The notes under the pieces are model-generated. The model did not search any database, was not told where the DNA came from, and saw only the letters and a list, made by a program, of their open reading frames with translations. A DNA stretch of 64,000 nucleotides. It comes from Herpetosiphon geysericola. GTDB lineage: Bacteria > Chloroflexota > Chloroflexia > Chloroflexales > Herpetosiphonaceae. Numbering within the stretch: position 1 is the first letter of the stretch; each line of letters starts with the position of its first letter. The DNA lies in NCBI RefSeq assembly GCF_001306135.1, contig NZ_LGKP01000025.1:496001-560000 (forward strand), read 5' to 3'. The position numbers and the translations under genes are program-made. Below, in pieces: positions 1 through 64,000 of this stretch.

Positions 1-1
1 C

Positions 2-1384
2 GGCGCTTTGGCGGTGGTCTTGGGCTTGGTGATTTACGCCGCTTTCTTCACCTCGTTTGGGGTGCATCCTGTTGGAGTGATGTCGGGGATTGCTGGATCG
101 CTGCTGTATTGGGTGGCACAACACGATGTTGAGCGTGGTGGTCAGCCCAGCCATTATTACTTTGTGCAATTGCTGGTGTATGAGCCATTGTTGTTGTTTG
201 CTGGCTTTGCGGCCACGCTTGCAGGCATTGGCCACTTGGTCGTGCAAATCAAGCGCGGTGCTGCCTTGACTGCGCAGCGCATGGCTCCTGGCTTGCTGGC
301 GTGGTGGGCGGCTGGCTCGTTTGCCCTTTATAGCTGGGCGGGCGAGAAAATGCCATGGATTACCTTGCACGTTGCTGTGCCGCTGATTTTTATTGCTGCT
401 TGGGGCCTCGGGCGCGTGTTTGCCTGGGGCTTCCAGCCAATTCAACGGGCATGGCTGAGCAAAGAGTTGCCAACCCGTCGCACCGAATGGCTTGGCCTAG
501 TGAGCTATTTGGCGGTGATTGGCCTGATTGCAAGCTACGCCGTGATGCAATTAACCAGAATGGTGCGTATTCAGCCGAATATTGCGCCAACTGGCAGCCC
601 AGCCACGCCATTGTTCCTTGGTAGCATGATCTTGATTGTGCTGGCAATTACGGGCTTTTATAGTATGTTCCATGGCTGGCGCCGGGCAGTAACTGGCCTG
701 ACGTTGGCATTAACTATCATCTGGAGCATGTATTCATTCCGCTCGGCGTGGCGCTTGAATTACCAAAATGGCGATATTCCGGTTGAAATGCTGGTGTATG
801 TACAAAGTTCGCCAGATGTTGGCCGCGTGATGGACGATTTACGCAAAATCTCAGTCGCTGAGACAGGCCGCATGGAATTGCCGATTATGTACGATAATGA
901 GCAAATCTGGAAGTGGTATGTGCGCGAATATACCAAAGCAACGGGCTTTTCTGGCTCGATGAACAGCCCTGCCACGCCAGAAACTGCGGCAATTTTGATG
1001 ATCGATAGCAATTGGACGACCAACCAAGCCAATGTCGAAGGCTTTCTTGAAGGCCGCTTCCCATTGCGCTGGTGGTTCCCTGAATCGCAATTCTATCGCT
1101 TTGCAGAGGTGCCTGAGCTTGATGCCAATGGTCAAACCATGCGCGATAGTAGCGGTGAGCAAGTGATGAAAGCCGCGCCATATGATCAAGATTCAACGAT
1201 TGGGCGATTGATCCGCGATCCATTCGATGCTCCAACCCAAAATGAACTTTGGCGCTATTTGCTGTTCCGTCAGCCGCCAGGCCAACTTTCATCGGTTGAT
1301 TTTAAAGTCTACGTTCGTCCGCGCTATGCCCATGTGTTGGGCGTGCAAACCCAAAATATGAATGGCCAATCGCAGGTGCGTTAG
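2..1384 (+). CDS. TIGR03663-type membrane glycosyltransferase-like protein (5' partial)
   Basis: The reading frame is already open at the window edge, so the N-terminus is missing and about 460 residues are visible. Several hydrophobic segments fill the first 240 residues. The motif SWAGEKMPW near residue 111 recurs almost unchanged in the next gene, so the two are tandem paralogs. The C-terminal third is soluble and contains WWFPES-like sequence that is also shared with the neighbour. The family resembles TIGR03663/Agl23-type proteins, relatives of the GT-C glycosyltransferases with an extracytoplasmic catalytic loop that use lipid-linked sugars. The acidic N-terminal motif that would support catalysis lies outside the window. 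Function is inferred from the family; the substrate is unknown. The next gene follows closely on the same strand, so co-transcription is likely. Confidence 0.75.
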   Translation, partial: GALAVVLGLVIYAAFFTSFGVHPVGVMSGIAGSLLYWVAQHDVERGGQPSHYYFVQLLVYEPLLLFAGFAATLAGIGHLVVQIKRGAALTAQRMAPGLLAWWAAGSFALYSWAGEKMPWITLHVAVPLIFIAAWGLGRVFAWGFQPIQRAWLSKELPTRRTEWLGLVSYLAVIGLIASYAVMQLTRMVRIQPNIAPTGSPATPLFLGSMILIVLAITGFYSMFHGWRRAVTGLTLALTIIWSMYSFRSAWRLNYQNGDIPVEMLVYVQSSPDVGRVMDDLRKISVAETGRMELPIMYDNEQIWKWYVREYTKATGFSGSMNSPATPETAAILMIDSNWTTNQANVEGFLEGRFPLRWWFPESQFYRFAEVPELDANGQTMRDSSGEQVMKAAPYDQDSTIGRLIRDPFDAPTQNELWRYLLFRQPPGQLSSVDFKVYVRPRYAHVLGVQTQNMNGQSQVR

Positions 1385-1427
1385 GCCGGTCTGTGTTTCC
1401 ACTTTGTAACGAGATGATTTGTTGCTT

Positions 1428-4400
1428 ATGACCACACCTGACTTAACCAAAAAGCGTCTGCGTCGCGCTCAGCCACTGCAAGTACGCCGTCGGCAGAGTT
1501 CATCATGGTTAGATCGTTCGATTGCCTTTGGCTGGCTGAATAGCGAGTTAATTGGCTATCTTGTGTTGATTGCGCTCAGTGTGTTTATGCACTTGTGGCA
1601 ATTGGGCAATATGGCGATGCACCACGATGAATCAATTCATGCCAAATATAGCTGGCAGTTTTATATGGGCAAGGGCGGTTTTCAATGTGGCATCGACAAT
1701 GCTGCCTCGGATACCTACTGCTATAACCCAGTTTTTCACGGCCCAACCCTGTATCTCAGCACCTATCTGAGCTACTTTTTGTTTGGGGCAAGCGATGCGA
1801 CCGCGCGTTTGCCCATGGCCGTAGCTGGGATCGCCTTGGTTGCTTCGTGCTGGATGCTGCGGCCCTTGGTTGGCAAACGTGCAGCCTTGCTCAGCGCAGG
1901 CTTGATGGTGCTTTCGCCAACCTTGCTCTACTTCACCCGCTTTGCCCGCCACGATGCTTTAGCGATTCTGTTTACCTTCTGGCTGATGGTCGGCTTGTTC
2001 CGCTTTTGGCAAGAAGGCCGCAGCCGCTGGCTGAATTTGGCGATGGCAAGTTTGGCATTGCTCTGGGCAACCCACGAGTTGGTCTTTATCATTGGCTTTA
2101 TCATCATTAGCTTCTTGGCTCAGCGCTGGCTATGGGAAGCGCTTGGCTCGAAAAAATTTGTGATTGCTTCAGGTATTTTGATGGCAATCACTGGGGTCTT
2201 GATGATCTTCCAACCCCATGTTTCGTTGCCAACTGCTGCCAACCAAACTGCCAATGAATTGAATTTTGGTGGCTTGGGCTTGATTGGCTTTTCAACCCTG
2301 CTGTTTGGCCAATTGGTTAGCCTGCGTTGGAGCGAAGCGCCGTTGTTCCGCCAAGGCTTGCGCTATGTGAACAAACGGGTCTTTTGGCAAGCATTTGCAT
2401 CCTTTGCCGTAACCTTTATTGTGCTGTTTAGCACTTTCTTCACCTATCCACGCGGGATTATCGATGGCTTGTTTGCAGGCATAAGCTATTGGTTTGGCAC
2501 CCAGCAAACCTATGCCCGCGGCGATCAACCATGGTTCTATTATTTCATGCAATTGGGCATTTACGAGCTATTGCCCGTGAGCTTGACCTTGGTTGGTTTA
2601 GGCGGTTGGCTGGCCAAAATTGGCTGGCGCAAGGCCGTTACCAATTCGAGCATTTGGGATGAAGCTGGCGAGGAAACCGCTAAGCCTGCTGCTGACGCAA
2701 CGATTGCTGAAGCCGTAGCAGAGCCAGCAGTTGTCACAATTGAACCAATCAGCGATGGCGTGCCAGTTGGTGAAAATCCAGTTGTGGTTGCTGGCCAAAC
2801 CTCGTATATGGCCCAAGCTGAGGCCGAAATTCGTGAAACCACGTTTGAAGAAACTGTGCCAGCAATTTGGCTGGGCTTTTTGTTCTACTGGTTTTTGATG
2901 GCGCTGACCCTGTTTTCGTGGGCAGGCGAAAAAATGCCTTGGCTGACGATTCACATGACCTTGCCAGCAGTCTTGGCCGGAGCATGGGCACTCGATAAAA
3001 TCGTTGATCGTACCAATTGGGCCGAAACCAAACGCAGCATTGCATGGTTGGCAATTCCTTTGGGCAGCATCGCCTTTGCCCTAATTATTGCAATTATGGG
3101 GGCGATTGGCGCGGCGACTGGGGCAAGCCAACAAGTAATGAGCACCAGAGTTAGTGCCTTCTTGCTCGTGGTTTTGTTGCTGATTGTTGGCGTGTTGCTG
3201 TGGATGCTGATCCAACGAGCGCGCTTACGGGTGATTGCCGCCTGCGCCACCTTAGGGATTTTGGCCTTGCTGGGGCTGTATAGCCTGCGCTCAAGCGTGG
3301 TCGCAGCCTATATTCAACCAGATGTGCCAGTTGAATTTTTGGTCTATACCCAAACTGCGCCTGATATGCCAGTGATTGTGCGCGAAGCTGAGCGCTTGGC
3401 AATTAGCCAAACCCGCAACAGCCGCTCAATCGAAGACCCAACTGGCGGCCATACCATGAAAATTCTGATTAGCTCAGGCGATGAGTCAAGCCCAAGCCGC
3501 GAAGGTGGCTTGAATCAGCCGCTCGATTGGTATTTCCGCGATTGGACGAATATTCAGTGGGTCAGCAAGGGCCAAATCGCCACCCTCGACCAAACCATGC
3601 TCGATGCACCAATGGCGATTTTCTCTAAATCAAACTTGGCTGCTGATACCACCCAACGTATGGAACAAGCAGGCTATGTGCAGCTCTACGATACCTACCA
3701 TAATTGGTGGTTCCCTGAGAGCAGCAGCGATGGCCTATCGAGCTACAAAGATAAACTCTACGATCCTGCCTATGGTTGTGATCCGGCCATGAAAGGCCAG
3801 CAGGATGTCAATGGGCGCTCGAAGTTTAATTGTACGCTCGGCGGTGCTTTCATCCTGACGTGGCCATTGCGGCCATCAAACTGGGTGACGATGCGTGAAT
3901 ATATGCTTTCGCGCGAGTTGCCCTCGACCGTTTCTTTGGGTGGCCGTGAGATTGTGGTCTTCGTCAAGCGCGATTTAGCCAACTTGCCAGTTGGCGAAGG
4001 CGGTGCTGTTGCAGGCACAGGTAGCACGCTCAAATTGGTGTCCGAAGGCCAATTGTTGGGCGACGAGCCAGCAGAACCACGGGGTATTACGACCGGCCCA
4101 GATGGCTCGGTCTATATCGCCGATGCACCCAATAATCGGATTTTGATCTATCAAACCGATAGCCAAACCAAGATTATTAGCGGCACCAATACTGGCGCAT
4201 TGCTCGAACCATCAGGTGTAGCCGTCGATGAACAAGGCTTTGTCTATGTTGCTGATACCTGGAATGCGCGAATTGCCAAGTTTGATCCGCAAGGTAACTT
4301 CGTTACCAGCTGGGGCAGTGGCAGCGAAGAGCTGCAACCTGGCTCAGGCAAGCGCCTCACGCGCACTGGTGGCACGGTCGAAGGCAACAATGCCAATCCA

Positions 4401-4943
4401 TTGGGCTTCTTTGGCCCACGCAACTTGGTCGTTAGTGGTGGGCGGGTCTATATCGCCGACACTGGCAATAAACGGGTTGTCGTGACCGACACCGATGGCA
4501 ATTACCTCGGCCAAGTTGGCACTGCTGGCGCAGGCATCGGCCAATTCAACGAGCCAATTGGCTTGGGTACTGCCAACAACAGTTTGTATGTTGGCGATAC
4601 CTGGAATGGCCGGATTCAGGTCTTCCCGCTTGATGCGAATGGCGTGCCTCAAGCAACACCAAGCGTGCAATGGCCGGTTGCTGGCTGGCAAACCGATACC
4701 TACCTCGACCCATTTATTGCGGTTGATACCCAAGGTCGGGTTGCGGCTGCGATTCCAAGCAAAAACCAAGTAGCCTTGTATGGGGCAACTGGTCAATTGT
4801 TGCTGGTTTGGGGTGGCCAAGGCAATGATGATGCCTCGACAGGCCAACCAAGTGGTATGGCATTCGCCCCCGATGGCAGTGTTTACGTGAGCGAAAAAGC
4901 CAATCGGCGGATTCAGCGCTGGGTCTTGCCCAAAGTTCGCTAA
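1428..4943 (+). CDS. TIGR03663-type membrane protein fused to NHL-repeat domain
   Basis: About 1171 residues. The frame is open from a TTG at 1419, but the ATG at 1428 gives the more natural start (MTTPDLTKK). Around a dozen membrane segments lie in residues 45-620. An acidic pair in MHHDES (Asp67-Glu68) sits in the first extracytoplasmic loop, as in GT-C enzymes. SWAGEKMPW occurs near residue 497. From about residue 880 to the end there are at least five NHL-type repeats (PRGITTGPDGSVYIAD, PSGVAVDEQGFVYVADTWN, GRVYIADTGNKRV, LYVGDTWNGRI, GSVYVSEKANRR), predicted to form an extracellular beta-propeller. Residues 415-475 form an acidic Ala/Glu-rich insertion in the membrane part. The GT-like half is paralogous to the preceding gene; the propeller is extra. 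Transfer of a sugar to a surface polymer or protein is plausible but unproven. Confidence 0.8.
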   Translation: MTTPDLTKKRLRRAQPLQVRRRQSSSWLDRSIAFGWLNSELIGYLVLIALSVFMHLWQLGNMAMHHDESIHAKYSWQFYMGKGGFQCGIDNAASDTYCYNPVFHGPTLYLSTYLSYFLFGASDATARLPMAVAGIALVASCWMLRPLVGKRAALLSAGLMVLSPTLLYFTRFARHDALAILFTFWLMVGLFRFWQEGRSRWLNLAMASLALLWATHELVFIIGFIIISFLAQRWLWEALGSKKFVIASGILMAITGVLMIFQPHVSLPTAANQTANELNFGGLGLIGFSTLLFGQLVSLRWSEAPLFRQGLRYVNKRVFWQAFASFAVTFIVLFSTFFTYPRGIIDGLFAGISYWFGTQQTYARGDQPWFYYFMQLGIYELLPVSLTLVGLGGWLAKIGWRKAVTNSSIWDEAGEETAKPAADATIAEAVAEPAVVTIEPISDGVPVGENPVVVAGQTSYMAQAEAEIRETTFEETVPAIWLGFLFYWFLMALTLFSWAGEKMPWLTIHMTLPAVLAGAWALDKIVDRTNWAETKRSIAWLAIPLGSIAFALIIAIMGAIGAATGASQQVMSTRVSAFLLVVLLLIVGVLLWMLIQRARLRVIAACATLGILALLGLYSLRSSVVAAYIQPDVPVEFLVYTQTAPDMPVIVREAERLAISQTRNSRSIEDPTGGHTMKILISSGDESSPSREGGLNQPLDWYFRDWTNIQWVSKGQIATLDQTMLDAPMAIFSKSNLAADTTQRMEQAGYVQLYDTYHNWWFPESSSDGLSSYKDKLYDPAYGCDPAMKGQQDVNGRSKFNCTLGGAFILTWPLRPSNWVTMREYMLSRELPSTVSLGGREIVVFVKRDLANLPVGEGGAVAGTGSTLKLVSEGQLLGDEPAEPRGITTGPDGSVYIADAPNNRILIYQTDSQTKIISGTNTGALLEPSGVAVDEQGFVYVADTWNARIAKFDPQGNFVTSWGSGSEELQPGSGKRLTRTGGTVEGNNANPLGFFGPRNLVVSGGRVYIADTGNKRVVVTDTDGNYLGQVGTAGAGIGQFNEPIGLGTANNSLYVGDTWNGRIQVFPLDANGVPQATPSVQWPVAGWQTDTYLDPFIAVDTQGRVAAAIPSKNQVALYGATGQLLLVWGGQGNDDASTGQPSGMAFAPDGSVYVSEKANRRIQRWVLPKVR

Positions 4944-4960
4944 GTTAATCTGATTGGTAT

Positions 4961-4986
4961 AAGCCCATGGTTTTGGCCATGGGCTT
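4961..4986 (+). terminator. Stem-loop after the NHL fusion gene
   Basis: A perfect 10-bp inverted repeat (AAGCCCATGG / CCATGGGCTT) with a 6-nt loop begins 18 bases after the stop codon. There is no long T-run, so it is a likely rather than certain terminator. Confidence 0.55.
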
Positions 4987-5008
4987 GTACATTTAACCAA
5001 GATGGCTA

Positions 5009-5017
5009 TGCTACAAT
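5009..5017 (+). promoter_or_regulatory. Extended -10 promoter element
   Basis: TGCTACAAT, an extended -10 (TGn plus TACAAT), lies about 58 bases before the next start codon. The same TATGCTA-AAT pattern recurs before the cvpA gene. No convincing -35 was seen. Confidence 0.4.
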
Positions 5018-5074
5018 GGCGCTCTAGCCTCGTTTTGTTGATCTACTAGCGTTTTTCGTAGGTGAAGGTGTGTT

Positions 5075-5476
5075 ATGACCCAGCCGCAAACCACATATGA
5101 TCCCGACACTGATAGCCTGTTATTACGCTTGGCCTATGGTGATGAATGGTTGCAGTTCAATTTAAACGAATATGTGCAAGTAGAGACCGATCCCGAGTTG
5201 CAAATCTGCTATGCGCTGATGCTTAACGATTATTCTTTGTTGATTGCTCAAACCAAATATGGCCAGCGCTTTTTTCCCCTCGATGGCTTGCAAGTGCTGC
5301 ACCAAGAGCAACAAGAACGACTGTTGGCATTACTTTTGAGCCAAGGCCTACAACCATTTTTGAGCGTTGCCGCCTACACGCCCTCATTGGTCGATACCGT
5401 ACCCATGATCAGCATCCACGATTCAATTAGTTTCAATCAGGTTGAATGGCAATCGCGCTTCGAGCAATATCCTTAA
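5075..5476 (+). CDS. Hypothetical protein, 133 aa
   Basis: I do not recognise this protein. It is acidic and soluble, with no signal peptide or membrane segment. It opens with YDPDTDSLLLRL, which loosely resembles the beta-strand opening of DUF2283-type small proteins, but the rest does not clearly match. The ATG at 5075 has GGTGAAGGTG just upstream as a ribosome binding site. It is followed 39 bases later by the TPR-like gene on the same strand, so the two may be co-transcribed. Codon use matches the neighbours, so there is no sign of recent transfer. Confidence 0.6.
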   Translation: MTQPQTTYDPDTDSLLLRLAYGDEWLQFNLNEYVQVETDPELQICYALMLNDYSLLIAQTKYGQRFFPLDGLQVLHQEQQERLLALLLSQGLQPFLSVAAYTPSLVDTVPMISIHDSISFNQVEWQSRFEQYP

Positions 5477-5515
5477 TCGGTCAAATGCAATGAATTAGCA
5501 TAGAGAGAATGAAGA

Positions 5516-6271
5516 ATGACGATGGATCTTTTTCAGGCTGCCCACCAGGCATTGAATCAACATAATTATCAGCTTGCCCAACACCATTTGATCACGCTTG
5601 TGCGTGCCAATCCCAGCCATGGTGAGGCATGGTGGCTGCTTGCCCAAACCTTTGATGATCCCCAGAAACGCCAAGATTGTTTGGATCGTGCGCAACGTAA
5701 TGGGTATCAACCAGTAGCGCAAGTTATCGAGCCAGAATCGGTGATTTTGCCGTGGGAGCAAGCTGATGCCTGGGATAGCCCGCCAGCGCCAAACTTTTCT
5801 GCGGCAACAGTTGCTACCCCAACGCTGGCGAGTACTCTGCTGCCAAATCCAACTGCTTCTGGCGCAGCAAATGCATTTCAATTGCCAGCTGTGCTACCCT
5901 ACCCACGCTTAAATCCTACCGATCTGAACCACATTGTTAAGCTTTTGAACAAACAGCCTGATCGTTCGCAACAAATTCAAGCAGTTATGGGCATGTTTCA
6001 ATGCTCTGCTGAGCAAGCCGATCTGCTGCTACAAGGCGTCGTCTACCATCATCCACAGCTTTTGCGCCCTGCCAAAATTGACATGAGCCGCTTTGTGCTG
6101 GAACTGATTAGCGTCATTCTTGGGCTGGGCCTAGCCTTAATTGGTGGATTTTTGTTCTTTAATCCTGGCACTATTCGGCGCCGATGGCCAGTACGACTGT
6201 TTTTCATTGGCCTATTGATCGCCGTGACTGCTGGCTCGCGTATGGTTATGCTTACTCGTAATCCTAGCTAA
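5516..6271 (+). CDS. TPR-like protein with two C-terminal membrane segments
   Basis: 251 residues. Residues 4-60 read as tetratricopeptide-like helices (AHQALNQHNYQLAQHHL, NPSHGEAWWLLAQTF), a pattern frequent in Chloroflexota proteins. A Pro/Ala/Thr-rich linker follows (about 80-125), then a helical segment around 135-180. Two membrane segments are near residues 191-215 and 223-243, with little sequence beyond. The N-terminal TPR would be cytoplasmic or face a partner, and the protein would be anchored by its C-terminus. A second ATG lies two codons downstream (5522), and the ribosome binding site is weak. No enzymatic motif is visible. A scaffold role is only an inference from the TPR. Confidence 0.6.
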   Translation: MTMDLFQAAHQALNQHNYQLAQHHLITLVRANPSHGEAWWLLAQTFDDPQKRQDCLDRAQRNGYQPVAQVIEPESVILPWEQADAWDSPPAPNFSAATVATPTLASTLLPNPTASGAANAFQLPAVLPYPRLNPTDLNHIVKLLNKQPDRSQQIQAVMGMFQCSAEQADLLLQGVVYHHPQLLRPAKIDMSRFVLELISVILGLGLALIGGFLFFNPGTIRRRWPVRLFFIGLLIAVTAGSRMVMLTRNPS

Positions 6272-6352
6272 ATAATCGTGGCACAGCATTTGCTTTTATT
6301 CAAACATATGAAAGCCTGATAGTAGTTAGTAATGATAACAAAGGAGTTAGCA

Positions 6353-6652
6353 ATGGGTAACTTAGGCGAACGGATTAAAGGTAAAGCTGAAGAAGTATAT
6401 GGCGATGCTAAAGAACGTCTTGGCGATGCTTTAGATAACGAACAAATGCAGGCCGAAGGCCGCGCAACCGAACTCAAAGGCGAAGCCCGTCAAGAGGCCG
6501 CTAAAGCAGCCGAACGGCTCGGCGGTATGGCCGACGAAGCTAAAGGCAACCTCAAACAAGTTGCTGGCGATTTGCTCAACAATGAACAAATGCAAGCAGA
6601 AGGCGTAGCCGAAGAACTCAAAGGCGAAGCCCGCCGCAAAGCTAACCAATAG
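6353..6652 (+). CDS. CsbD family small stress protein
   Basis: 99 residues, highly charged, Ala/Glu/Lys-rich and predicted helical. It contains two copies of a CsbD-like unit (residues about 5-45 and 50-97), each with a LKG-EA(R) pattern and the repeated block NEQMQAEG. CsbD proteins are small hydrophilic proteins often induced by general stress; their biochemical role is unknown. The open frame starts at 6332, but AAAGGAG at 6340-6346 points to ATG 6353 (MGNLGERIKGK), the usual CsbD start. It is monocistronic: a strong terminator follows. The internal duplication within one chain is slightly unusual, since most members carry a single unit. Confidence 0.85.
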   Translation: MGNLGERIKGKAEEVYGDAKERLGDALDNEQMQAEGRATELKGEARQEAAKAAERLGGMADEAKGNLKQVAGDLLNNEQMQAEGVAEELKGEARRKANQ

Positions 6653-6688
6653 ACCTATTGCTTTCCCCCTTATAGCAATAGCTCGCTT

Positions 6689-6713
6689 AACACCGCCAAT
6701 TCATGGCGGTGTT
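6689..6713 (+). terminator. Terminator of the CsbD gene
   Basis: A 10-bp perfect stem (AACACCGCCA / TGGCGGTGTT) with a 5-nt loop is followed by AGGCTTTTA, a short T-rich tail. It lies 36 bases after the stop codon. Confidence 0.7.
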
Positions 6714-6804
6714 AGGCTTTTAGGGTGATTTTTTGCCTAGTACCTGCCAAACTTGCCCAACTTGTGGCTCTAACAGGCGTAGAGTTTAACAAATGGAGGC
6801 ATGT

Positions 6805-7854
6805 ATGCAGCGTTTAATTGCCCGTTTAATGATCCTCATAATGCCAATTTGGCTGCTCCCAACAGCTTTACAAGCAAGCCCAAGTGCGCCACCTAAGCGC
6901 TTTATCGATCAGCCATGGCAGAATCTTTATTATACAAATTTGGTATGGGAAACAAGCGGCCAATGTGGTGGTATGTTTCGAGTTCAAACCACCAATTTAT
7001 GTACCCACGGCCCCGATCCTGTGGAGCCACAATTGCCCAAAAGTTGGGCTGATGATTTAATGTATCCTAACAATCAAATACATGTGTCAATAGGTCAATC
7101 ATCCCAATCTTGCCTTGATGATGGTACCAACCACTATCGAACGCAAGTATTGTACGTTCGAGCTAGCGATACCCAAGACAATAGCTCAATTATCGCGCCA
7201 GTCTTGCGAAAGCAGTTATTAGGCGTGGATAGTATTTATAACCAAAGTGCGCAACTAACTGGTGGTCAACGTCATATTCGTTGGCAACTCGATCACGCGT
7301 GCCAAATTGATGTGCAACATGTGGTGATTGCGCCTAGTGCCGATAACGATTTTGGCTCAACGATTGCCGCCGTTGCCGCCCAAGGGTTTAATCGCGCTGA
7401 TCGCAAATATTTGATGTTTGTTGAGGCTCGTTATTACTGTGGCATTGCCACCGTGCAGCATGATACCCAGGCAAGTAGCGCCAATGCTAATAATCATACT
7501 GTTGCCTACGCCCGGATTGATGCAGGCTGTTGGAATGCGCGGGTGGTTGCCCACGAACATATGCATATGATTGGTGGCGTTCAGCCCAATGCCCCGAATA
7601 CAAGCAGCAGTTGGCATTGTACCGATGAATGGGACATTATGTGCTACTCTGATGCACCATCGTATCCGGCATTAGTTATAGCCTGCCCTGAACATAGCAT
7701 TCGCGATATTTTTGATTGTGGTCATGATGATTATTTTCATACCAATCCACCAGCCCAGAGCTACCTCGCCAAGCATTGGAATAGTGCCAATAGCCTGTTT
7801 TTGAGCCAACAAAGCCAATTTTGGCAGGTTTATCTCCCAGTTGTCAGCCATTGA
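6805..7854 (+). CDS. Putative secreted zinc metalloprotease
   Basis: 349 residues with a Sec signal peptide (QRLIARLMILIMPIWLLP, cut near LQA-SPS). The zinc motif is HEHMH (His250, Glu251, His254) followed by MIGGVQ. After a Cys-containing stretch comes WDIMCYSD with Met279, which looks like the Met-turn of metzincin-type proteases. The same HExxH...H-C-DEwD-MCYSD layout occurs in secreted actinobacterial proteases. Several cysteines suggest disulfides, consistent with export. The frame opens at ATG 6793, but GGAGG at 6795-6799 sits inside those first codons and is well spaced for ATG 6805, so I chose 6805. It stands alone, without a visible inhibitor gene. Assignment rests on motifs; the third zinc ligand is not certain. 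Confidence 0.7.
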   Translation: MQRLIARLMILIMPIWLLPTALQASPSAPPKRFIDQPWQNLYYTNLVWETSGQCGGMFRVQTTNLCTHGPDPVEPQLPKSWADDLMYPNNQIHVSIGQSSQSCLDDGTNHYRTQVLYVRASDTQDNSSIIAPVLRKQLLGVDSIYNQSAQLTGGQRHIRWQLDHACQIDVQHVVIAPSADNDFGSTIAAVAAQGFNRADRKYLMFVEARYYCGIATVQHDTQASSANANNHTVAYARIDAGCWNARVVAHEHMHMIGGVQPNAPNTSSSWHCTDEWDIMCYSDAPSYPALVIACPEHSIRDIFDCGHDDYFHTNPPAQSYLAKHWNSANSLFLSQQSQFWQVYLPVVSH

Positions 7855-7857
7855 TAG

Positions 7858-8220
7858 GCGCGATTATGTGTGCCAGTCCTTGTTTGATATAGGAGTAGTA
7901 TCAAGGTGTGGATTGTTTTCAAATACCGATGGAATATACCTTTCGGGCTATAGGCAGTTTGCTGATTAAGCCGTAGCCTTAGTTCAGTGATTTGCTTTCC
8001 CTATGGAGTGCCTATGTCGCCAATGGGTTACAACATTGAGCTTTGCAGCGTCTCACCCATTCGAAATTCAATTATGGATCTTGATAAAAAGCTGGATTAT
8101 TTCGATTTAGGATGACGTGAAAACCTTTCCAAGCTCGACTGAATCGTCTAGCGATAGGCCATAGTGAAACGCTATTTATTTCTATTTTACCTAGCAGAAT
8201 AGCCTTAGAAGGAGCCGTCC
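7858..8220. other. Intergenic region, 363 bp
   Basis: No convincing gene, RNA or repeat was found between the protease gene and the Thr/Pro-rich gene. The stretch is moderately AT-rich and ends with GAAGGAG, the ribosome binding site of the following gene. A promoter for that gene is expected here, but I cannot place it with confidence. Confidence 0.5.
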
Positions 8221-8679
8221 ATGTCAGCCAACCCAACCACCGAATGGCGTTTCAAAATCTTGGTCGCTGGCCTTGTGATCATGTTTATGTTTGCAGGTTT
8301 GAGCCAAGCCAGCGGTAAAAGTGGCCCTATCGAAGGTGTCTATCCTGCGCCAATAACTGCGCCAATTGCCTTTGTTACGCGCACACCGAAGCCAACCCTT
8401 TTGCCAATTACCCGTACACCGAAGCCAACGCCGCGCAGTCCCTATCCAACGCCAATCGTAACCCGCACGCCAGAAGCAACCCGCACCGCAACCCGCACGC
8501 CAGAAGCAACGCGCACAGCAACCCGCACGCCATTGGCAACCCGCACGCCAGAAGCGACACGGACAGCAACCCGCACGCCATTGGCAACCCGCACCGCAAC
8601 GCCAACCCGTGTGCCAGAACCAACTCGCACGCCGACCCGTGTGCCAGAACCAACGCGCACGCCTGCTCCTACACCTTAG
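8221..8679 (+). CDS. Thr/Pro/Arg-rich repeat surface protein
   Basis: 152 residues. The N-terminus has a signal peptide or anchor (FKILVAGLVIMFMFAGLSQA). From about residue 50 to the end it is a low-complexity tail built from variants of TRTPEATRTA, TRTPLA and TRVPEP units. At DNA level these are near-perfect short tandem repeats (ACCCGCACGCCAGAAGCAAC-like) that could expand or contract by slippage. Such Thr/Pro-rich tails are typical of extended, often glycosylated, wall or surface stalks. No folded domain is attached, so the exported protein would be almost entirely disordered. AAGGAG precedes the ATG at 8221. Function unknown. Confidence 0.65.
   Translation: MSANPTTEWRFKILVAGLVIMFMFAGLSQASGKSGPIEGVYPAPITAPIAFVTRTPKPTLLPITRTPKPTPRSPYPTPIVTRTPEATRTATRTPEATRTATRTPLATRTPEATRTATRTPLATRTATPTRVPEPTRTPTRVPEPTRTPAPTP
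8460..8675 (+). repeat. Short tandem repeats coding TRTPxAT units
   Basis: Irregular tandem repeats in units of about 24-30 bases inside the Thr/Pro-rich gene, built from CCGCACGCCAGAAGCAAC and CCGCACGCCATTGGCAAC variants. In-frame unit gain or loss would leave the reading frame intact. Confidence 0.7.
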
Positions 8680-8697
8680 CAAGGTTAAATACAAAAT

Positions 8698-8721
8698 AGG
8701 GCGATCAATCGTGATCGCCCT
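8698..8721. terminator. Convergent-gene terminator
   Basis: A perfect 10-bp stem (AGGGCGATCA / TGATCGCCCT) with loop ATCG lies between the plus-strand repeat gene and the minus-strand CARF-like gene. It could serve both. Confidence 0.65.
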
Positions 8722-8736
8722 GTTGCATATCTTTGC

Positions 8737-9693
8737 TTATATAGTTGATTGATCAAGCCAAGTTTTGGAATCTTCATCAAAATTAGGATCATCATAAAGA
8801 CTCGGCATATGGCAGTCAATAATAAGATTATCCATTTGTTCTAAAAAATCTAAGCCTTCACGTGTAATGCTGTTAATATCTGTTTGACGATCTCGATTTG
8901 TATATCCTTGTCCATAAATTTTAGTCATATGTACTTGTGTAAACGATCTTAAGTCGAGGTTATCATTAAAATTTTTATATCTCGAATATAAATCATTTGT
9001 TGTTAGTGGATTTTCTTTTAATAATTCTAATATTTTATATACATTAATTTGATCTATAGATGTTTGTATAAATGGAAATACATTGAAATAACTATCAATG
9101 TTAGGATTCATTGCTATAGCATTCGGAACATTAATGAATTTCTCGTATTCTTTACCTTGAGTAATAATATACTGTTTACTTGATTTATTTGTAAGTTGAG
9201 CCATTGACATTAATGCTAAGTTTATTACATTTGCTCCTCCAGTAAGATTACACCAAATTTCTTTACCTTGTCGATTAGGAGCTGAAAAATGATATGTAAC
9301 TCGTATAACCCGTTGGAGACATTCTTGGAAATTATTGATATTTAGCTTACACCAATATACTTTACGTTTTTCCTTAGGATCAAAACTTTTCCATATTTTT
9401 ACTAATGCTTGTTCAATCTCAGTGCGAACATCACAAGGCGACGCATTGCCGATATAGTCAAATGCAGCCAATTTGCGTTCAACGACTTCGGGGCTGGAAA
9501 ACAAAACTAATGCTTCAATAGAGCCTGCGTTTTTTTCTGAATGATTAATCCCACCACTATTTTTTAATAAACGTTGGATTGATTCTGGTGGATTGGGTTT
9601 GGTGCTCATTTGCAGAGCTTTTTCAATATAATCAACTGCACAGGTTACTGCTCCAACCGAACGTCCCACGCCCATAAAATGATAAACACCCAT
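8737..9693 (-). CDS. Orphan CARF-like domain protein with C-terminal wHTH
   Basis: 318 residues. The N-terminus (FMGVGRSVGAVTCAVDY) resembles the first nucleotide-binding loop of CARF domains. Residues 149-162 (NLTGGANVINLALM) match the second conserved CARF motif, of the N-x-TGG-type seen in Csx1/Csm6-like proteins. Residues about 217-288 look like a winged helix-turn-helix (KILELLKENPLTTNDLY ... ITREGLDFLEQM). CARF domains bind cyclic oligoadenylates made by type III CRISPR complexes; CARF-wHTH proteins such as Csa3 are transcription regulators. No HEPN or other nuclease motif is seen. It is separated by only 33 bases from dnaE on the same strand, with GGAGG before the start. Most of the gene is strikingly AT-rich compared with its neighbours, suggesting transfer. 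No cas gene or array is in the window. Confidence 0.6.
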   Translation of the reverse strand: MGVYHFMGVGRSVGAVTCAVDYIEKALQMSTKPNPPESIQRLLKNSGGINHSEKNAGSIEALVLFSSPEVVERKLAAFDYIGNASPCDVRTEIEQALVKIWKSFDPKEKRKVYWCKLNINNFQECLQRVIRVTYHFSAPNRQGKEIWCNLTGGANVINLALMSMAQLTNKSSKQYIITQGKEYEKFINVPNAIAMNPNIDSYFNVFPFIQTSIDQINVYKILELLKENPLTTNDLYSRYKNFNDNLDLRSFTQVHMTKIYGQGYTNRDRQTDINSITREGLDFLEQMDNLIIDCHMPSLYDDPNFDEDSKTWLDQSTI

Positions 9694-9726
9694 TCAATCC
9701 TCCAAACCAATGTAATTGCTTGGTTT

Positions 9727-12700
9727 TTAAAGTTGTTCGAGGACGGCGCTCTCTTGGCCAAGCATTGAGTAGAGGTTGCTGAGCAAGCCCTCTTGTGGGT
9801 TGATCCGATAGCTTGGTTCTAACATCACTTGGCCCATGGGGTTGGGCAGATAGATCGTAATAGGCTGATCGCCCTCGTAGCCACGCAACACCCGATCGAT
9901 CTCTTGCATGCGCCGTATATCGGTTTCGTTGTTGCCTGATCGCGGCAAATAGATGTGCAAATGGAAGCGTGGCCCGCTGGCAATCGCAACGCTACTCGTA
10001 TCTTCATGGCTGGCTGCTGGCGCGACGCTTACTTTGCGCCGAGGCCGTGGCACAATTGTAACCGCCGCTGAAGCTGCGGCTTCACTTTGGCTATTACCGT
10101 TGCCATTACCGTTGCCATTGGCATAATGACCATTGCTATTACTGTGTCCATTGCCGTTCGTGTGTCCATTGCTGGCAGCATAGCCATTGCCATTGGTCGG
10201 TGCAGAAACGCTTGCAGTGCTCATCGCTGGACGTACCTCAACATAGACATCATCATTGAAGGCTTCCTCTGGCAGTGGTGCGCCATCATCAAGATAGGCG
10301 GGCAGTTCGTCGATTGCGCTAACTGAGCGTCGAACTGCTACGCTTGGTGTAGCTGGCTTGCTGGCACTTTTTTGCTCAACATTGAAGGCACTCACCGATT
10401 CAATCATCAATTGGATTTCGTCGCGGCGATTATCGACTTTGGCAGTAATTTGCACAATTGCATCATCAACCAAGAATTCAGTATATTGCTCCAAGGTGCG
10501 GGGGAAGGCCACAAATTCGATTTCACCTTCTAAATCCTCGACCTTGCCCACCATCATTGAATCGCCTTTTTTGGTTTGAATGCGCTTGGTATTGTTGATC
10601 ATCCCAATCAAACGTATCGCTGTGCCAATGTGTTTTTTACCGATCATGCCAAGGCTGATGCGGCCAGGATCGGGCGGCGCATTCTCCAAGGCTTGGGCCA
10701 TTGGATGCTCAGAAATATACATGCCCAAGAGTTCTTTTTCCCAGTTGAGCAATTCGCGCTGCATTTCGAGTCCGCCGCTAATCGGCGGAAAAGGAATTGG
10801 CGCAATGGTTGGGGTGATCGATTGTTCGCCGCCGCCAAGCATATCAAAGAGGCTATTTTGGCCTGCTTCACGGGCTTTTTGGGTTTCATGGCCAGCACTA
10901 ATCGCCCGATCAAGAATCGCAAGTTTCTGGTGGCGCGTGCCCGGCAACGAATCCATTGCCCCACATTTGATCAAACTTTCCATTACTCGCTTGTTGAGCA
11001 CCCCGCGATCAACCCGCGCACAAAAATCTTCGATGCTGCTGAAGGGGCCGCTTTCATCGCGCACTTTCAAAATTGCTTGAATTGGGCCAATCCCAACGTT
11101 GCGAATTGCACTTAGCCCAAAGCGAATCCCACGATTGTATTTGATGCCCTCCGGCAAGGTTCCATTGATTTCAACAATCGTAAAACCTTCTTTGCTGCTG
11201 TTGACATCGGGCGGCGAGACGGCCACGCCCAAGCGCGAGGCTTCGGCAACGCTCTTGGCAACTTCGTCGATTTCGCCAGAAGCTGCCGAAAGGGTGGCGG
11301 TCATATATTCGGTTGGATAATTATTTTTGAGCCAAGCAGTCTGATACGACAGCAAGCCATACAGCGTCGAGTGCGGACGGTTGAACGAATAGCCAGCGAA
11401 TGGCAGAATCAGTTCCCACAATTCGTCTGCTTGAGCTTGGGTCAATCCTTTGCGAATACAACCCTCTTTGAAACGCACCGAGTTTTCGGCCATCAACTCT
11501 TTGTTCTTCTTACTGATGGCTTTGATCACAATATAGGCTTCACCAAGCGTATATTCGGCAACTGCCTGGAGCAATTGCATAATTTGTTCTTGATAAACGA
11601 TAACCCCATAGGTATCCTCAAGAATTGGCTTGAGAATTGGGTGAATATATTTGATCGCGTGGGGATTATTTTTGTTGTGAATATACACTGGAATTTGTTC
11701 CAGCGGGCCTGGCCGATACAGCGCCACCATACCGTACAAATCATCAACCCGCGTTGGCTTGAGTTGCACTAGGTAACGAGTCATGCCCGCCGATTCGAGC
11801 TGGAACACATCGACCGTTTCGCCACGGCCCAAGGCCTCGAAAGTTTTCTTATCTTCCAGCGGAATATCCGAGAGCCACATGGTTTTGCCAGTGGTTTGCT
11901 CGATCAGTTGCAAGGCTTCGGCGGCCACCGAAAGGTTGGTCAAGCCCAAAATATCCATTTTGAGCAAGCCCATTTTGGCGAGGGTTGGCCCTTCAAAAGC
12001 AGCCATCACGCCATGTTCGTCTTTGGTGGTGCGTTGCAAGGGCACCATATTTTCAAGCGGATGGCGACTAACGACGACCCCACAGGCATGGGTGCCGACA
12101 CTCTTCATCCGGCCCTCAACCTTTTGCGCCCAATCCATCAACTCGCGCAATTTGGGGTCGGTATCATAAATTTGCTTGAGTTCAGGCACTTTATCGAGCG
12201 ATTTGGCAATCGTCATGCCCACGGGCAAGGTTGGGATTAATTTAGCAACCCGATCGACCTCGCTCAGTGGAATATCGAGTACGCGGCCCATATCGCGCAG
12301 CGCTGCTTTGGCGCCCAGCGTACCATAAGTGATAATTTGGGCCACATTCTCGCGGCCATATTTGGTCGCAATATAATCGAGAATCTCGCCCCGCCGCGCA
12401 TCGGCAAAGTCGGTGTCAATATCGGGCATTTCCAAGCGTTCGGGCGAGAGAAAGCGCTCGAATAGCAGCTTGTTTTGTACCGGATCAACGTCGGTAATGC
12501 CCAAACAGTAGAGAACCAACGACGCGCCAGCAGAACCCCGTGGCAGACAGGGAATCCCATTCGAGCGGGCAAATTTGACATAATCCCAAACGATCAACAT
12601 ATAATCGGGAAAGCCCGTTTGGTTGATCACGTCAAGCTCGTAGCTCAGCCGTTGCACATATTCTTCACTGGGATTGCCATTGCAACGTTTGATCAAGCCT

Positions 12701-13632
12701 TCTTCGCAAATCAGGCGCAAATAGGAAGCAGCATCGTGACCCTCGGGAATATCAAACTCGGGCAACTCGACCCGCCCAAAATCCAATTTCAAATTGCACA
12801 TATCGGCGATGCGGCGAGTGTTTTCCATTGGCGCAGTGCCATAAATCTTATAGCGATCCCACATTTCGTCGCCAGACATAATGTGGTAGGTTTCATCCAT
12901 TTGATAATTTTTCGAGCACAACTCTTGCAGCGTGAGGTTAAAGCCCATCGCCATCACCCGTGAGTGGGCTTCAAGGTCTTCGCGGCGCACAAAGTGGGTG
13001 TCGTTGGTTGCAACCAATGGCACATGCATCTCGTTGGCGATGCGCACCAGTTCCTCGTTAATTTCCACCAACTCAGGGGTATTATTGTGCAGTTGCAATT
13101 CGATGAAATAATTTTCAGGCCCAAATAAATCGCGGAACCAAGCCACTGTTTCAACAGCTTTTTGACGTTGCTTCGATTGGACGTTTTGAATAACTTCGCC
13201 AGCGATACACGACGAGGTAACGATTAACCCTTCATGATATTGTTCAAGCAACTGGCGATCGATGCGTGGGCGAGCGAAAATACCTTTACCCATGCCATCG
13301 AGATGCGAGCGCGAGGTCAATTTCACCAAATTGCGATAGCCAACCTCATTTTGGGCGATTAGCAGCAGGTGATAATAATTTTTACCGCCCTTCACCATCG
13401 GATCTTTATTCGAGTTGGGGGCGATATAAGCTTCCATGCCAATAATTGGCTTGACGTTGGCTTTTTTGGCGTTGGCATAAAACTCCATCGCGCCATACAT
13501 CACGCCGTGGTCGGTTATGGCGATGCTATCCATCTGAAGTTCAGCGGCACGTTCGGCGATGGCTTTGGTTGTGGCATAACCATCAAGCAAGCTATACTCC
13601 GAGTGAACGTGAAGATGGACAAAATCTTTCAT
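9727..13632 (-). CDS. dnaE: DNA polymerase III alpha subunit
   Basis: 1301 residues, the replicative polymerase catalytic subunit. The PHP domain opens the protein (HLHVHSEYSLLDG, then ITDHGVMYG). The polymerase active-site motif PDIDTDF is at residues 403-409, preceded by LPRGSAGASL. The helix-hairpin-helix region, the OB-fold (around IRLIGMINNTKRI) and a C-terminal tail follow. Between the OB fold and the tail there is a low-complexity spacer of repeated Asn-Gly (about residues 1160-1195) not present in typical DnaE, probably a flexible linker. The end (FHLHIYLPRSGNNETD...) is a small domain common in Chloroflexota/cyanobacterial-type DnaE. Its promoter region holds DnaA-box-like sequences. 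The CARF-like gene follows 33 bases downstream. Confidence 0.97.
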   Translation of the reverse strand: MKDFVHLHVHSEYSLLDGYATTKAIAERAAELQMDSIAITDHGVMYGAMEFYANAKKANVKPIIGMEAYIAPNSNKDPMVKGGKNYYHLLLIAQNEVGYRNLVKLTSRSHLDGMGKGIFARPRIDRQLLEQYHEGLIVTSSCIAGEVIQNVQSKQRQKAVETVAWFRDLFGPENYFIELQLHNNTPELVEINEELVRIANEMHVPLVATNDTHFVRREDLEAHSRVMAMGFNLTLQELCSKNYQMDETYHIMSGDEMWDRYKIYGTAPMENTRRIADMCNLKLDFGRVELPEFDIPEGHDAASYLRLICEEGLIKRCNGNPSEEYVQRLSYELDVINQTGFPDYMLIVWDYVKFARSNGIPCLPRGSAGASLVLYCLGITDVDPVQNKLLFERFLSPERLEMPDIDTDFADARRGEILDYIATKYGRENVAQIITYGTLGAKAALRDMGRVLDIPLSEVDRVAKLIPTLPVGMTIAKSLDKVPELKQIYDTDPKLRELMDWAQKVEGRMKSVGTHACGVVVSRHPLENMVPLQRTTKDEHGVMAAFEGPTLAKMGLLKMDILGLTNLSVAAEALQLIEQTTGKTMWLSDIPLEDKKTFEALGRGETVDVFQLESAGMTRYLVQLKPTRVDDLYGMVALYRPGPLEQIPVYIHNKNNPHAIKYIHPILKPILEDTYGVIVYQEQIMQLLQAVAEYTLGEAYIVIKAISKKNKELMAENSVRFKEGCIRKGLTQAQADELWELILPFAGYSFNRPHSTLYGLLSYQTAWLKNNYPTEYMTATLSAASGEIDEVAKSVAEASRLGVAVSPPDVNSSKEGFTIVEINGTLPEGIKYNRGIRFGLSAIRNVGIGPIQAILKVRDESGPFSSIEDFCARVDRGVLNKRVMESLIKCGAMDSLPGTRHQKLAILDRAISAGHETQKAREAGQNSLFDMLGGGEQSITPTIAPIPFPPISGGLEMQRELLNWEKELLGMYISEHPMAQALENAPPDPGRISLGMIGKKHIGTAIRLIGMINNTKRIQTKKGDSMMVGKVEDLEGEIEFVAFPRTLEQYTEFLVDDAIVQITAKVDNRRDEIQLMIESVSAFNVEQKSASKPATPSVAVRRSVSAIDELPAYLDDGAPLPEEAFNDDVYVEVRPAMSTASVSAPTNGNGYAASNGHTNGNGHSNSNGHYANGNGNGNGNSQSEAAASAAVTIVPRPRRKVSVAPAASHEDTSSVAIASGPRFHLHIYLPRSGNNETDIRRMQEIDRVLRGYEGDQPITIYLPNPMGQVMLEPSYRINPQEGLLSNLYSMLGQESAVLEQL

Positions 13633-13859
13633 AACAAACCTCTTCTATAGCTAGGGTTGCCCATAGCGAAAGCCGCCCATAGATTGGCGGTAAAAAAGCA
13701 GAAAATGCTTTACACAAATGAAGCACGAAAGGTGGTTTTTAGGCCATCGCTATGGTAGAGAAAGCGCTTATTCTCAGCTTGGTGTGTCAAGGGAGCATGT
13801 AGTTTACTCAGAATTTGAGGTAAAAAAGCCCGTTTTGCTGGCTCCCGCTTCGTCTTTGC

Positions 13860-13871
13860 ATTATACCATAG
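13860..13871 (-). promoter_or_regulatory. dnaE promoter, extended -10
   Basis: On the minus strand the sequence reads TATGGTATAAT, an extended -10 with a perfect TATAAT (13860-13865) and TG one base upstream. It lies about 230 bases before the dnaE start codon, giving a long leader. Confidence 0.55.
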
Positions 13872-13876
13872 CTGCT

Positions 13877-13908
13877 TGTGGATAACTACGTGAATAAGCT
13901 GTGGATTA
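13877..13908 (-). promoter_or_regulatory. Pair of DnaA-box-like 9-mers at the dnaE promoter
   Basis: On the minus strand 13877-13885 reads TTATCCACA, the consensus DnaA box, and 13900-13908 reads TAATCCACA, one mismatch away. They are 23 bases apart in the same orientation. The first lies 11 bases upstream of the -10, overlapping where RNA polymerase would contact the -35 region. A repressive or cell-cycle role for DnaA on dnaE is an inference. Confidence 0.5.
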
Positions 13909-14105
13909 AAGGTGTAAAACATTATGTCGAGGTTTCTACCTGATCATAGCTAGTAGTTTTCACCTAGGCTGGGCCTAATAAAATCAGCCTTATCCAACGT
14001 CCTTGAGCTATACATTACATGCTTAATCATTGCATAATTTGGCTCAATGAATAGCCTTGGTTAGCACAAATATGTTGCAGAGCTACGGATAAAATGCAAT
14101 ATTTT
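13909..14105. other. Remainder of the dnaE-cdsA intergenic region
   Basis: The 535-base gap between dnaE and cdsA contains the dnaE leader and promoter, the DnaA-like boxes and the cdsA terminator. In the rest I see no gene. A further TTATCCAAC near 13990 is a weak DnaA-box relative. Confidence 0.45.
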
Positions 14106-14109
14106 GATT

Positions 14110-14143
14110 AAAAAACCCTGCTCCATATTTGGAACAGGGTTTT
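14110..14143 (-). terminator. Terminator of cdsA
   Basis: On the minus strand a 13-position stem with one mismatch (AAAACCCTG paired with CAGGGTTTT) and a 6-nt loop is followed by a run of T's, 24 bases after the cdsA stop codon. A typical intrinsic terminator. Confidence 0.8.
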
Positions 14144-14167
14144 CAGAGTAGTTGCTCAGCCAAGTTG

Positions 14168-15010
14168 TTAGAGCCAAGCAGCCAGCAGGTAGTAGACCAA
14201 CGGTGCGGTAAACAGCAGCGAATCGACTCGATCGAGCAAGCCGCCATGGCCTGGAATGAGGTTGCCCGAATCTTTGACTCCTGCTTGGCGCTTTAACAAC
14301 GATTCGGCCAAATCGCCCAGCGTGCCGCCGCCAGCGCCAATTACGCCCAGAATAATCGCTTGAACTAAGGTCAATGGCATGCCTAAGAGCGCTACAATCC
14401 CAATGCCAGCAGCAATTGAGGCGATTGTGCCACCAACAAAGCCTTCCCAAGTTTTCTTGGGGCTAAGCAAGGGTGCCATTTTGTGCTTGCCAAAAGCGCG
14501 GCCTGCAAAATACGCGCCGGTATCCGAGGCCCAGGTTACGGCAAAGGTTGCATAGATCCAAGCAGCGCCGGTTTCGATGTTGAATGAGCTTAGTGGGCCG
14601 CCACTCAGGGTTGGGCTTGGATCAGCGCGGAGCAAGACGAAGTGGCTGAGCATGGCTCCTGCATAAATTGCGCTGCCCAAACTGGTTGCCCACGCATCGA
14701 GCGCGCCCGTGCGATCCTTGCGACTAATTTCATAGATCAAACTAGCCATTGCGCCAAGCGCCACAACCGCGCCAGTTAAATTGACGCTGGTACGTGGTTG
14801 GCCAACTGCTGCCGCGACAAAGGCCACGCCAAGGCCAATCGCTAATGGCAAGCGTGGATGATAGCCACCAGCTCGCAAAATCCGTTGAATTTCATAGATG
14901 CCGATGACCACGGCGATGGCGATCAGCGCGGTTGTCCACCAACCACCTAACCACACAATGATCAACACGACCGGAGCTAATACCAAAGCGCTTGCAATTC
15001 GCGTGCCCAA
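14168..15010 (-). CDS. cdsA: Phosphatidate cytidylyltransferase
   Basis: 280 residues with about seven or eight membrane segments. It makes CDP-diacylglycerol from phosphatidic acid and CTP, the branch point to phosphatidylglycerol and other phospholipids. The C-terminal signature is complete: SLLKRQAGVKDSGNLIPGHG followed by GLLDRVDS, with the catalytic acidic residues and the HGG motif. SPKKTWEG around residue 182 is also characteristic. The ATG at 15010 gives MGTRIASALVLAP, the usual start just before the first membrane helix. GAGG lies upstream. It stands as a single gene between the dnaE region and the DinB-like gene, with its own terminator. Length is normal for the family. Confidence 0.95.
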   Translation of the reverse strand: MGTRIASALVLAPVVLIIVWLGGWWTTALIAIAVVIGIYEIQRILRAGGYHPRLPLAIGLGVAFVAAAVGQPRTSVNLTGAVVALGAMASLIYEISRKDRTGALDAWATSLGSAIYAGAMLSHFVLLRADPSPTLSGGPLSSFNIETGAAWIYATFAVTWASDTGAYFAGRAFGKHKMAPLLSPKKTWEGFVGGTIASIAAGIGIVALLGMPLTLVQAIILGVIGAGGGTLGDLAESLLKRQAGVKDSGNLIPGHGGLLDRVDSLLFTAPLVYYLLAAWL

Positions 15011-15064
15011 CGTGGCCTCCTCTATGCGTTTAAAGGCTGAGAACGTTGGTTAGCATACCACGAA

Positions 15065-15538
15065 TTAACGTCCCCAAAAATGATTCACAATATCTTGGTC
15101 AAAGGTTTTTTGGCCATAATCGTGCAAGATACGCAAGATTTGGACCCGATGGTCAGTAGCATGATTAGTAATTTGGATTAAAACCTGCCACCGGGCCAAA
15201 TTAATCCCCGGCAAAATCTCAGCCAATTGCTCATCACGCAGCTGATCGACATAGCTGATTACGTTGCCACGCATCTCATTAAACACGTTGCGCACAGCAT
15301 CAATCGTCGTATATTCCAAGGGATCGAGGTGGGGAGGACGCTGGCCAGATTGCAAGCCAGTGATCCAAGCCCGTTCGACGCTGGCAACATGCACCAAATG
15401 GTTGCGCAATGAGCCATGCGAATAAGGGTAATCGGCGCAAAATTGTTCGTTGCTCAAGCCCTCAATGCTTTGCCAAATCCGTTGATCAAAATCTGCGTTA
15501 TAAGCCACCAAACTTTTGATAATTGTTAGTGCTTCCAT
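15065..15538 (-). CDS. DinB-like four-helix protein
   Basis: 157 residues, all helical. The DinB/YfiT-like metal triad is suggested by HLVHVASVERAW (about residue 47) and by the pair in ITNHATDHRVQI (about residue 130). DinB-fold proteins bind a metal and act as thiol transferases or have unknown roles; the name comes from DNA-damage-inducible genes. The frame stays open back to 15829, but GAGG on the minus strand just before 15538 and overlap with the plus-strand transporter start favour MEALTIIKSL at 15538. It is 54 bases from the cdsA start and could be in the same transcript. Specific function unknown. Confidence 0.8.
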   Translation of the reverse strand: MEALTIIKSLVAYNADFDQRIWQSIEGLSNEQFCADYPYSHGSLRNHLVHVASVERAWITGLQSGQRPPHLDPLEYTTIDAVRNVFNEMRGNVISYVDQLRDEQLAEILPGINLARWQVLIQITNHATDHRVQILRILHDYGQKTFDQDIVNHFWGR

Positions 15539-15703
15539 CGTGTACCTCGGCACAAAATCAATCAGCCTCATCATAGCATACGTCATCTCAATTGTGAACA
15601 TTTGTGCGGAATTATAACTCCTGCATGAGACCGATGGAAACGTTCTCGGAATCCATATAATGCATTGATCTATCATCGTTTTTGCAAAGCAGCTAGGCAG
15701 GTT

Positions 15704-16990
15704 ATGGAGCAGCAGGAAATTGACGCGCACCTCCGGCATAATGTGGTGGTTAATGTTGCCGATGGCGCATTTTTTGGGGCCGCAACTGGCATTGCCTCGT
15801 TTGTGACGGTTATTCCATTGTTTATGCATACCTTGACCGATTCGGCGCTCTTACTTGGTTTAGTTTTGGCGATACGCTCAGTTGGTTGGCAGTTACCTCA
15901 ATTATTGACGGCGCGGCGCGTGGCTTCGTTACGGCGCTATAAGCCAATGGTGCTGCTCATGACGATTAACGAGCGCCTGCCCTTTTTTGGCTTGGGCTTA
16001 ATTGCTTGGTTTGCTGCTGATTTAGGCCGCGAATTGGCGCTCTGGTTGGCCTATAGTTTATTAATCTGGCAAGGCTTGGGTGGCGGCTTAACAGCGACCG
16101 CTTGGCAAACCATGATTGGCAAAATTATGCCACCCCGTTGGCGCGGCACATTCTTTGGCGTGCAATCTGCCGCCGCCAATCTTTTGGCGAGCATCGGCGC
16201 AGTTGGGTCGGGCATTATTTTGGATAAACTGCCCTCACCATTTGATTTTGCGCTGTGTTTTGGCATTTCGGGCATTGCGATGGTTATCTCGTGGTCGTTT
16301 TTGGCGACAACCAAAGAGCCAAGCCGCGAGCCAGAACATACTCATGGCAGCCAACGTGATTTTTGGGCCAGCATTGCCACTATTCTCAAACGCGACCACA
16401 ATTTTCGCTGGTTTCTGGCGGCGCGCATTATCTCGCAGCTTGGTTTGATGGCAACGGCGTTTTTTACGGTCTACGCGGTAAAACGCTTTGAGTTGGATGA
16501 CCAAACTGCTGGAATTATGACCGCGATCTATTTGATTACCCAAACCATCGCTAACCCAATTATGGGCTGGCTCGGCGATCGAATTGGCTATCGGCGGGTG
16601 ATGGAAGTAGGCGCACTGTTGGCCTTAGCTGCTGGTTTGAGTGCTTGGTTAGCTCCAGCCTTGGGGTGGTTTTATCTAATTTTTGCGCTGGCTGGCATGG
16701 CGAATGTAGCTTTGTGGACGATAACTATGTCCATGACCTTGGAATTTGGCAGCCTCGCCGAGCGCCCAAGCTATATTGGCTTGGCCAATACCTTGGTTGC
16801 TCCGGCAACCTTAGTTGCGCCCTTAATTGGCGGTTGGCTGGCTGATACTGCTGGTTATAGCTATACCTTTGCGCTGGCTGCTGCTGGCGGTTTGCTGACG
16901 TGGCTGATTTTGCGGTTTGCAGTGCGCGACCCACAAACTGTCACGTATAGCGAAGCTCATGCCGAGCCACAAGTAGTTGTGGCTTCATAG
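15704..16990 (+). CDS. MFS transporter
   Basis: About 428 residues with twelve predicted membrane segments. A central loop near residue 210 (TKEPSREPEHTHG) divides two halves. The second half carries the MFS motif A-like GWLGDRIGYRRVM. The frame opens with TTG at 15665, but ATG 15704 (MEQQEIDAHLRHN) gives a normal cytoplasmic N-terminus. The substrate cannot be told; family members of this shape export drugs or metabolites or act as sugar carriers. It is divergent from the DinB-like gene. The 3' end runs into a perfect inverted repeat shared with the following minus-strand kinase gene. Confidence 0.8.
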   Translation: MEQQEIDAHLRHNVVVNVADGAFFGAATGIASFVTVIPLFMHTLTDSALLLGLVLAIRSVGWQLPQLLTARRVASLRRYKPMVLLMTINERLPFFGLGLIAWFAADLGRELALWLAYSLLIWQGLGGGLTATAWQTMIGKIMPPRWRGTFFGVQSAAANLLASIGAVGSGIILDKLPSPFDFALCFGISGIAMVISWSFLATTKEPSREPEHTHGSQRDFWASIATILKRDHNFRWFLAARIISQLGLMATAFFTVYAVKRFELDDQTAGIMTAIYLITQTIANPIMGWLGDRIGYRRVMEVGALLALAAGLSAWLAPALGWFYLIFALAGMANVALWTITMSMTLEFGSLAERPSYIGLANTLVAPATLVAPLIGGWLADTAGYSYTFALAAAGGLLTWLILRFAVRDPQTVTYSEAHAEPQVVVAS

Positions 16991-17001
16991 GGCATTTATT
17001 T

Positions 17002-17058
17002 TTAACCACGAAGGACACGAAGTTTGGGTTCGTGGTTCTTCGTGTCCTTCGTGGTTAA
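17002..17058. repeat. Perfect inverted repeat of the TTCGTGG family
   Basis: Two 21-base arms (17002-17022 and 17038-17058) are exact inverse complements around a 15-base loop; each contains AACCACGAAGGACACGAA or its complement. It lies between convergent genes and could act as a bidirectional terminator. The arm sequence belongs to a family that recurs in other gaps of the window. Confidence 0.85.
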
Positions 17059-17076
17059 ACTCATCCACGGCGAAAC

Positions 17077-19182
17077 TCATCCTCGGCGGGCTAGTTCGGT
17101 GGCAATAGGCAAGGTTACCCAGAAGGTTGTGCCACGGCCAAGCGTGCTAGTGGCCCAAATGCGCCCGCCATGCAATTCGATCAAGGCTTTGGTGATCGAT
17201 AAACCAAGGCCTGTGCCGCCAATTTTACGGGTGGTCGAGTTATCAACGCGGAAAAAGCGCGTGAACAGCTTGGGTAAATCATCCTCGGAAATGCCCATGC
17301 CTTGGTCGCGCACAGCGATAATGACCGAGCGCTCGTTGGGCAGCGGCGGCGCACCAGGCGGCACTTTGCGCAATTCGCGCACAATCAGCGCCACTTGGCC
17401 GCCATTGGGCGAATATTTGATCGCGTTCGAGAGTAGATTGGTCAAAATCTGGCGCACTTTATCTTTATCTGCAAAGATCGGCGGAATACCTTCGGGAATA
17501 TCGATTAACAAACGATGCTTTTCGGAAATCGTTTCGTTGAGTTGTTTGGTAATTTCGCGAATAATTTGGTGCAGCGAGACGACCCAGCGATTAAGTTTGA
17601 TTTGGCCTGCATCCAAGCGCGAAAGATTGAGCAAATCATCGACCATTTTTGAGAGTTGATTGGCTTGATCGTACACGGTTTGGATAAACTCTTGGCGCTC
17701 AATAGGCTTAAATTCACGGGCAAGCAGCAACTCGGTATAGCCCAAAATTGAGGTTAGCGGGGTGCGCAATTCATGCGATACCACCGAGACAAATTCGTTT
17801 TTCATCTTGTCGATTTCGCGTTCGCGGGTCACATCTTCAATTACGACCAAACGGCCAGTAATTTGATGTTGGGCATCTTTGACTGGCGTTGAGCGTAATT
17901 TCAAATCTTGCAGTGGCTCGCTCAAGCGCAAAGCCAATTCGAGGGTTTCATCGGGGTGGGCTTGGCATTCTGCAAAGAAATCGGTCAATTCCAATGGGTG
18001 TGAAAGTCGCTTTAGCAGCAAGGGCAGAATATCCCATGGCAAATACAGCGCAGTTTCATCGGCTGGTTGCTCAATTTGCCAAAGCTGATACCAAGCAGGA
18101 TTGGTGCGCAAAATCCGGCCTTCGCTATCGGTCAAGGCCAATCCCAAGGGCAAACTAGCCAAGGTTTGTTGCAATTGCATGCGGGCTTCGAGCAATTCGC
18201 TATAGCTGGTAGCGCGTTGTAATGGCCGCGCCGCAACGTCGGCCAACGCTTGAATAAAATACAGATCGCGGGTGGTAAACAGTGGCTCGCGATTGGTCGA
18301 AAGCACAAGCACGGCCCAGGCTTCGCCCTCGACGCGCACTGGCACAACAATTTCGGCGCGAACATCGGGGGTTGAAAGCTGCCACTCGCTATCGTGGGCA
18401 ATATCGGTTAATAATGCTGCTTTGCCTGTGCGGGCTACCCGCCCAACTACGCCAACATTCCATGGCCACGAGGCTCGCTCACTAATGCCTGATGCAGCAG
18501 GATACCCCTGCGATGCGACGAGTTGATATTCGCCATGCTCGCGATCGACCAGATTGATGGCGCCAGCGCTGGCCTTCACGCCGTGGATGGCTCGCTGCAA
18601 AAGTGTCGTTAACAGGCTAATCACATCGGGCGCAATCTCTAAATCGTGGGTTAATGCTCGCACATCAAGTTGCTGTTCGCTGCTGGTGGGATGAATCGGT
18701 CGGCCCCAGTGTGATTCGCCGATTGCGGTAGCGAGCAGGGGCAACAAATTGCTCAATAAGGTGCGTTCGCTGGCGCTAAATGTGCCATTGCGGCGCGCCT
18801 CCAACACGCCCCACAAGCGGCCTTCCCACTGCACTGGCAGCCCCAAATAGCATTGCATATCTGCTTGCCATTCGCTGGCAACGATTGAGCTGGTGGTAAA
18901 TGGGCTGGGTGGCAAAGCTGGCGCAGTATGCTGATCAATCACAACTGGTTGGCGCCGCCGCACCACTTGCAGCATCCGGGTGTTATCCCACACGGCGCTA
19001 GTGCGGTGCAACGGCAACACAACTTGTGGGCGGGCATCTGGCTCATTGAATAAGGTTAAGCGTAAATCGAGCTGAGGATAGCTATCAGCCAACATGCCAA
19101 AACAATGTTGCAGGCGTTGCTCGAAGGGTGTGGTTGCCAGCAACGTTTGAGCCAAGCTACTAAATAAAGCAAGCGTCGACAT
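17077..19182 (-). CDS. Soluble sensor histidine kinase (GAF-GAF-PAS-HisKA-HATPase)
   Basis: 701 residues with no membrane segment, so a cytoplasmic sensor. Residues about 10-160 and 180-325 read as two GAF domains, 335-450 as a PAS domain (ASLPLGLALTDSEGRILRTN). The phosphoacceptor is His470 in [16 protein letters not shown]. The ATPase domain has its N box ([14 protein letters not shown]), G1 (VRDQGMGIS), F box (LFTRFFRVDN) and G2 (GGTGLGLSI). It is a canonical orthodox kinase of the HisKA type. No response regulator gene is adjacent, so its partner lies elsewhere. The ppgK gene on the same strand ends upstream in transcription order, only 32 bases away, so they may share a transcript. Signal unknown. 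Confidence 0.92.
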   Translation of the reverse strand: MSTLALFSSLAQTLLATTPFEQRLQHCFGMLADSYPQLDLRLTLFNEPDARPQVVLPLHRTSAVWDNTRMLQVVRRRQPVVIDQHTAPALPPSPFTTSSIVASEWQADMQCYLGLPVQWEGRLWGVLEARRNGTFSASERTLLSNLLPLLATAIGESHWGRPIHPTSSEQQLDVRALTHDLEIAPDVISLLTTLLQRAIHGVKASAGAINLVDREHGEYQLVASQGYPAASGISERASWPWNVGVVGRVARTGKAALLTDIAHDSEWQLSTPDVRAEIVVPVRVEGEAWAVLVLSTNREPLFTTRDLYFIQALADVAARPLQRATSYSELLEARMQLQQTLASLPLGLALTDSEGRILRTNPAWYQLWQIEQPADETALYLPWDILPLLLKRLSHPLELTDFFAECQAHPDETLELALRLSEPLQDLKLRSTPVKDAQHQITGRLVVIEDVTREREIDKMKNEFVSVVSHELRTPLTSILGYTELLLAREFKPIERQEFIQTVYDQANQLSKMVDDLLNLSRLDAGQIKLNRWVVSLHQIIREITKQLNETISEKHRLLIDIPEGIPPIFADKDKVRQILTNLLSNAIKYSPNGGQVALIVRELRKVPPGAPPLPNERSVIIAVRDQGMGISEDDLPKLFTRFFRVDNSTTRKIGGTGLGLSITKALIELHGGRIWATSTLGRGTTFWVTLPIATELARRG

Positions 19183-19214
19183 AGAATCCTCAAAGCTGTA
19201 ACGGTATTCAAAAG

Positions 19215-19982
19215 CTAGTGAGCGTTAGGAATATGATGGCCTTGCTCAAAGAGTTCGCTCGCGGCCAAGGCGGCGCCGATAATGCCAGCGTTGTTTTGCA
19301 GCATAGCAGGAACCAATGGCGCCTTGGTTTGCAAAAATTGGCCAAATTTATCGAAGCGTTTGCTCACGCCACCCCCCATAATCAACAAGTCGGGCGAGAA
19401 TAAGGCTTCGATGCGGGCCAAAACTTCGTTGACTTTCTCGGCCCATTTTGGCCAATCCCAACCTTTTTCTTCGCGCACCCGATCCGAGGCTCGATGTTCA
19501 GCGTCTTTGCCGCGAATTTCCAAATGGCCAAGCTCGGTGTTGGGTACCAACAAGCCTTGGACAAACAAGGCGCTGCCAATGCCAGTGCCAAAGGTCAGCA
19601 TCATCACAACCCCATGTTGATCCTTGCCAGCGCCATATTTCATTTCGGCCAAGCCCGCTGCATCAGCATCGTTGAGCATATGAAATTGGCAGCCAGTTGC
19701 TTGCTCGAACAGCTGATCGGCATTGGCGCCAACCCAGGTTTGGTCAACATTAGCAGCACTGAGCGTATACCCATTTTTGACAATTGCAGGAAAGGTACAG
19801 CCAATTGGGCCATACCAATTTACTTGTTGAACTAATTGCTGCACCGTTTGGGCTACAGCCTCGGGGGTTGCTGGTTGGGGCGTGCTAATCCGCAAGCGTT
19901 CGCTAATCATCGTGCCTTGGGCGACATCAACAATTGCCCCTTTGATGCCTGAGCCACCAATATCAATGCCCAAAATTGCCAT
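19215..19982 (-). CDS. ppgK: Polyphosphate glucokinase (ROK family)
   Basis: 255 residues. The first phosphate motif is GIDIGGSGIKGAIVD. The ROK/sugar region is LNDADAAGLAEMKYG, followed by MLTFGTGIGSALF and NTELGHLEI, then the C-terminal IMGGGVSKRFDKF. Polyphosphate glucokinases phosphorylate glucose using inorganic polyphosphate (often also ATP); the conserved shape, the short length and the RVREEKGWDWPKWAEKVN block are typical of that subgroup rather than of other ROK kinases. A purely ATP-dependent ROK glucokinase is the alternative. It sits just upstream of the histidine kinase gene on the minus strand. Confidence 0.88.
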   Translation of the reverse strand: MAILGIDIGGSGIKGAIVDVAQGTMISERLRISTPQPATPEAVAQTVQQLVQQVNWYGPIGCTFPAIVKNGYTLSAANVDQTWVGANADQLFEQATGCQFHMLNDADAAGLAEMKYGAGKDQHGVVMMLTFGTGIGSALFVQGLLVPNTELGHLEIRGKDAEHRASDRVREEKGWDWPKWAEKVNEVLARIEALFSPDLLIMGGGVSKRFDKFGQFLQTKAPLVPAMLQNNAGIIGAALAASELFEQGHHIPNAH

Positions 19983-20634
19983 TGCCCTACCTCACTACAC
20001 TACAAGCCATGAATTGCTCTATTGTACTACGCTTGCAAGCCAAAATCAGCCGCGCTGGATTACCAAATGCCAACAATTGGGGGTTGGAGGTTGGGGGTCG
20101 GAAGCTTGAGGTCGGGGATCAGGGCTAGAGATGTTAACGCAGAATACCGAAAGATGAATTATGAGGGATGAAGGCAATAGCAGAACATAGAGCAAAGAAC
20201 ATAGAACATAGGGTTTGAGATTAGTGGCCTTGGTTTAGGAGACCATGATCAAACAAATCTGTGGCAAAAACAACCTTCGTGTGCTTCGCGTTCTTCGTGG
20301 TTTCAACGTCGTGCCATTCGTGGATGAGATTGTAGCGCAGCGGCGCAGAGTTACGAAAGGATGAAGGATGAAGGATGAGCATTCGTGGAATTCGTGGCTA
20401 AGAAGAATCTAATCAAAAATAATCTGGGCAATCTGTGGCTAAAAAAGTCTTCGCGCGCTTCGCGTCCTTCGCGGTTGCAACTTCGTGTTCCTTCGTGTCC
20501 TTCGTGGATCATTGAGTACCCCTGAAGGATTAACCAACTTCTCACCAAAACAGGACGATTAGCCAACATTTTTTGCTCAAGCCTTTGTTACAATAGGTAA
20601 TACGATTATTGTCAAGATTCATGAAGGGTAGCCC
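19983..20634. repeat. Repeat-filled intergenic region
   Basis: No gene is seen in these 650 bases. The stretch is assembled from phrases that recur elsewhere: GGGGGTTGGAGGTTGGGGG (about 20085-20120), GAACATAGAGCAAAGAACAT (about 20182-20210), TTCGTG...TTCGTGGTTT units (20275-20305 and 20445-20512), GGATGAAGGATGAAGGATGA (20358-20377) and AATCTGTGGCTAAAAAA (20430-20447). The final 60 bases carry the upstream region of the next plus-strand gene. Confidence 0.75.
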
Positions 20635-20901
20635 ATGGCTTCATCAAGCAGTTTTATCATCGTTCTTTTAGTAGTGGCATTGATTGGCTGGTTAGCAACT
20701 GTCCAGTGGATTCGTACTCACGAACGTTTCTCCGATCGGATCAAGCGTCTGCTGGTGCTGCCTGCCTGGTTTCCATGGATGGGCGCAGCGCTTGGGGTAC
20801 CGGTGATGCGTGGCGATATGCCGCTTGGTGATTTCGGCAAGGCTATTGCCAGTTTTGTGGTTGGCTTAGGTGTATTCTGGCTTACCCGCCGCGAAGCCTA
20901 A
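20635..20901 (+). CDS. Small membrane protein, hypothetical
   Basis: 88 residues with a first membrane segment at residues 6-24 (SFIIVLLVVALIGWLATVQW) and a second at about 69-84. A positively charged loop (RTHERFSDRIKRLL) and a Trp/Pro-rich stretch lie between. I do not recognise the family. GAAGGGTAGCCC precedes the ATG at 20635 and gives a plausible ribosome binding site. It is isolated between the repeat region and an MFS gene. Codon use is like the neighbours and it looks like a real gene, but function is unknown. Confidence 0.6.
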   Translation: MASSSSFIIVLLVVALIGWLATVQWIRTHERFSDRIKRLLVLPAWFPWMGAALGVPVMRGDMPLGDFGKAIASFVVGLGVFWLTRREA

Positions 20902-20974
20902 AGCGTTTTCTCACCTCTCTGCACTTCATCTCACCCTCGTATTCAGCACTTTTTTGAGCAGCATGCCACTGCTT

Positions 20975-21016
20975 GCTTAAACCTATGGCTGCATTATTGC
21001 ATCCATGGGTTTGAGC
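20975..21016 (+). terminator. Long stem-loop after the small membrane gene
   Basis: Arms GCTTAAACCTATGG and CCATGGGTTTGAGC pair over 14 positions (with G-T pairs) around a 14-base loop. There is no T-run after it, so a terminator role is only probable. Confidence 0.4.
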
Positions 21017-21129
21017 ATGGCTAGTCCCTGAATAGGAACAATGGGACGATAGTCATTCCTTAGTTGTATGCAAAAATTAGCATATCGTGATATGATTATC
21101 CTATTGCTGCTTAGACAGGAATCGTGCAG

Positions 21130-22422
21130 ATGCTTGAAAAACGAACTTTAGCTCAAAGCTTACATCTTCCACGGCAATGGCCGTATATGTTTCGGGCGCT
21201 AAACCACCGCAATTTTCGGCTCTTTTGGTTTGGCCAACTGATTTCGCTGATTGGCTCGTGGATGCAATCGCTAGCCTTGCAATGGTTGGTCTACCAAATA
21301 ACTGGCTCGGCATTTGCCATGGGCACGGTTGCTGCGTTCACCGCCTTGCCAGTTTTGTTGCTCTCGCCCTTCACTGGGGTTTTGGTTGATCGCTATTCCA
21401 AGCGCTGGGTGGTGTTTTGGGCTCAAATGGCGGCCATGATTTCATCCTTGACCTTGGCAATGTTGACCTTCAGCGATAGCGTGGTCTATTGGCATGTGTT
21501 GGCTTTAGCCTTGGTCAATGGGATGGTTAATGCAGTCGATATGCCAGCTCGTCAAGCCTTCACCTCAGAAATGATTGGCAATCGTGATGATCTGATGAAT
21601 GCGATTGGCCTAAATGCCTCGATTTTCAATGGCGCACGGGCGATTGGCCCAGCTGTTGCGGCGATGTTGGTGAGCGCTGTGGGCTTGGCTTGGGCCTTTT
21701 TGCTCAATGGCTTGAGCTTTATCGCAGTGCTGATTGGCTTAACGATGATGACAGGCTTGATTGCGCCAGCGCCGCGCAAAAGCAATAGCTCATCGGTTAA
21801 TGATTTTATGGATGGTGCGCGTTACGCCTTGCAAACACCACTCATTCGGATCATTTTAGTGCTTGTGTTGGTGCCAAGTATTTTGGGCTTTGGCTATACC
21901 TCGTTGTTGCCAATTTTTGCCGACCAAATCTTGGTTACTCCACTGATTCCTGAAGGCTCGGCCCGTTTGGGCGCGATGATGGTGGCGAATGGGATTGGAG
22001 CTTTGTTGGCAGCGCTGCGGGTTGCGCGTACTAATGCCCAAACTGATCGCCGCAAGTTATTGCTGAATGGCGCCTTGGGCTTTGGCGTAGGTATTTGTTT
22101 GCTGGCGCTCAATCGCTCGTTTTGGCTGGCCTTGCCAATTATGACCTTCACTGGCTTTTCGATGGTCAGCTTTTTGGCAACCGCCAACACCATTCTGCAA
22201 ACGACCGCTGTCGATAGCTTGCGCGGGCGAGTGATGGGCTTTTATGTGATGACCTTAGTTGGTTTGGGCTTGGTTGGTAGTTTGCAGGCAGGCTTTGTGG
22301 CCGAACATTGGGGCACGCCAATCGCAACTGGGATTGGCGGCTTGGCCTGTGTGATTTCGGCCTTGCTTGGCTTGCGTTCCAAAGCCTTGTTGAGCTTGGT
22401 TCCACGCCGCGAACAAGCCTGA
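21130..22422 (+). CDS. MFS transporter (EntS/MFS_3-like)
   Basis: 430 residues with about twelve membrane segments. The opening (FRALNHRNFRLFWFGQLISL) followed by SWMQSLALQWLVYQITGSA is typical of the MFS_3/EntS-type exporters. The second loop has LVDRYSKRWVV, the motif-A position, and the middle has MPARQAFTSEMIG, a hallmark of this group. Members export siderophores, drugs or other small molecules; the substrate here is unknown. GTG 21124 opens the frame, but AGGAA at 21117-21121 is correctly spaced for ATG 21130. It converges on the methyltransferase gene, with a shared terminator between. Confidence 0.85.
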   Translation: MLEKRTLAQSLHLPRQWPYMFRALNHRNFRLFWFGQLISLIGSWMQSLALQWLVYQITGSAFAMGTVAAFTALPVLLLSPFTGVLVDRYSKRWVVFWAQMAAMISSLTLAMLTFSDSVVYWHVLALALVNGMVNAVDMPARQAFTSEMIGNRDDLMNAIGLNASIFNGARAIGPAVAAMLVSAVGLAWAFLLNGLSFIAVLIGLTMMTGLIAPAPRKSNSSSVNDFMDGARYALQTPLIRIILVLVLVPSILGFGYTSLLPIFADQILVTPLIPEGSARLGAMMVANGIGALLAALRVARTNAQTDRRKLLLNGALGFGVGICLLALNRSFWLALPIMTFTGFSMVSFLATANTILQTTAVDSLRGRVMGFYVMTLVGLGLVGSLQAGFVAEHWGTPIATGIGGLACVISALLGLRSKALLSLVPRREQA

Positions 22423-22451
22423 TTGGGGGTACGCAATGGCGCGTGCGAAAG

Positions 22452-22478
22452 CGCAGTGATCGTTTAGCGATCACTGCG
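22452..22478. terminator. Bidirectional terminator
   Basis: A perfect 11-bp stem (CGCAGTGATCG / CGATCACTGCG) with a 5-nt loop lies between the convergent MFS and methyltransferase genes, followed by TTCTTAATTT on the plus strand. Confidence 0.75.
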
Positions 22479-22486
22479 TTCTTAAT

Positions 22487-23257
22487 TTAACGACAGACAA
22501 ATAAACCAACTGCTTTTTGAATTGGAAACAGGCCTTGGTTGGCAGCTAATTGCTCGCTGACCAACTCGCGACATAGATCCAATGATTCCTCGCTTAGGCG
22601 TTGGGTTGAGCGCACATACTCCACAATTGGCTCGACTTCGGTTACGGCCAAATTATTATCAAAATCGATTCTCTCGACCTGAGCAAATTGGGTTTGTAAT
22701 AATTCTGCCCCATTTTCGAGGGTAAAACTTAAGCTAAATGGCGTAACATCGGCGCTAGGATCGACCGCTTGAATCAGCTCTTTAATTTCGTGCATATGTT
22801 GGTTGCCGTTGGTAGCGGCAAAAAATGTGCCATTTGGCTTGAGTACGCGCCGAATTTCGGCCAAGGCCAAGACTTGGTCGGCAATGTGATAGAGCATATG
22901 ATTGGCAATTACCACATCAAACGAAGCGTCGGCAAATGGCAAATAATGGGCATCGATTTGGCTGAAATTAAGCTTATCAAGCGCGCTAAGCTGAGCTTTG
23001 GCCGTGTGCAACATGCCCAGCGAATGATCGCTAAAGCTAATTTGCAACTGGCCTAAATGGTTGCGCTGCTCGTGCCATAAGCGCCCAGTGCCGCCGCCAA
23101 GCTCCAACACTCGCCCTTGCTTGGGCAATTGCATGGTTTCCCACAGCCAATCGACCCAATCTTGTTGGTTGGTGCTGAATCGCTCGTGAATCGCAATGCG
23201 GGCTTGAAGATTATTGCTGGTGCCATATTGCTGGGCTAATTGTTGGCGCATAGTCAT
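22487..23257 (-). CDS. Class I SAM-dependent methyltransferase
   Basis: About 256 residues. The SAM-binding motif I is VLELGGGTGRLW, motif II region ISFSDHSLGML, the acidic post-motif is QIDAHYLPFADASFDVVIAN, and HMLYHIADQ follows. This matches the Methyltransf_11 group; substrates of such enzymes range from small molecules to quinones and tRNA and cannot be guessed here. The start is ambiguous: GTG 23263, ATG 23257 and ATG 23251 are all in frame. GGAGAG at 23265-23270 is seven bases from ATG 23257, which I prefer. It is next to the HNH gene on the same strand with a 25-base gap, so they may be co-transcribed. Confidence 0.85.
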   Translation of the reverse strand: MTMRQQLAQQYGTSNNLQARIAIHERFSTNQQDWVDWLWETMQLPKQGRVLELGGGTGRLWHEQRNHLGQLQISFSDHSLGMLHTAKAQLSALDKLNFSQIDAHYLPFADASFDVVIANHMLYHIADQVLALAEIRRVLKPNGTFFAATNGNQHMHEIKELIQAVDPSADVTPFSLSFTLENGAELLQTQFAQVERIDFDNNLAVTEVEPIVEYVRSTQRLSEESLDLCRELVSEQLAANQGLFPIQKAVGLFVCR

Positions 23258-23282
23258 AATCACGCTCTCCCATTAAACAATC

Positions 23283-24047
23283 CTAGCCTTGGAAAATATG
23301 CTGATTGTGGTAGCGCAAAAAGGCTGGATCAGGCTGAAACCGCGCAGGCAGTTTGATCTGCCGTTGATCGTAGGCCAATAATAGATCGTTTGTAGCCGAA
23401 TTAGCTGAGGATTTGATGAGGGTTGCGGCGACCTGAATGCGATAGTCAGGAGTAATGGTGATCAAACCGCGATCAAAAGCTCGATCGTGTAATGCATTTA
23501 AGCAAAGTCCATTGTGCGGATTAACTCGTTGCTCAGCAGCATGTGCCCAGGGCACAATGTGGCTCGTATTCAGCAAACTAGGAATATTTAAGCCAGTAAT
23601 GCAACAACGCTGATCATAGGCAGCGAGGACTATTTTACGGAAAAAGTGCTGATTCATGCGCACACGACGAAGTTGCGCACGCTCTAAACCTTCAATAATT
23701 GGCAACTCAAATAAACTTGTTGCAGGCGCTATTGTTTCTGGCTGCAAGCTTGCCAACAATTGTTCACTTTCCAAGGCCAAGGCTTCCCAATTATTATAGA
23801 ACTCATTCCACACCAGCTCATCAGCTTTACTTCCATGGCTTGAACCAGTAATTCCACGTTGTTGTTCTTTGGGATCAAGGCTGGCGAAATTTCCTAGTTT
23901 GCGTGCAACTGCTCCTGGAGTACGCCCAATCAGCTGTGCTAGCTCGATAATTTGGGGATTTTTGGCATGCATCTTACCAAAGGGGATTTGGTAATAAAGA
24001 TTGAGCACAATGATCAACTCATCACGCTGCCAAAGATTTTGGCTCAT
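23283..24047 (-). CDS. HNH endonuclease domain protein
   Basis: 254 residues. The C-terminal half has the HNH core: CCITGLN, then NTSHIVPWA (first His), NPHNGLCLNALHDRAFD (Asn and second His). This is the McrA/HNH type nuclease fold that coordinates zinc or magnesium. The N-terminal half has a helix-turn-helix-like segment (IIELAQLIGRTPGAVARKLG), probably for DNA recognition. Such genes are often solitary restriction or defence nucleases, and some are modification-dependent. No methyltransferase partner of restriction type is adjacent; the SAM enzyme downstream is of the small-molecule type. The ribosome binding site is weak. Function as a nuclease is inferred from motifs. Confidence 0.85.
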   Translation of the reverse strand: MSQNLWQRDELIIVLNLYYQIPFGKMHAKNPQIIELAQLIGRTPGAVARKLGNFASLDPKEQQRGITGSSHGSKADELVWNEFYNNWEALALESEQLLASLQPETIAPATSLFELPIIEGLERAQLRRVRMNQHFFRKIVLAAYDQRCCITGLNIPSLLNTSHIVPWAHAAEQRVNPHNGLCLNALHDRAFDRGLITITPDYRIQVAATLIKSSANSATNDLLLAYDQRQIKLPARFQPDPAFLRYHNQHIFQG

Positions 24048-24062
24048 TGCGGTTATGCCCCC

Positions 24063-24100
24063 AAAAACAGCAGCCGCAAAGAAGCGTATTTACGGCTGCT
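24063..24100 (-). terminator. Terminator of pyrB
   Basis: On the minus strand AGCAGCCG pairs with CGGCTGCT around a 16-base loop and is followed by GTTTTTGG, a T-run, right after the pyrB stop codon. Confidence 0.7.
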
Positions 24101-24107
24101 TGATAAC

Positions 24108-25064
24108 CTAAACCTGCTCGCTGCCAGTGGCAAGGTAGTAGAATAAGGCCATGCGCATGGCTACGCCGTTAGTAATTTGGGTTTCAATGACTGAGTGTGG
24201 GCCGGTCGCTACGTCGGGCATAATTTCAACGCCTTCGTTCATCGGGCCTGGGTGCATCACAATCACGTTGGAGTTGGCGCTGGCGACGCGAGTCGCATTC
24301 AAACCAAAGCGGCGGCTATATTCTCGCAACGATGGCAGCAAGCCACCTTCCATGCGTTCGTGCTGCAAACGCAAGGCCATCAGCACATCAGCGCCTTCGG
24401 CGGCGTGGTCGAGGCTATGCGAAATTTCGACCTTGGGCCAGGTGCTTTGCCAATATTTGGCTGGGCCAATTAGAGTTGGCGGGCCACAAACCACGACTTT
24501 TGCGCCCATTGTGGTGAGTGCCCACAAATTGGAGCGCGCCACGCGGCTATGTAAAATATCGCCAACAATCACGACTTTTTTATCGGCCAGCTCGCCCAGC
24601 CTTTCGTGCATGGTGAAGAGGTCGAGCAAGGCTTGGGATGGATGGGCGTGGCGACCATCGCCGCCATTAATCACCGAGCCACGGAAATGCTGGGCCACCA
24701 AGTAGGGCGCGCCACTTTGGCCATGGCGCATTACAATATAATCGGCGCCTAGCGCTTGCACCGTGCGCACCGTATCAACCAATGATTCGCCTTTTTTGAC
24801 GCTGGTATCCTTGGCTCCAAGGCTCAGCACATTGGCCGAAAGCGCTTTGGCTGCTAGCTCAAACGATGAGCGGGTGCGGGTGCTATCTTCCCAAAACATA
24901 TTGACCACAATTTTGCCGCGCAACGTTGGCACTTGCTTGACTGGGCGCTCCAAGATGTCTTTCATCTGGGTGGCGATGGTCAACAAGCTGCGTAGTTCGT
25001 CGGCACTCCAATCATCAAGATCAAGCACATGCCGACGGCGCGGAGTAGTGGTTGGCGAACTCAT
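24108..25064 (-). CDS. pyrB: Aspartate carbamoyltransferase catalytic chain
   Basis: 318 residues. It condenses carbamoyl phosphate with aspartate, the first committed step of pyrimidine synthesis. The carbamoyl-phosphate site is EDSTRTRSSFE (about residue 55). GADYIVMRHGQSGAP and HPSQALLDLFTMHER are conserved, and HPGPMNEGVEI near the end is the aspartate-binding loop. GGAG precedes ATG 25064 at normal spacing. It lies downstream of pyrR on the same strand, with the AAA+/RF2-like gene between and a hairpin in the 73-base gap. PyrR in the same region suggests uridine-nucleotide control. Confidence 0.96.
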   Translation of the reverse strand: MSSPTTTPRRRHVLDLDDWSADELRSLLTIATQMKDILERPVKQVPTLRGKIVVNMFWEDSTRTRSSFELAAKALSANVLSLGAKDTSVKKGESLVDTVRTVQALGADYIVMRHGQSGAPYLVAQHFRGSVINGGDGRHAHPSQALLDLFTMHERLGELADKKVVIVGDILHSRVARSNLWALTTMGAKVVVCGPPTLIGPAKYWQSTWPKVEISHSLDHAAEGADVLMALRLQHERMEGGLLPSLREYSRRFGLNATRVASANSNVIVMHPGPMNEGVEIMPDVATGPHSVIETQITNGVAMRMALFYYLATGSEQV

Positions 25065-25100
25065 AGAAATTCTCCATCTATAGCAAGTTGCATATTAAGC

Positions 25101-25128
25101 AAAAGCGCTTAGGTTGTGGCCTAAGCGC
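25101..25128 (-). terminator. Stem-loop between the AAA+/RF2-like gene and pyrB
   Basis: On the minus strand GCGCTTAGG and CCTAAGCGC form a 9-bp stem with a 6-nt loop, followed by TTTTGCTT. It starts ten bases after the stop of the fusion gene. Read as an intrinsic terminator or attenuator ahead of pyrB. Confidence 0.65.
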
Positions 25129-25137
25129 CTTGACGAT

Positions 25138-28100
25138 TTAGCGACGGGCTGGCAATGCTGCTCGCCAGCGTAACGCCGCTTCAATAAAGATATCAAGCTC
25201 GCCTGCAAGGGCGGCTTTGGGATTGGTATGCACGGTTTCGGTGCGCGGGTCTTTGATGGTTGAGCGTTTGCCCAAGTGGTAGCTGCGCACCACCGAACCC
25301 CAAGCATCGTCGCTTGGCTGAATAAAATCATCGAGCTTTTTCATTGCCAAGCGCGCTAGAAGCAGGCTGTGCAAGAGTTCGCGCACCGCTCGCTCGCTGC
25401 CTGCGCAGGCAAAGGCTGCCGTGCCACTATAGCGATGTAACGCTCGGCCAGTTACCCGCAGTTTGCGCAAAAAATAGCCGTCGGCGCGGGTATTATTAAC
25501 CGTCGTTTCGATTTCGTTGCTCGCTGGGGCAGGCGTATCTTCGGTTGGTACTGGCAAGACCGTTATTTGCACTTGGGTCACGGTTTTGAGCCGTGGCTCG
25601 CCGCCAGTTTCGGCAATCCGATGGGTGCCTGCTTCGCTGCGCAATAAGCCAAAGGCCCCAGAGCCGCTAACTTGCAAGGTCACCCGAATCAGATTATCTT
25701 CTGCTGGCGTTTCGTCGATGACCTTGGCCTCAAAGCGCTTGCCCAGCGACCATTCCAAGTAGGCGTTGGCCAAGTTGCGTACCCAGCGCAAGCCAGCTTG
25801 GTCGCTCTCCAAAACGATATAGGCATCGTGCCAATCTTCTGGGTTGCTGAACAACATTTCTAGCTCAGCAAAGCGCAACTCGCGCTCAAGCCGTTTGGCC
25901 ATGCGCATCAGTTCTGGGAACAAACGGCGTTCGTTGCGCTCGCGAATTCGTTGCAAAAGTTGATCTGCATCGTCATACAAACGCCGCAGATCGTCGCAAC
26001 GGCCAACCCGCCGTGCTACATTGCTCAACTCAGCCAGCAAAAACTGCGCTTGATCGTGATCGTCCCAAAAGCTGGGGCTAGACATTTCGTCCATCAGCTC
26101 GGTTTGGCGTTCGCGCGCTTCGACCACATTCAACTGAGCGATCAGATGATTCAGTCGCTTGTGCAATTGCTCGATAAATAGCGCCGCTTCTTCGACGGTT
26201 TGGGGCAATTGTAGCGCTTGCTCCTCGGGCGAGGGCAACAGCGGCTCTTCATCATCATTCGCCACCCACGAAGCCTTGATTTGCTCGCGAGCTACGTATA
26301 AGCGCAACAAGCCATTGGTTTGCTCAGGGCGGGTCAGCAAGGCCGAAGCCAAGGGATAAGTGACCATCTTTTCGATTTGGCGTTTCAGATAGCGTGCGCC
26401 ATAGCGAATGCTGTAGCCATGTTTAAGCAAAATATCCAGCACAGCATCGTCAAGCTCAACCTGCACATTGCGCCGCACCAAGCCTTCGCGTTCGAATAAT
26501 TTGCGCATTTCGCGGGCGGCAATTTTGCGCATATCGCTTTGCGACAGTGGCTTGAAGAAAATCACCCCATCAAGCCGATTGATAAACTCTGGCGAGAAAA
26601 ATTCTTCAGTTTCGCGCAAAACCCGCCGTTCGACTGCTTCGATGCCTTCGCGCGCTGCAAAACCCCAAGTTTCGCCTTGGACAATCGTCGCCCCAAAGTT
26701 GCTGGTCATAATGATGATCGTATTGCGCAGATTGATTTCCTCGCCCATTGCATTGACCAAAATACCTTCATCGAACAATTGCAAAAAGCGATTGAAAATC
26801 GAGCGATGGGCTTTTTCAAATTCATCAAGCAGCAGCACCGCAAAAGGCAAATTGATCAGTGCCATGGTCAGCTTGCCACGGCGCTCTGCGTCGCTATCGC
26901 CCCAGGTACGGCCAAATAATTGGGCAAAATCGTATTCGCCGCTGTAATCGGCCATATTGAAGCGCACAAAGCGTTCTTCGCTGCCAAATAAGGTTGAGGC
27001 CAAGGTTTTGGCGAGCTCGGTTTTGCCCACGCCAGTTGGACCAAGAAAGAAGTAAACGCCCATTGGCCGCGCCGGATCATGCAGCCGCGCTTTGAGCAAG
27101 GCCAACTTTTGGACCATGGCAATCACTGAGGGATCTTGGCCGAGCACGCGCTCGCTAAATGAACGGCGCAACGCAATTTCATCGAAGCGCTCATTTTCAT
27201 CGAGCAATAATTTGGTGAGGCCAGTACGATTGCCAAAACATTCAACCACATGGCGCGGCAACACTTCTGGCTCCTGCTGGCGTTCAGCCAAGAGCAGCGA
27301 ATCTTCGAGCAATTCAATTGCCTTGCCAGGGAAGGCTTGGTTGAGAATAAAGCGGCCAGCAATATCAATCGCGGTGGCTTGGCTGGCTGGCTCGATGGTT
27401 GCTCGGTTGCGATGGCGTTCGGCCACGTGTTGCACAATTTCGGCTACTTGCTCTGGCTTAGGAATCGCCAAATTTATCGCGGTAAACAAATCGGCGAACG
27501 ATTCGCGATCGGCAGCGATGGCCTGCCAACGATCTGGCCGCGCTTCGGCGATAATTTTCAATTTGCCGTTGTGTAAATTTGATTCAAGTGCAGCAGCCAA
27601 ATCATCATCATCATCATCGCCACGTTTAACCCCAGCCCCAACCGCTGCGTGAATATCGCGAATAAACAGCAACACAGCGCCTTGCTCAGCCAATTTGCCA
27701 AACAAGGTCGAGAGATTGGCGCGCCAGCCCTCGCCAAATTGCAAGCCCGCCAATAACGACGCAGGCGTCATCTCATACATTGGCAAATCGCGTAGTTTTT
27801 CGGGCATTTCTTGGGGCGTTTTGACCAAGCGCCGCACCAATTCATGCACCAAGGCGGTTTTGCCCGAACGTGCCTTGCCCAAGATAATTGGGTTGACATG
27901 ATCCATCGAGGTTAATAATTGCTGGACTGCCAGCAAATCTTCTTCGCGCAAAAAGGCCGGACGCAACTCATCGCGTTCGGCGCGGGCGCGCAGATCGATG
28001 GTACAGCGGCTTAATAAATTGGCTAGTTCTTCATCTTCGACCATAATTCTCTGCTCATCTAACAATGGTGCAAGTTCATCAAGGGTCGCCAACAATGCAG

Positions 28101-28220
28101 CGGTTTCTGCGCGGCCATCTAATTGCAATGGTGCCACCGCTGCTCGTTTGCGCCGTGACCCAACGTGCTCCAAAAAGCGTGATGTCCGTCGCCGTCGTCG
28201 TGCTTGCCCGCTTCGCCCCA

Positions 28221-28221
<1 letters not shown>
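25138..28221 (-). CDS. Two-domain AAA+ (ClpB/ClpC-like) ATPase fused to RF2-like domain lacking GGQ
   Basis: 1027 residues. After a basic N-terminus, the first AAA+ module has Walker A GKARSGKT (115-122), but its Walker B reads LLFIRDIH (184-191) instead of the usual FIDEIH, so it is probably inactive. The second module is complete: GPTGVGKT (394-401), LLLDEFEKAH (463-472), IIMTSNFG (503-510) and the arginine finger in PEFINRLD (544-551). Residues 680-1027 align by eye with peptide chain release factor 2: SSPSFWDDHDQA (714-725), an accessory core (790-890), and the terminal block VRSYHLGKRSTIKDPRT (978-994). The region that should hold the GGQ hydrolysis motif reads RADGYFLRKLR (912-922), so it cannot release peptides in the known way. 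Start codon overlaps the pyrR stop (TGATG); CAGGAGG precedes it. Confidence 0.85.
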
Positions 28222-29581
<1,360 letters not shown>

Positions 29582-29945
29582 ACAACCTCGGAGAAACAAC
29601 AAACCCCAAGCCGACGATCCGACCTAGGGCATGAGCGAAAATGCGCAAAAATTGCTATTAAGCTACACGCCTTCGCAGCCTCGCCGGACCGCATTTAAAG
29701 GACTGCTCGATTATAGTGGGCAGTCTAGGCGGTGTCAATCCTAGAAAGGATGAAGCATAAAGAGCATAGAGCAAAGAACATAGAGCATAGGAATGAGATT
29801 AATCGACGAAATGAAGGCTAGAGGTTGAGGGCTATTGGATTGTTTGAAATGCCAACAGATGTTGTGCTAGCCTACAGCTTTAGCACTCTGCGCCTCTGCG
29901 TTAAATATCGCCAAGTTTATGTTCTATGCTCTCTGTTCGATGTTC
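29582..29945. repeat. Intergenic region with CATAGAGC-type repeats
   Basis: No gene seen. From about 29745 to 29815 the sequence is GGATGAAGCATAAAGAGCAT followed by AGAGCAAAGAACATAGAGCA and AATGAGATTAATCG; 29880-29945 has further GTTCTATGCTCT-type sequence, the complement of the same phrase. These match copies in other gaps. The 29603-29740 part has nothing I recognise. Confidence 0.7.
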
Positions 29946-31244
29946 TTAATCTAAAACGACACCACGACACTCGCCAAAGCCAATTTTCAGGCCGTTGGCA
30001 GTGCCACACCAGCCACGAATAATCACTTCATCGCCAGCTTGCAAGAAACGCCGTTCCTCGCCGTTGCTCAGTTGAATTGGCTCTTGGCCCCGCCATGTCA
30101 ATTCCATCAAACAGCCGCGTGAGTCTTTGCTTGGGCCGGAAATGGTGCCACTGCCCAATAAATCGCCAGGCTGGAGATTGCAGCCGTTGCTGGCATGATG
30201 GGTCAGCATTTGGCCAAATGTCCAATACATATCGCGAAAATTGCCAAGGCTCAGCACCTCGGCTGCTTGGCCAGCTTCGCGCATGTTGGCGGTTTGTAGG
30301 CTCACTTCAAGCACTACATCAAGGCCGCCAGCGCTGCGATTGGCTGGGCTATCCAAATAGGCTAGCGGGGCGGGATCGTCTGCTGGGCGTTCGAAGGCTG
30401 GGCAGCGATAAGGCGCAAGCGCTTCGAGGGTCACGACCCATGGTGAGATGCTGCTGATGAAATTTTTGGCCAAAAACGGCCCCAGCGGTTGATATTCCCA
30501 CGCTTGGATATCGCGTGCCGACCAATCGTTGAGTAAGCAGACCCCAAAAACATGATCTTCAGCCTGCTCAATGCTAATTGGTTGACCAAGTTGATTGCCT
30601 TGGCCGACCCAAAAACCCAACTCTAGCTCATAATCGAGCAAACGACATGGCCCAAAGCTGGGCGCTGCTGCATCGGGAGCTTTGGTTTGGCCGTGTGGCC
30701 GTTTGACCTGCGTGCCACTCACCCGAATTGACGAGGCCCGGCCATGGTAGCCAATCGGCACATATTTATAATTGGGTAACAGCGGATTGTCGGGGCGGAA
30801 CATTGAGCCAATGTTGGTGGCATGAAAAATCGAGGCATAGAAATCGGTGTAATCGCCAATTGCTGCTGGCAAGGCCATTTCGGCCTCGTCCTGGGCCAGC
30901 AACAACGGCTCCAACGCTGCTTGCAAGCCTGAGCCTTGACGCAACATGCGGCTCAATTGCACGCGAATGCTATGCCAAATCACAGGCGTTAAGCTCATTA
31001 ATTGATTCAGATTACTGGCCCGACAGGCAGCTAACGTCGCGTGATCTAAATCGCTAAAATGCTCGGCTACTTGGCTCAAATCGAGAATGTCGCTGCCGAT
31101 TGCCACGCCAATGCGCCATTGCTCGTTGCTAGCTTGACGGCGAAACACGCCAAACGGCAAATTTTGAATCGGAAAATCGGCTCCAGCGAGATTGGCGCTA
31201 GCTACCCAACTGCGCAATTCTGGATCATGGGTTTCATTCAACAT
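29946..31244 (-). CDS. fahA: Fumarylacetoacetase
   Basis: 432 residues. It cleaves fumarylacetoacetate to fumarate and acetoacetate, the last step of tyrosine and phenylalanine (homogentisate) breakdown. The N-terminal domain starts at FPIQNLPFGVFRR. The catalytic region has FYASIFHATNIGSMFR and PLLPNYKYVPIGYHGRASSI, then ELGFWVGQGNQLGQPI with metal-binding acidic residues and LLNDWSARDIQAWEYQPLGP. NLQPGDLLGSGTISGP and SRGCLMELTW complete the family. The ATG overlaps the stop of the upstream gene (TAATG), so translation is coupled to the uncharacterised partner. Homogentisate dioxygenase is not in the window. Confidence 0.95.
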   Translation of the reverse strand: MLNETHDPELRSWVASANLAGADFPIQNLPFGVFRRQASNEQWRIGVAIGSDILDLSQVAEHFSDLDHATLAACRASNLNQLMSLTPVIWHSIRVQLSRMLRQGSGLQAALEPLLLAQDEAEMALPAAIGDYTDFYASIFHATNIGSMFRPDNPLLPNYKYVPIGYHGRASSIRVSGTQVKRPHGQTKAPDAAAPSFGPCRLLDYELELGFWVGQGNQLGQPISIEQAEDHVFGVCLLNDWSARDIQAWEYQPLGPFLAKNFISSISPWVVTLEALAPYRCPAFERPADDPAPLAYLDSPANRSAGGLDVVLEVSLQTANMREAGQAAEVLSLGNFRDMYWTFGQMLTHHASNGCNLQPGDLLGSGTISGPSKDSRGCLMELTWRGQEPIQLSNGEERRFLQAGDEVIIRGWCGTANGLKIGFGECRGVVLD

Positions 31245-32140
31245 TAATTGCTTGCTCCATAGGCCAAGGCTGGCTGCTCGCTAAAACTGGCAAATTCGTT
31301 AATTGGCTCCTCGAATGAGCATGAACCAAAGGCGATTAGCCCACTCTGGCGCACCGCTTGAACATCATCAGCTTCAAATTGCCAATTGCGCCAATTGAGG
31401 GTTTGTTGGCTAAACCTGATTGCGCTTGGATCATGCTCGATCAAGGCTGCAAGCACATCGTGATGGGCGGCCTCGGTTTGGAGCAAGGCGCTAGCTAACA
31501 AAAGATTAAGATAGCCATACATCCAGCCCTGATCGCTATCCGTTGCATAGGTCAGACGGTATTCGCCGCGCAACGGGTGATGCAAGCCAGCAGTTGCTTT
31601 GTATGCCACGCCATTGCTAATGCAGGCATGCAAAAAGCGCAGTATGTGTTCTGGCTCAGGAAAGGCAGCGGCGGTAATTCCCCCAGTGCGTAATTTGGCA
31701 CGTAGCCCAGTGCTGCGCAGGGCGGCGATTAAGCTGCTTGGGTCGGGATCGTGGGGAATTTCAACGAAGACCGTTACCTCAGCGGGCAGCGCTGCATGAA
31801 TTGCTGCAATTTGTTCGAGGCGGTCGGCCTTAATTTCAGCGCTATCAATCACCAACCAACCTGGGTAGTGCTGGTTAAGGGTCGGAATTTCAGCAAGTTG
31901 GGCTGGATCGTTGACTAAGAGGCTGATCGGCCAAGGCTGGCTTGGTTTGGTGCCAAGGCTGGCCTGCCATTCTGCAAGCCGACTATAGGGCAAAATAAAA
32001 CGCGCTAGATAGCCGTGTTGGTTGCTAGAACGATAGCTGGCATAGTTGCTGGTGGCTTGATCCATGCTTAAAGCAGCTGGGGGGAAAAGCCCAGCATAAT
32101 CGATTAAGCCCGTCAGCAGTGGTTCCCAAATCGGTGACAT
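31244..32140 (-). CDS. Uncharacterised protein coupled to fumarylacetoacetase
   Basis: 298 residues, soluble. I do not recognise the family. It opens with GLIDYAGLFPPAALSM and has FILPYSRLAEW, then VTVFVEIPHDPDPSSLIAAL and AKLRTGGITAAAFP, a run of alternating strands and helices suggestive of a TIM-barrel-like enzyme. Conserved-looking residues cluster at KATAGLHHPLRGEYR. GGAGG on the minus strand is nine bases before ATG 32140, so I chose it over 32161. Its stop overlaps the fahA start (TAATG), implying a shared pathway with aromatic amino acid catabolism. An isomerase or aldolase-like role is speculative. Confidence 0.7.
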   Translation of the reverse strand: MSPIWEPLLTGLIDYAGLFPPAALSMDQATSNYASYRSSNQHGYLARFILPYSRLAEWQASLGTKPSQPWPISLLVNDPAQLAEIPTLNQHYPGWLVIDSAEIKADRLEQIAAIHAALPAEVTVFVEIPHDPDPSSLIAALRSTGLRAKLRTGGITAAAFPEPEHILRFLHACISNGVAYKATAGLHHPLRGEYRLTYATDSDQGWMYGYLNLLLASALLQTEAAHHDVLAALIEHDPSAIRFSQQTLNWRNWQFEADDVQAVRQSGLIAFGSCSFEEPINEFASFSEQPALAYGASN

Positions 32141-32316
32141 AGCCAAAATCCTCCACGTCATTGTGGGACATACGATACACGCTCATACTGCAAGTGTACG
32201 TGAATTGAGGAATAGGGGCAAATAGACTGATTGATTTGCATCGCAAAACCGAGGCGCGGTCTAAATCCAGAGACTGATGTCAAAAGCCTAAAGTTATGGT
32301 CAAATAAAGCTAGCCC

Positions 32317-32322
32317 TATAAT
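32317..32322 (+). promoter_or_regulatory. Possible kptA promoter -10
   Basis: TATAAT at 32317-32322 lies 45 bases before the kptA start. TTATGG 18 bases upstream is a weak -35. Between it and the start codon an AAGGAGCCAAATCAGC-like block occurs twice (about 32326 and 32351). Confidence 0.4.
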
Positions 32323-32367
32323 TCAAGGAGCCAAATCAGCGTGTGGGGCAAAGGAGCCAAACCAGCC

Positions 32368-32925
32368 ATGGATGAACGTCGATTTGTTCGGGTAAGTAAA
32401 TATCTGAGTAAACATCTACGCCATCAGCCAGAGCGGTTGGGCTTGAGCCTTGAACACGGTGGTTGGGTTGCGGTCGATGCCTTATTAGCGGCCTGTGAAG
32501 CCAATAATTTTGCGATCACCAAAGCCGAGCTTGAGCAGGTTGTGGCTCACAACAACAAACAACGGTTTGGCTTCGACCAAACCGGCCAAAAAATTCGCGC
32601 CCATCAAGGCCATACGGTGACGGTCGATCTCGGGCTTGAGCCCCAACAACCGCCAGCCATGCTCTATCACGGCACGGCCAAGCACAATTTAGCGACGATT
32701 TTGCAAACGGGGCTACGGCCTATGCAACGTCAGCATGTGCATCTTTCACTCGATCGGGCAACTGCTTTGAAGGTTGGTGCACGCCATGGTCAAGCAGTTC
32801 TATTAATCGTTAAGGCCGAAGAACTCTTCAATGCTGGGCAAGCATTTTTTTGCAGCGACAATGGCGTTTGGCTTACCACTGCCATTGATCCAGCCTATCT
32901 GGAGCTAGCGAGTGAGGCTCGTTAG
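32368..32925 (+). CDS. kptA: RNA 2'-phosphotransferase (KptA/Tpt1)
   Basis: 185 residues. The family transfers the 2'-phosphate from an RNA splice junction to NAD+, making ADP-ribose 1'',2''-cyclic phosphate; in bacteria the physiological substrate is unclear. The N-terminal winged-helix RNA-binding part has SKYLSKHLRHQPERLGL and GGWVAVDALLAA. The transferase part has YHGTAKHNLATILQTGLRPM, HVHLSLDRATALKVG, then VLLIVKAEEL and FFCSDNGVWLT. The conserved Arg-His-Arg-type residues are present. GTG 32341 opens the frame, but AAGGAG 32351-32356 leads to ATG 32368. It is a single gene. Confidence 0.92.
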   Translation: MDERRFVRVSKYLSKHLRHQPERLGLSLEHGGWVAVDALLAACEANNFAITKAELEQVVAHNNKQRFGFDQTGQKIRAHQGHTVTVDLGLEPQQPPAMLYHGTAKHNLATILQTGLRPMQRQHVHLSLDRATALKVGARHGQAVLLIVKAEELFNAGQAFFCSDNGVWLTTAIDPAYLELASEAR

Positions 32926-32952
32926 GCGTTTCTGAAGCGGTAGATCGGGCTA

Positions 32953-32961
32953 TGCTATAAT
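32953..32961 (+). promoter_or_regulatory. Extended -10 promoter of cvpA-mutS2
   Basis: TGCTATAAT, an extended -10 with perfect TATAAT at 32956-32961, is about 95 bases before the cvpA start. No good -35, as is usual for extended -10 promoters. Confidence 0.6.
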
Positions 32962-33054
32962 ACGCCCATCGCGCTTTGGCCACCCATGATCCAGCAACAT
33001 CAAAGGATTTTTCCCGATGTTTTGGTTCTGCGTGGGTAGATAAGGGACTTGCTC

Positions 33055-33612
33055 ATGCCATTTGTAGACATTCTCTTGCTGCTATTCGTTGTGATTGGGC
33101 TCTTCTACGGGTTTTTTAAAGGCATGTTAAAGGTGGGGATTGCAATTATCGTCTTTTATCTGACGGTTGTGCTTTCATCACTCTATTATCGGCCACTGGC
33201 TTCGTTTTTAGGCAAAAATTCGTCAACACCATTCCCAGTTCTGGAAATGTTATCGTTTTTGACGTTGTTGTTTGTCTTGTTTTTTATTCTGCTTGCCGTT
33301 GCAAGTTATACCTTTCGATATCTTAATGTTGGGGGTAAAGCCCAATTTATCGATAAGGTGATTGGTTCATTCCTTGGGTTAATTCTTGGGGCAATGATCG
33401 CCAGTATTTTTGCAATGATGTTGCGGTATTTATTTACAACAAATGCAGCAGCAGTGCTCGATTTTCCAGCAATGAAGTTTTTGCAATCTAGCACCAGGGC
33501 TTCAGTTTTAAAAGATGTATTTTTAAATATTATCTTGCCGCTGATTTATGCCCCAGTTAGCCCAATTATGCCAGAAAGTGCTGATGCATTATTTCGGAGT
33601 GTTCAACGCTAA
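33055..33612 (+). CDS. CvpA family membrane protein
   Basis: 185 residues with four or five membrane segments. The opening (FVDILLLLFVVIGLFYGFFKGMLK) and the later LGLILGAMIASIF resemble the CvpA/colicin V production group. In many bacteria a cvpA-like gene lies next to mutS2, as here. The exact role is unknown; in E. coli CvpA affects colicin V export and purF expression. TTG 33049 opens the frame but ATG 33055 (MPFVDIL) has AAGGGAC upstream. mutS2 starts 42 bases after the stop. The gene is somewhat AT-richer than its neighbours. Confidence 0.75.
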   Translation: MPFVDILLLLFVVIGLFYGFFKGMLKVGIAIIVFYLTVVLSSLYYRPLASFLGKNSSTPFPVLEMLSFLTLLFVLFFILLAVASYTFRYLNVGGKAQFIDKVIGSFLGLILGAMIASIFAMMLRYLFTTNAAAVLDFPAMKFLQSSTRASVLKDVFLNIILPLIYAPVSPIMPESADALFRSVQR

Positions 33613-33654
33613 TCGGGCGGTGCTTGCTGCACTTGCAATAGAAGAAGTTTCGTG

Positions 33655-36078
33655 ATGATATCAGAAGTTGTACTCCAAACCCTTGAATTTGATAAAGTTC
33701 GTGATCAGCTTGCACGTCATGCTGCGTTTAGTGCAAGCCGTGAGTTGGTTGCGCAACTCCATCCATCAACCGATGGGCAGTGGATTCTCCAGGCGCAAAT
33801 TCGAACGAGTGCCGCCCGTGCTTTAATTGAATCGTTTGCCGATGTCTCAATTGGCGGTGCTCGCGATGTTCGCCCTGCGGTAGAACATGCTCGTCGTGGT
33901 GGGATTCTTGAGGCGAGTCGGGTGCAAGAGATTGCCTCCACCTTGGCGGCAATGCGCCGCTTGCGTGGCCAAGTTCTGCGCAATCATCCTGATTTTGTGC
34001 CGTTGCATCCCTTGGCTGAGCAACTGCCCAATTTAGCCACACTTGAGCACGAAATTGAACGCACGATTGGCCCCGATGGCGAAGTTTTAGATAGCGCTTC
34101 TGCTGAATTAGGCCGTTTGCGCAGCGCTATTCGGGTGGCATTTAATCGTTTACAAGAACGCTTGCAGGCCATTATTAACTCATCGCAATATGCAGATGTG
34201 TTGCAAGAGCCAATTATTACCGTCCGTGATGGCCGCTATGTTGTGCCAGTCAAGGCGCCGCAACGGCGTGCTCTGCGCGGGATTGTTCACGATCAATCAT
34301 CATCTGGCGCAACCTTGTATATCGAGCCATTGGCCACGGTTGAATTAAACAACCAGTGGCGCGAGCTGCAATTAGCCGAACGCGAAGAAATTCAGCGCAT
34401 TTTGGCGGCGCTTTCGGGCAAAATTGCCAGCGAAGGCATGCCGATTATTCTTGGGGTCGAGGCAACTGCTGAATTGGATTTAGCCTTTGCTAAAGCCAAA
34501 TATAGCATTAGCCTGCGTGCTAGCCAGCCATTAATCAATGCGCCTGCCCCAGCCGATGATTTACACCCAGAATCAACGGTTTCGTTGTTAAAAGCCCGCC
34601 ATCCGTTGCTCAACCAAGATCTGGTTGTGCCAACCGATGTTTGGTTGGGCGGCCCCACCCAAATGATCATTATCACCGGCCCGAATACTGGTGGTAAAAC
34701 TGTTGCGCTCAAAACCGTCGGTTTGATGGCGTTAATGGCTCAAGCTGGCTTGCACATTCCAGCTCATCAAGGCTCGCGCTTACCCATTTTTGGCAAAATA
34801 TTTGCCGATATCGGCGATGAACAAAGCATCGAGCAAAGCCTCTCTACCTTCTCCTCCCACATGACTAACATCATTCAAATCTTGGATCGGGTAACTCCTG
34901 ATTCATTGGTGTTGTTTGATGAATTGGGTGCAGGAACAGATCCGGTTGAAGGCGCAGCGTTGGCGCGGGCAATCATCGAACGCTTGTTGAATGTTGGTTG
35001 TTTGGCGATGGCAACCAGCCACTATGCTGAACTCAAGGCCTTCGCCTATAGTACTGATGGGGTTGAAAATGCCTCGGTTGAGTTTGATGTTGAAACCTTA
35101 TCGCCCACCTATCGGCTTTCAATTGGCTTGCCAGGCCGCTCGAATGCCTTGGCAATTGCTGAACGCTTGGGGCTTAAACGCGATCTGATCGAACGCGCTC
35201 GGGCAACGATTAGCCGCGATAATGTGCAAGTTGAAGATTTGCTGGCCGCGATTCATCGCGAACGCTCAACTGCTGAAAGCGAAGCCGCCCGCGCTTTGGA
35301 ATTGCGCGAAGATGCAGAGTTAGTCCGCGATCGCTTGAGCCGCGAATTATATGAGTTTGAACAGGATCGCGAACAGCAATTAGCCAGTTATCAACGCCAA
35401 CTTGACGAAGAATTGCGCGAAGTGCGCGCCGAATTACGCCGTTTACGTGATGAATTTCGCTCAGTTTCGGTTAGCCGCCAATGGATGGAACAGGCTGAAC
35501 AACGCCTTAATAGGGTTACTGAACGGGTTCCCCAACCTCCTATCCCACCCAAAGCCACAACTCCGGTTGTTCCCAAAGTTGCAATTGCCCCTGCGCCGCG
35601 CACCATCCAAGTTGGCGATCAAGTCTTTGTGAGCAGCGTTAAGCTTTCGGGCGTGGTCTTGGATTTGGATGAAGAGGCCAGCGAAGCCGAAGTCCAATTG
35701 GGCGGTTTTCGGTTGCGGGTTGATTTACGCGAGTTACGATTAGAAAAAGCTGGCACTGCCCCAACCCAAGCGGTGCAAAAATATATGCCTGCTCAGCGCA
35801 TGATCAATACTCCACCACCGCCACCAAATGTTTCGATGCAGCTTGATATGCGTGGTTGGCGCGCCTCAGATGTGGAAAATCAGCTCGATCACTATCTCAA
35901 CGATGCCTATTTGGCCAATCTTTCGGAAGTGCGTTTGGTGCATGGCAAGGGAACTGGGGCCTTACGCCAAGTCGTGCGAACGCTGCTCAAACGTCATCCT
36001 TTGGTCGAATCGTACAATAGCGGTAGCCAAGGCGAAGGCGGCGATGGCGTAACGATTGCCAAAATGTCCACTCGCTAA
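33655..36078 (+). CDS. mutS2: MutS2 family ATPase/endonuclease
   Basis: 807 residues. The N-terminal helical clamp is followed by the ATPase: Walker A ITGPNTGGKTVALKT (about residue 340), Q-loop region FADIGDEQSIEQSLSTFS, then LVLFDELGAGTDP and ATSHYAELKAF. A coiled-coil (about 520-620) and a KOW-like strand region (HRI-VGDQVFVSS, about 650-700) precede the C-terminal Smr domain (LDMRGWRASDVE, LVHGKGTGALR; about 730-807). MutS2 suppresses recombination and rescues collided ribosomes in some species; it lacks the mismatch recognition domain. The GTG at 33652 is one codon upstream of ATG 33655, which I prefer. It sits after cvpA and ends in a strong terminator. Confidence 0.95.
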   Translation: MISEVVLQTLEFDKVRDQLARHAAFSASRELVAQLHPSTDGQWILQAQIRTSAARALIESFADVSIGGARDVRPAVEHARRGGILEASRVQEIASTLAAMRRLRGQVLRNHPDFVPLHPLAEQLPNLATLEHEIERTIGPDGEVLDSASAELGRLRSAIRVAFNRLQERLQAIINSSQYADVLQEPIITVRDGRYVVPVKAPQRRALRGIVHDQSSSGATLYIEPLATVELNNQWRELQLAEREEIQRILAALSGKIASEGMPIILGVEATAELDLAFAKAKYSISLRASQPLINAPAPADDLHPESTVSLLKARHPLLNQDLVVPTDVWLGGPTQMIIITGPNTGGKTVALKTVGLMALMAQAGLHIPAHQGSRLPIFGKIFADIGDEQSIEQSLSTFSSHMTNIIQILDRVTPDSLVLFDELGAGTDPVEGAALARAIIERLLNVGCLAMATSHYAELKAFAYSTDGVENASVEFDVETLSPTYRLSIGLPGRSNALAIAERLGLKRDLIERARATISRDNVQVEDLLAAIHRERSTAESEAARALELREDAELVRDRLSRELYEFEQDREQQLASYQRQLDEELREVRAELRRLRDEFRSVSVSRQWMEQAEQRLNRVTERVPQPPIPPKATTPVVPKVAIAPAPRTIQVGDQVFVSSVKLSGVVLDLDEEASEAEVQLGGFRLRVDLRELRLEKAGTAPTQAVQKYMPAQRMINTPPPPPNVSMQLDMRGWRASDVENQLDHYLNDAYLANLSEVRLVHGKGTGALRQVVRTLLKRHPLVESYNSGSQGEGGDGVTIAKMSTR

Positions 36079-36082
36079 ACCC

Positions 36083-36112
36083 CAACAGGGTTGAGTTTGC
36101 TCAGCCCTGTTG
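36083..36112 (+). terminator. Terminator of mutS2
   Basis: A 13-position stem (CAACAGGGTTGAG / CTCAGCCCTGTTG, one G-T) with loop TTTG lies five bases after the stop and is followed by CTATTTTA. Confidence 0.75.
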
Positions 36113-36131
36113 CTATTTTAGGAAACATGCT

Positions 36132-36512
36132 ATGTATGTTGTGCCCTTCGACCGAGATAGCTATCAAAGTATCAACCAACACCTGTTGTGGCTTAGTTTG
36201 CTCAATGCTGGCTGGAGCGTTTGGGAAAACTATCAGCGTTTGCTGCTGAACGATTGGCTTTGGATTGGAGGGCTATTGGCTGGCTATACAATTCTGATTG
36301 GCTGGCTGCGCACCCAAAGTTTTTATCGCCGCCGCTTGGTCATCGATGGATTGTTGATTGTGCTGAGCATTGTCATGGGCATTATGGGAACGCTGCTTTT
36401 TATCAGGTTAAGCTCAATTGGCTTGCCATGGCCGTGGTTACGCCAAATTAGCGGGATCGTTGGATTACTGCTTTGGCAACAATGGCGCATGATTTCGCCT
36501 GAAGCAGGTTAA
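36132..36512 (+). CDS. Membrane protein, hypothetical
   Basis: 126 residues. Hydrophobic segments lie at about residues 36-55 (GGLLAGYTILIGWL), 70-90 (LLIVLSIVMGIMGTLLFIRL) and 105-115. No motif or family is recognised. AGGAAAC precedes ATG 36132. It lies between mutS2 and an atypical kinase on the same strand, with a 90-base gap to the latter; co-transcription with the kinase is possible, and a membrane partner role is only a guess. Trp is frequent, as in the kinase. Confidence 0.55.
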   Translation: MYVVPFDRDSYQSINQHLLWLSLLNAGWSVWENYQRLLLNDWLWIGGLLAGYTILIGWLRTQSFYRRRLVIDGLLIVLSIVMGIMGTLLFIRLSSIGLPWPWLRQISGIVGLLLWQQWRMISPEAG

Positions 36513-36603
36513 TTTTGCTGCCAAAGAAGCACTTTTTTTGGTATGATCTCTGCAAGCTAGCGATTGTGGTTTTCAGCCAAATCTAGTGTGGGGCCAAGAC
36601 GGC

Positions 36604-37704
36604 ATGATGTATTCGGCAACGTGGTTACGGCAGCGCCATCGGCGGGTGATGCGTGGATTACGAACATACTTTGGCGTGCAATTAGTGCTTTCGGTTGGTG
36701 GTGCATTGTTGCTCTATTGGCTTGGCGAGCGGCCTGTTTCGCCCTTAATCATCGTTAGCGGGATTTTGATTGGGCTTTTGCTTTTGCCCCAAGCTCGGCG
36801 TTGGTTGCGCTGGCTATATATCCCCACTTTGTTGCTTACCGATTTGGTGCATGTGACGGCCTTGTTGTGGCTGACTCCCGCCGAGGCCTTGCAACGCGGC
36901 AGTTTATGGGCTTTGGCCTATATTCCGCTCTTGGTTGCTGCTGGGCGTTGGTGGAGCTATAGTGGCGGCGCAATGGCCCTAATTGCAATGTTGATTGCCG
37001 ATGCTGCTGTGCTCTTTGGCCGTTTGGCGTGGCGCGATGCCTTGCCAGTCTTTATTTTTCAAGCAGTGACCGCAGCACTTGGCACGTGGGCGGCAGCGCA
37101 TAACGAATGGCGCACGCGCCGTGATTTGTTGCATAGCGAAGCCTTTAATCTGAGTGAATCGCGGGTTAAAGAGCTAACCAAAAGCTACCAACAAACGATT
37201 CAGCAATTGCACAACCTACGTGAAGCCCCCGATTCGACGGCAATCGAACACCTGCGCCAACAATTGCACCGCAGTTTGCGCTCGGTTGGTGGCTTGCCAT
37301 TGGCCCAACGCACCTTGCCTGAGGCCTTGGCCGCCGAATTGCGCACCTTCAAAACCGAAGGCAATTTGAATATTAACTTCACATGCGATGGCCACTTGCC
37401 TGTGCTCTCGCCAACTGCGACGGCCTACGTTTGGCGCGCCGCCCAAGAATTGCTGAGCAATGTACGCGAACATGCCCATGCCCAGCATCTAAATGTTGAA
37501 TTATATGGCGATGAGGCGGTTGTGGTTTTGCAGGTTCGTGATGATGGCGTTGGCTTTGATCCTGAGCAATTGCGCAACGATCAGCATTATTCAAGTTTGG
37601 CGGCGCTGGCAACCCAAGCCGAAATGTATCATGGCAGCTTCGAGTTGCAATCGGTTCCGCATCAGGGCACAACGATTACCTTGCGGGTTGAAGGGCAGCA
37701 TTAA
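36604..37704 (+). CDS. Membrane sensor kinase-like protein lacking a clear H-box
   Basis: About 366 residues. Five or six membrane segments occupy residues 20-165, a coiled-coil follows (190-215), then a HATPase domain with N box (AQELLSNVREHAHAQH), G1 (VRDDGVGFD) and a short C-terminus (VPHQGTTITLRVE). This matches NarL/DegS-type kinases, but the place of the phosphoacceptor (normally ARDLHD) reads LRQQLHRSL, so the DHp histidine motif is degenerate. It may be a pseudokinase, or the His there may still serve. GTG 36586 starts the frame; ATG 36604 or 36607 is preferred but the ribosome binding site is weak. No response regulator neighbour. Confidence 0.75.
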   Translation: MMYSATWLRQRHRRVMRGLRTYFGVQLVLSVGGALLLYWLGERPVSPLIIVSGILIGLLLLPQARRWLRWLYIPTLLLTDLVHVTALLWLTPAEALQRGSLWALAYIPLLVAAGRWWSYSGGAMALIAMLIADAAVLFGRLAWRDALPVFIFQAVTAALGTWAAAHNEWRTRRDLLHSEAFNLSESRVKELTKSYQQTIQQLHNLREAPDSTAIEHLRQQLHRSLRSVGGLPLAQRTLPEALAAELRTFKTEGNLNINFTCDGHLPVLSPTATAYVWRAAQELLSNVREHAHAQHLNVELYGDEAVVVLQVRDDGVGFDPEQLRNDQHYSSLAALATQAEMYHGSFELQSVPHQGTTITLRVEGQH

Positions 37705-37730
37705 GCCCAAGCTGATGTGCAGCTTGGGCT
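37704..37730. terminator. Convergent terminator
   Basis: A perfect 11-bp stem (AGCCCAAGCTG / CAGCTTGGGCT) with a 5-nt loop starts at the last base of the kinase stop codon and lies before the end of the minus-strand kinase gene. Confidence 0.7.
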
Positions 37731-37737
37731 GTTTGGC

Positions 37738-38418
37738 TTATTCTTTGTCGCCTTCGATTGGCAAACGATATTGGAAATTGCTGCGGCGGCCAACTGCTTG
37801 ACCAATAATCTCGATCACTTGCTGGCGATGATCATCGCGATTGACCACGTCCAAGTCGTCGGTTTCAATCGTCAGCACTGGACATAATTCAAAACGCCGC
37901 AACCATTCATCGTAGCGATTGTTCAAATGGTTCAAATAATCGGCGCTAATATTCATCTCGCTTGGCCGCGCGCGTTTTTTGATCCGCTCCAACAGCGTTG
38001 GCACCGAGCCGCGCAAATAGACCATCAAGGTTGGCGGCGTGGTCGATTGGATGAGCGCTTGGTAGAGCTTGCGATAGCTGCGAAAATCGCGATGGCTCAT
38101 AATGCCCTGTTCCAACAAACCCTTGGCAAACACCTCGTAATCTTCGTAGATCGAGCGATCCTGAATTAGTGAGATCGGCGTATCGGCGATTTCGCGTTGT
38201 TGCTCGAAGCGTTGGGCCAAAAACCACATTTGCGAATGAAAGCCCCAGCGATGTTTATCTGCATAAAAATCATCAAGATAGGGATGATCGGCCACAAATT
38301 CGTAGTAGGGCTGCCAGCCAAACGCCCCGGCCAATGTCTCGACGAGGGTACTTTTGCCCACTCCAATATTGCCAGCCACGCTCAAATATAAATGCTGGCC
38401 GAAAAATGTATGTCCCAT
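37738..38418 (-). CDS. Deoxynucleoside kinase (dGK/dAK type)
   Basis: 226 residues. The P-loop is SVAGNIGVGKSTLVE (about residue 13). The substrate-binding Glu lies in PYYEFVADHPYLDDFY, followed by FLAQRFEQQREI. The catalytic DRSIYED motif is at about residue 87, and the LID arginines at RIKKRARPSEM. These are the hallmarks of the deoxyguanosine/deoxyadenosine kinase group, which phosphorylates salvaged purine deoxynucleosides using ATP. Specificity cannot be decided from motifs. It begins at ATG 38418 with no strong ribosome binding site. It converges on the kinase-like gene, and the region upstream is filled with repeats. Confidence 0.9.
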   Translation of the reverse strand: MGHTFFGQHLYLSVAGNIGVGKSTLVETLAGAFGWQPYYEFVADHPYLDDFYADKHRWGFHSQMWFLAQRFEQQREIADTPISLIQDRSIYEDYEVFAKGLLEQGIMSHRDFRSYRKLYQALIQSTTPPTLMVYLRGSVPTLLERIKKRARPSEMNISADYLNHLNNRYDEWLRRFELCPVLTIETDDLDVVNRDDHRQQVIEIIGQAVGRRSNFQYRLPIEGDKE

Positions 38419-38782
38419 TGTGCTTCAATCCTTGTTCACATGCGAATTGTTGTTCTGCAACTAGTCCATTATAAAGTCAAAAAAGGGATGAAGGATGAAT
38501 TATGAAGGATGAGTGAAATCAAAAGGCAAAAATCAGAAAAGAACAGAGAGCAAAGAGCATAGAACATAAGGATAGAGGACGAGCTTTGGGCTAGGAGGAA
38601 AATAATCTAATACATCTGTGCCAATCTATGGCTAACCCAAAGGATGAGGGATGAAAATTGACTATTCGTGCAATTCGTGCAATTCGTGGCTAAAAAATAA
38701 TCTTCGCGATCTTCGCGTGCTTCGCGGTTCCCATCCTTCGTGCGCTTCGTGGCCTTCGTGGATCAAAACCCTCGGACGCTAT
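38419..38782. repeat. Repeat-filled intergenic region
   Basis: No gene. Phrases recognised: GGATGAAGGATGAATTATGA (38487-38510), AGAGCAAAGAGCATAGAACA (38545-38570), CATCTGTGCCAATCTATGGC (38609-38632), ATTCGTGCAATTCGTGGC (38665-38690), and CTTCGCGTGCTTCGCGG and CTTCGTGGCCTTCGTGG (38712-38762). These are the same families as in the 20, 29.8, 40 and 48.1 kb gaps. Confidence 0.75.
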
Positions 38783-38811
38783 TTGACAAGGCTGATGGGC
38801 ACTGCTATAAT
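38783..38811 (+). promoter_or_regulatory. Consensus promoter of tRNA-Thr
   Basis: TTGACA at 38783-38788 and TATAAT at 38806-38811, both perfect, separated by 17 bases. Transcription would start around 38818, just ahead of the mature tRNA at 38827. Confidence 0.9.
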
Positions 38812-38826
38812 TTTCAGCGCACATCA

Positions 38827-38902
38827 GCCGATGTAGCTCAGTTGGCAGAGCAACTGTTTCGTAAATAGTAGGTCACGAGTTCAAGTCTCGTCATCGGCTC
38901 CA
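38827..38902 (+). tRNA. tRNA-Thr (anticodon CGT)
   Basis: A complete cloverleaf of 76 nt with encoded CCA. Acceptor arms GCCGATG and CATCGGC pair over 7 bp. The D stem is GCTC/GAGC, the anticodon stem ACTGT pairs with ATAGT (one G-T), and the loop TTCGTAA gives anticodon CGT, reading ACG (Thr). The T arm is ACGAG-TTCAAGT-CTCGT. A perfect promoter precedes it and an intrinsic terminator follows. Confidence 0.97.
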
Positions 38903-38906
38903 TGCA

Positions 38907-38934
38907 ATCACTCGCTTCGGCGGGTGATTTTTTT
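38907..38934 (+). terminator. Intrinsic terminator of tRNA-Thr
   Basis: A 9-bp stem (ATCACTCGC / GCGGGTGAT, one T-G) with a TTCG loop is followed by seven T's. It slightly overlaps the end of the convergent YitT gene. Confidence 0.9.
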
Positions 38935-39811
38935 ATTCGGCCTTGGCGGGCCTGAAACCCTCGCCCAACACCTCAACGGCCTCGGTCATCACCACAAATG
39001 CCCGCGGATCGATGTTGTAAATCAGCTTTTTGAGAATTGTAATTTCTGCTTGGCTGATAACGCACATCAACACCGCTCGTTCTTGGCCACTATAGCCGCC
39101 CCGTCCTTCGAGCATGGTCACGCCACGATCAAGATCGTGTAACACTGCATCGCGAATCGCCTCTGGTTTATTTGAAACAATCAAGGCTGAACGGCCATCG
39201 CTAAAGCCTTCCAACACAATATCGATCACACGGGTTTCGATAAAAGCCAGCAATAAGGCATACAGCACTGGCGTTGCGCCGTAAATCCAGCCTGCTGCGC
39301 CAAAAACCACGACGCTGGCAATCAACATCGATTGACCTGGGCGAATGCCGCGCCATTGTTGCAACAAGCGCGCGACAATATCGACCCCACCAGTTGTGCC
39401 ACCAACTCGCAACACCAAGCCTGTGCCAATGCCGCTTAGCAACGCACCATAGGCAATGTAAAGTAACGGTTCGCGCTGCACAAACTGACCAACTCGATTG
39501 GCTGTCACATCAATAAAGACCGAAAGCATAACCGTCGCGAAGATGGTGCGCAAACCAAACACAAAGCCGCCCAAACGTTTTAAGCCAACCAGAAACAGCG
39601 GAATGTTGAGTGCCAACGAGGTTATGCCAATTGGCAGGCCAAACAAGGTTTTGAGCATGGCCGCGATCCCAGTGACCCCGCCAAAAATCACATTGTTTGG
39701 TTCGAGAAATATATTCAAGGCGAGCGCGATACACAATGTACCAATCGTCATCACCAAATAATCACGCAGAATGCCGGGCATTTGTTCGCGGCGAATAGCT
39801 AAACGGTGCAT
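38933..39811 (-). CDS. YitT family membrane protein
   Basis: 292 residues. Five or six membrane segments fill the first 200 residues, with GLGTGLVLRVGGTTGGVDIVARL (here noted by its core GGTTGGVD), the signature of the YitT/DUF161 family. The C-terminal third is the small soluble DUF2179 domain (ERAVLMCVISQAEITILKKL). The function is unknown; a transporter role has been suggested. The frame opens at 39871, but GAGGGG on the minus strand is correctly placed for ATG 39811 (MHRLAIRREQMPGILRDY). The last codons overlap the tail of the tRNA-Thr terminator by two bases. Confidence 0.88.
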   Translation of the reverse strand: MHRLAIRREQMPGILRDYLVMTIGTLCIALALNIFLEPNNVIFGGVTGIAAMLKTLFGLPIGITSLALNIPLFLVGLKRLGGFVFGLRTIFATVMLSVFIDVTANRVGQFVQREPLLYIAYGALLSGIGTGLVLRVGGTTGGVDIVARLLQQWRGIRPGQSMLIASVVVFGAAGWIYGATPVLYALLLAFIETRVIDIVLEGFSDGRSALIVSNKPEAIRDAVLHDLDRGVTMLEGRGGYSGQERAVLMCVISQAEITILKKLIYNIDPRAFVVMTEAVEVLGEGFRPAKAE

Positions 39812-40312
39812 AAACCCCTCAAGATGCTGATAGCCAACCAAAAAGACCACCTCAACCAGGTGGCGCATCAATGGCTCGCTATCAGGGTAGCTGTTGATGT
39901 CGCTATCCTACCGCGAAACTATTAATTTTCCAACCCATCTGGCTACGCCATTAGTCCTTAGCATCGAAAGGATGAAGGATGAATTATCAAAAGTCAGAAG
40001 TCAGAAGTCAAAAATCAAAAAAGAACATAGTCATTGGGGATCAGGTGTCAGTCGTTGGGCCAGCAAGAATTCAATCAAGATAATCTGCGGAATCTGTGGC
40101 CAATGCAAATGATGAAATCAAAAGTCAAAAGTCAAAAAGAACAGAGAGCATAGAACATAATCTTAAACATCTGTGCCAATCTGTGGCTAAAAAAGAAACT
40201 TTCGTGTAATTCGTGCAATTCGTGGCTAAAAAGCTTCGTGAATTTTCGCGCGCTTCGTGGTTAAAACAAATCCTGGCCCCAGCCCCCAACAACCGATCCC
40301 CGATCCCCACCA
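39812..40312. repeat. Repeat-filled intergenic region
   Basis: No gene. From about 39968 to 40270 it is a mosaic of GGATGAAGGATGAATTATCA, AAAAGTCAGAAGTCAGAAGT, AATCTGCGGAATCTGTGGCC, AAAAGTCAAAAGTCAAAAAG, GAGAGCATAGAACATAAT, CATCTGTGCCAATCTGTGG and TTCGTGTAATTCGTGCAATT. All belong to families seen in the other repeat gaps. The first 150 bases, upstream of yitT, have nothing I recognise. Confidence 0.75.
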
Positions 40313-41866
40313 TTACAACGGCAAACACAAGGTCAGCAACGTACCAGCAGTTGGTTGGCTTTGAATCGAGAGCGTGCCATGGATCAGTTGGGTGCGTTCG
40401 CGCATGCTGGTCAGGCCAAAGCCTCCGCTGGCGGTTTGCTGAACGGTGGCTAGTTCAAAGCCTTGACCATCATCGCTGACCGTAATTTGCAATTGGCCCG
40501 CAGCAACTGTTGAGCGAATTGCCACATGTTGGGCTTGAGCATGCTTCTCAACATTGCTCAGCGCCTCATTGACCACTCGCAGCACCTGAATCGCCATCTC
40601 GCTGGGCAAGTTAAGCGCTTGGCCATCGTGGCTATATTGGCTTTCAATATTGGTGCGCTGATGAAAGGTATCCACTAATTCAGCTAGCACATCGTTGAGC
40701 ACCCGCCCATCAATTGCTGGCGCAGATAAATTCCAGACACTGCGGCGCAAATCGTGCAAGGCCGCTAAGGCCAAATCATAGGCTTTTTGTAAGCGAATTT
40801 GGGCCTTTTCTGGCTGATGCAGGTTGCGCATGCCAGCCTCAATTTGCAACCGCAAACCAGTTAATTGCTGGGCTAGGGTATCGTGAAAATCGCGCGCGAG
40901 GCGGTTGCGTTCGGCGAGGGTTGCCGAGAAGCGCGCTTGTTCGTAAAGCTGAGCATTATAAATTGCCAAGGCAGCAGCATCGGCAAATGGCTGAAGCGCT
41001 TGGCGCAAGGCTGCGTTGGCTGGCTCAGCACTCCAGCAGGTCAAACGTCCAATTGCTTCACCCTTGGCATGCAGCGCTATTTCGAGGCTATGTTGGTTTG
41101 GTTCGGGGCTGCCAATACTCGTTGCAATTCGCCATTCGTGATCTTCGCGTAGCGCAACCGTTACTGCTTGGGCGTTGGCAAGGGTGCGGCCTGCCTCGGC
41201 CACTTGAGCCAAAACTCGGCCTAAGGCTACTTCGCTCGATAAAGCAGCGGTAATCGCGCTAAGTTGCCGTAAGTAATCACGTTCTTGGGCCAACTCTTGG
41301 GCTAGTTGCTCAACTTGGTGGCGGGTCAGTACCGATTGATTGGTCACATAGCCAAACAAGGTGACGAATAAGAGTAAGACGATTTGGCTTGATAAACCAG
41401 AGAAGCCCATACTATTGAGCGGTAAGCCAGCTAAAATAAAACAGGCACTCATCAAAATTGAAATGAAGCCTGCAATCACCAGGGTTTTGGGCAATGGGTA
41501 GGTTCCAGCAATAAACACCATTGGTACCATAAAGGCAATTGGTTGGGTCGTAAAATCGCCGCTGATTAATTGCATCAAGGCTGCAAGGCCAAAAACCACA
41601 CTAATTAACAATTGTGGATAGCGCCGCATGCGTAAACAAAACGGGGTTTCGGCCCAGAAAACCCGTTTGAGCAAAAAATAACAGCTGCCTGCTATAAGAT
41701 AAACTCCTAAGCGCCAGCCATAGAGGCTGCCATTGGTCATCCCAATGATCAGCGGTACGATGCAGGCCACCAGCCCAGCAATAATTCCCGACCACGATAA
41801 ACTCTGGCCGTGAATGCGATCTTGCTGGGTTTGTTGGTCGGTTGTGGTTGACTCAGGGAGCATCAT
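40313..41866 (-). CDS. NarL-type sensor histidine kinase
   Basis: 517 residues. Six membrane segments lie at about residues 25-175. A coiled-coil and GAF-like region (185-310) follows. The HisKA_3 phosphoacceptor is His328 in ARDFHDTLAQQLTGL. The ATPase domain has NEALSNVEKHAQAQ (N box), VSDDGQGFEL (G1) and GGFGLTSMRER (G2). It should signal to a LuxR-type response regulator, but none is adjacent. The start is ATG 41866 or 41863. The gene is bordered by a repeat region on its 3' side and a DUF2306-like gene upstream on the same strand. Confidence 0.93.
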   Translation of the reverse strand: MMLPESTTTDQQTQQDRIHGQSLSWSGIIAGLVACIVPLIIGMTNGSLYGWRLGVYLIAGSCYFLLKRVFWAETPFCLRMRRYPQLLISVVFGLAALMQLISGDFTTQPIAFMVPMVFIAGTYPLPKTLVIAGFISILMSACFILAGLPLNSMGFSGLSSQIVLLLFVTLFGYVTNQSVLTRHQVEQLAQELAQERDYLRQLSAITAALSSEVALGRVLAQVAEAGRTLANAQAVTVALREDHEWRIATSIGSPEPNQHSLEIALHAKGEAIGRLTCWSAEPANAALRQALQPFADAAALAIYNAQLYEQARFSATLAERNRLARDFHDTLAQQLTGLRLQIEAGMRNLHQPEKAQIRLQKAYDLALAALHDLRRSVWNLSAPAIDGRVLNDVLAELVDTFHQRTNIESQYSHDGQALNLPSEMAIQVLRVVNEALSNVEKHAQAQHVAIRSTVAAGQLQITVSDDGQGFELATVQQTASGGFGLTSMRERTQLIHGTLSIQSQPTAGTLLTLCLPL

Positions 41867-41978
41867 AACCCATCTACTCTACTAAATCGGCCTCAATACG
41901 ATAACATTCTTGCTTGCTTCAGCCCAACCCCTCGCCCATAATTGAGTTGCGGGGCGTGCAGGCGCTGAATGGTTTCAT

Positions 41979-42461
41979 CTAATTGCTGGCCGGATTGCCC
42001 AATGGATTGGGCTTCGAGGCAAAGCCATAGCGTTGATCAAGCTTTTTGCCCACATATGGCAAGATAAAGAATGGCAAGGAAACTTCTGCCGCAAAGATCC
42101 AAAAGCTAATGTCAATGCCAATGCGCGCAATCAATTGGTTAAGGGTCGCCACACACACAAAGGCATACGATTGGCTCATCCATTGATAATGCAAGCGCAA
42201 CCAGCGTCGTCCCAAACGTTTGCGCAAGAAAATTACGCTATAGGCGAAGGCCGCAGATGCCATGCCCAAGCCATTGAGTACATCTGGGGCAGTAATGCCT
42301 TGGCGGCTAATAATAATGCCAGTGCTAAACAAGGTGACCCAGCCAAGCAAATAGCCTTTGCCAATCCAGCGGTGAATTTTTGTGCCATTCTGCCAGCGAT
42401 AGGCCGCCAAGCCCGTACCGAGTGCCACCAGTGCCCCAATAATATGCAAAACCAGAAACAT
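41979..42461 (-). CDS. DUF2306-like membrane protein
   Basis: 160 residues with four membrane segments. HIIGALVALGTGLAAY followed by KIHRWIGKGYLLGWVTLF and LRLHYQWMSQSYAF shows the histidine-bearing helices typical of DUF2306/YozB-like integral membrane proteins, whose function is unknown. The frame begins at 42473, but GAGGTGGG on the minus strand is well placed for ATG 42461 (MFLVLHIIGAL). It is 112 bases upstream of the kinase gene on the same strand, so it could be part of its signalling unit, but this is only positional. Confidence 0.7.
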   Translation of the reverse strand: MFLVLHIIGALVALGTGLAAYRWQNGTKIHRWIGKGYLLGWVTLFSTGIIISRQGITAPDVLNGLGMASAAFAYSVIFLRKRLGRRWLRLHYQWMSQSYAFVCVATLNQLIARIGIDISFWIFAAEVSLPFFILPYVGKKLDQRYGFASKPNPLGNPASN

Positions 42462-42660
42462 TGCCCACCTCAACAGTAAAGAATCACAAATTCAATACTA
42501 GGAGTTTAGCAATCTGAGCGGGTTAGGCCATCAGTACTAAGTGTTATGGCCAAACTAGATCAAAAGAACTAGCCGAGGTTAACCATAATGTTACCTACTA
42601 TTGTATGTCGGGCAATGCTATCGTATGCCTACTCCAATTTAAGCCACGAGGAACCTAGCG

Positions 42661-43242
42661 ATGGATACAGCCCTGCCCCTGATTTCAATTCGCGACATGT
42701 ATAACCAGAGTTTACCGTTTGGCTCATTATGGCGCGATCAAGCGGCGCTCTTGGTTTTTTTGCGCCACCCTGGCTGTGCGGTGTGTCGCAGCAATTTGCT
42801 TGATTTGTATGAGTACACTACAGCGTTTCGCATGTTGGATATTAATTTGGCAGTTATTACGATGGCTCAGCCAGCAGCAGCCCAAGCATTTGCCCGGCTC
42901 TATCGCTTGCCAATTCCAATCTATAGCGATCCTGAGCGCCAGATTTATCGGGCAACTGGGTTTGGTGAGGGGAGTTTATATCAAGTAGCCAGCCCGCAGG
43001 TGCTGTTGCATCAGGCTTGGCAATTTTTGCAGGGGCATTGGGTTGGGGGTGGCCAGGGCCAATCATTAACTCAATATGGCGGTCACGCCTTGATCAAAGC
43101 GCGCGCAACCGCCCCAAGTTATATCCACGTTGCCAACCCAATTTATCGTTATCCAGCGTGGCAAAGTGTCTTGGAATATACCCAAAAGCGTTTTTATGCC
43201 AGCGAAGAGCCAATGCCTACGCTGGCCCGCCAATTGGCCTAA
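42661..43242 (+). CDS. AhpC/TSA-type thioredoxin-fold protein
   Basis: 193 residues. The segment LLVFLRHPGCAVCRSNLLDL holds a CxxC motif in a thioredoxin/peroxiredoxin-like fold, as in the AhpC/TSA_2 and PRXL2-type proteins. SDPERQIYRATGFGEGSL continues the family pattern. Such proteins are redox or peroxide-related; the precise reaction is unknown. The gap between the CxxC strand and the C-terminal part is normal for the group. ATG 42661 follows GAGGAACCTAGCG. It stands alone and converges on the Bat operon. No selenocysteine codon was seen at the active site. Confidence 0.8.
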   Translation: MDTALPLISIRDMYNQSLPFGSLWRDQAALLVFLRHPGCAVCRSNLLDLYEYTTAFRMLDINLAVITMAQPAAAQAFARLYRLPIPIYSDPERQIYRATGFGEGSLYQVASPQVLLHQAWQFLQGHWVGGGQGQSLTQYGGHALIKARATAPSYIHVANPIYRYPAWQSVLEYTQKRFYASEEPMPTLARQLA

Positions 43243-43245
43243 ATT

Positions 43246-43989
43246 CTACCAGCCTTCGTCGTCGCCGCCTTGGTTATCGCTGGGCTGGCCATCTGCGCCA
43301 ACCGCATAATTATCATAAAGATCCTCACGATTGCGATCTTCGCTACGTTTCAATTGGTCTAACTGCCGCTCTGCTTCATCAGGGCTGATACTTGATGGTG
43401 GCGCTTGAGGCCGTTCTGGTGGTTGTTGACCACCGCCTGGCTCTTGCTCAGGTGGTTCTTGGCCATTCTGGGGCGGTTGATTCGGATCTTGCTGGCCATC
43501 CTGTGGCTGCTGCTGATTGGGATCTTGTTGATTCTGCGCTTGTTGCTGTTGTTGTTGTTGCTCTTGAATTTTTTTGGCTAACTCAAGATTATATTTGGCA
43601 TCAAGGTCATCGGGATTAATGCGCAGGGTTTTTTTATAGGCATCAATCGCTTCGTCAAGCTCCTCGAGCCGAAAATGAGCATTGCCTTGGTTGTAATAAA
43701 TAATTGCTTGGGTTGCTGGGTCAGCAGTTTGCAAGGCAGCATTTGGGGCTTCGACTGCACCCAAATAATCGCCCATTTGATAGCGCGTATTGCCCAAATT
43801 AACATGCGGCTCAGGCCGATCGGGCGCGAGCAAAGCTGCTTCTTTATATTGATTGAGCGCTTGCCCATAAACACCCTGCTCGTAGAGTGCGTTGCCCTCT
43901 GCATTGATATCGGCGGCAGACGGTGCCCCACAACCAGTTAGGGCTACTAACAGCAAGCCCGTGCTCACAATCGCTGGCGTTCGTTTCAT
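43246..43989 (-). CDS. TPR lipoprotein (BatC-like)
   Basis: 247 residues. The N-terminus is a lipoprotein signal with lipobox LTGC (Cys20). TPR units run from about residue 28 to 140 (NALYEQGVYGQALNQYK, VNLGNTRYQMGDYLGAVE, YYNQGNAHFRLEELDEAID). A Gln/Asn/Pro-rich low-complexity stretch follows (about 142-200), then an acidic end. This is the architecture of BatC/BatE in aerotolerance-type operons, where TPR proteins complex with VWA proteins. The start overlaps the end of the preceding VWA gene by four bases (ATGA), so it is translationally coupled. It is the last gene of the operon. Confidence 0.85.
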   Translation of the reverse strand: MKRTPAIVSTGLLLVALTGCGAPSAADINAEGNALYEQGVYGQALNQYKEAALLAPDRPEPHVNLGNTRYQMGDYLGAVEAPNAALQTADPATQAIIYYNQGNAHFRLEELDEAIDAYKKTLRINPDDLDAKYNLELAKKIQEQQQQQQQAQNQQDPNQQQPQDGQQDPNQPPQNGQEPPEQEPGGGQQPPERPQAPPSSISPDEAERQLDQLKRSEDRNREDLYDNYAVGADGQPSDNQGGDDEGW

Positions 43990-44999
43990 GCCGTTGCCAC
44001 CTTTCCTTGATCCAAGCGCCCAACATAGACATCAAGAACCAATAAGATAAAAGCAAGCCCTGCGAAAAGATAAAACCGCTCGCTATAAATTCGTCTGGTT
44101 TGATCGGCCATATCGACAGGCGCGCTTTGTTCAAGCACCGTTTGCAATTTGTCGAGATCTAACGAACTGCCATCGAAGTAAGTTCCCCCAGTTGCCGAGG
44201 CAATTTGCTCAAGCAATGGCTGGTTGAGCTTGCTAATCACTCGTTGGCCTTGATCTTCGACATAGCTGATGTTACCAAGTTCATCATACACCGGAATCTG
44301 GCCGCCAGCCTCGGTGCCCATGCCAATTGTATGAATCGTCAGGCCCATTTTGGCAGCTTCACGAGCGGCTGCAACTGCTTCACCATCTGCTTGCTCATCA
44401 GGATCGCCACCATCGGTAATCAAAATCATCGTGCGGCCTTCGACTTGGCCAATTGGAAACGAGCGCAAGCCCTCAGTGATCACTTCTTCAACATCGGTGC
44501 CACCAAGCGAAAGCCCGCGTGGATTGATTGGCTCGACCAAGGAGCGGGCCGCAGCAAGGTCGCTGGTCAAGGGAAATTGCACGTAGCTTGATGAACCAAA
44601 CATCAGCATGCCCACCTGATTGCCGTCTAAGCGATCAAGCATTGCCAGCACAATCCGTTTGCTGGCATCGATTCGCGAGGGCCGAACATCTTGTGCGGCC
44701 ATACTACGCGAGCCATCGAGCAACATCAGCACTTGCAATCCGCTGCGCTTGAGCGTTTCGTCGCCGCTGCCCCAAACTGGCCGCGCTAGGGCCACAATAA
44801 TTAATCCGACAGCGCTCAGTTGCAATACCATGCGAATTCGGCGTTGGCGCTGTGGCTGCATCGAAAGCAACGAGGCAATCAGCCCAGGATCGCCCAGCGC
44901 CGCCCGATCGCGTTCTTCGGCGCGACGAGCTAGCCAAAACACGCCAGCCAAGGGCAGCAAGACCAATAAGAGCCATAAATTTGCAGGAACAAGTGCCAT
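43986..44999 (-). CDS. batB: VWA domain membrane protein (BatB-like)
   Basis: 337 residues. Membrane segments lie near residues 6-22, 58-74 and 312-328. Between them is a von Willebrand A domain with the MIDAS motif DGSRSM (about residue 94-99), SSSYVQFPL and GGTDVEEVI, then ITDGGDPDEQ. The layout helix pair-VWA-helix is that of BatA/BatB. Start and stop overlap both neighbours (TAATG with the upstream gene, ATGA downstream). Bat proteins are linked to stress and oxygen tolerance in Bacteroides and Leptospira; the role here is inferred. Confidence 0.88.
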   Translation of the reverse strand: MALVPANLWLLLVLLPLAGVFWLARRAEERDRAALGDPGLIASLLSMQPQRQRRIRMVLQLSAVGLIIVALARPVWGSGDETLKRSGLQVLMLLDGSRSMAAQDVRPSRIDASKRIVLAMLDRLDGNQVGMLMFGSSSYVQFPLTSDLAAARSLVEPINPRGLSLGGTDVEEVITEGLRSFPIGQVEGRTMILITDGGDPDEQADGEAVAAAREAAKMGLTIHTIGMGTEAGGQIPVYDELGNISYVEDQGQRVISKLNQPLLEQIASATGGTYFDGSSLDLDKLQTVLEQSAPVDMADQTRRIYSERFYLFAGLAFILLVLDVYVGRLDQGKVATA

Positions 45000-45991
45000 T
45001 AGCCAATACTCCGTAGGATCGTATTGCGTAGCAAAATTTCAAGCATCAAGAGCAATAATGCGCCTGCGGCCCATGGTTGCCAAGCCTCGGTGTAGCGCAC
45101 CAATTTTTCGCTGGCAACTTGCGAGCGTTCCATTTTATCGATCGTAGCGTAAACATCGCGCAAGCCTTGCTCATCGCCAGCTCGAAAGAAAATGCCGCCA
45201 GTTTGTTCGGCAATGTCGCGCAGCGCTACTTCATCTTCGGCGGTTGGCGCAGGAATGAGGTAGGTTTCATCGCGCCACGCATCATGGACGGGATACTCGC
45301 CACCGCCTGGCTTGCCCACCAAAATCGTGTATACCCGTACATCCAAGGCCCGCGCAATTTCGGCAGCTTGGGCTGGCTCAATATCGCCACGATTACTTGA
45401 GCCATCGGTCAGCAAAATCACGACTTTACTTTTGGTAGTGCTGTTGCGCAAGCCATTAACCGAGTGCGCCAAGGCAGTGCCAATCGCTGTTCCGTCTGGG
45501 CGGCGCACCGTTTGAACTTGGCCCAACAAGGTTTGCAAAAAGTCATAATCAAGCGTCAATGGAACCTGGGTAAAGGCATTGCCCGAAAAAACCACCAAGC
45601 CAATGCGGTCATCTTTGCGACCCTTGATAAACTCGGCAATCACTTCTTTGGCTACGGTAATCCGATCTTTGGGGTCGAAATCGCCAGCCTTCATACTTAG
45701 CGAAATATCCAAAGCTAGCTGAATATCGATCCCTTCGCGCACGACCCGCTCGGAGCTTTGGGCATATTGCGGTCGCGACAAGACGACGACCAACAAGCCA
45801 AGCGCTGCTGCGCGCAGCGAAATCAGCAAAGGTCGCATGCGAATGCGCCACGATGGTTTGACCCCACGCAGCATCCCCAAATCGGAGAAGCGCATGGTGA
45901 CGACTTCGCCCCGACTGCGGCGATACATGGCCCACCAAACAATCGGCACAATCGGTAACAACCAAAATAACAACGGATAGGCAAATGTCAT
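44999..45991 (-). CDS. batA: VWA domain membrane protein (BatA-like)
   Basis: About 330 residues. Two membrane helices (LLFWLLPIVPIVWWAMY, ISLRAAALGLLVVVLS) precede the VWA domain with MIDAS motif DISLSM, then SGNAFTQVPLT, GTAIGTAL and LTDGSSNRGD; a last helix is at the C-terminus (AAGALLLLMLEILL). It is the BatA type. The frame is open up to 46042, but the extra N-terminal residues are translated from an AAAGTCAAAA-type repeat, so ATG 45991 (MTFAYPLLFW) is the true start. It shares a TAATG overlap with batB. A 220-base repeat gap separates it from the upstream gene of the operon. Confidence 0.88.
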   Translation of the reverse strand: MTFAYPLLFWLLPIVPIVWWAMYRRSRGEVVTMRFSDLGMLRGVKPSWRIRMRPLLISLRAAALGLLVVVLSRPQYAQSSERVVREGIDIQLALDISLSMKAGDFDPKDRITVAKEVIAEFIKGRKDDRIGLVVFSGNAFTQVPLTLDYDFLQTLLGQVQTVRRPDGTAIGTALAHSVNGLRNSTTKSKVVILLTDGSSNRGDIEPAQAAEIARALDVRVYTILVGKPGGGEYPVHDAWRDETYLIPAPTAEDEVALRDIAEQTGGIFFRAGDEQGLRDVYATIDKMERSQVASEKLVRYTEAWQPWAAGALLLLMLEILLRNTILRSIG

Positions 45992-46211
45992 AAGCAACTC
46001 AAGTAAAATCAGAAGGCAAAAATCAAAAGTCAAAATAATCAACGATGATGAAACAAATTTTCGATGCTAAATCAGCAAATTCATTATTTTGTACCCTTAG
46101 CCTTCTGAATTGAGTAAAAGTACAAATCTAAAGTCAAAACTGAACAATGCCAGCACCTAATCGAAGATACGATCCAATTTTGCCCTTTGACTTCTGACTT
46201 TTGATTTTATA
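45992..46211. repeat. AAAGTCAAAA-type repeats inside the Bat operon
   Basis: No gene. Left part (46008-46040) reads AGAAGGCAAAAATCAAAAGT; the right part (46180-46207) reads TTTGACTTCTGACTTTTGAT, an inverse-type copy. It separates the BatD-like gene from batA. Confidence 0.75.
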
Positions 46212-47132
46212 TCAGCGTGTTGCCAATATTGCTTGGCGGGCATTATCGATCATGGCGTGGGCTTCGATTGGGTTTGGTAATTGGCGGGCAAATTTTACGC
46301 CATCGGATTCAGCCAACAAAATCAATAATTGATCGCGGCGTTGTTGCATGCTTGGGTGCGAGAGCGCCAACCGCACTTCATTCGTCGTTCGCTCAAGCGC
46401 TGGCACCGAGAAACGATCGGTAATGAAGGTTCGCAACACATCGGCAATCAAGGCATAGTGCTCAACAATTCGGCCTTGGTCGATCAAGCCTAAGCTGCGA
46501 ATGCGCTCAAGCTCAGTCATTGCGATGCCAAATGGATCGCGCACAGCTTGCGGGACGGCGGCTGGCACTGGGACTGGGCGATGTTTGCGGAAGTAGTTAA
46601 TGGCCCACACTGCAAAGCCTGCCACCAACACTGCCAACAATGAAAGCCCGATGATTAACAAATAATTTGCTTGTTCATTCATAATCAATTGTGGTTTCAA
46701 TGGTTTAATATCTTGGGCATTTTCATCAAGCACCGAGGCCACTTCGACGCTAACTGGCTGCGTATTGGCGCGGCCAGTGGTTCCATCGGGGTTGGTTATT
46801 TTGACCAATTGGGTTGGAAAGGCATGAATGCCCACATCCCAGTTGGTCAATTGACAGCGCCAGCCTTGGCGTAGCCCCTCGGCGACAGTTGTTTCGCTCA
46901 AGGGCGCACACTCGCGCACTTCCCATTCGCCAAACATTTTGGTTGGCATAGCGGGGAGTTCGCTTTTAAAGCCGTTGGGCGTGGTCACTTGCAATTCGTA
47001 CTCGACCAAATCGCCAACCGTAATCTTGGTGCGGTTGAGTTGGGCACGCACGGCTACGGCTGGCTCGGCGGCTGCGACCGGCGCAATCCAGAGCAAACAA
47101 CTTAATCCTAATAACCACCACAATTTTGCCAT
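46212..47132 (-). CDS. BatD-like membrane protein
   Basis: 306 residues. A Sec signal (KLWWLLGLSCLLWIAPVAA) is followed by a beta-rich extracytoplasmic domain (VRAQLNRTKITVGDLVEYEL, about residues 30-140). A membrane helix lies near 158-178 (YLLIIGLSLLAVLVAGFAVW), and a soluble helical tail follows with a DUF4129-like pattern (IVEHYALIADVLRTFITDRF). This order is that of BatD-type proteins, which partner the VWA proteins. GAGGA precedes ATG 47132, chosen over 47156. It begins just after the DUF58 gene and sits in the MoxR/Bat operon. Confidence 0.75.
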   Translation of the reverse strand: MAKLWWLLGLSCLLWIAPVAAAEPAVAVRAQLNRTKITVGDLVEYELQVTTPNGFKSELPAMPTKMFGEWEVRECAPLSETTVAEGLRQGWRCQLTNWDVGIHAFPTQLVKITNPDGTTGRANTQPVSVEVASVLDENAQDIKPLKPQLIMNEQANYLLIIGLSLLAVLVAGFAVWAINYFRKHRPVPVPAAVPQAVRDPFGIAMTELERIRSLGLIDQGRIVEHYALIADVLRTFITDRFSVPALERTTNEVRLALSHPSMQQRRDQLLILLAESDGVKFARQLPNPIEAHAMIDNARQAILATR

Positions 47133-47142
47133 AGCTGTTCCT

Positions 47143-48030
47143 CTAGCCGCGTTCACGGCGTTTCATCCGTCGATTAAAGAAGCTTTGCAGCGAATCGGCA
47201 TAGCGTCCATCGGTTTGTAAACTCATATGATCAACGCCAAGCGCGCGCAACTCGGCCACGTGGCTTTGATGCTGTGCTTCTGCCTGTTGTTCAAACATGG
47301 TGCGTAGTTTTTCGTTGCGCAAATCGACAACCAACTCTTGGCCGGTTTCTGCATCTTGCAAGCGCACCAAGCCAACTTTGGGCAATTTGCGTTCGCGTGG
47401 GTCTTCAACTCGAACCGCTACCACATCATGGCGTCGCGCGGTAATCCGCAACGGACGAATCCAATTATCCAGCGAGCGAAAATCCGAGATGATAAAGACT
47501 AAGGCTTTGCCTTCGACCACGTTATTCAGGTAATCCAAGGCTTTGGTGATATTCGTGCCACGATGCTTGGGATCGACGGTCAGCAGCGAGCGCACAATTT
47601 GCATCACATGGTTACGACCTTTGCGCGGTGGCACAAAGCGTTCGACTTCTTCGGTAAAGAGTAGCATTCCCACCCGATCGTTGTTGCGTACCGCCGAAAA
47701 GGCCAACGTTGCGCACAACTCTGCTTCTAGCTCACGTTTGAGTTTGCGGGTCGTGCCGAAATCTGCCGAAGCGCTCATATCAACCAGCAGCATCACGGTC
47801 ATCTCGCGTTCCTCAACAAAGCGTTTGATAAACGGACGGCCTGTGCGCGCGGTCACATTCCAATCGATCGCACGAACATCATCGCCAGGTTCGTATTCGC
47901 GAATTTCATCGAACTCAACGCCACGCCCCTTGAAGCTGCTCATATACATGCCAGCAAACACACCAGTTACCAACTTGGTCGTTTTCAATTCAATGAAGCG
48001 CACTTGGCGCATGAGTTCTTGTAAGTTCAT
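47143..48030 (-). CDS. DUF58 domain protein
   Basis: About 295 residues. The DUF58 signature is YEPGDDVRAIDWNVTARTG, followed by the VWA-like region VMLLVDMSASADFGTTRKL, DRVGMLLFTEEVERF and VFIISDFRSLD. These genes nearly always follow a moxR gene, as here. The protein is thought to act with the MoxR ATPase in chaperone-like maturation of envelope or metal-containing complexes. The frame opens at 48084 within repeat sequence; ATG 48030 (MNLQELMRQVRFIELK) is the standard start. A 10-base gap leads to the BatD-like gene. Confidence 0.9.
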   Translation of the reverse strand: MNLQELMRQVRFIELKTTKLVTGVFAGMYMSSFKGRGVEFDEIREYEPGDDVRAIDWNVTARTGRPFIKRFVEEREMTVMLLVDMSASADFGTTRKLKRELEAELCATLAFSAVRNNDRVGMLLFTEEVERFVPPRKGRNHVMQIVRSLLTVDPKHRGTNITKALDYLNNVVEGKALVFIISDFRSLDNWIRPLRITARRHDVVAVRVEDPRERKLPKVGLVRLQDAETGQELVVDLRNEKLRTMFEQQAEAQHQSHVAELRALGVDHMSLQTDGRYADSLQSFFNRRMKRRERG

Positions 48031-48256
48031 AAGTGTTGTTGGGGGTCGGGGGCTAGGGGTCGGGCGCCAGTTTGGCTTACCCATCAGCTAGTTCACGACC
48101 ATATCCATATAAATCTAATCCACGAAGTTTGAAACCACGAAGAACGCGAAGGGCACGAAGGTTTCATCTCTCAAAATCCAGTGTCAATTCCTTACTAGGT
48201 TCTGACCCCTGAATCCTGACCCCTATGCTCTATGCTCTATGCTCTATGTTCTATGA
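48031..48256. repeat. Repeat cluster between moxR and the DUF58 gene
   Basis: No gene. It contains GGGGGTCGGGGGCTAGGGGT (48040-48060), ACGAAGTTTGAAACCACGAA and GAACGCGAAGGGCACGAAGG (48121-48162), and CTCTATGCTCTATGCTCTAT (48226-48250). These are family members of the TTCGTGG and CATAGAGC groups. Confidence 0.75.
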
Positions 48257-49234
48257 CTACGGTACCCGAACGCGATTGAGAATTTGGGCAACCAAGTTTT
48301 CCGACGTAATATTTTCTGCTTCTGCTTCGTAGGTTGCAATCAAGCGGTGGCGCAACACATCCAAGGCCATGTGCTTAACATCATCGGGCGTGACATAGGC
48401 GCGGCCTTGCAAGAAGGCAGCACCTTTGGCAGCCAAGGTCATAAAAATTGTGGCCCGTGGCGATGCGCCAAATTCGATGTAAGGCTTGATTTGGGCTAAA
48501 CCATATTGTTCTGGCTTCCGAGTGGCAAACACCAAATCCAAAATATAATGCTTGACTCGATCATCAATATAAATTTGATGGAAAATCTTGCGCGCGTTAT
48601 CAAGCTCTTCGATCGTCATGGTGGTGCTCATTGTGGGCGTGCTTGCCCCAGTCATGCGATTGAGAATTTCGTATTCTTCCTCGCGGGTAGGGTAATCGAC
48701 CACAACTTTGAGCATAAAACGGTCGACTTGTGCTTCTGGCAAGGGGTAGGTTCCATCGTTTTCGATTGGGTTTTGGGTTGCCATCACCAAATAGGGGTGG
48801 GGCAATTTAAAGGTATCCGAGCCAATTGTCACTTGGCGCTCTTGCATGGCTTCGAGCAACGCACTTTGCACTTTGGCTGGAGCACGGTTAATTTCGTCGG
48901 CCAGCAAAAAGTTGGTAAAAATCGGCCCTTTTTTAATTGAAAAATCGCCAGTTCGTTGATTGTAAATTTGGGTCCCAATCAAGTCGCCAGGCAACAAATC
49001 TGGAGTAAACTGAATCCGTTCAAATTGGGCATGAATCCCTTCGGCCATACTTTTAACCATCAAGGTTTTGGCCAACCCTGGCACACCTTCAATCAATAAG
49101 TGGCCATTGGCCAACAAACCAATCAAGATGCGTTCAGCTAAGGCCCGCTGCCCAACAACAATTTTTCCTACTTCGCCAACGAGGCTTTGCAAGGCCTCGC
49201 CTGCGCGGCGTACATCGCTACTATTTGTTTCCAA
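48257..49234 (-). CDS. moxR: MoxR-family AAA+ ATPase
   Basis: 325 residues. Walker A is LLIEGVPGLAKTLMVKS (about residue 50), Walker B LLADEINRAPAKVQSALLEAM, sensor 1 MATQNPIENDGTYPLPEAQ with the arginine finger nearby in VDRFMLKV. This is the classic MoxR/RavA-type ATPase, proposed to work as a chaperone for VWA-containing partners. It is the first gene of the operon with DUF58, BatD-like, batA, batB and batC-like genes. ATG 49234 has GAGG upstream on the minus strand. A TGTGGATAA sequence, a DnaA-box match, lies at 49278-49286 upstream. Confidence 0.95.
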   Translation of the reverse strand: METNSSDVRRAGEALQSLVGEVGKIVVGQRALAERILIGLLANGHLLIEGVPGLAKTLMVKSMAEGIHAQFERIQFTPDLLPGDLIGTQIYNQRTGDFSIKKGPIFTNFLLADEINRAPAKVQSALLEAMQERQVTIGSDTFKLPHPYLVMATQNPIENDGTYPLPEAQVDRFMLKVVVDYPTREEEYEILNRMTGASTPTMSTTMTIEELDNARKIFHQIYIDDRVKHYILDLVFATRKPEQYGLAQIKPYIEFGASPRATIFMTLAAKGAAFLQGRAYVTPDDVKHMALDVLRHRLIATYEAEAENITSENLVAQILNRVRVP

Positions 49235-49548
49235 GGTGAACCTCGCACGTCAACAACGGGTAGCCCAAGTTTTCTGTTGTGGATAATACCATAACCTTGG
49301 GCCAAAAACCTGCTTTTTTAGCTGCGTTTAAGCCAATTCTCACCATACTTAAGCTATGAAGAAACGATGAAGCTGCGCAGGCTTAACCCAATTCCACAAA
49401 TCAGCAAAGCAAGCAGGCCAATTTAGACAATCAGGTTAATACCTGATACCCAGCCCCATGGGGGGGATGGTATACTCAATGTGAGCCTTCCAGCCGTTGC
49501 TATAACGCCAACGGTTGTTTTAATGATAACACTTGAAAGGATGCTTCT
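49235..49548. other. Divergent intergenic region, 314 bp
   Basis: This region lies between moxR (-) and the cupredoxin gene (+). It contains TATACT at about 49471, a possible -10 for the cupredoxin gene, and a TGTGGATAA 9-mer at 49278-49286. No gene or repeat was found. Confidence 0.45.
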
Positions 49549-50031
49549 GTGAAGAAGTTGAGTTTTGCACTCTTGCTCGTCGTATCGCTAACTTTAGCCG
49601 CTTGTGGCGAAGAAAAAGCAACGCCAGCCCCAACTACAAATAACGGCGCTGCAACCAGCGCACCAAGCACCGGGGGCGGTAGCTCAGCAGTGACGATCGA
49701 TGCTGCCGATGGTGGCACCTTGGCCTATAAAACTACCGCAGTTGAAGCAGCTGCTGGTGAAGTAACCGTTACCTTCAATAACCCAGGTGCTTTGGCCCAC
49801 AACGTGGTCATTGTTAAAGCTGGCGAAGAACAACCAGCAGTTGATGCCTCAATGGCTTCAGCTCCCGACTTCTTGCCACCAGCCGATAAATCGTTGGGCC
49901 ATAGCAAAACGATTGCAACTGGCGCAAGCGATACCTTTACCGTGAGCCTGCAACCAGGTACCTATAGCTTTATCTGTACCTATCCTGCTCACTATACCGC
50001 TGGCATGAAGGGTACCTTGACTGTCAAATAA
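49549..50031 (+). CDS. Cupredoxin lipoprotein (auracyanin-like)
   Basis: 160 residues. The N-terminus is a lipoprotein signal (LTLAAC, lipobox Cys19), then an Ala/Thr/Gly-rich linker (25-50). The plastocyanin-like domain has the first copper His in LAHNVV (about residue 84) and the second cluster FICTYPAHYTAGM, providing Cys, His and Met. These are the four ligands of type 1 blue copper proteins. Chloroflexota auracyanins are membrane-anchored blue copper electron carriers of this shape. The start is GTG 49549, with GAAAGGA upstream; an ATG at 49541 is out of frame. Function as an electron carrier is inferred. Confidence 0.9.
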   Translation: MKKLSFALLLVVSLTLAACGEEKATPAPTTNNGAATSAPSTGGGSSAVTIDAADGGTLAYKTTAVEAAAGEVTVTFNNPGALAHNVVIVKAGEEQPAVDASMASAPDFLPPADKSLGHSKTIATGASDTFTVSLQPGTYSFICTYPAHYTAGMKGTLTVK

Positions 50032-50054
50032 GTAACGATCCAGCCTCGTAGCAA

Positions 50055-50082
50055 CAATGCCCATGGAATTCCATGGGCGTTG
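50055..50082 (+). terminator. Terminator of the cupredoxin gene
   Basis: A 12-position stem (CAATGCCCATGG / CCATGGGCGTTG, one T-G pair) with an AATT loop is followed by CTTGTTTAA. Confidence 0.75.
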
Positions 50083-50188
50083 CTTGTTTAAGCAACAGCC
50101 ATCATTTTGCCGATTCTTAACCTCGATATGACCAACATTTAACAATTGGCGACTACCCTACAGGCTGTATAGTTTGTGGAGTGTGGCT

Positions 50189-51268
50189 GTGCTACAACGA
50201 TTTCTTTTGCTTTGCTGCCTATTGACGCTGGCTGGCTGTGGTGCAAACACCAGTCAACCAACGGCTACAAGCCTCCCCGCAACCGCGACTCCCCCACCAA
50301 CGACCCTCGCGCAAGCAACCCCGTCGCCTGCGGTAACCGCCAACCCTGCGTTGCGCGGCTCAATCGTGATCGATGGCTCAAGTACGGTGTTTCCCATTAC
50401 CGAAGCAATTGCACGTGATTTTGCCCATATTGCGCCCAATGTACAAGTCCAATTAGGCGTGAGTGGCACTGGTGGCGGGTTTAAGAAGTTTTGTGCTGGA
50501 GAAACGGTAATCTCCGATGCTTCGCGGCCAATCAAACAGAGCGAAGCTGCCGAGTGTGCCGCCAATCAGATCGATTTTGTTGAAATTCCCGTGGCCTTCG
50601 ATGGCCTTTCATTAGTTACCAATCCCAATAATACCTGGCTCGATTGCATTAAGCTGGCGGAGTTAAACACGCTTTGGCAACCAGCAGCAACCAATACCAT
50701 TACTTCCTGGCAGATGATTCGTTCGACCTGGCCAACAACAACTGTGCAACTGTATGGCGCTGGCCAAGATTCAGGAACCTTCGATTATTTCACCAGCGCG
50801 ATTGTTGGCAGCGAAGGCTCAAGCCGTAGCGATGTGATCAGCAGTGAAGACGATTATCTGATTGCCCAAGATATTGCTGGCGATCCCAATGGCTTGGGCT
50901 ATTTCGGTTATGCCTACTACCGCGAATACCAAGATCGCTTGAAATTGGTCGCAATCGATGCAGGCAATGGCTGCGTGTTGCCTTCCGAGCAAACAATTGC
51001 CAATGGCTCATATCAGCCGCTTTCACGGCCAATTTTTATCTATGTTCGCGCCGATGCCTTGGATCGGGCCGAAGTTGCGGCCTTTGTCGATTTTTACCTG
51101 AGCGATTTACCGCGCGTGGTGGCGGCTGTGAAATATGTGCCCTTGCCAACCCGAGCTTATCAATTTGCCCAAGAGCGGGTGCAACAACGCAAACTTGGCT
51201 CGATGTTCGAGGGTGGCTCGCAAATTGGGGTTTCGATTGAACGCTTGCTTGAGCTAGAGGGAGAGTAG
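50189..51268 (+). CDS. PstS-like phosphate-binding lipoprotein
   Basis: 359 residues. A lipoprotein signal ends at LAGC, followed by a Thr/Pro/Ala-rich linker. The periplasmic binding domain has [14 protein letters not shown] and [18 protein letters not shown], the phosphate-binding loops of PstS-like proteins, then [15 protein letters not shown] and [15 protein letters not shown] 50174 opens the frame, but GGAG at 50178-50181 fits GTG 50189 ([12 protein letters not shown]). No pstC, pstA or pstB is adjacent. Instead a sensor kinase begins 2 bases after the stop, so it may serve as a ligand sensor rather than a transporter component. Confidence 0.88.
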
Positions 51269-51270
51269 CA

Positions 51271-52944
51271 ATGCGGCTTTCGTTTCGTACAAAATTGCTT
51301 GGTTCAATTGCCCTCGATTTGGCCCTCATGATCGCCTTGGGCATTTTTGCGTTAAATGGCTTTAGCAGCGTTTTCCAAAAAGCCTCGATGATCGAACAAA
51401 TTACGATTCCTTCGCTTGATTTGAGCGATCGAATTAATTTTATTAGCACCAAATATCATGCCTTGCAGCTTGAGTATATTATCAACAACAGTGTTGCCGA
51501 TAAAGCGCGTATCGAAGGTGAAATGCAAACGCTTGAGCAAGATATGCGCACGGCCTTCACTGCATACCAACAGCTTGATACCAGCATGGTCGAAGGCGAA
51601 ACGCTCAATGCTGTCTCGATGGCGTGGCAGCGCTTTGTCCAAGCGACGAATGAGCAATTTTTGCCAACCGCACGGCTCGGCAACACCGGTAGCGTTCAAC
51701 CAGTGCTCAATCGGCTCAATCCGTATTACGAAGATGTGCTGAGCGCAACCGATATTCTTGGCCAGCTGAGCCAAAATCAAGCCAACAATGCCTTAGCGTC
51801 GGTCGAGCAAACCTTTGAATCATCGCGCTTGGTGATTTATGGCCAAATTGCCTTTACCGTGTTGCTCTCTGGGGCAATTGGCTTGTTGTTGGCGACTCGC
51901 ACTGCACGGCGGATTCGCAAGTTGACCGATGCTACGGTAGCAGTTGCTGGTGGCGACCTTGAGCGGATGGTTCAAGTTGGCGGCGGCGACGAACTGCAAA
52001 CCTTGGCCAACAACTTCAACAGCATGGTGCGCAGCCTGCGCGAACATCGCGATATGCTTGAGCTGCGCAATGCTGAGCTGGCCGAAAGTTTGTATGTGCA
52101 GCAACAATTGACTGAGGATATTATTCGGCGCAAACAGGCAGAGGAAACTGCCTTGCGCGCTCAGGCAGCAGCCGAAGCTGCGAGCCAAGCCAAAAGTATG
52201 TTTGTGGCAACCATGAGCCACGAGTTGCGCACGCCGCTAAACGCCATTTTGGGCTATACCCAGCTGCTGCATCTTGGCGCCAAAGCCCGTGGCCAAGACG
52301 ATGTGTTGCCGCAGCTGGAGCGGATTCGCTTGGCCGGCAAACATCTGCTGACCTTGGTTTCAAACGTGCTCGACTTCTCCAAAATTGAGCATGGCAAGAT
52401 GAATCTTGATCTTGGCGAGGTGCAGCTTGCCAGCTTGGTTGCTGAAGTGATGGGAATTGTGCAGCCGCTAGCTGAAGCGCGGTTTGATCAACTCAAAACA
52501 GATTTTGCAAGTAGCAGCGTGGTGTATAGCGATGCTGGCAAAATTCGCCAGATTTTATTCAACCTGCTGAGCAATGCGATTAAATTTACCGAAGCTGGCA
52601 CTGTAACCCTGCGAGTGTGGGACGAACAGCGAGCCAATGAGCCATGGCTGGTTTTTGCGGTCAGCGATACTGGCATTGGGATGGCTCCCGATCAATTACG
52701 GCGCTTATTTAAGCCATTTGTCCAAGCCGACGAATCGACCACCCGCACCTATGGCGGGACTGGTTTGGGCTTGGCGCTAAGTCAACAGCTTGCAGCGATG
52801 CTTGGTGGCACAATCAACGTCGAAAGCTGCCCCAATGTTGGCTCGACCTTTACGTTACAAATACCTGTTCAATGCCCAGCGCAAGCGGAATCGAGCTTGG
52901 TGATGGCAGCATCGCCATTGGTTAGTTCGAGCGTTGTGGCCTGA
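51271..52944 (+). CDS. Membrane sensor histidine kinase with HAMP domain
   Basis: 557 residues. Membrane helices lie at residues 12-30 and 188-207, enclosing an extracytoplasmic helical sensor (31-187) of the four-helix type. HAMP follows (208-262) and a coiled-coil. The phosphoacceptor is His317 in [17 protein letters not shown]. The ATPase has [38 protein letters not shown] and [10 protein letters not shown]. It starts 2 bases after the PstS-like gene, so it is coupled. The downstream receiver gene follows by 26 bases, giving a ligand binder/kinase/receiver order. Confidence 0.94.
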
Positions 52945-52970
52945 TACCCAACCAACTTAGGAGGCTTCCC

Positions 52971-53363
52971 ATGGGGATGATTTTAGTTGTTGATGATAAT
53001 GGCGATAACCGTTTCCTACTGCAACAGATGTTATCGTTGAATGGCTATAGCGTGATTAGCGCCGTCAATGGCCAAGATGCGCTGGATAAAGTGCACAACA
53101 CAACTCCCGATTTGGTGTTGATGGATATGGCGATGCCCGTTAAAGATGGTTGGACGGCAACCGCCGAATTAAAAGCCGAAAGCCGCTACTCGCATATTCC
53201 GGTGATTGCGGTGACTGGACATACAACCTACAATGAACTCTCGCGCGCCACTGCCGCTGGCTGTGTCGATCATCTCGAAAAACCCATCGACTATGAGGTT
53301 TTGGTCAATAAAGTGGCCCAATATCTAAAAAAAAATGAAAAACAGTTGGCGTTAGGCGCGTAG
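52971..53363 (+). CDS. Single-domain response regulator
   Basis: 130 residues, a lone receiver (REC) domain. The acidic pocket is VVDDN (Asp8-Asp9), the phosphoacceptor Asp52 is in LVLMDMAMP, the switch threonine is in AVTGHT, and the lysine is in EKPID. There is no DNA-binding output domain, so it probably passes phosphate or binds a partner. AGGAGG precedes ATG 52971 with a 6-base spacing; ATG 52977 is a second possibility. It follows the kinase gene and should be its cognate receiver, by position. Confidence 0.93.
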   Translation: MGMILVVDDNGDNRFLLQQMLSLNGYSVISAVNGQDALDKVHNTTPDLVLMDMAMPVKDGWTATAELKAESRYSHIPVIAVTGHTTYNELSRATAAGCVDHLEKPIDYEVLVNKVAQYLKKNEKQLALGA

Positions 53364-53386
53364 CCCTAATCGATCAATAATTGTTG

Positions 53387-53414
53387 GCCCTATCACCTAG
53401 GTGATGGGGCTTTT
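53387..53414 (+). terminator. Terminator of the kinase/receiver operon
   Basis: A 10-bp stem (GCCCTATCAC / GTGATGGGGC, one T-G) with a CTAG loop is followed by TTTT, 23 bases after the receiver stop codon. Confidence 0.8.
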
Positions 53415-53425
53415 GGTGTGCGCTC

Positions 53426-53434
53426 TGCTATACT
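53426..53434 (+). promoter_or_regulatory. Extended -10 promoter of mtnP
   Basis: TGCTATACT, an extended -10, lies 28 bases before the mtnP start. AGGAGGT follows at about 53450-53456 as the ribosome binding site. Confidence 0.6.
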
Positions 53435-53461
53435 AGGCCAATAGACAACAGGAGGTAGTTT

Positions 53462-54322
53462 ATGGAACCAATTAGCATTGGCATTATTGGCGGTAGTGGG
53501 CTTTATGCGATGGAAGCCTTGACCGACCGTAGCGAAATACAATTGACCACGCCATTTGGCGAACCTAGCGATGCAGTGATTGTCGGTAATTTGGCAGGCC
53601 AACGAGTGGCCTTTTTGCCGCGCCATGGTCGTGGCCATCGTTTTACGCCCTCAGAAGTTCCCTATCGCGCTAATATTCATGCGCTTAAACAATTGGGCGT
53701 GCGGTTTATTCTGGGTGTGAGTGCAGTTGGCAGCTTACGCGAAGAGTTGGTGCCTGGTCATTTGGTTATTCCTGATCAGACGATTGATCGCACGAAGGGT
53801 GTGCGCCCAGCGACCTTTTTTGGCGAAGGAATTGTGGCGCATGTGGCATTTGGCGAGCCAGTTTGCCCCCATCTGAGTGCCTTGGTGCGTCAAGCAGCGC
53901 ATACTGCAAGTGGCACAACTGTGCACGATAGTGGCACCTATTGTTGTATGGAAGGGCCGCAGTTTTCAACCAAGGCCGAGTCTGAGCTGTATCGCAGTTG
54001 GGGTTGCTCGATTATTGGCATGACCTTATTGCCAGAGGCCAAACTTGCTCGTGAAGCCGAAATTGCCTATGCCAATCTTTCGTTAGTAACCGATTACGAT
54101 TGCTGGCATCCTGACCATGATAATGTAACTGCGGCCATGGTTGTCGAAACCATCAACCGTAATGTGACGGCAGCCCAAAACACGATTGCCGCGTTAATTC
54201 CACTGATCGATCCTGCGGCGGTTTATCCTGCGCACTCTGCATTGGCGCATGCAGTGATGACTGCCCCCGAGGCAATTCCAGCTGCGGCGCGCGAACGCTT
54301 AGGCCTGTTATATCGCGGCTAA
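53462..54322 (+). CDS. mtnP: S-methyl-5'-thioadenosine phosphorylase
   Basis: 286 residues. It cleaves methylthioadenosine with phosphate to adenine and methylthioribose 1-phosphate, in methionine salvage. Key parts: [14 protein letters not shown], the phosphate-binding [51 protein letters not shown] and LVTDYDCWH. These are the hallmarks of the MTAP subgroup of PNP-type phosphorylases, including the TKAES and DYDCW motifs. A purine nucleoside phosphorylase is a less likely alternative. The start is ATG 53462 with a strong ribosome binding site. It is followed by a terminator shared with the first pilin gene. Confidence 0.93.
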
Positions 54323-54344
54323 GTTAAAAAAAGCTGGTTAAACG

Positions 54345-54376
54345 CCAAGAACCGCACCAACTGGTGCGGTTCTTGG
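54345..54376. terminator. Terminator shared by mtnP and pilin copy 1
   Basis: Arms CCAAGAACCGCACCA and TGGTGCGGTTCTTGG pair perfectly with a 2-base centre (four or more bases unpaired in practice). It lies 22 bases after mtnP and 18 after the minus-strand pilin stop codon. Confidence 0.75.
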
Positions 54377-54394
54377 TTTGGTGCTTCGCGAAGC

Positions 54395-54550
54395 TTATTT
54401 CAAAGCGTCTGAAACGGTGTTCAATTTGTTATTGACGTTCTTGCCGAGCAAGGTCAAGACGGCGATAACGACAATAGCGATCAAGGCGAGGATCAAAGCG
54501 TACTCAACCAAGCCTTGGCCTTCTTCTTTAGCAAAAAATGAACGAAACAT
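54395..54550 (-). CDS. Flp-type pilin, copy 1
   Basis: 51 residues, too short for an automatic ORF call. The minus strand reads MFRSFFAKEEGQGLVEYALI, then a hydrophobic helix with LALIAIVVIAVLTLL, and an end of NNKLNTVSDALK. G-QGLVEY is the class-III prepilin (Flp) cleavage site: cut after Gly, with Glu and Tyr at the +5 and +6 positions. Flp pilins form thin adhesive pili built by Tad systems. No tad/cpa genes are in the window. A near-identical copy lies 566 bases away, with the same orientation and flanks, so this is a tandem duplication. Ribosome binding site GGAG (AAGGAGATACCGC on the minus strand) precedes ATG 54550. Confidence 0.85.
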   Translation of the reverse strand: MFRSFFAKEEGQGLVEYALILALIAIVVIAVLTLLGKNVNNKLNTVSDALK

Positions 54551-54910
54551 TGCGGTATCTCCTTGCGAGAAAGAAAATAATTACGATGTGTGCATCATAG
54601 CCGACTAAAGTCTGAATGACAATAGGATGCTGGTACTATCAAAGGGATGCCAATAATGGTATTTAATTAAGTTTGTTTTACCACCTCATGGCGTATTGAA
54701 TACCGAACGTTTGACTATCAGAGTTGCTGGTGGCCCATGGGTAGCAGTGTGGCTGGGTTAATAATGTCTTAGCTGGGTGTTACTGAATATCATGCTATGC
54801 CTCGCCAGGCAATGGATTTGTTCAGTTGAGGCTTAGTGCCAAGCAGCTTTAAGCTGAATATGAAGCGGCGAAGGTTTCTGTGGTTAGCTTAGAAAAAAGC
54901 TGGTTAAACG
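54551..54910. other. Spacer between pilin copies
   Basis: The first 95 bases (to about 54645) are the upstream region of copy 1 and belong to the duplicated unit. From 54646 to 54892 the sequence is unique, with nothing I recognise as a gene or RNA. The rest is the start of the second duplicated unit. Confidence 0.5.
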
Positions 54911-54942
54911 CCAAGAACCGCACCAATTGGTGCGGTTCTTGG
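54911..54942 (-). terminator. Terminator of pilin copy 2
   Basis: The same 15-bp arms as at 54345-54376 (CCAAGAACCGCACCA / TGGTGCGGTTCTTGG) with AT at the centre instead of AC. It is the matching terminator in the second duplicate. Confidence 0.75.
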
Positions 54943-54960
54943 TTTGGTGCTTCGCGAAGC

Positions 54961-55116
54961 TTATTTCAAAGCGTCCGAAACGGTGTTCAATTTGTTATTG
55001 ACGTTCTTGCCGAGCAAGGTCAAGACGGCGATAACGACGATAGCGATCAAGGCGAGGATCAAAGCGTACTCAACCAAGCCTTGGCCTTCTTCTTTAGCAA
55101 AAAATGAACGAAACAT
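54961..55116 (-). CDS. Flp-type pilin, copy 2
   Basis: 51 residues and, as far as I can read, identical in protein to copy 1; only a few silent or flanking bases differ (for example CGTCCGAAACGG versus CGTCTGAAACGG). It carries the same GQGLVEYALI prepilin motif and hydrophobic helix. The upstream region (GAGAGAAAGAAAATAATTACG...) is also duplicated, so each copy probably has its own promoter. It is followed on the minus strand by copy 1. The duplicated unit includes promoter, gene and terminator, implying a recent event. Confidence 0.85.
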   Translation of the reverse strand: MFRSFFAKEEGQGLVEYALILALIAIVVIAVLTLLGKNVNNKLNTVSDALK

Positions 55117-55216
55117 TGCGGTTCTCCTTGAGAGAAAGAAAATAATTACGATGTGTGCATCATAGCCGACTAAAGTCTGAACTACAATAGGATGTTAGTA
55201 CTATCGTTAGGGGTGA

Positions 55217-56260
55217 CTAGGGTGCAGGTACCACGGCCACAACCCGTGTCCCCCGGCCTACTGTACTTTCAATGCCCATCTGGCCACGCAACAAAACTTC
55301 TGCTTGTTGGCGGAGGCTGGCAATGCCCATATTGCGCTTGCCAGTGGGATCATTGAGAGTTTCAGCAACATGGAAACCAGCGCCATCATCCTCAATTGCA
55401 ATTTGAATTTTGCTTGGATCGGCCTCAAGTATAATACGCACATGCGATGCATTAGCATGGCGTTGGACATTATTCAAGGCTTCTTGGACAAAGCGGAAAA
55501 TGGTTACTTCATAGTGGCTTGGCAAACGTGATTCCAAGCCTTGGGCCATGAGATTGATTTCGATGCCGTTTTTATCGCCAAATTCTTGGCCATAGCGTTT
55601 GAGCGTTGGCAGCAAACCAAGGTCATCGAGGGTCATCGGACGTAGATCAAAGATAAACCGCCGTGTATCTTGCAACACAGTATTGATGGCAGTTTTAAGG
55701 CTGGCCATCTCTGAACGGGCTTGATTGGTGTCGTGGTCAAGAAAGCGTTCGCAGATTTCGGCACGGAGCACCAAGTTGCTCATCGATTGGGCTGGGCCAT
55801 CGTGCATTTGCAGCGAAATCCGCAAGCGCTCTTTTTCTTGGGCCTGAATAATTGCCGCAATTTGCTCTTGTGGGTCAACTTGGGGCAAGTTTGAGATCGT
55901 CGTTTCGGCGACAACGCTCACTTCATCGAGGCTTTGAATCAATTTTTGCAGCGTATCTTGTTGCTCACGCAGCAATTGTTGCTTGGTTTGCAATTGCTCA
56001 ACTTGGCTGCGCATCATTTGAACGCGGGTTTGAACCTCTTGGGCTGAGGTATAGAAGTTTTTAATATCAACTTTTTCGTAGCGTTCGAAATTAACTTCCA
56101 TATCGCGACGGCGGCTAGAAACCGACATTTCGCGTTGCGACATTTTATCGACTTCTGCTTGATTTTGGCGAATCAAGGCATCGAGTTCGGTCATTTGGCG
56201 ACGAATGCGGTCTTGTTGGTCACGCAATTCTTTTAATAATGCGTCTTTATCGGCTGCCAT
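55217..56260 (-). CDS. DegS-like cytoplasmic sensor histidine kinase
   Basis: 347 residues without a membrane segment. A long coiled coil occupies residues 1-115, similar to the sensor part of DegS. The HisKA_3 phosphoacceptor is His153 in LRISLQMHDGPAQSMSN. The ATPase region has QEALNNVQRHANASH, IEDDGAGFHV and GKRNMGIASLRQQAE. It would phosphorylate a LuxR-type regulator, as DegS does with DegU, but none is nearby. Its 3' end abuts the pilin gene region (100 bases), a possible functional link for surface behaviour, but only by position. ATG 56260 has GGAGGG upstream (minus strand). Confidence 0.92.
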   Translation of the reverse strand: MAADKDALLKELRDQQDRIRRQMTELDALIRQNQAEVDKMSQREMSVSSRRRDMEVNFERYEKVDIKNFYTSAQEVQTRVQMMRSQVEQLQTKQQLLREQQDTLQKLIQSLDEVSVVAETTISNLPQVDPQEQIAAIIQAQEKERLRISLQMHDGPAQSMSNLVLRAEICERFLDHDTNQARSEMASLKTAINTVLQDTRRFIFDLRPMTLDDLGLLPTLKRYGQEFGDKNGIEINLMAQGLESRLPSHYEVTIFRFVQEALNNVQRHANASHVRIILEADPSKIQIAIEDDGAGFHVAETLNDPTGKRNMGIASLRQQAEVLLRGQMGIESTVGRGTRVVAVVPAP

Positions 56261-56324
56261 TGGCCCTCCAATTCGCTGGTGCTGCGTAAGAGAAATTATA
56301 CTGGTGGCAAATTTGCTGCGTCAA

Positions 56325-57521
56325 TTATACCCAGCGACGTAGCACTAAAACAGCGTTTGAGCCACCAAAACCAAACGATTCTTTAACGGCGAGATTAATT
56401 GGCTGTTTGCGTGCGCCTTCAACCACAAAATCCAAATCGCAATCTTGGTCGCCAGCTTGCCAATTGATGGTTGGCGGCAAGATTTGATCGCGCAAGGCTA
56501 AGATGGTGGCAATTGCTTCGAGCGCCGAGCTTGCACCCATCGCATGGCCGGTTGCGCCTTTGATCGCAGAAATTGGCACATGCTGCGCTCGTTGACCAAA
56601 GACGGCCTTAATGGTTGCTGCTTCAGCGGCATCGCCAAGCTTGGTGCCTGTTGCATGAGCATTAATATAATCGACATCGTGAATGCTCATGTTGGCCCGT
56701 TGCAAGGCTTTAGTTAAGGTTAATGTCTGATGTTCCAAATCTGGTGCGACGATGCTGCCGCTGGCGGTCGTTGCCGCAGAGGCAACGATCTCGGCAAGAA
56801 TTGGGGCATTCCGGGCTTGGGCATGCTCAAGGCTTTCGAGCACAAATGCTCCAGCGCCTTCGGCCAGCACTAAGCCATTGCGATCGGCGCTAAATGGACG
56901 ACAGGCGCGGCTAGGGTCGCTCACATCGGTTGCCAGCACACGCAATGGTTTCCAAGCAGCATACATACCTTTGGTTAATGGCGCATCGGAAGCTCCGGCA
57001 ACAGCGGTTTCAATTACGCCAGCTCGAATCAGATCGGCGGCGATGCCAATTGCTTGCAAGCCAGAGGCGCAGGTTGCCGAAATCAAGGTGCTAGGGCCGT
57101 GTAAATCGAAGACTGTGCAGAGGTGCGGCAGCACAGCGGCTGGCATACAGGCTGGCACAGTATCGGCGCGCACTTTGCCATTGGTAAACCAATTTTCATA
57201 ACATGCTTCGATTGTTGAAATCGTGGTATAGCCTGTGCCCCATAAGACAGCGGTATCTTTGGGTAGGCCTTGGGCCATGCTGATAGCTTGTTGCACCGCA
57301 TGGTGGGCTAAACTGATCATGCGGTCTGGTTGGCGGCGATGGCTGGTGAGTAGTGGTAACGCGGGAGTTGCGCCACCAATCACCGGATCGTTATAGGGTG
57401 CTAGCTCGGGCAGTGGTTTAACCCCACTTTGGCCAGCGAGCAAGGCGGCCCAATACGTTTCAATATCATTCCCAAGGGCGCTGCAAATCCCGATTCCGCT
57501 GATGACAACTCGCTGTTTCAT
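56325..57521 (-). CDS. Beta-ketoacyl-ACP synthase (FabF/KAS II type)
   Basis: 398 residues. The catalytic triad is visible: Cys151 in ISATCASGLQ, His289 in NAHATGTKLGD and His326 in KGATGHAMGASS. These are the thiolase-fold condensing enzymes that extend fatty acyl-ACP with malonyl-ACP. It is a stand-alone gene; no acyl carrier protein or other fab genes are adjacent. It could be the housekeeping KAS II or belong to a specialised lipid or polyketide pathway. The frame opens at 57560; GAGGAG is six bases before ATG 57521 (MKQRVVISGIGI), so that is the start. It is divergent from the DUF72 gene. Confidence 0.92.
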   Translation of the reverse strand: MKQRVVISGIGICSALGNDIETYWAALLAGQSGVKPLPELAPYNDPVIGGATPALPLLTSHRRQPDRMISLAHHAVQQAISMAQGLPKDTAVLWGTGYTTISTIEACYENWFTNGKVRADTVPACMPAAVLPHLCTVFDLHGPSTLISATCASGLQAIGIAADLIRAGVIETAVAGASDAPLTKGMYAAWKPLRVLATDVSDPSRACRPFSADRNGLVLAEGAGAFVLESLEHAQARNAPILAEIVASAATTASGSIVAPDLEHQTLTLTKALQRANMSIHDVDYINAHATGTKLGDAAEAATIKAVFGQRAQHVPISAIKGATGHAMGASSALEAIATILALRDQILPPTINWQAGDQDCDLDFVVEGARKQPINLAVKESFGFGGSNAVLVLRRWV

Positions 57522-57627
57522 AGAGGCTCCTCTGCGCTGCCGACCTACCACAGGCTCCATTGACGTGGTATGGCTTGGTGGTTTCGGGGTTATGATGCTA
57601 CGCTCATTGTAGCGGGGAGTGTATTCA

Positions 57628-58479
57628 ATGTCGAATATTTATCTTGGCTGTGCGATTTGGGGCTATCGGCCTTGGGTTGGCCAATTTTTGCCCGCTGGTA
57701 CGAGCAATGGCGATATGCTCAAGGCCTATGCTGAACGGCTGACGACGGTGGAAATTAATGCCACCTTTTATGCAGTGCCTGATCAGCCGACGCTATTGCG
57801 TTGGGCCAGCGATACGCCCAGCAACTTTCGTTTTTGCCCAAAAGTGCCGAGAGCGATTAGCCATAGCGGCAATTTAACCCAGCAGATTGCTGCAACCAAG
57901 GCCTTTGTAGCCCAAATGCAATTCTTGGGCGAAAAACTGGGGCCGATTTTTCTGCAACTTGGCCCAAGCTATAGCCCAGCCAATTTTGGCGATTTGCAAA
58001 CTTGGCTCGCGGCGTGGGATCAGCGCGTGCCCTTGGCTGTTGAGGTCCGCCATCGGGGCTGGTTTGCAGCCCAAGCGGCCCAGCGTTTGAACGGCCTGTT
58101 GGCTGAACATGGGGTTGGGCGGGTGCTGGTCGATGTACGACCGATTAACACTGGGGTAACCAGCGATCAAGTCATTTTAGATGCGCGGCGTAAAAAGCCC
58201 ACGGTTCCCTATCATGTTGATGTGACTGCGCCATTTGTGTTGTTGCGTTTTATGGGCCACCCAGAGTTGGCGATCGATCAGCCGCTGCTAGAGCAATGGG
58301 CAGATACAATTGTGGCGATGTTGAACGATGGCTTAACCGTCTATGGCTTTATGCATTGCCCGATTGAAGAGCGATCGCCAGAAATGTGCGAGATTTTAGC
58401 CCAAGCCTTGGTTGCGCGGGGCGTTGCGTATCCCTTGCCAACGCCGCCAGCGCCAATCCAACAACTTTCGCTCTTTTGA
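57628..58479 (+). CDS. DUF72 family protein
   Basis: 283 residues, predicted TIM-barrel-like. YLGCAIWGYRPWVGQF opens the family, followed by YAERLTTVEINATFYAVP, FRFCPKVPRAISH, PLAVEVRHRGWF and VLLRFMGHP. DUF72 proteins are widespread and of unknown function, possibly hydrolases of nucleic-acid or sugar-related substrates. GTG 57619 opens the frame, but GGGGAG at 57614-57619 fits ATG 57628 (MSNIYLGCAIWGY). It is followed by the selenocysteine tRNA. Confidence 0.9.
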   Translation: MSNIYLGCAIWGYRPWVGQFLPAGTSNGDMLKAYAERLTTVEINATFYAVPDQPTLLRWASDTPSNFRFCPKVPRAISHSGNLTQQIAATKAFVAQMQFLGEKLGPIFLQLGPSYSPANFGDLQTWLAAWDQRVPLAVEVRHRGWFAAQAAQRLNGLLAEHGVGRVLVDVRPINTGVTSDQVILDARRKKPTVPYHVDVTAPFVLLRFMGHPELAIDQPLLEQWADTIVAMLNDGLTVYGFMHCPIEERSPEMCEILAQALVARGVAYPLPTPPAPIQQLSLF

Positions 58480-58511
58480 TCAAACCAGCGCTTCGTGGTA
58501 CTGTTGCCTGT

Positions 58512-58608
58512 GGGAGTACATGGGGTCTGGTGGCCTCGTCAGTCTTCAAAATTGGTCGGCGTTATGACGAATAACGTTGGTGTGTTCGATTCGCACGTAC
58601 TCCCGCCA
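58512..58608 (+). tRNA. selC: tRNA-Sec (selC, anticodon TCA)
   Basis: 97 nt with encoded CCA. It has the bacterial selenocysteine architecture: an 8-bp acceptor (GGGAGTAC / GTACTCCC), 5-bp T stem (GTGTG / CGCAC) with loop TTCGATT, a 6-bp D stem (GGGGTC / GGCCTC with wobble) and a minimal 4-base D loop TGGT. The anticodon loop is CTTCAAA, giving TCA that reads UGA. The variable arm is long and paired (CGTTAT / ATAACG core). G is the discriminator base. This is the 8/5 form of bacterial tRNA-Sec. selA, selB and selD are not in the window. Confidence 0.93.
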
Positions 58609-58648
58609 AAGCCTTGGTAGCAAGCCAAAATTGCCTGTAAACGCGTAT

Positions 58649-58678
58649 TTGCGTTTCCGCCAAAAGGTGTGTTATAAT
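58649..58678 (+). promoter_or_regulatory. tuf promoter
   Basis: TTGCGT at 58649-58654 and TATAAT at 58673-58678 with an 18-base spacer. It lies about 200 bases before the tuf start, leaving a long leader. Confidence 0.7.
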
Positions 58679-58683
58679 CGGCT

Positions 58684-58875
58684 TTCGTGCGAGTTGTGAC
58701 ATTTAAACAAGTCAACTTTATCTGGGTAAGTGTACCCCGCACACCATAACGTAGAACCACGTAGGGAATGGTCAATTAAGGGGCCGCAGGGCGCGACTAC
58801 CAATTTTCCATTCCTGTTCCGTTGTCTTTTTGTCAGCGGCTAACGGTATTTGTAATAGCAGGAGCCACAACCAAC
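58684..58875 (+). promoter_or_regulatory. tuf 5' leader with possible stem structures
   Basis: About 190 bases without a gene between the promoter and tuf. GGAATGG (near 58767) could pair with CCATTCC (near 58809), with inner AATT-AATT pairing around a GC-rich centre (GGGGCCGCAGGGCGCG). A regulatory role is speculative. AGGAGCC at about 58859-58865 is the tuf ribosome binding site. Confidence 0.4.
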
Positions 58876-60078
58876 ATGGCTAAGCAAAAGTTTGAGCGGA
58901 ATAAGCCCCACATCAACATTGGGACGATCGGGCACGTTGACCACGGCAAGACCACCTTGACTGCTGCCATCACCAAAACCATGGCACTCCGTGGCCGCGC
59001 TGAATTCCGCGCTTTCGACCAAATCGACAATGCTCCCGAAGAACGCGCTCGTGGGATTACGATTTCGATTTCGCACGTTGAATACGAAACCGAAAATCGG
59101 CACTATGCCCACGTCGACTGTCCAGGTCACGCCGACTATATCAAAAACATGATTACCGGCGCTGCCCAAATGGACGGTGCGATCTTGGTGGTTTCGGCCC
59201 CAGACGGCCCCATGCCCCAAACCCGCGAACACATCCTCTTGGCTGGCCAAGTCGAAGTGCCCGCGATGGTGGTCTTTTTGAACAAAGTCGACATGATGGA
59301 CGACCCTGAGTTGCTCGAACTGGTCGAAATGGAATTGCGCGAGTTGCTGACCAAGTACGGCTTCCCGGGCGACGAAATTCCGATCGTGCGCGGCTCGGCC
59401 AAAGGCGCCTTGGATAGCGCATCAACCGATGCGAGCCAACCAGAGTATCAATCGATCCAAGAATTGATGCAAGCGGTTGACGACTATATCCCAACGCCAG
59501 AACGCGCGATCGACAAACCCTTCTTGATGCCCATCGAAGACGTGTTCTCGATCAAAGGCCGCGGTACCGTGGTAACCGGTCGGATCGAACGCGGGATCGT
59601 CAAAGTTGGCGATACGATTGAAATCATCGGGATGGGCCCAGACGTGCGCACCACCGCCGTGACCGGCGTGGAAATGTTCAAGAAGTTGCTGGACGAAGGT
59701 CGCGCAGGCGACAACGTGGGGGCACTCTTGCGCGGGATTGAACGGACGGATGTGGAACGCGGTCAAGTCTTGGCGAAGCCAGGCTCGATCAAACCCCACA
59801 CCAAGTTCAAGGCCGAGGTCTACGTGTTGAAGAAAGAAGAAGGTGGCCGCCACAGCCCATTCTTCAGTGGCTATCGCCCACAGTTTTACGTGCGGACAAC
59901 GGACGTGACGGGTGCGATTGGCTTGCCCGAAGGCGTGGAAATGGTGATGCCAGGCGACAACATCCAAATGACGGTGGAGTTGATCGTTCCGGTTGCTATC
60001 GAACAAGGCTTGAAATTTGCGATTCGTGAAGGTGGCCGCACCGTGGGTGCTGGTATCGTGACCGAAATCATCGCATAA
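58876..60078 (+). CDS. tuf: Elongation factor Tu
   Basis: 400 residues. EF-Tu delivers aminoacyl-tRNA to the ribosome. G1 is [14 protein letters not shown]2 RGITIS, G3 DCPGHADY, G4 NKVDMMD, and the C-terminal domains ([33 protein letters not shown]) are complete. ATG 58822-frame extends upstream, but ATG 58876 ([11 protein letters not shown]) is the universal start. Codon use is strongly biased to C-ending codons, more than in neighbouring genes, as expected of a highly expressed gene. It is followed by a terminator-like hairpin before rpsJ. Bacterial EF-Tu does not carry Sec-tRNA; SelB does. Confidence 0.98.
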
Positions 60079-60092
60079 GCTATAAAACGGCT

Positions 60093-60124
60093 GGCAGGTG
60101 TGCCCGTCACACCTGCCTTCTTTT
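60093..60124 (+). terminator. Terminator-like hairpin between tuf and rpsJ
   Basis: A perfect 10-bp stem (GGCAGGTGTG / CACACCTGCC) with loop CCCGT is followed by TTCTTTTG. It may end or attenuate tuf transcripts before the S10 genes. Confidence 0.7.
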
Positions 60125-60143
60125 GCGCTTAGGAGTAATGACG

Positions 60144-60452
60144 TTGGCAAAGCAAAAAGTTCGCATTCGCCTCAAGGCGTATGACCACAAGATCTTGGAT
60201 CAGTCGGCACGCCAGATCGTGGATGCGGCAGAACGCACCGGTGCCCAGGTCGCTGGCCCAGTGCCGTTGCCGACCAAGATCGAAAAATACAGCGTGTTGC
60301 GCTCACCCTTCATTGACCGCGACAGCCAAGAACAGTTCGAAATTCGGACCCACAAACGTCTGATCGACGTGATCGATCCAAGCCAGCAAACGATCAACGC
60401 CTTGATGAAGCTGAACTTGCCCGCTGGTGTGGATATTGAAATTAAGCTCTAA
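60144..60452 (+). CDS. rpsJ: Ribosomal protein S10
   Basis: 102 residues. The sequence ([18 protein letters not shown] ... [19 protein letters not shown]) is a typical S10, which also acts with NusB in antitermination. Two starts compete. ATG 60138 is only 2 bases from AGGAG (60131-60135), too close. TTG 60144 (TTG GCA AAG, MAKQKVRI) is 8 bases away and gives the usual S10 N-terminus, so I chose TTG. It is the first gene of the S10 operon in this window. A GC-rich structured spacer leads to rplC. Confidence 0.97.
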
Positions 60453-60462
60453 TCGGGAATCC

Positions 60463-60522
60463 CGCTTGGAGCCATAGCCAATACGGCTGGGCTTGGTCGC
60501 CCAGAGGCTCCGCACGCTATGG
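60463..60522 (+). other. Structured spacer between rpsJ and rplC
   Basis: A compact nest of complementary arms: CTGGGC (60487-60492) with GCCCAG (60499-60504), GGAGCC (60468-60473) with GGCTCC (60506-60511), and CCATAGC (60472-60478) with GCTATGG (60516-60522). The latter two are mutually exclusive, so alternative folds are possible. No function is assigned. Confidence 0.4.
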
Positions 60523-60537
60523 ACTAAGGAGTAACCA

Positions 60538-61176
60538 ATGCTCAATGGTATTTTGGGTCGCAAAATTGGCATGACCCAGATCTTCACCGAAAAAGGTGAA
60601 ACCATTCCTGTCACCGTGATCGAAGCTGGCCCATGTGTGGTCACCCAACTTCGCACCAAGGACAAGGATGGCTATGAAGCAGTCCAACTCGGCTTCGGCG
60701 AAATCAAACCACGAAAAGTAACGAAGCCAATCCAAGGACACCTGAAAGCTGCTGGTCGGCTGGTTCGCTTCATGCGCGAAGTGAAAACCACCGACTTGAA
60801 CGCACACACTGTCGGCGACGTGGTAAATGTTGATATTTTCCAACTCGGCGAAAAGATTGATGTCGTCGGCACAAGCAAAGGTCGCGGTTTTGCTGGTGTT
60901 GTTAAGCGCCACGGTTTCCGTGGTGGCCCAGCAACCCACGGTCAAAGCGACCGCCATCGCGCCCCAGGCTCGATTGGTTCAGGTACCACGCCAGGCCGCG
61001 TATGGAAAAACATGCGTATGGCAGGCCGTATGGGCAATGATCGCGTAACCGTTCAAAATTTGGAAGTGGTAAAAATTGACCTTGAACGCCACGTAATCTT
61101 AGTTAAAGGCTCAGTGCCAGGCGCTAAGAATGGTTTGGTGATGGTCTCACGGGCAGCTAAGGCCACGAAGAAATAG
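60538..61176 (+). CDS. rplC: Ribosomal protein L3
   Basis: 212 residues. [18 protein letters not shown] at the start and [37 protein letters not shown] in the centre are the L3 signature, including the loop near the peptidyl transferase centre. [13 protein letters not shown] is the usual end. AGGAG precedes ATG 60538. rplD follows after 10 bases, so translation is likely coupled. Complete. Confidence 0.98.
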
Positions 61177-61186
61177 GAGTTGACGC

Positions 61187-61816
61187 ATGGAAGCCAAGCT
61201 TTATAACCAAGCCGGTCAAGCTATCGGCACGCTTGAGCTGCAAGACTACATCTTCGGCATCGAGCCTAACATTCCCGTGATGCACCAAGCAGTCATTCGC
61301 CAACTGGCCAATGCACGTTTGGGCACTCACAGTACCAAGACTCGTGGTGAAGTACGTGGTAGCACGCGCAAGTTGTATCGCCAAAAAGGTACCGGTCGCG
61401 CTCGCCAAGGCGCTATTCGCGCCCCCCATCACTCAGGTGGTGGTGTTGTTCACGGGCCAAAGCCCCGCAAGTACACCAAAGATATGCCGCGCAAAATGCG
61501 GCGCTTGGCAGTACGATCGGCACTTTCGGTCAAATATGCAGATAACCAAATCATTTTCTTAGATGATTTGAGCATGAATGCACCAAAAACCAAAGACTTC
61601 CTGGCTTTGTTGAAAAACTTGCCTTTAGTCGGCGAAAAAACGCTGGTGGCATTGGGTGAAAAGAGCGATAACATCACGTTATCAACCAGCAACTTGCCAA
61701 ATGTCAAGACCTTGTTGGCAGCCTACCTGAATGTTCGGGATCTGTTGAACTACGACACCTTGATTTTGCCCAAGTCGGCACTCAGCGTTGTTGAAACAAT
61801 TCTGGGCAAAAAGTAG
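61187..61816 (+). CDS. rplD: Ribosomal protein L4
   Basis: 209 residues. The conserved loop ([20 protein letters not shown], then [16 protein letters not shown]) that lines the exit tunnel is intact. In E. coli L4 autoregulates the S10 operon; whether that applies here is unknown. The start ATG 61187 has AGGAG upstream. rplW follows within about 12 bases. Confidence 0.98.
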
Positions 61817-61828
61817 GAGATGCAACCG

Positions 61829-62125
61829 ATGAACGCGCACGATATTATTATTCGCCCCGTCATCACCGAAAAAAATACGGCGTTGATGGAAGAGGGCAAA
61901 TACACGTTCGAGGTGGCACAAGAAGCCAACAAGCCGATGATCAAGGCTGCTGTGCAACAGATTTTCAACGTCAACGTGAAAGCTGTTAACACCATGAATG
62001 TCAAGGGTAAGTTGAAAGTTCGCCGGACTCGCAATGGCCAACAAAGTGGCTACAGCCGCAGTTGGAAAAAAGCCATCGTTACGTTGGCTCCAGGCGAACG
62101 GATCGAAATCTTCGAAGATCTCTAG
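61829..62125 (+). CDS. rplW: Ribosomal protein L23
   Basis: 98 residues. [16 protein letters not shown] and [19 protein letters not shown] are the family. L23 lies at the tunnel exit and binds trigger factor and SRP. The frame opens at ATG 61820, but that codon is only 1 base from AGGAG (61815-61819). ATG 61829 ([10 protein letters not shown]) is 9 bases away and is the better start. rplB starts 12 bases after the stop. Confidence 0.97.
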
Positions 62126-62136
62126 GAGGTTATGCA

Positions 62137-62964
62137 GTGGGCATCAAACGCTATAAACCGACATCGCCTGGTCGGCGTGGCATGACTGTCTCGGACTTCG
62201 CAGAAATCACGAAGTTCGAGCCAGAAAAAGCACTTACCGAACCCTTAAAGAAACATGCTGGCCGTAACAACCACGGCCACATTACCACCCGTCACCGTGG
62301 TGGTGGCCACAAGCGCCGCTATCGCTTGATCGATTTCAAGCGCAAGAAATTTGATATTCCAGCAAAAGTAGCGGGGATCGAGTACGATCCAAACCGCTCA
62401 GCGAATATCGCTTTGTTGCACTACACCGACGGCGAAAAACGCTATATCATTGCCCCATTGGGCTTGAAAGTTGGCGATATGTTGATGGCTGGCCCCAACG
62501 CCGAAATTCGGGTTGGTAACGCTTTGCCATTGGCCAACATCCCAATCGGTTCGCAAATTCACAACATCGAATTGACCCCCGGTCGTGGTGGCCAAATGGT
62601 GCGGAGTGCTGGTAACACCGCCCAATTGATGGCCCGCGAAGGTAACTACGCCACTGTGCGTTTGCCATCTGGCGAAATGCGCATGGTCCATATCAAGTGT
62701 ATGGCTACCTTGGGTCAAGTCGGCAACGTTGATCACCAAAACATCATGATTGGGAAAGCTGGTCGCAGCCGCTGGTTGGGCCGTCGCCCAGTCGTGCGTG
62801 GTTCAGCAATGAACCCTGTTGATCACCCACACGGTGGTGGTGAAGGTCGTGCCCCAACTGGGATGAACCCCAAAACCAAATGGGGCAAGCCAGCAATGGG
62901 CAAAAAGACCCGCCACAACCCCCGCACCGATCGCTTTATCGTGCGGACGCGCAAGCAAAAATAA
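62137..62964 (+). CDS. rplB: Ribosomal protein L2
   Basis: 275 residues. [17 protein letters not shown] opens the protein; [20 protein letters not shown], the His-containing [18 protein letters not shown]-type loop near the peptidyl transferase centre, and TRKK-type basic tail are all present. The start is GTG 62137 with AGGAGGT at 62124-62130 (7-base spacing); the frame runs upstream to 62062 within rplW, which is not the start. A 148-base structured spacer separates it from rpsS. Confidence 0.98.
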
Positions 62965-62971
62965 ACCCTGG

Positions 62972-63057
62972 GGAGCGCTTCGTTGTGATGGCGCTCCTCA
63001 CCTTGGAGCAAGGGCGGCTTGGCCGCCGCTGCACTGGGTTGCGATAACTCGTGCAGC
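62972..63057 (+). other. Structured spacer between rplB and rpsS
   Basis: Three candidate stems in a row: GGAGCGC (62972-62978) with GCGCTCC (62991-62997), GGCGG (about 63013) with CCGCC (about 63023), and GCTGCAC (about 63028) with GTGCAGC (about 63051). Such a run in a ribosomal operon may be a regulatory leader or transcript-processing site. Unproven. Confidence 0.4.
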
Positions 63058-63112
63058 GCCTTCTCCCTCGTGAGTAGTGACAACAACTACTGCAACTAAA
63101 GGAAGGAAACGA

Positions 63113-63400
63113 ATGTCTCGTTCAACCAAAAAAGGTCCATTCGTTGACGTTCGGCTCTTGAGCCGCGTTGAAACGATGAATCGTGGCAATGAAAAGCGCC
63201 CACTCAAAACGTGGTCACGCGATTCAACCATCTTCCCTCAGATGGTTGGCCATACGATCGCTGTCCATGATGGCCGCCGCCACGTTCCAGTGTATATCAC
63301 TGAAAACATGGTTGGTCATAAGTTGGGTGAATTCGCGCCGACCCGCACATTCCGTGGGCACGGTGGCAAAAAGGCCGACAAGCGCGGCAAATTAAAATAA
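63113..63400 (+). CDS. rpsS: Ribosomal protein S19
   Basis: 95 residues. [34 protein letters not shown]-like sequence and [18 protein letters not shown] match S19, which binds 16S rRNA in the head of the small subunit. ATG 63113 has GGAAGG upstream; the frame open to 63077 is only leader. rplV follows 10 bases after the stop. Confidence 0.97.
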
Positions 63401-63410
63401 GAGGTGCGCA

Positions 63411-63752
63411 ATGCAAGCTAAAGCCATTCTGCGTAACTTCCGCATGTCGCCGCAAAAAGTTCGGCTGGTTGCCGACCTCGTGCGCGGTAAAAATGTGACG
63501 GAAGCGCTGGGGATTTTGCAATATCTGCCCCACAAGGCAGCCCCAGAAATTGCCCGCGTGATCAAGTCGGCCAAGGCCAATGCCGATCACAACTATCAAA
63601 TGTCACCCGAGGATCTGGTCGTTAAAACGATTATGGTCGATGCTGGCCCAGTGCTCAAGCGCTACATGCCGCGTGCTCGTGGCCGTGGTGATCGTATCTT
63701 GAAGCGTTCGTCACACATTACCGTGATCGTCGATGACGGCGAAGTGTTGTAA
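63411..63752 (+). CDS. rplV: Ribosomal protein L22
   Basis: 113 residues. [20 protein letters not shown] is the standard beginning; the extended hairpin loop that reaches into the exit tunnel ([18 protein letters not shown]) is present. GAGG precedes ATG 63411. It is followed by a repeat-containing gap before rpsC, unusual within an S10 operon where these genes normally nearly overlap. Confidence 0.97.
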
Positions 63753-63765
63753 AATCAACATTCAG

Positions 63766-63812
63766 AAGTCAAAATTCAAAATTGACCTTTGATTTTTGAC
63801 TTTTGACTTTTC
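63766..63812. repeat. AAAGTCAAAA-type imperfect palindrome in the S10 operon
   Basis: The left part reads AGAAGTCAAAATTCAAAA, the right TTTTTGACTTTTGACTTTTC, imperfect inverse complements. It belongs to the family seen at about 40.0 and 46.0-46.2 kb. It sits between rplV and rpsC. Confidence 0.75.
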
Positions 63813-63827
63813 TCTAAGGAGGATCTC

Positions 63828-64000
63828 TTGGGTCGTAAAGTGCATCCGAATGGATTCCGCCTCGGCATCATCAAAGATTGGAAATCGAAGTGGTTTGCCG
63901 AGCGTAACTATACCGAACAACTGCACCAAGATTTGGCACTGCGCAAATATATCGAAGGTGCCGATGAGTTGAAAAACGCTGGTGTAGCCCACGTTGATAT
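63828..64000 (+). CDS. rpsC: Ribosomal protein S3 (3' partial, runs off the window)
   Basis: Only the first 57 codons are visible. [19 protein letters not shown] is the universal S3 opening. The start is TTG 63828, with AAGGAGG at 63816-63822 five bases upstream; no ATG or GTG is suitably placed. The N-terminal residues match the usual S3 start after the initiating Met. The sequence is cut by the window end, so nothing can be said of the C-terminal part. Confidence 0.95.

Follow-up and report, generated by a model that had tools for sequence, protein, structure and literature searches.

A CARF and winged-helix gene behind dnaE

The window, that is, the whole 64-kb stretch of DNA analysed here, lies on contig C1 of a genome of 6.14 Mb in 46 contigs. 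On the reverse strand, the open reading frame at 8737-9693 is intact and encodes a product of 318 amino acids, with a CARF domain followed by a winged helix. The features of the locus, in window coordinates, are:

8737..9693 (-): CARF-winged-helix gene; 318 codons, ATG start; CARF at about residues 1-200, winged helix at about residues 205-296
9643..9672 (-): CARF motif I; residues 8-17, GVGRSVGAVT
9211..9249 (-): CARF motif II; residues 149-161, NLTGGANVINLAL
8806..9081 (-): winged-helix domain; residues 205-296, from an AlphaFold2 model
9694..9726 (-): intergenic gap, from the stop of dnaE to the start of the CARF gene; 33 bp, with a GGAGGA ribosome-binding-like stretch
9727..13632 (-): dnaE, DNA polymerase III alpha subunit; directly upstream of the CARF gene
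8698..8721 (-): terminator-like hairpin 3' of the CARF gene; AGGGCGATC..GATCGCCCT

The two motifs had been taken in the preliminary description for both loops of a CARF domain, and their positions agree with the profile matches of the protein: residues 1-192 match the PADLOC family CARF3--CARF (PDLC01864, E 3.9e-22) and residues 1-180 the Csx1 profile (E 1.5e-14). The match to the Pfam Card1 CARF family is sub-threshold (0.0058), no NCBIfam family was matched, and PDB sequence searches with the CARF protein, including phmmer, returned nothing relevant. Gly10, Ser12, Gly14, Gly152, Gly153, and Asn155 are invariant in 12/12 rows of alignment A4, and in alignment A1 the Rhizonema row carries Ala at residue 12 and Val at residue 152. 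Asn155 is present in 13/13 homologues, at a position where other CARF proteins carry Lys; judged from the alignment, this replacement could mean that ligand binding is altered or lost. With hhalign, the motif-II loop aligns with other CARF proteins, at low probabilities (36 and 4.9), and the full-length AlphaFold2 model, built from three sequences, has a mean pLDDT of 39. Overall, the protein is a probable sensor of alarm molecules from type III CRISPR immunity.

The winged helix reported earlier at the C-terminus is supported by modelling and structure searches. Residues 200-318, modelled alone with AlphaFold2 (pLDDT 74.5, pTM 0.62), are predicted to form, in order, a helix, a short strand, two further helices, two wing strands, and a last helix; with model residue 1 equal to protein residue 200, the helices span 6-28, 33-40, 49-63, and 79-95, and the wing strands 66-69 and 74-77. 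MarR/PadR-type regulators made up almost all of the best 50 Foldseek rows for this model (best E 5.1e-3; E < 0.001 in none of the 50), and VIA-align likewise returned PadR and MarR regulators, with a best Z of 12.1 and an rmsd of 2.4 over 94 residues. Pfam matches in this region are sub-threshold, both for the Cdc6_C winged helix (0.03 in the window protein, range 0.03 to 0.19) and for HTH_20 (3/10 members, best 0.12).

To describe the protein as a regulator, as was done initially, is less well supported: the net charge of its winged helix is -4, against -1 to +5 in 12 MarR-type domains of the same genome taken as controls (stretches of 72-93 residues, 3/12 below the family cut-off). Over 12 homologues the net charge of the winged helix ranges from 0 to -6, and that of helix 3 plus wing from -5 to +1. 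The homologue and control ranges touch at -1 to 0, and 4/12 homologues (at -1 or 0) fall inside the control range, such that the acidic character would make DNA binding only mildly less likely.

Elsewhere in the window, the absence of a CRISPR array noted at first agrees with a direct-repeat scan of the 64 kb, which at the settings used showed only coding repeats in a neighbouring ORF. PADLOC matched 10 families at E 1e-5 or better among 49 other ORFs (the longest without mutual overlap, minimum 120 aa), and 0 of the 10 were Cas, CARF, or HEPN families, again in line with the first description. Its statement that no nuclease occurs in the 64 kb is incorrect: ORF 23283-24047 (-) matches the PADLOC HNH profile (E 2.1e-94) and a type II restriction enzyme profile (8.7e-44). 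The same ORF shares 36% identity over 133 residues with an HNH protein beside a Cmr operon on contig C23 (L014:12306-13274). Further single window ORFs match the defence families DolB (1.5e-31), PDC-M37B (1.8e-33), mad2 (1.1e-13) and mad8 (4.7e-9) of MADS, SduA (8.3e-8), PD-T4-6 (1.4e-7), and PDC-M60B (3.5e-6), some of which may be housekeeping relatives. The window also holds a selenocysteine tRNA gene at 58512-58608 (+), on which ARAGORN and Rfam concur.

The dnaE site and the homologues

A scan of the dnaE-CARF gap in the window shows no terminator-like site, and the two genes probably form one transcription unit. Within the genus, the CARF gene is present in 3/6 genomes (the window genome, G078, and G274), always after dnaE at a gap of 32-33 bp, and in all 3 carriers it sits, with an open frame, between dnaE and a terminator-like hairpin. 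The site is empty in the 3 non-carriers, which have a hairpin with a GCGATC..GATCGC core no more than ~30 bp beyond dnaE; in the carriers, a hairpin with a similar core follows the CARF gene instead. Compared with the empty site, the insert amounts to ~1 kb and is essentially the CARF gene alone. Next to the hairpin, a convergent ORF at window positions 8221-8679 (+) encodes a hydrophobic N-terminal segment and then a Thr-Arg-Thr-Pro-Glu-Ala-type repeat tail, and related repeat-rich ORFs occupy the same place in G034, G102, G078, and G274, with a match at the DNA level in G043.

Substitution rates were compared between neighbouring genes. For the window and G078, dS is 0.722 in dnaE and 0.664 in the CARF gene, for which dN is 0.047 and dN/dS ~0.07; these values fit common descent of the two copies at the dnaE site under purifying selection. 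A recent insertion in the window and G078 was considered and rejected because CARF dS is close to dnaE dS. Between G078 and G274, dnaE dS is 0.362 and CARF dS 1.42, the latter near saturation, from which it follows that G274 carries a different allele, one that probably arose by replacement. Divergent alleles at one site are a common pattern in defence genes.

Homologues are sparse in the sampled genomes. The search designated P0001 matched 9/400 genomes of the phylum, and alignment searches matched 6/158 genomes in the class, 4/388 in the order of Rhizonema (one being a fragment that was dropped), 2/386 in its phylum, and 1/392 in the phylum of a planctomycete; a scan of named genomes gave two loci. 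At most five candidates were scored per genome in the Rhizonema order and phylum and the planctomycete phylum, and homologues may thus have been missed there. The 72-residue fragment from G589 (three stops, E 4.5e-4) was excluded from every count, leaving 13 distinct sequences. Searches of plasmids, phages, and viral contigs yielded no relative (one of them gave 11 pattern matches, 0 confirmed), so that a virus or plasmid origin is unsupported.

The window protein is 25-32% identical to its type III-linked homologues. Of the 13 sequences, 9 belong to type III loci or neighbour other CARF effectors, and 7 of these 9 are accompanied by type III core genes, namely Cas10 at L020-L023, L070, and L071 and Cmr4 at L025. 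At the remaining two loci, L018 and L019, the homologues adjoin CARF7-RelE and CARF5 proteins close to contig ends, with no Cas match among the few further neighbours scanned; at L022, a type I-B Cas8b also adjoins the CARF gene. The cyanobacterial type III locus L071 additionally encodes a 166-aa CARF1-only protein next to the CARF3 gene (L071:7935-8435; PADLOC CARF1--CARF, E 5.4e-50). The other 4 sequences (window, G078, G274, and Rhizonema L024), around which no cas gene is visible, group together as a single clade, with support of 98/99 and presence in 98% of 200 bootstrap trees; its neighbour in the tree, G170 (L023), was flagged as a long branch. The CARF3--CARF profile is matched both by the G078 copy and by the type III-linked copy at L023. 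The Rhizonema copy contains in-frame stops and lies with genes for PdxJ and a rubrerythrin-domain protein on a contig of just 6.9 kb, which gives it a short gene context, in a genome with five Cas10 matches.

Type III systems in the genome and genus

Searching the genome for Cas10, part of the check outlined with the preliminary description, located three Cas10 palm matches on contigs C44, C23, and C2, all distinct from that of the window; PADLOC confirmed all three, and each has GGDD. At C44, a Cmr operon is accompanied by genes for a CARF-HEPN protein and Csx15. The C2 locus comprises a Csm operon, two CARF-HEPN proteins, Cas6, Cas1, and then 11 array repeats in the stretch fetched. A search of the genome with PF22205 (Csm6_6H) gave 0 matches despite the two CARF-HEPN genes at C2, for which reason this negative means little. 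At C23, a Cmr operon is flanked by six scanned ORFs, of which one matched HNH, one the HTH part of Csa3 profiles, and four nothing, and none gave a CARF or SAVED match. Names of csm and cmr subunits are from inspection and blast unless PADLOC named them.

Cas10 was found in 6/6 genus genomes, including all 3 carriers of the CARF gene. Surroundings were fetched for all 14 Cas10 matches below E 1e-20 and for 2 of 12 weaker ones; given this coverage of the weaker matches, further loci may exist. Among these surroundings, the second, C23-type Cmr locus turned up in the window genome (G000), G078, G102, and G043, but in neither G274 nor G034. It thus occurs in 2/3 carriers and 2/3 non-carriers, and the idea that the CARF gene accompanies this locus was rejected on these counts; presence of the gene in 3/6 genomes tracks neither Cas10 nor the second Cmr locus. 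Nor is that locus free of effectors throughout the genus, for in G043 a 1033-aa protein encoded beside cas10 (L084:3654-6755) matches SAVED_TIR at E 1.8e-21 over residues 762-1027, with two neighbours scanned in G102 and a G078 stretch that starts at a contig end. A type III-D-like operon occurs in G102 (L091:6447-14658; Cas10d, Cas5, and Cas7 III-D by PADLOC) and another in G274 (L092:6974-8647, Cas10d by PADLOC), with no III-D-type Cas10 among the matches listed for the window's own genome. In addition, csm5 is separated from the first CARF-HEPN gene by an extra ORF of ~270 aa in 2/5 genus Csm loci (L086:13219-14022 and L089:13587-14417).

Proposed sensing in trans, its alternatives, and known systems

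We tentatively favour, at somewhat short of even chances, the reading that this stand-alone CARF-winged-helix protein acts in trans as a sensor of cyclic oligoadenylates produced by the three unlinked type III complexes. Since the protein is assigned to CARF and its sister group is linked to type III loci, the likely ligand would be a cyclic oligoadenylate. The CARF gene would close the dnaE transcription unit and would probably be expressed constitutively; an infection would lead any one of the three Cas10 proteins to make the messenger, which the CARF dimer would bind between its two conserved loops, and a ligand-induced change would be passed to the paired winged helices. The output, a weak step of this scheme, would most likely be transcriptional, as proposed for Csa3. 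The CARF and winged-helix assignments, the GGDD-bearing Cas10 proteins, the association of the sister group with type III, and purifying selection were obtained by computation, and it is from these that we infer ligand, dimerisation, co-transcription, DNA binding, and targets. An answer to a distant CRISPR locus, one option raised in the preliminary description, is accordingly the best supported of those it offered, through the three Cas10 proteins and the 9 homologues in type III or CARF-effector surroundings. The C23 Cmr operon, with no CARF or SAVED match in the six ORFs scanned, also fits this reading. Against it stand the winged helix, acidic to neutral in 12/12 aligned homologues and lower in charge than most of the 12 MarR-type controls; Asn at the motif-II Lys position, which bears on ligand binding itself; the presence of the gene in the genus, which tracks neither Cas10 nor the second Cmr locus; and the SAVED protein at that second locus in G043.

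Two alternatives we regard as unlikely though worth serious consideration. The protein could be a ring nuclease built like the CARF protein Sso1393, destroying cyclic oligoadenylates and so switching the type III response off. Its domain order is that of Sso1393, a cA4-cleaving protein with the wHTH at its C-terminus according to the excerpt of PMC10018336; G10-R11-S12 of motif I resembles the Gly-Thr-Ser of Sso2081, with Ser in 12/12 rows of alignment A4; and the protein has no room for an enzymatic third domain. However, motif II contains neither Arg nor Lys in 12/12 of these rows, and the C44 Cmr locus already has Csx15, a ring nuclease family per the extract of PMC13148439. In the portion of PMC8699464 drawn on here, Csa3a, lacking the putative catalytic lysine, binds cA4 and shows no cA4 degradation; together with Gly-Ala-Asn in motif II, this tips the balance slightly from a ring nuclease towards a sensor. 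Alternatively, and with similarly low likelihood, the protein may bind the messenger and not DNA, either buffering cyclic oligoadenylates or signalling to a partner protein via its acidic winged helix. This would suit the charges of the winged helix and of helix 3 plus wing across the homologues, as well as the relatives that adjoin other CARF proteins (L018, L019, L021, and L071, and by blast L020 and L022). Yet the winged helix resembles the MarR/PadR DNA-binding families, charge alone is not decisive, and the charges of the MarR controls meet those of the homologues.

A CARF protein that has departed from CRISPR signalling for cellular control, for instance of replication given the dnaE unit, seems improbable. 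Adoption for cellular control had been raised at the outset, and the dnaE neighbourhood, with the gene enclosed between dnaE and the hairpin in 3/3 genus carriers, is the only point in its favour. The motif-II lysine is indeed missing, but type III-linked relatives lack it equally; CRISPR-Cas-unlinked CARF genes occur in each CARF family, as stated in the excerpt of PMC4012209, but here 3/6 genus genomes lack the gene and all have dnaE, the G274 allele is divergent, and Cas10 is found in all 3 carriers. More speculative still, and to be considered a long shot, is a clade of CARF proteins with an Asn pocket that became uncoupled from type III loci and was long kept in the dnaE unit, where its dose would follow dnaE expression and it might link phage sensing, or another messenger, to replication, or else to several unlinked type III systems. 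That the gene is a decaying, now functionless remnant of a type III locus since lost is very improbable and is disfavoured by the substitution pattern: although the Rhizonema copy has in-frame stops and the gene is missing from 3/6 genus genomes, the frame is open in 3/3 genus carriers, and dN/dS between the window and G078 points to constraint.

If the protein is indeed a cyclic oligoadenylate sensor, the genome would offer a case of natural signalling between unlinked loci, with three Cas10 systems and one solitary receptor at a housekeeping locus, and would show the role of a nuclease-free CARF protein with Asn in the ligand pocket; genus members with the empty site constitute natural controls. 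Searches of an open-access library found no paper on a CARF domain in Herpetosiphon, nor one on dnaE with CARF and type III CRISPR.

Among known systems, Csa3 is similar in having a CARF domain followed by a MarR-like winged helix without a catalytic third domain or catalytic lysine, as given in extracts of PMC8699464 and PMC8844856. The profile match to Csa3 is nonetheless weak (PDLC01044, E 0.018; Pfam Csa3_N in 1/11 members, 0.008), and Csa3 accompanies type I-A systems (PMC4012209, in excerpt), whereas the window gene has no such linkage, has a dnaE neighbourhood in 3/3 genus carriers with no Cas among the 49 window ORFs, and encodes an acidic winged helix. The Crn1 ring nucleases Sso1393 and Sso2081 provide a second comparison, drawn from the excerpted PMC10018336: Sso1393 is a CARF-wHTH ring nuclease, a build shared with the window protein, and the Sso2081 motifs are Gly-Thr-Ser and Gly-Arg-Lys. 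Gly-x-Ser is common to motif I, in which Gly-Arg-Ser of the window protein keeps Ser and not Thr; in motif II, Gly-Ala-Asn departs from Gly-Arg-Lys, with Asn in 12/12 rows. Methanosarcina mazei MM_0565 is, by description, also of the CARF-wHTH build, and according to the extract of PMC7465815 it binds to CRISPR leaders, and overexpressing it increases transcription of cas1-solo; it differs in being associated with a type I-B locus. Members of PADLOC CARF3--CARF share their profile with the window gene, which, unlike the type III-linked members, lies outside any CRISPR locus. On statistical grounds, it has been proposed that type III loci share effectors (PMC11229360, in part), and with this and unlinked CARF genes already in print, the kind of protein is known. 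What is unusual is just its solitary placement behind dnaE and its long retention there.
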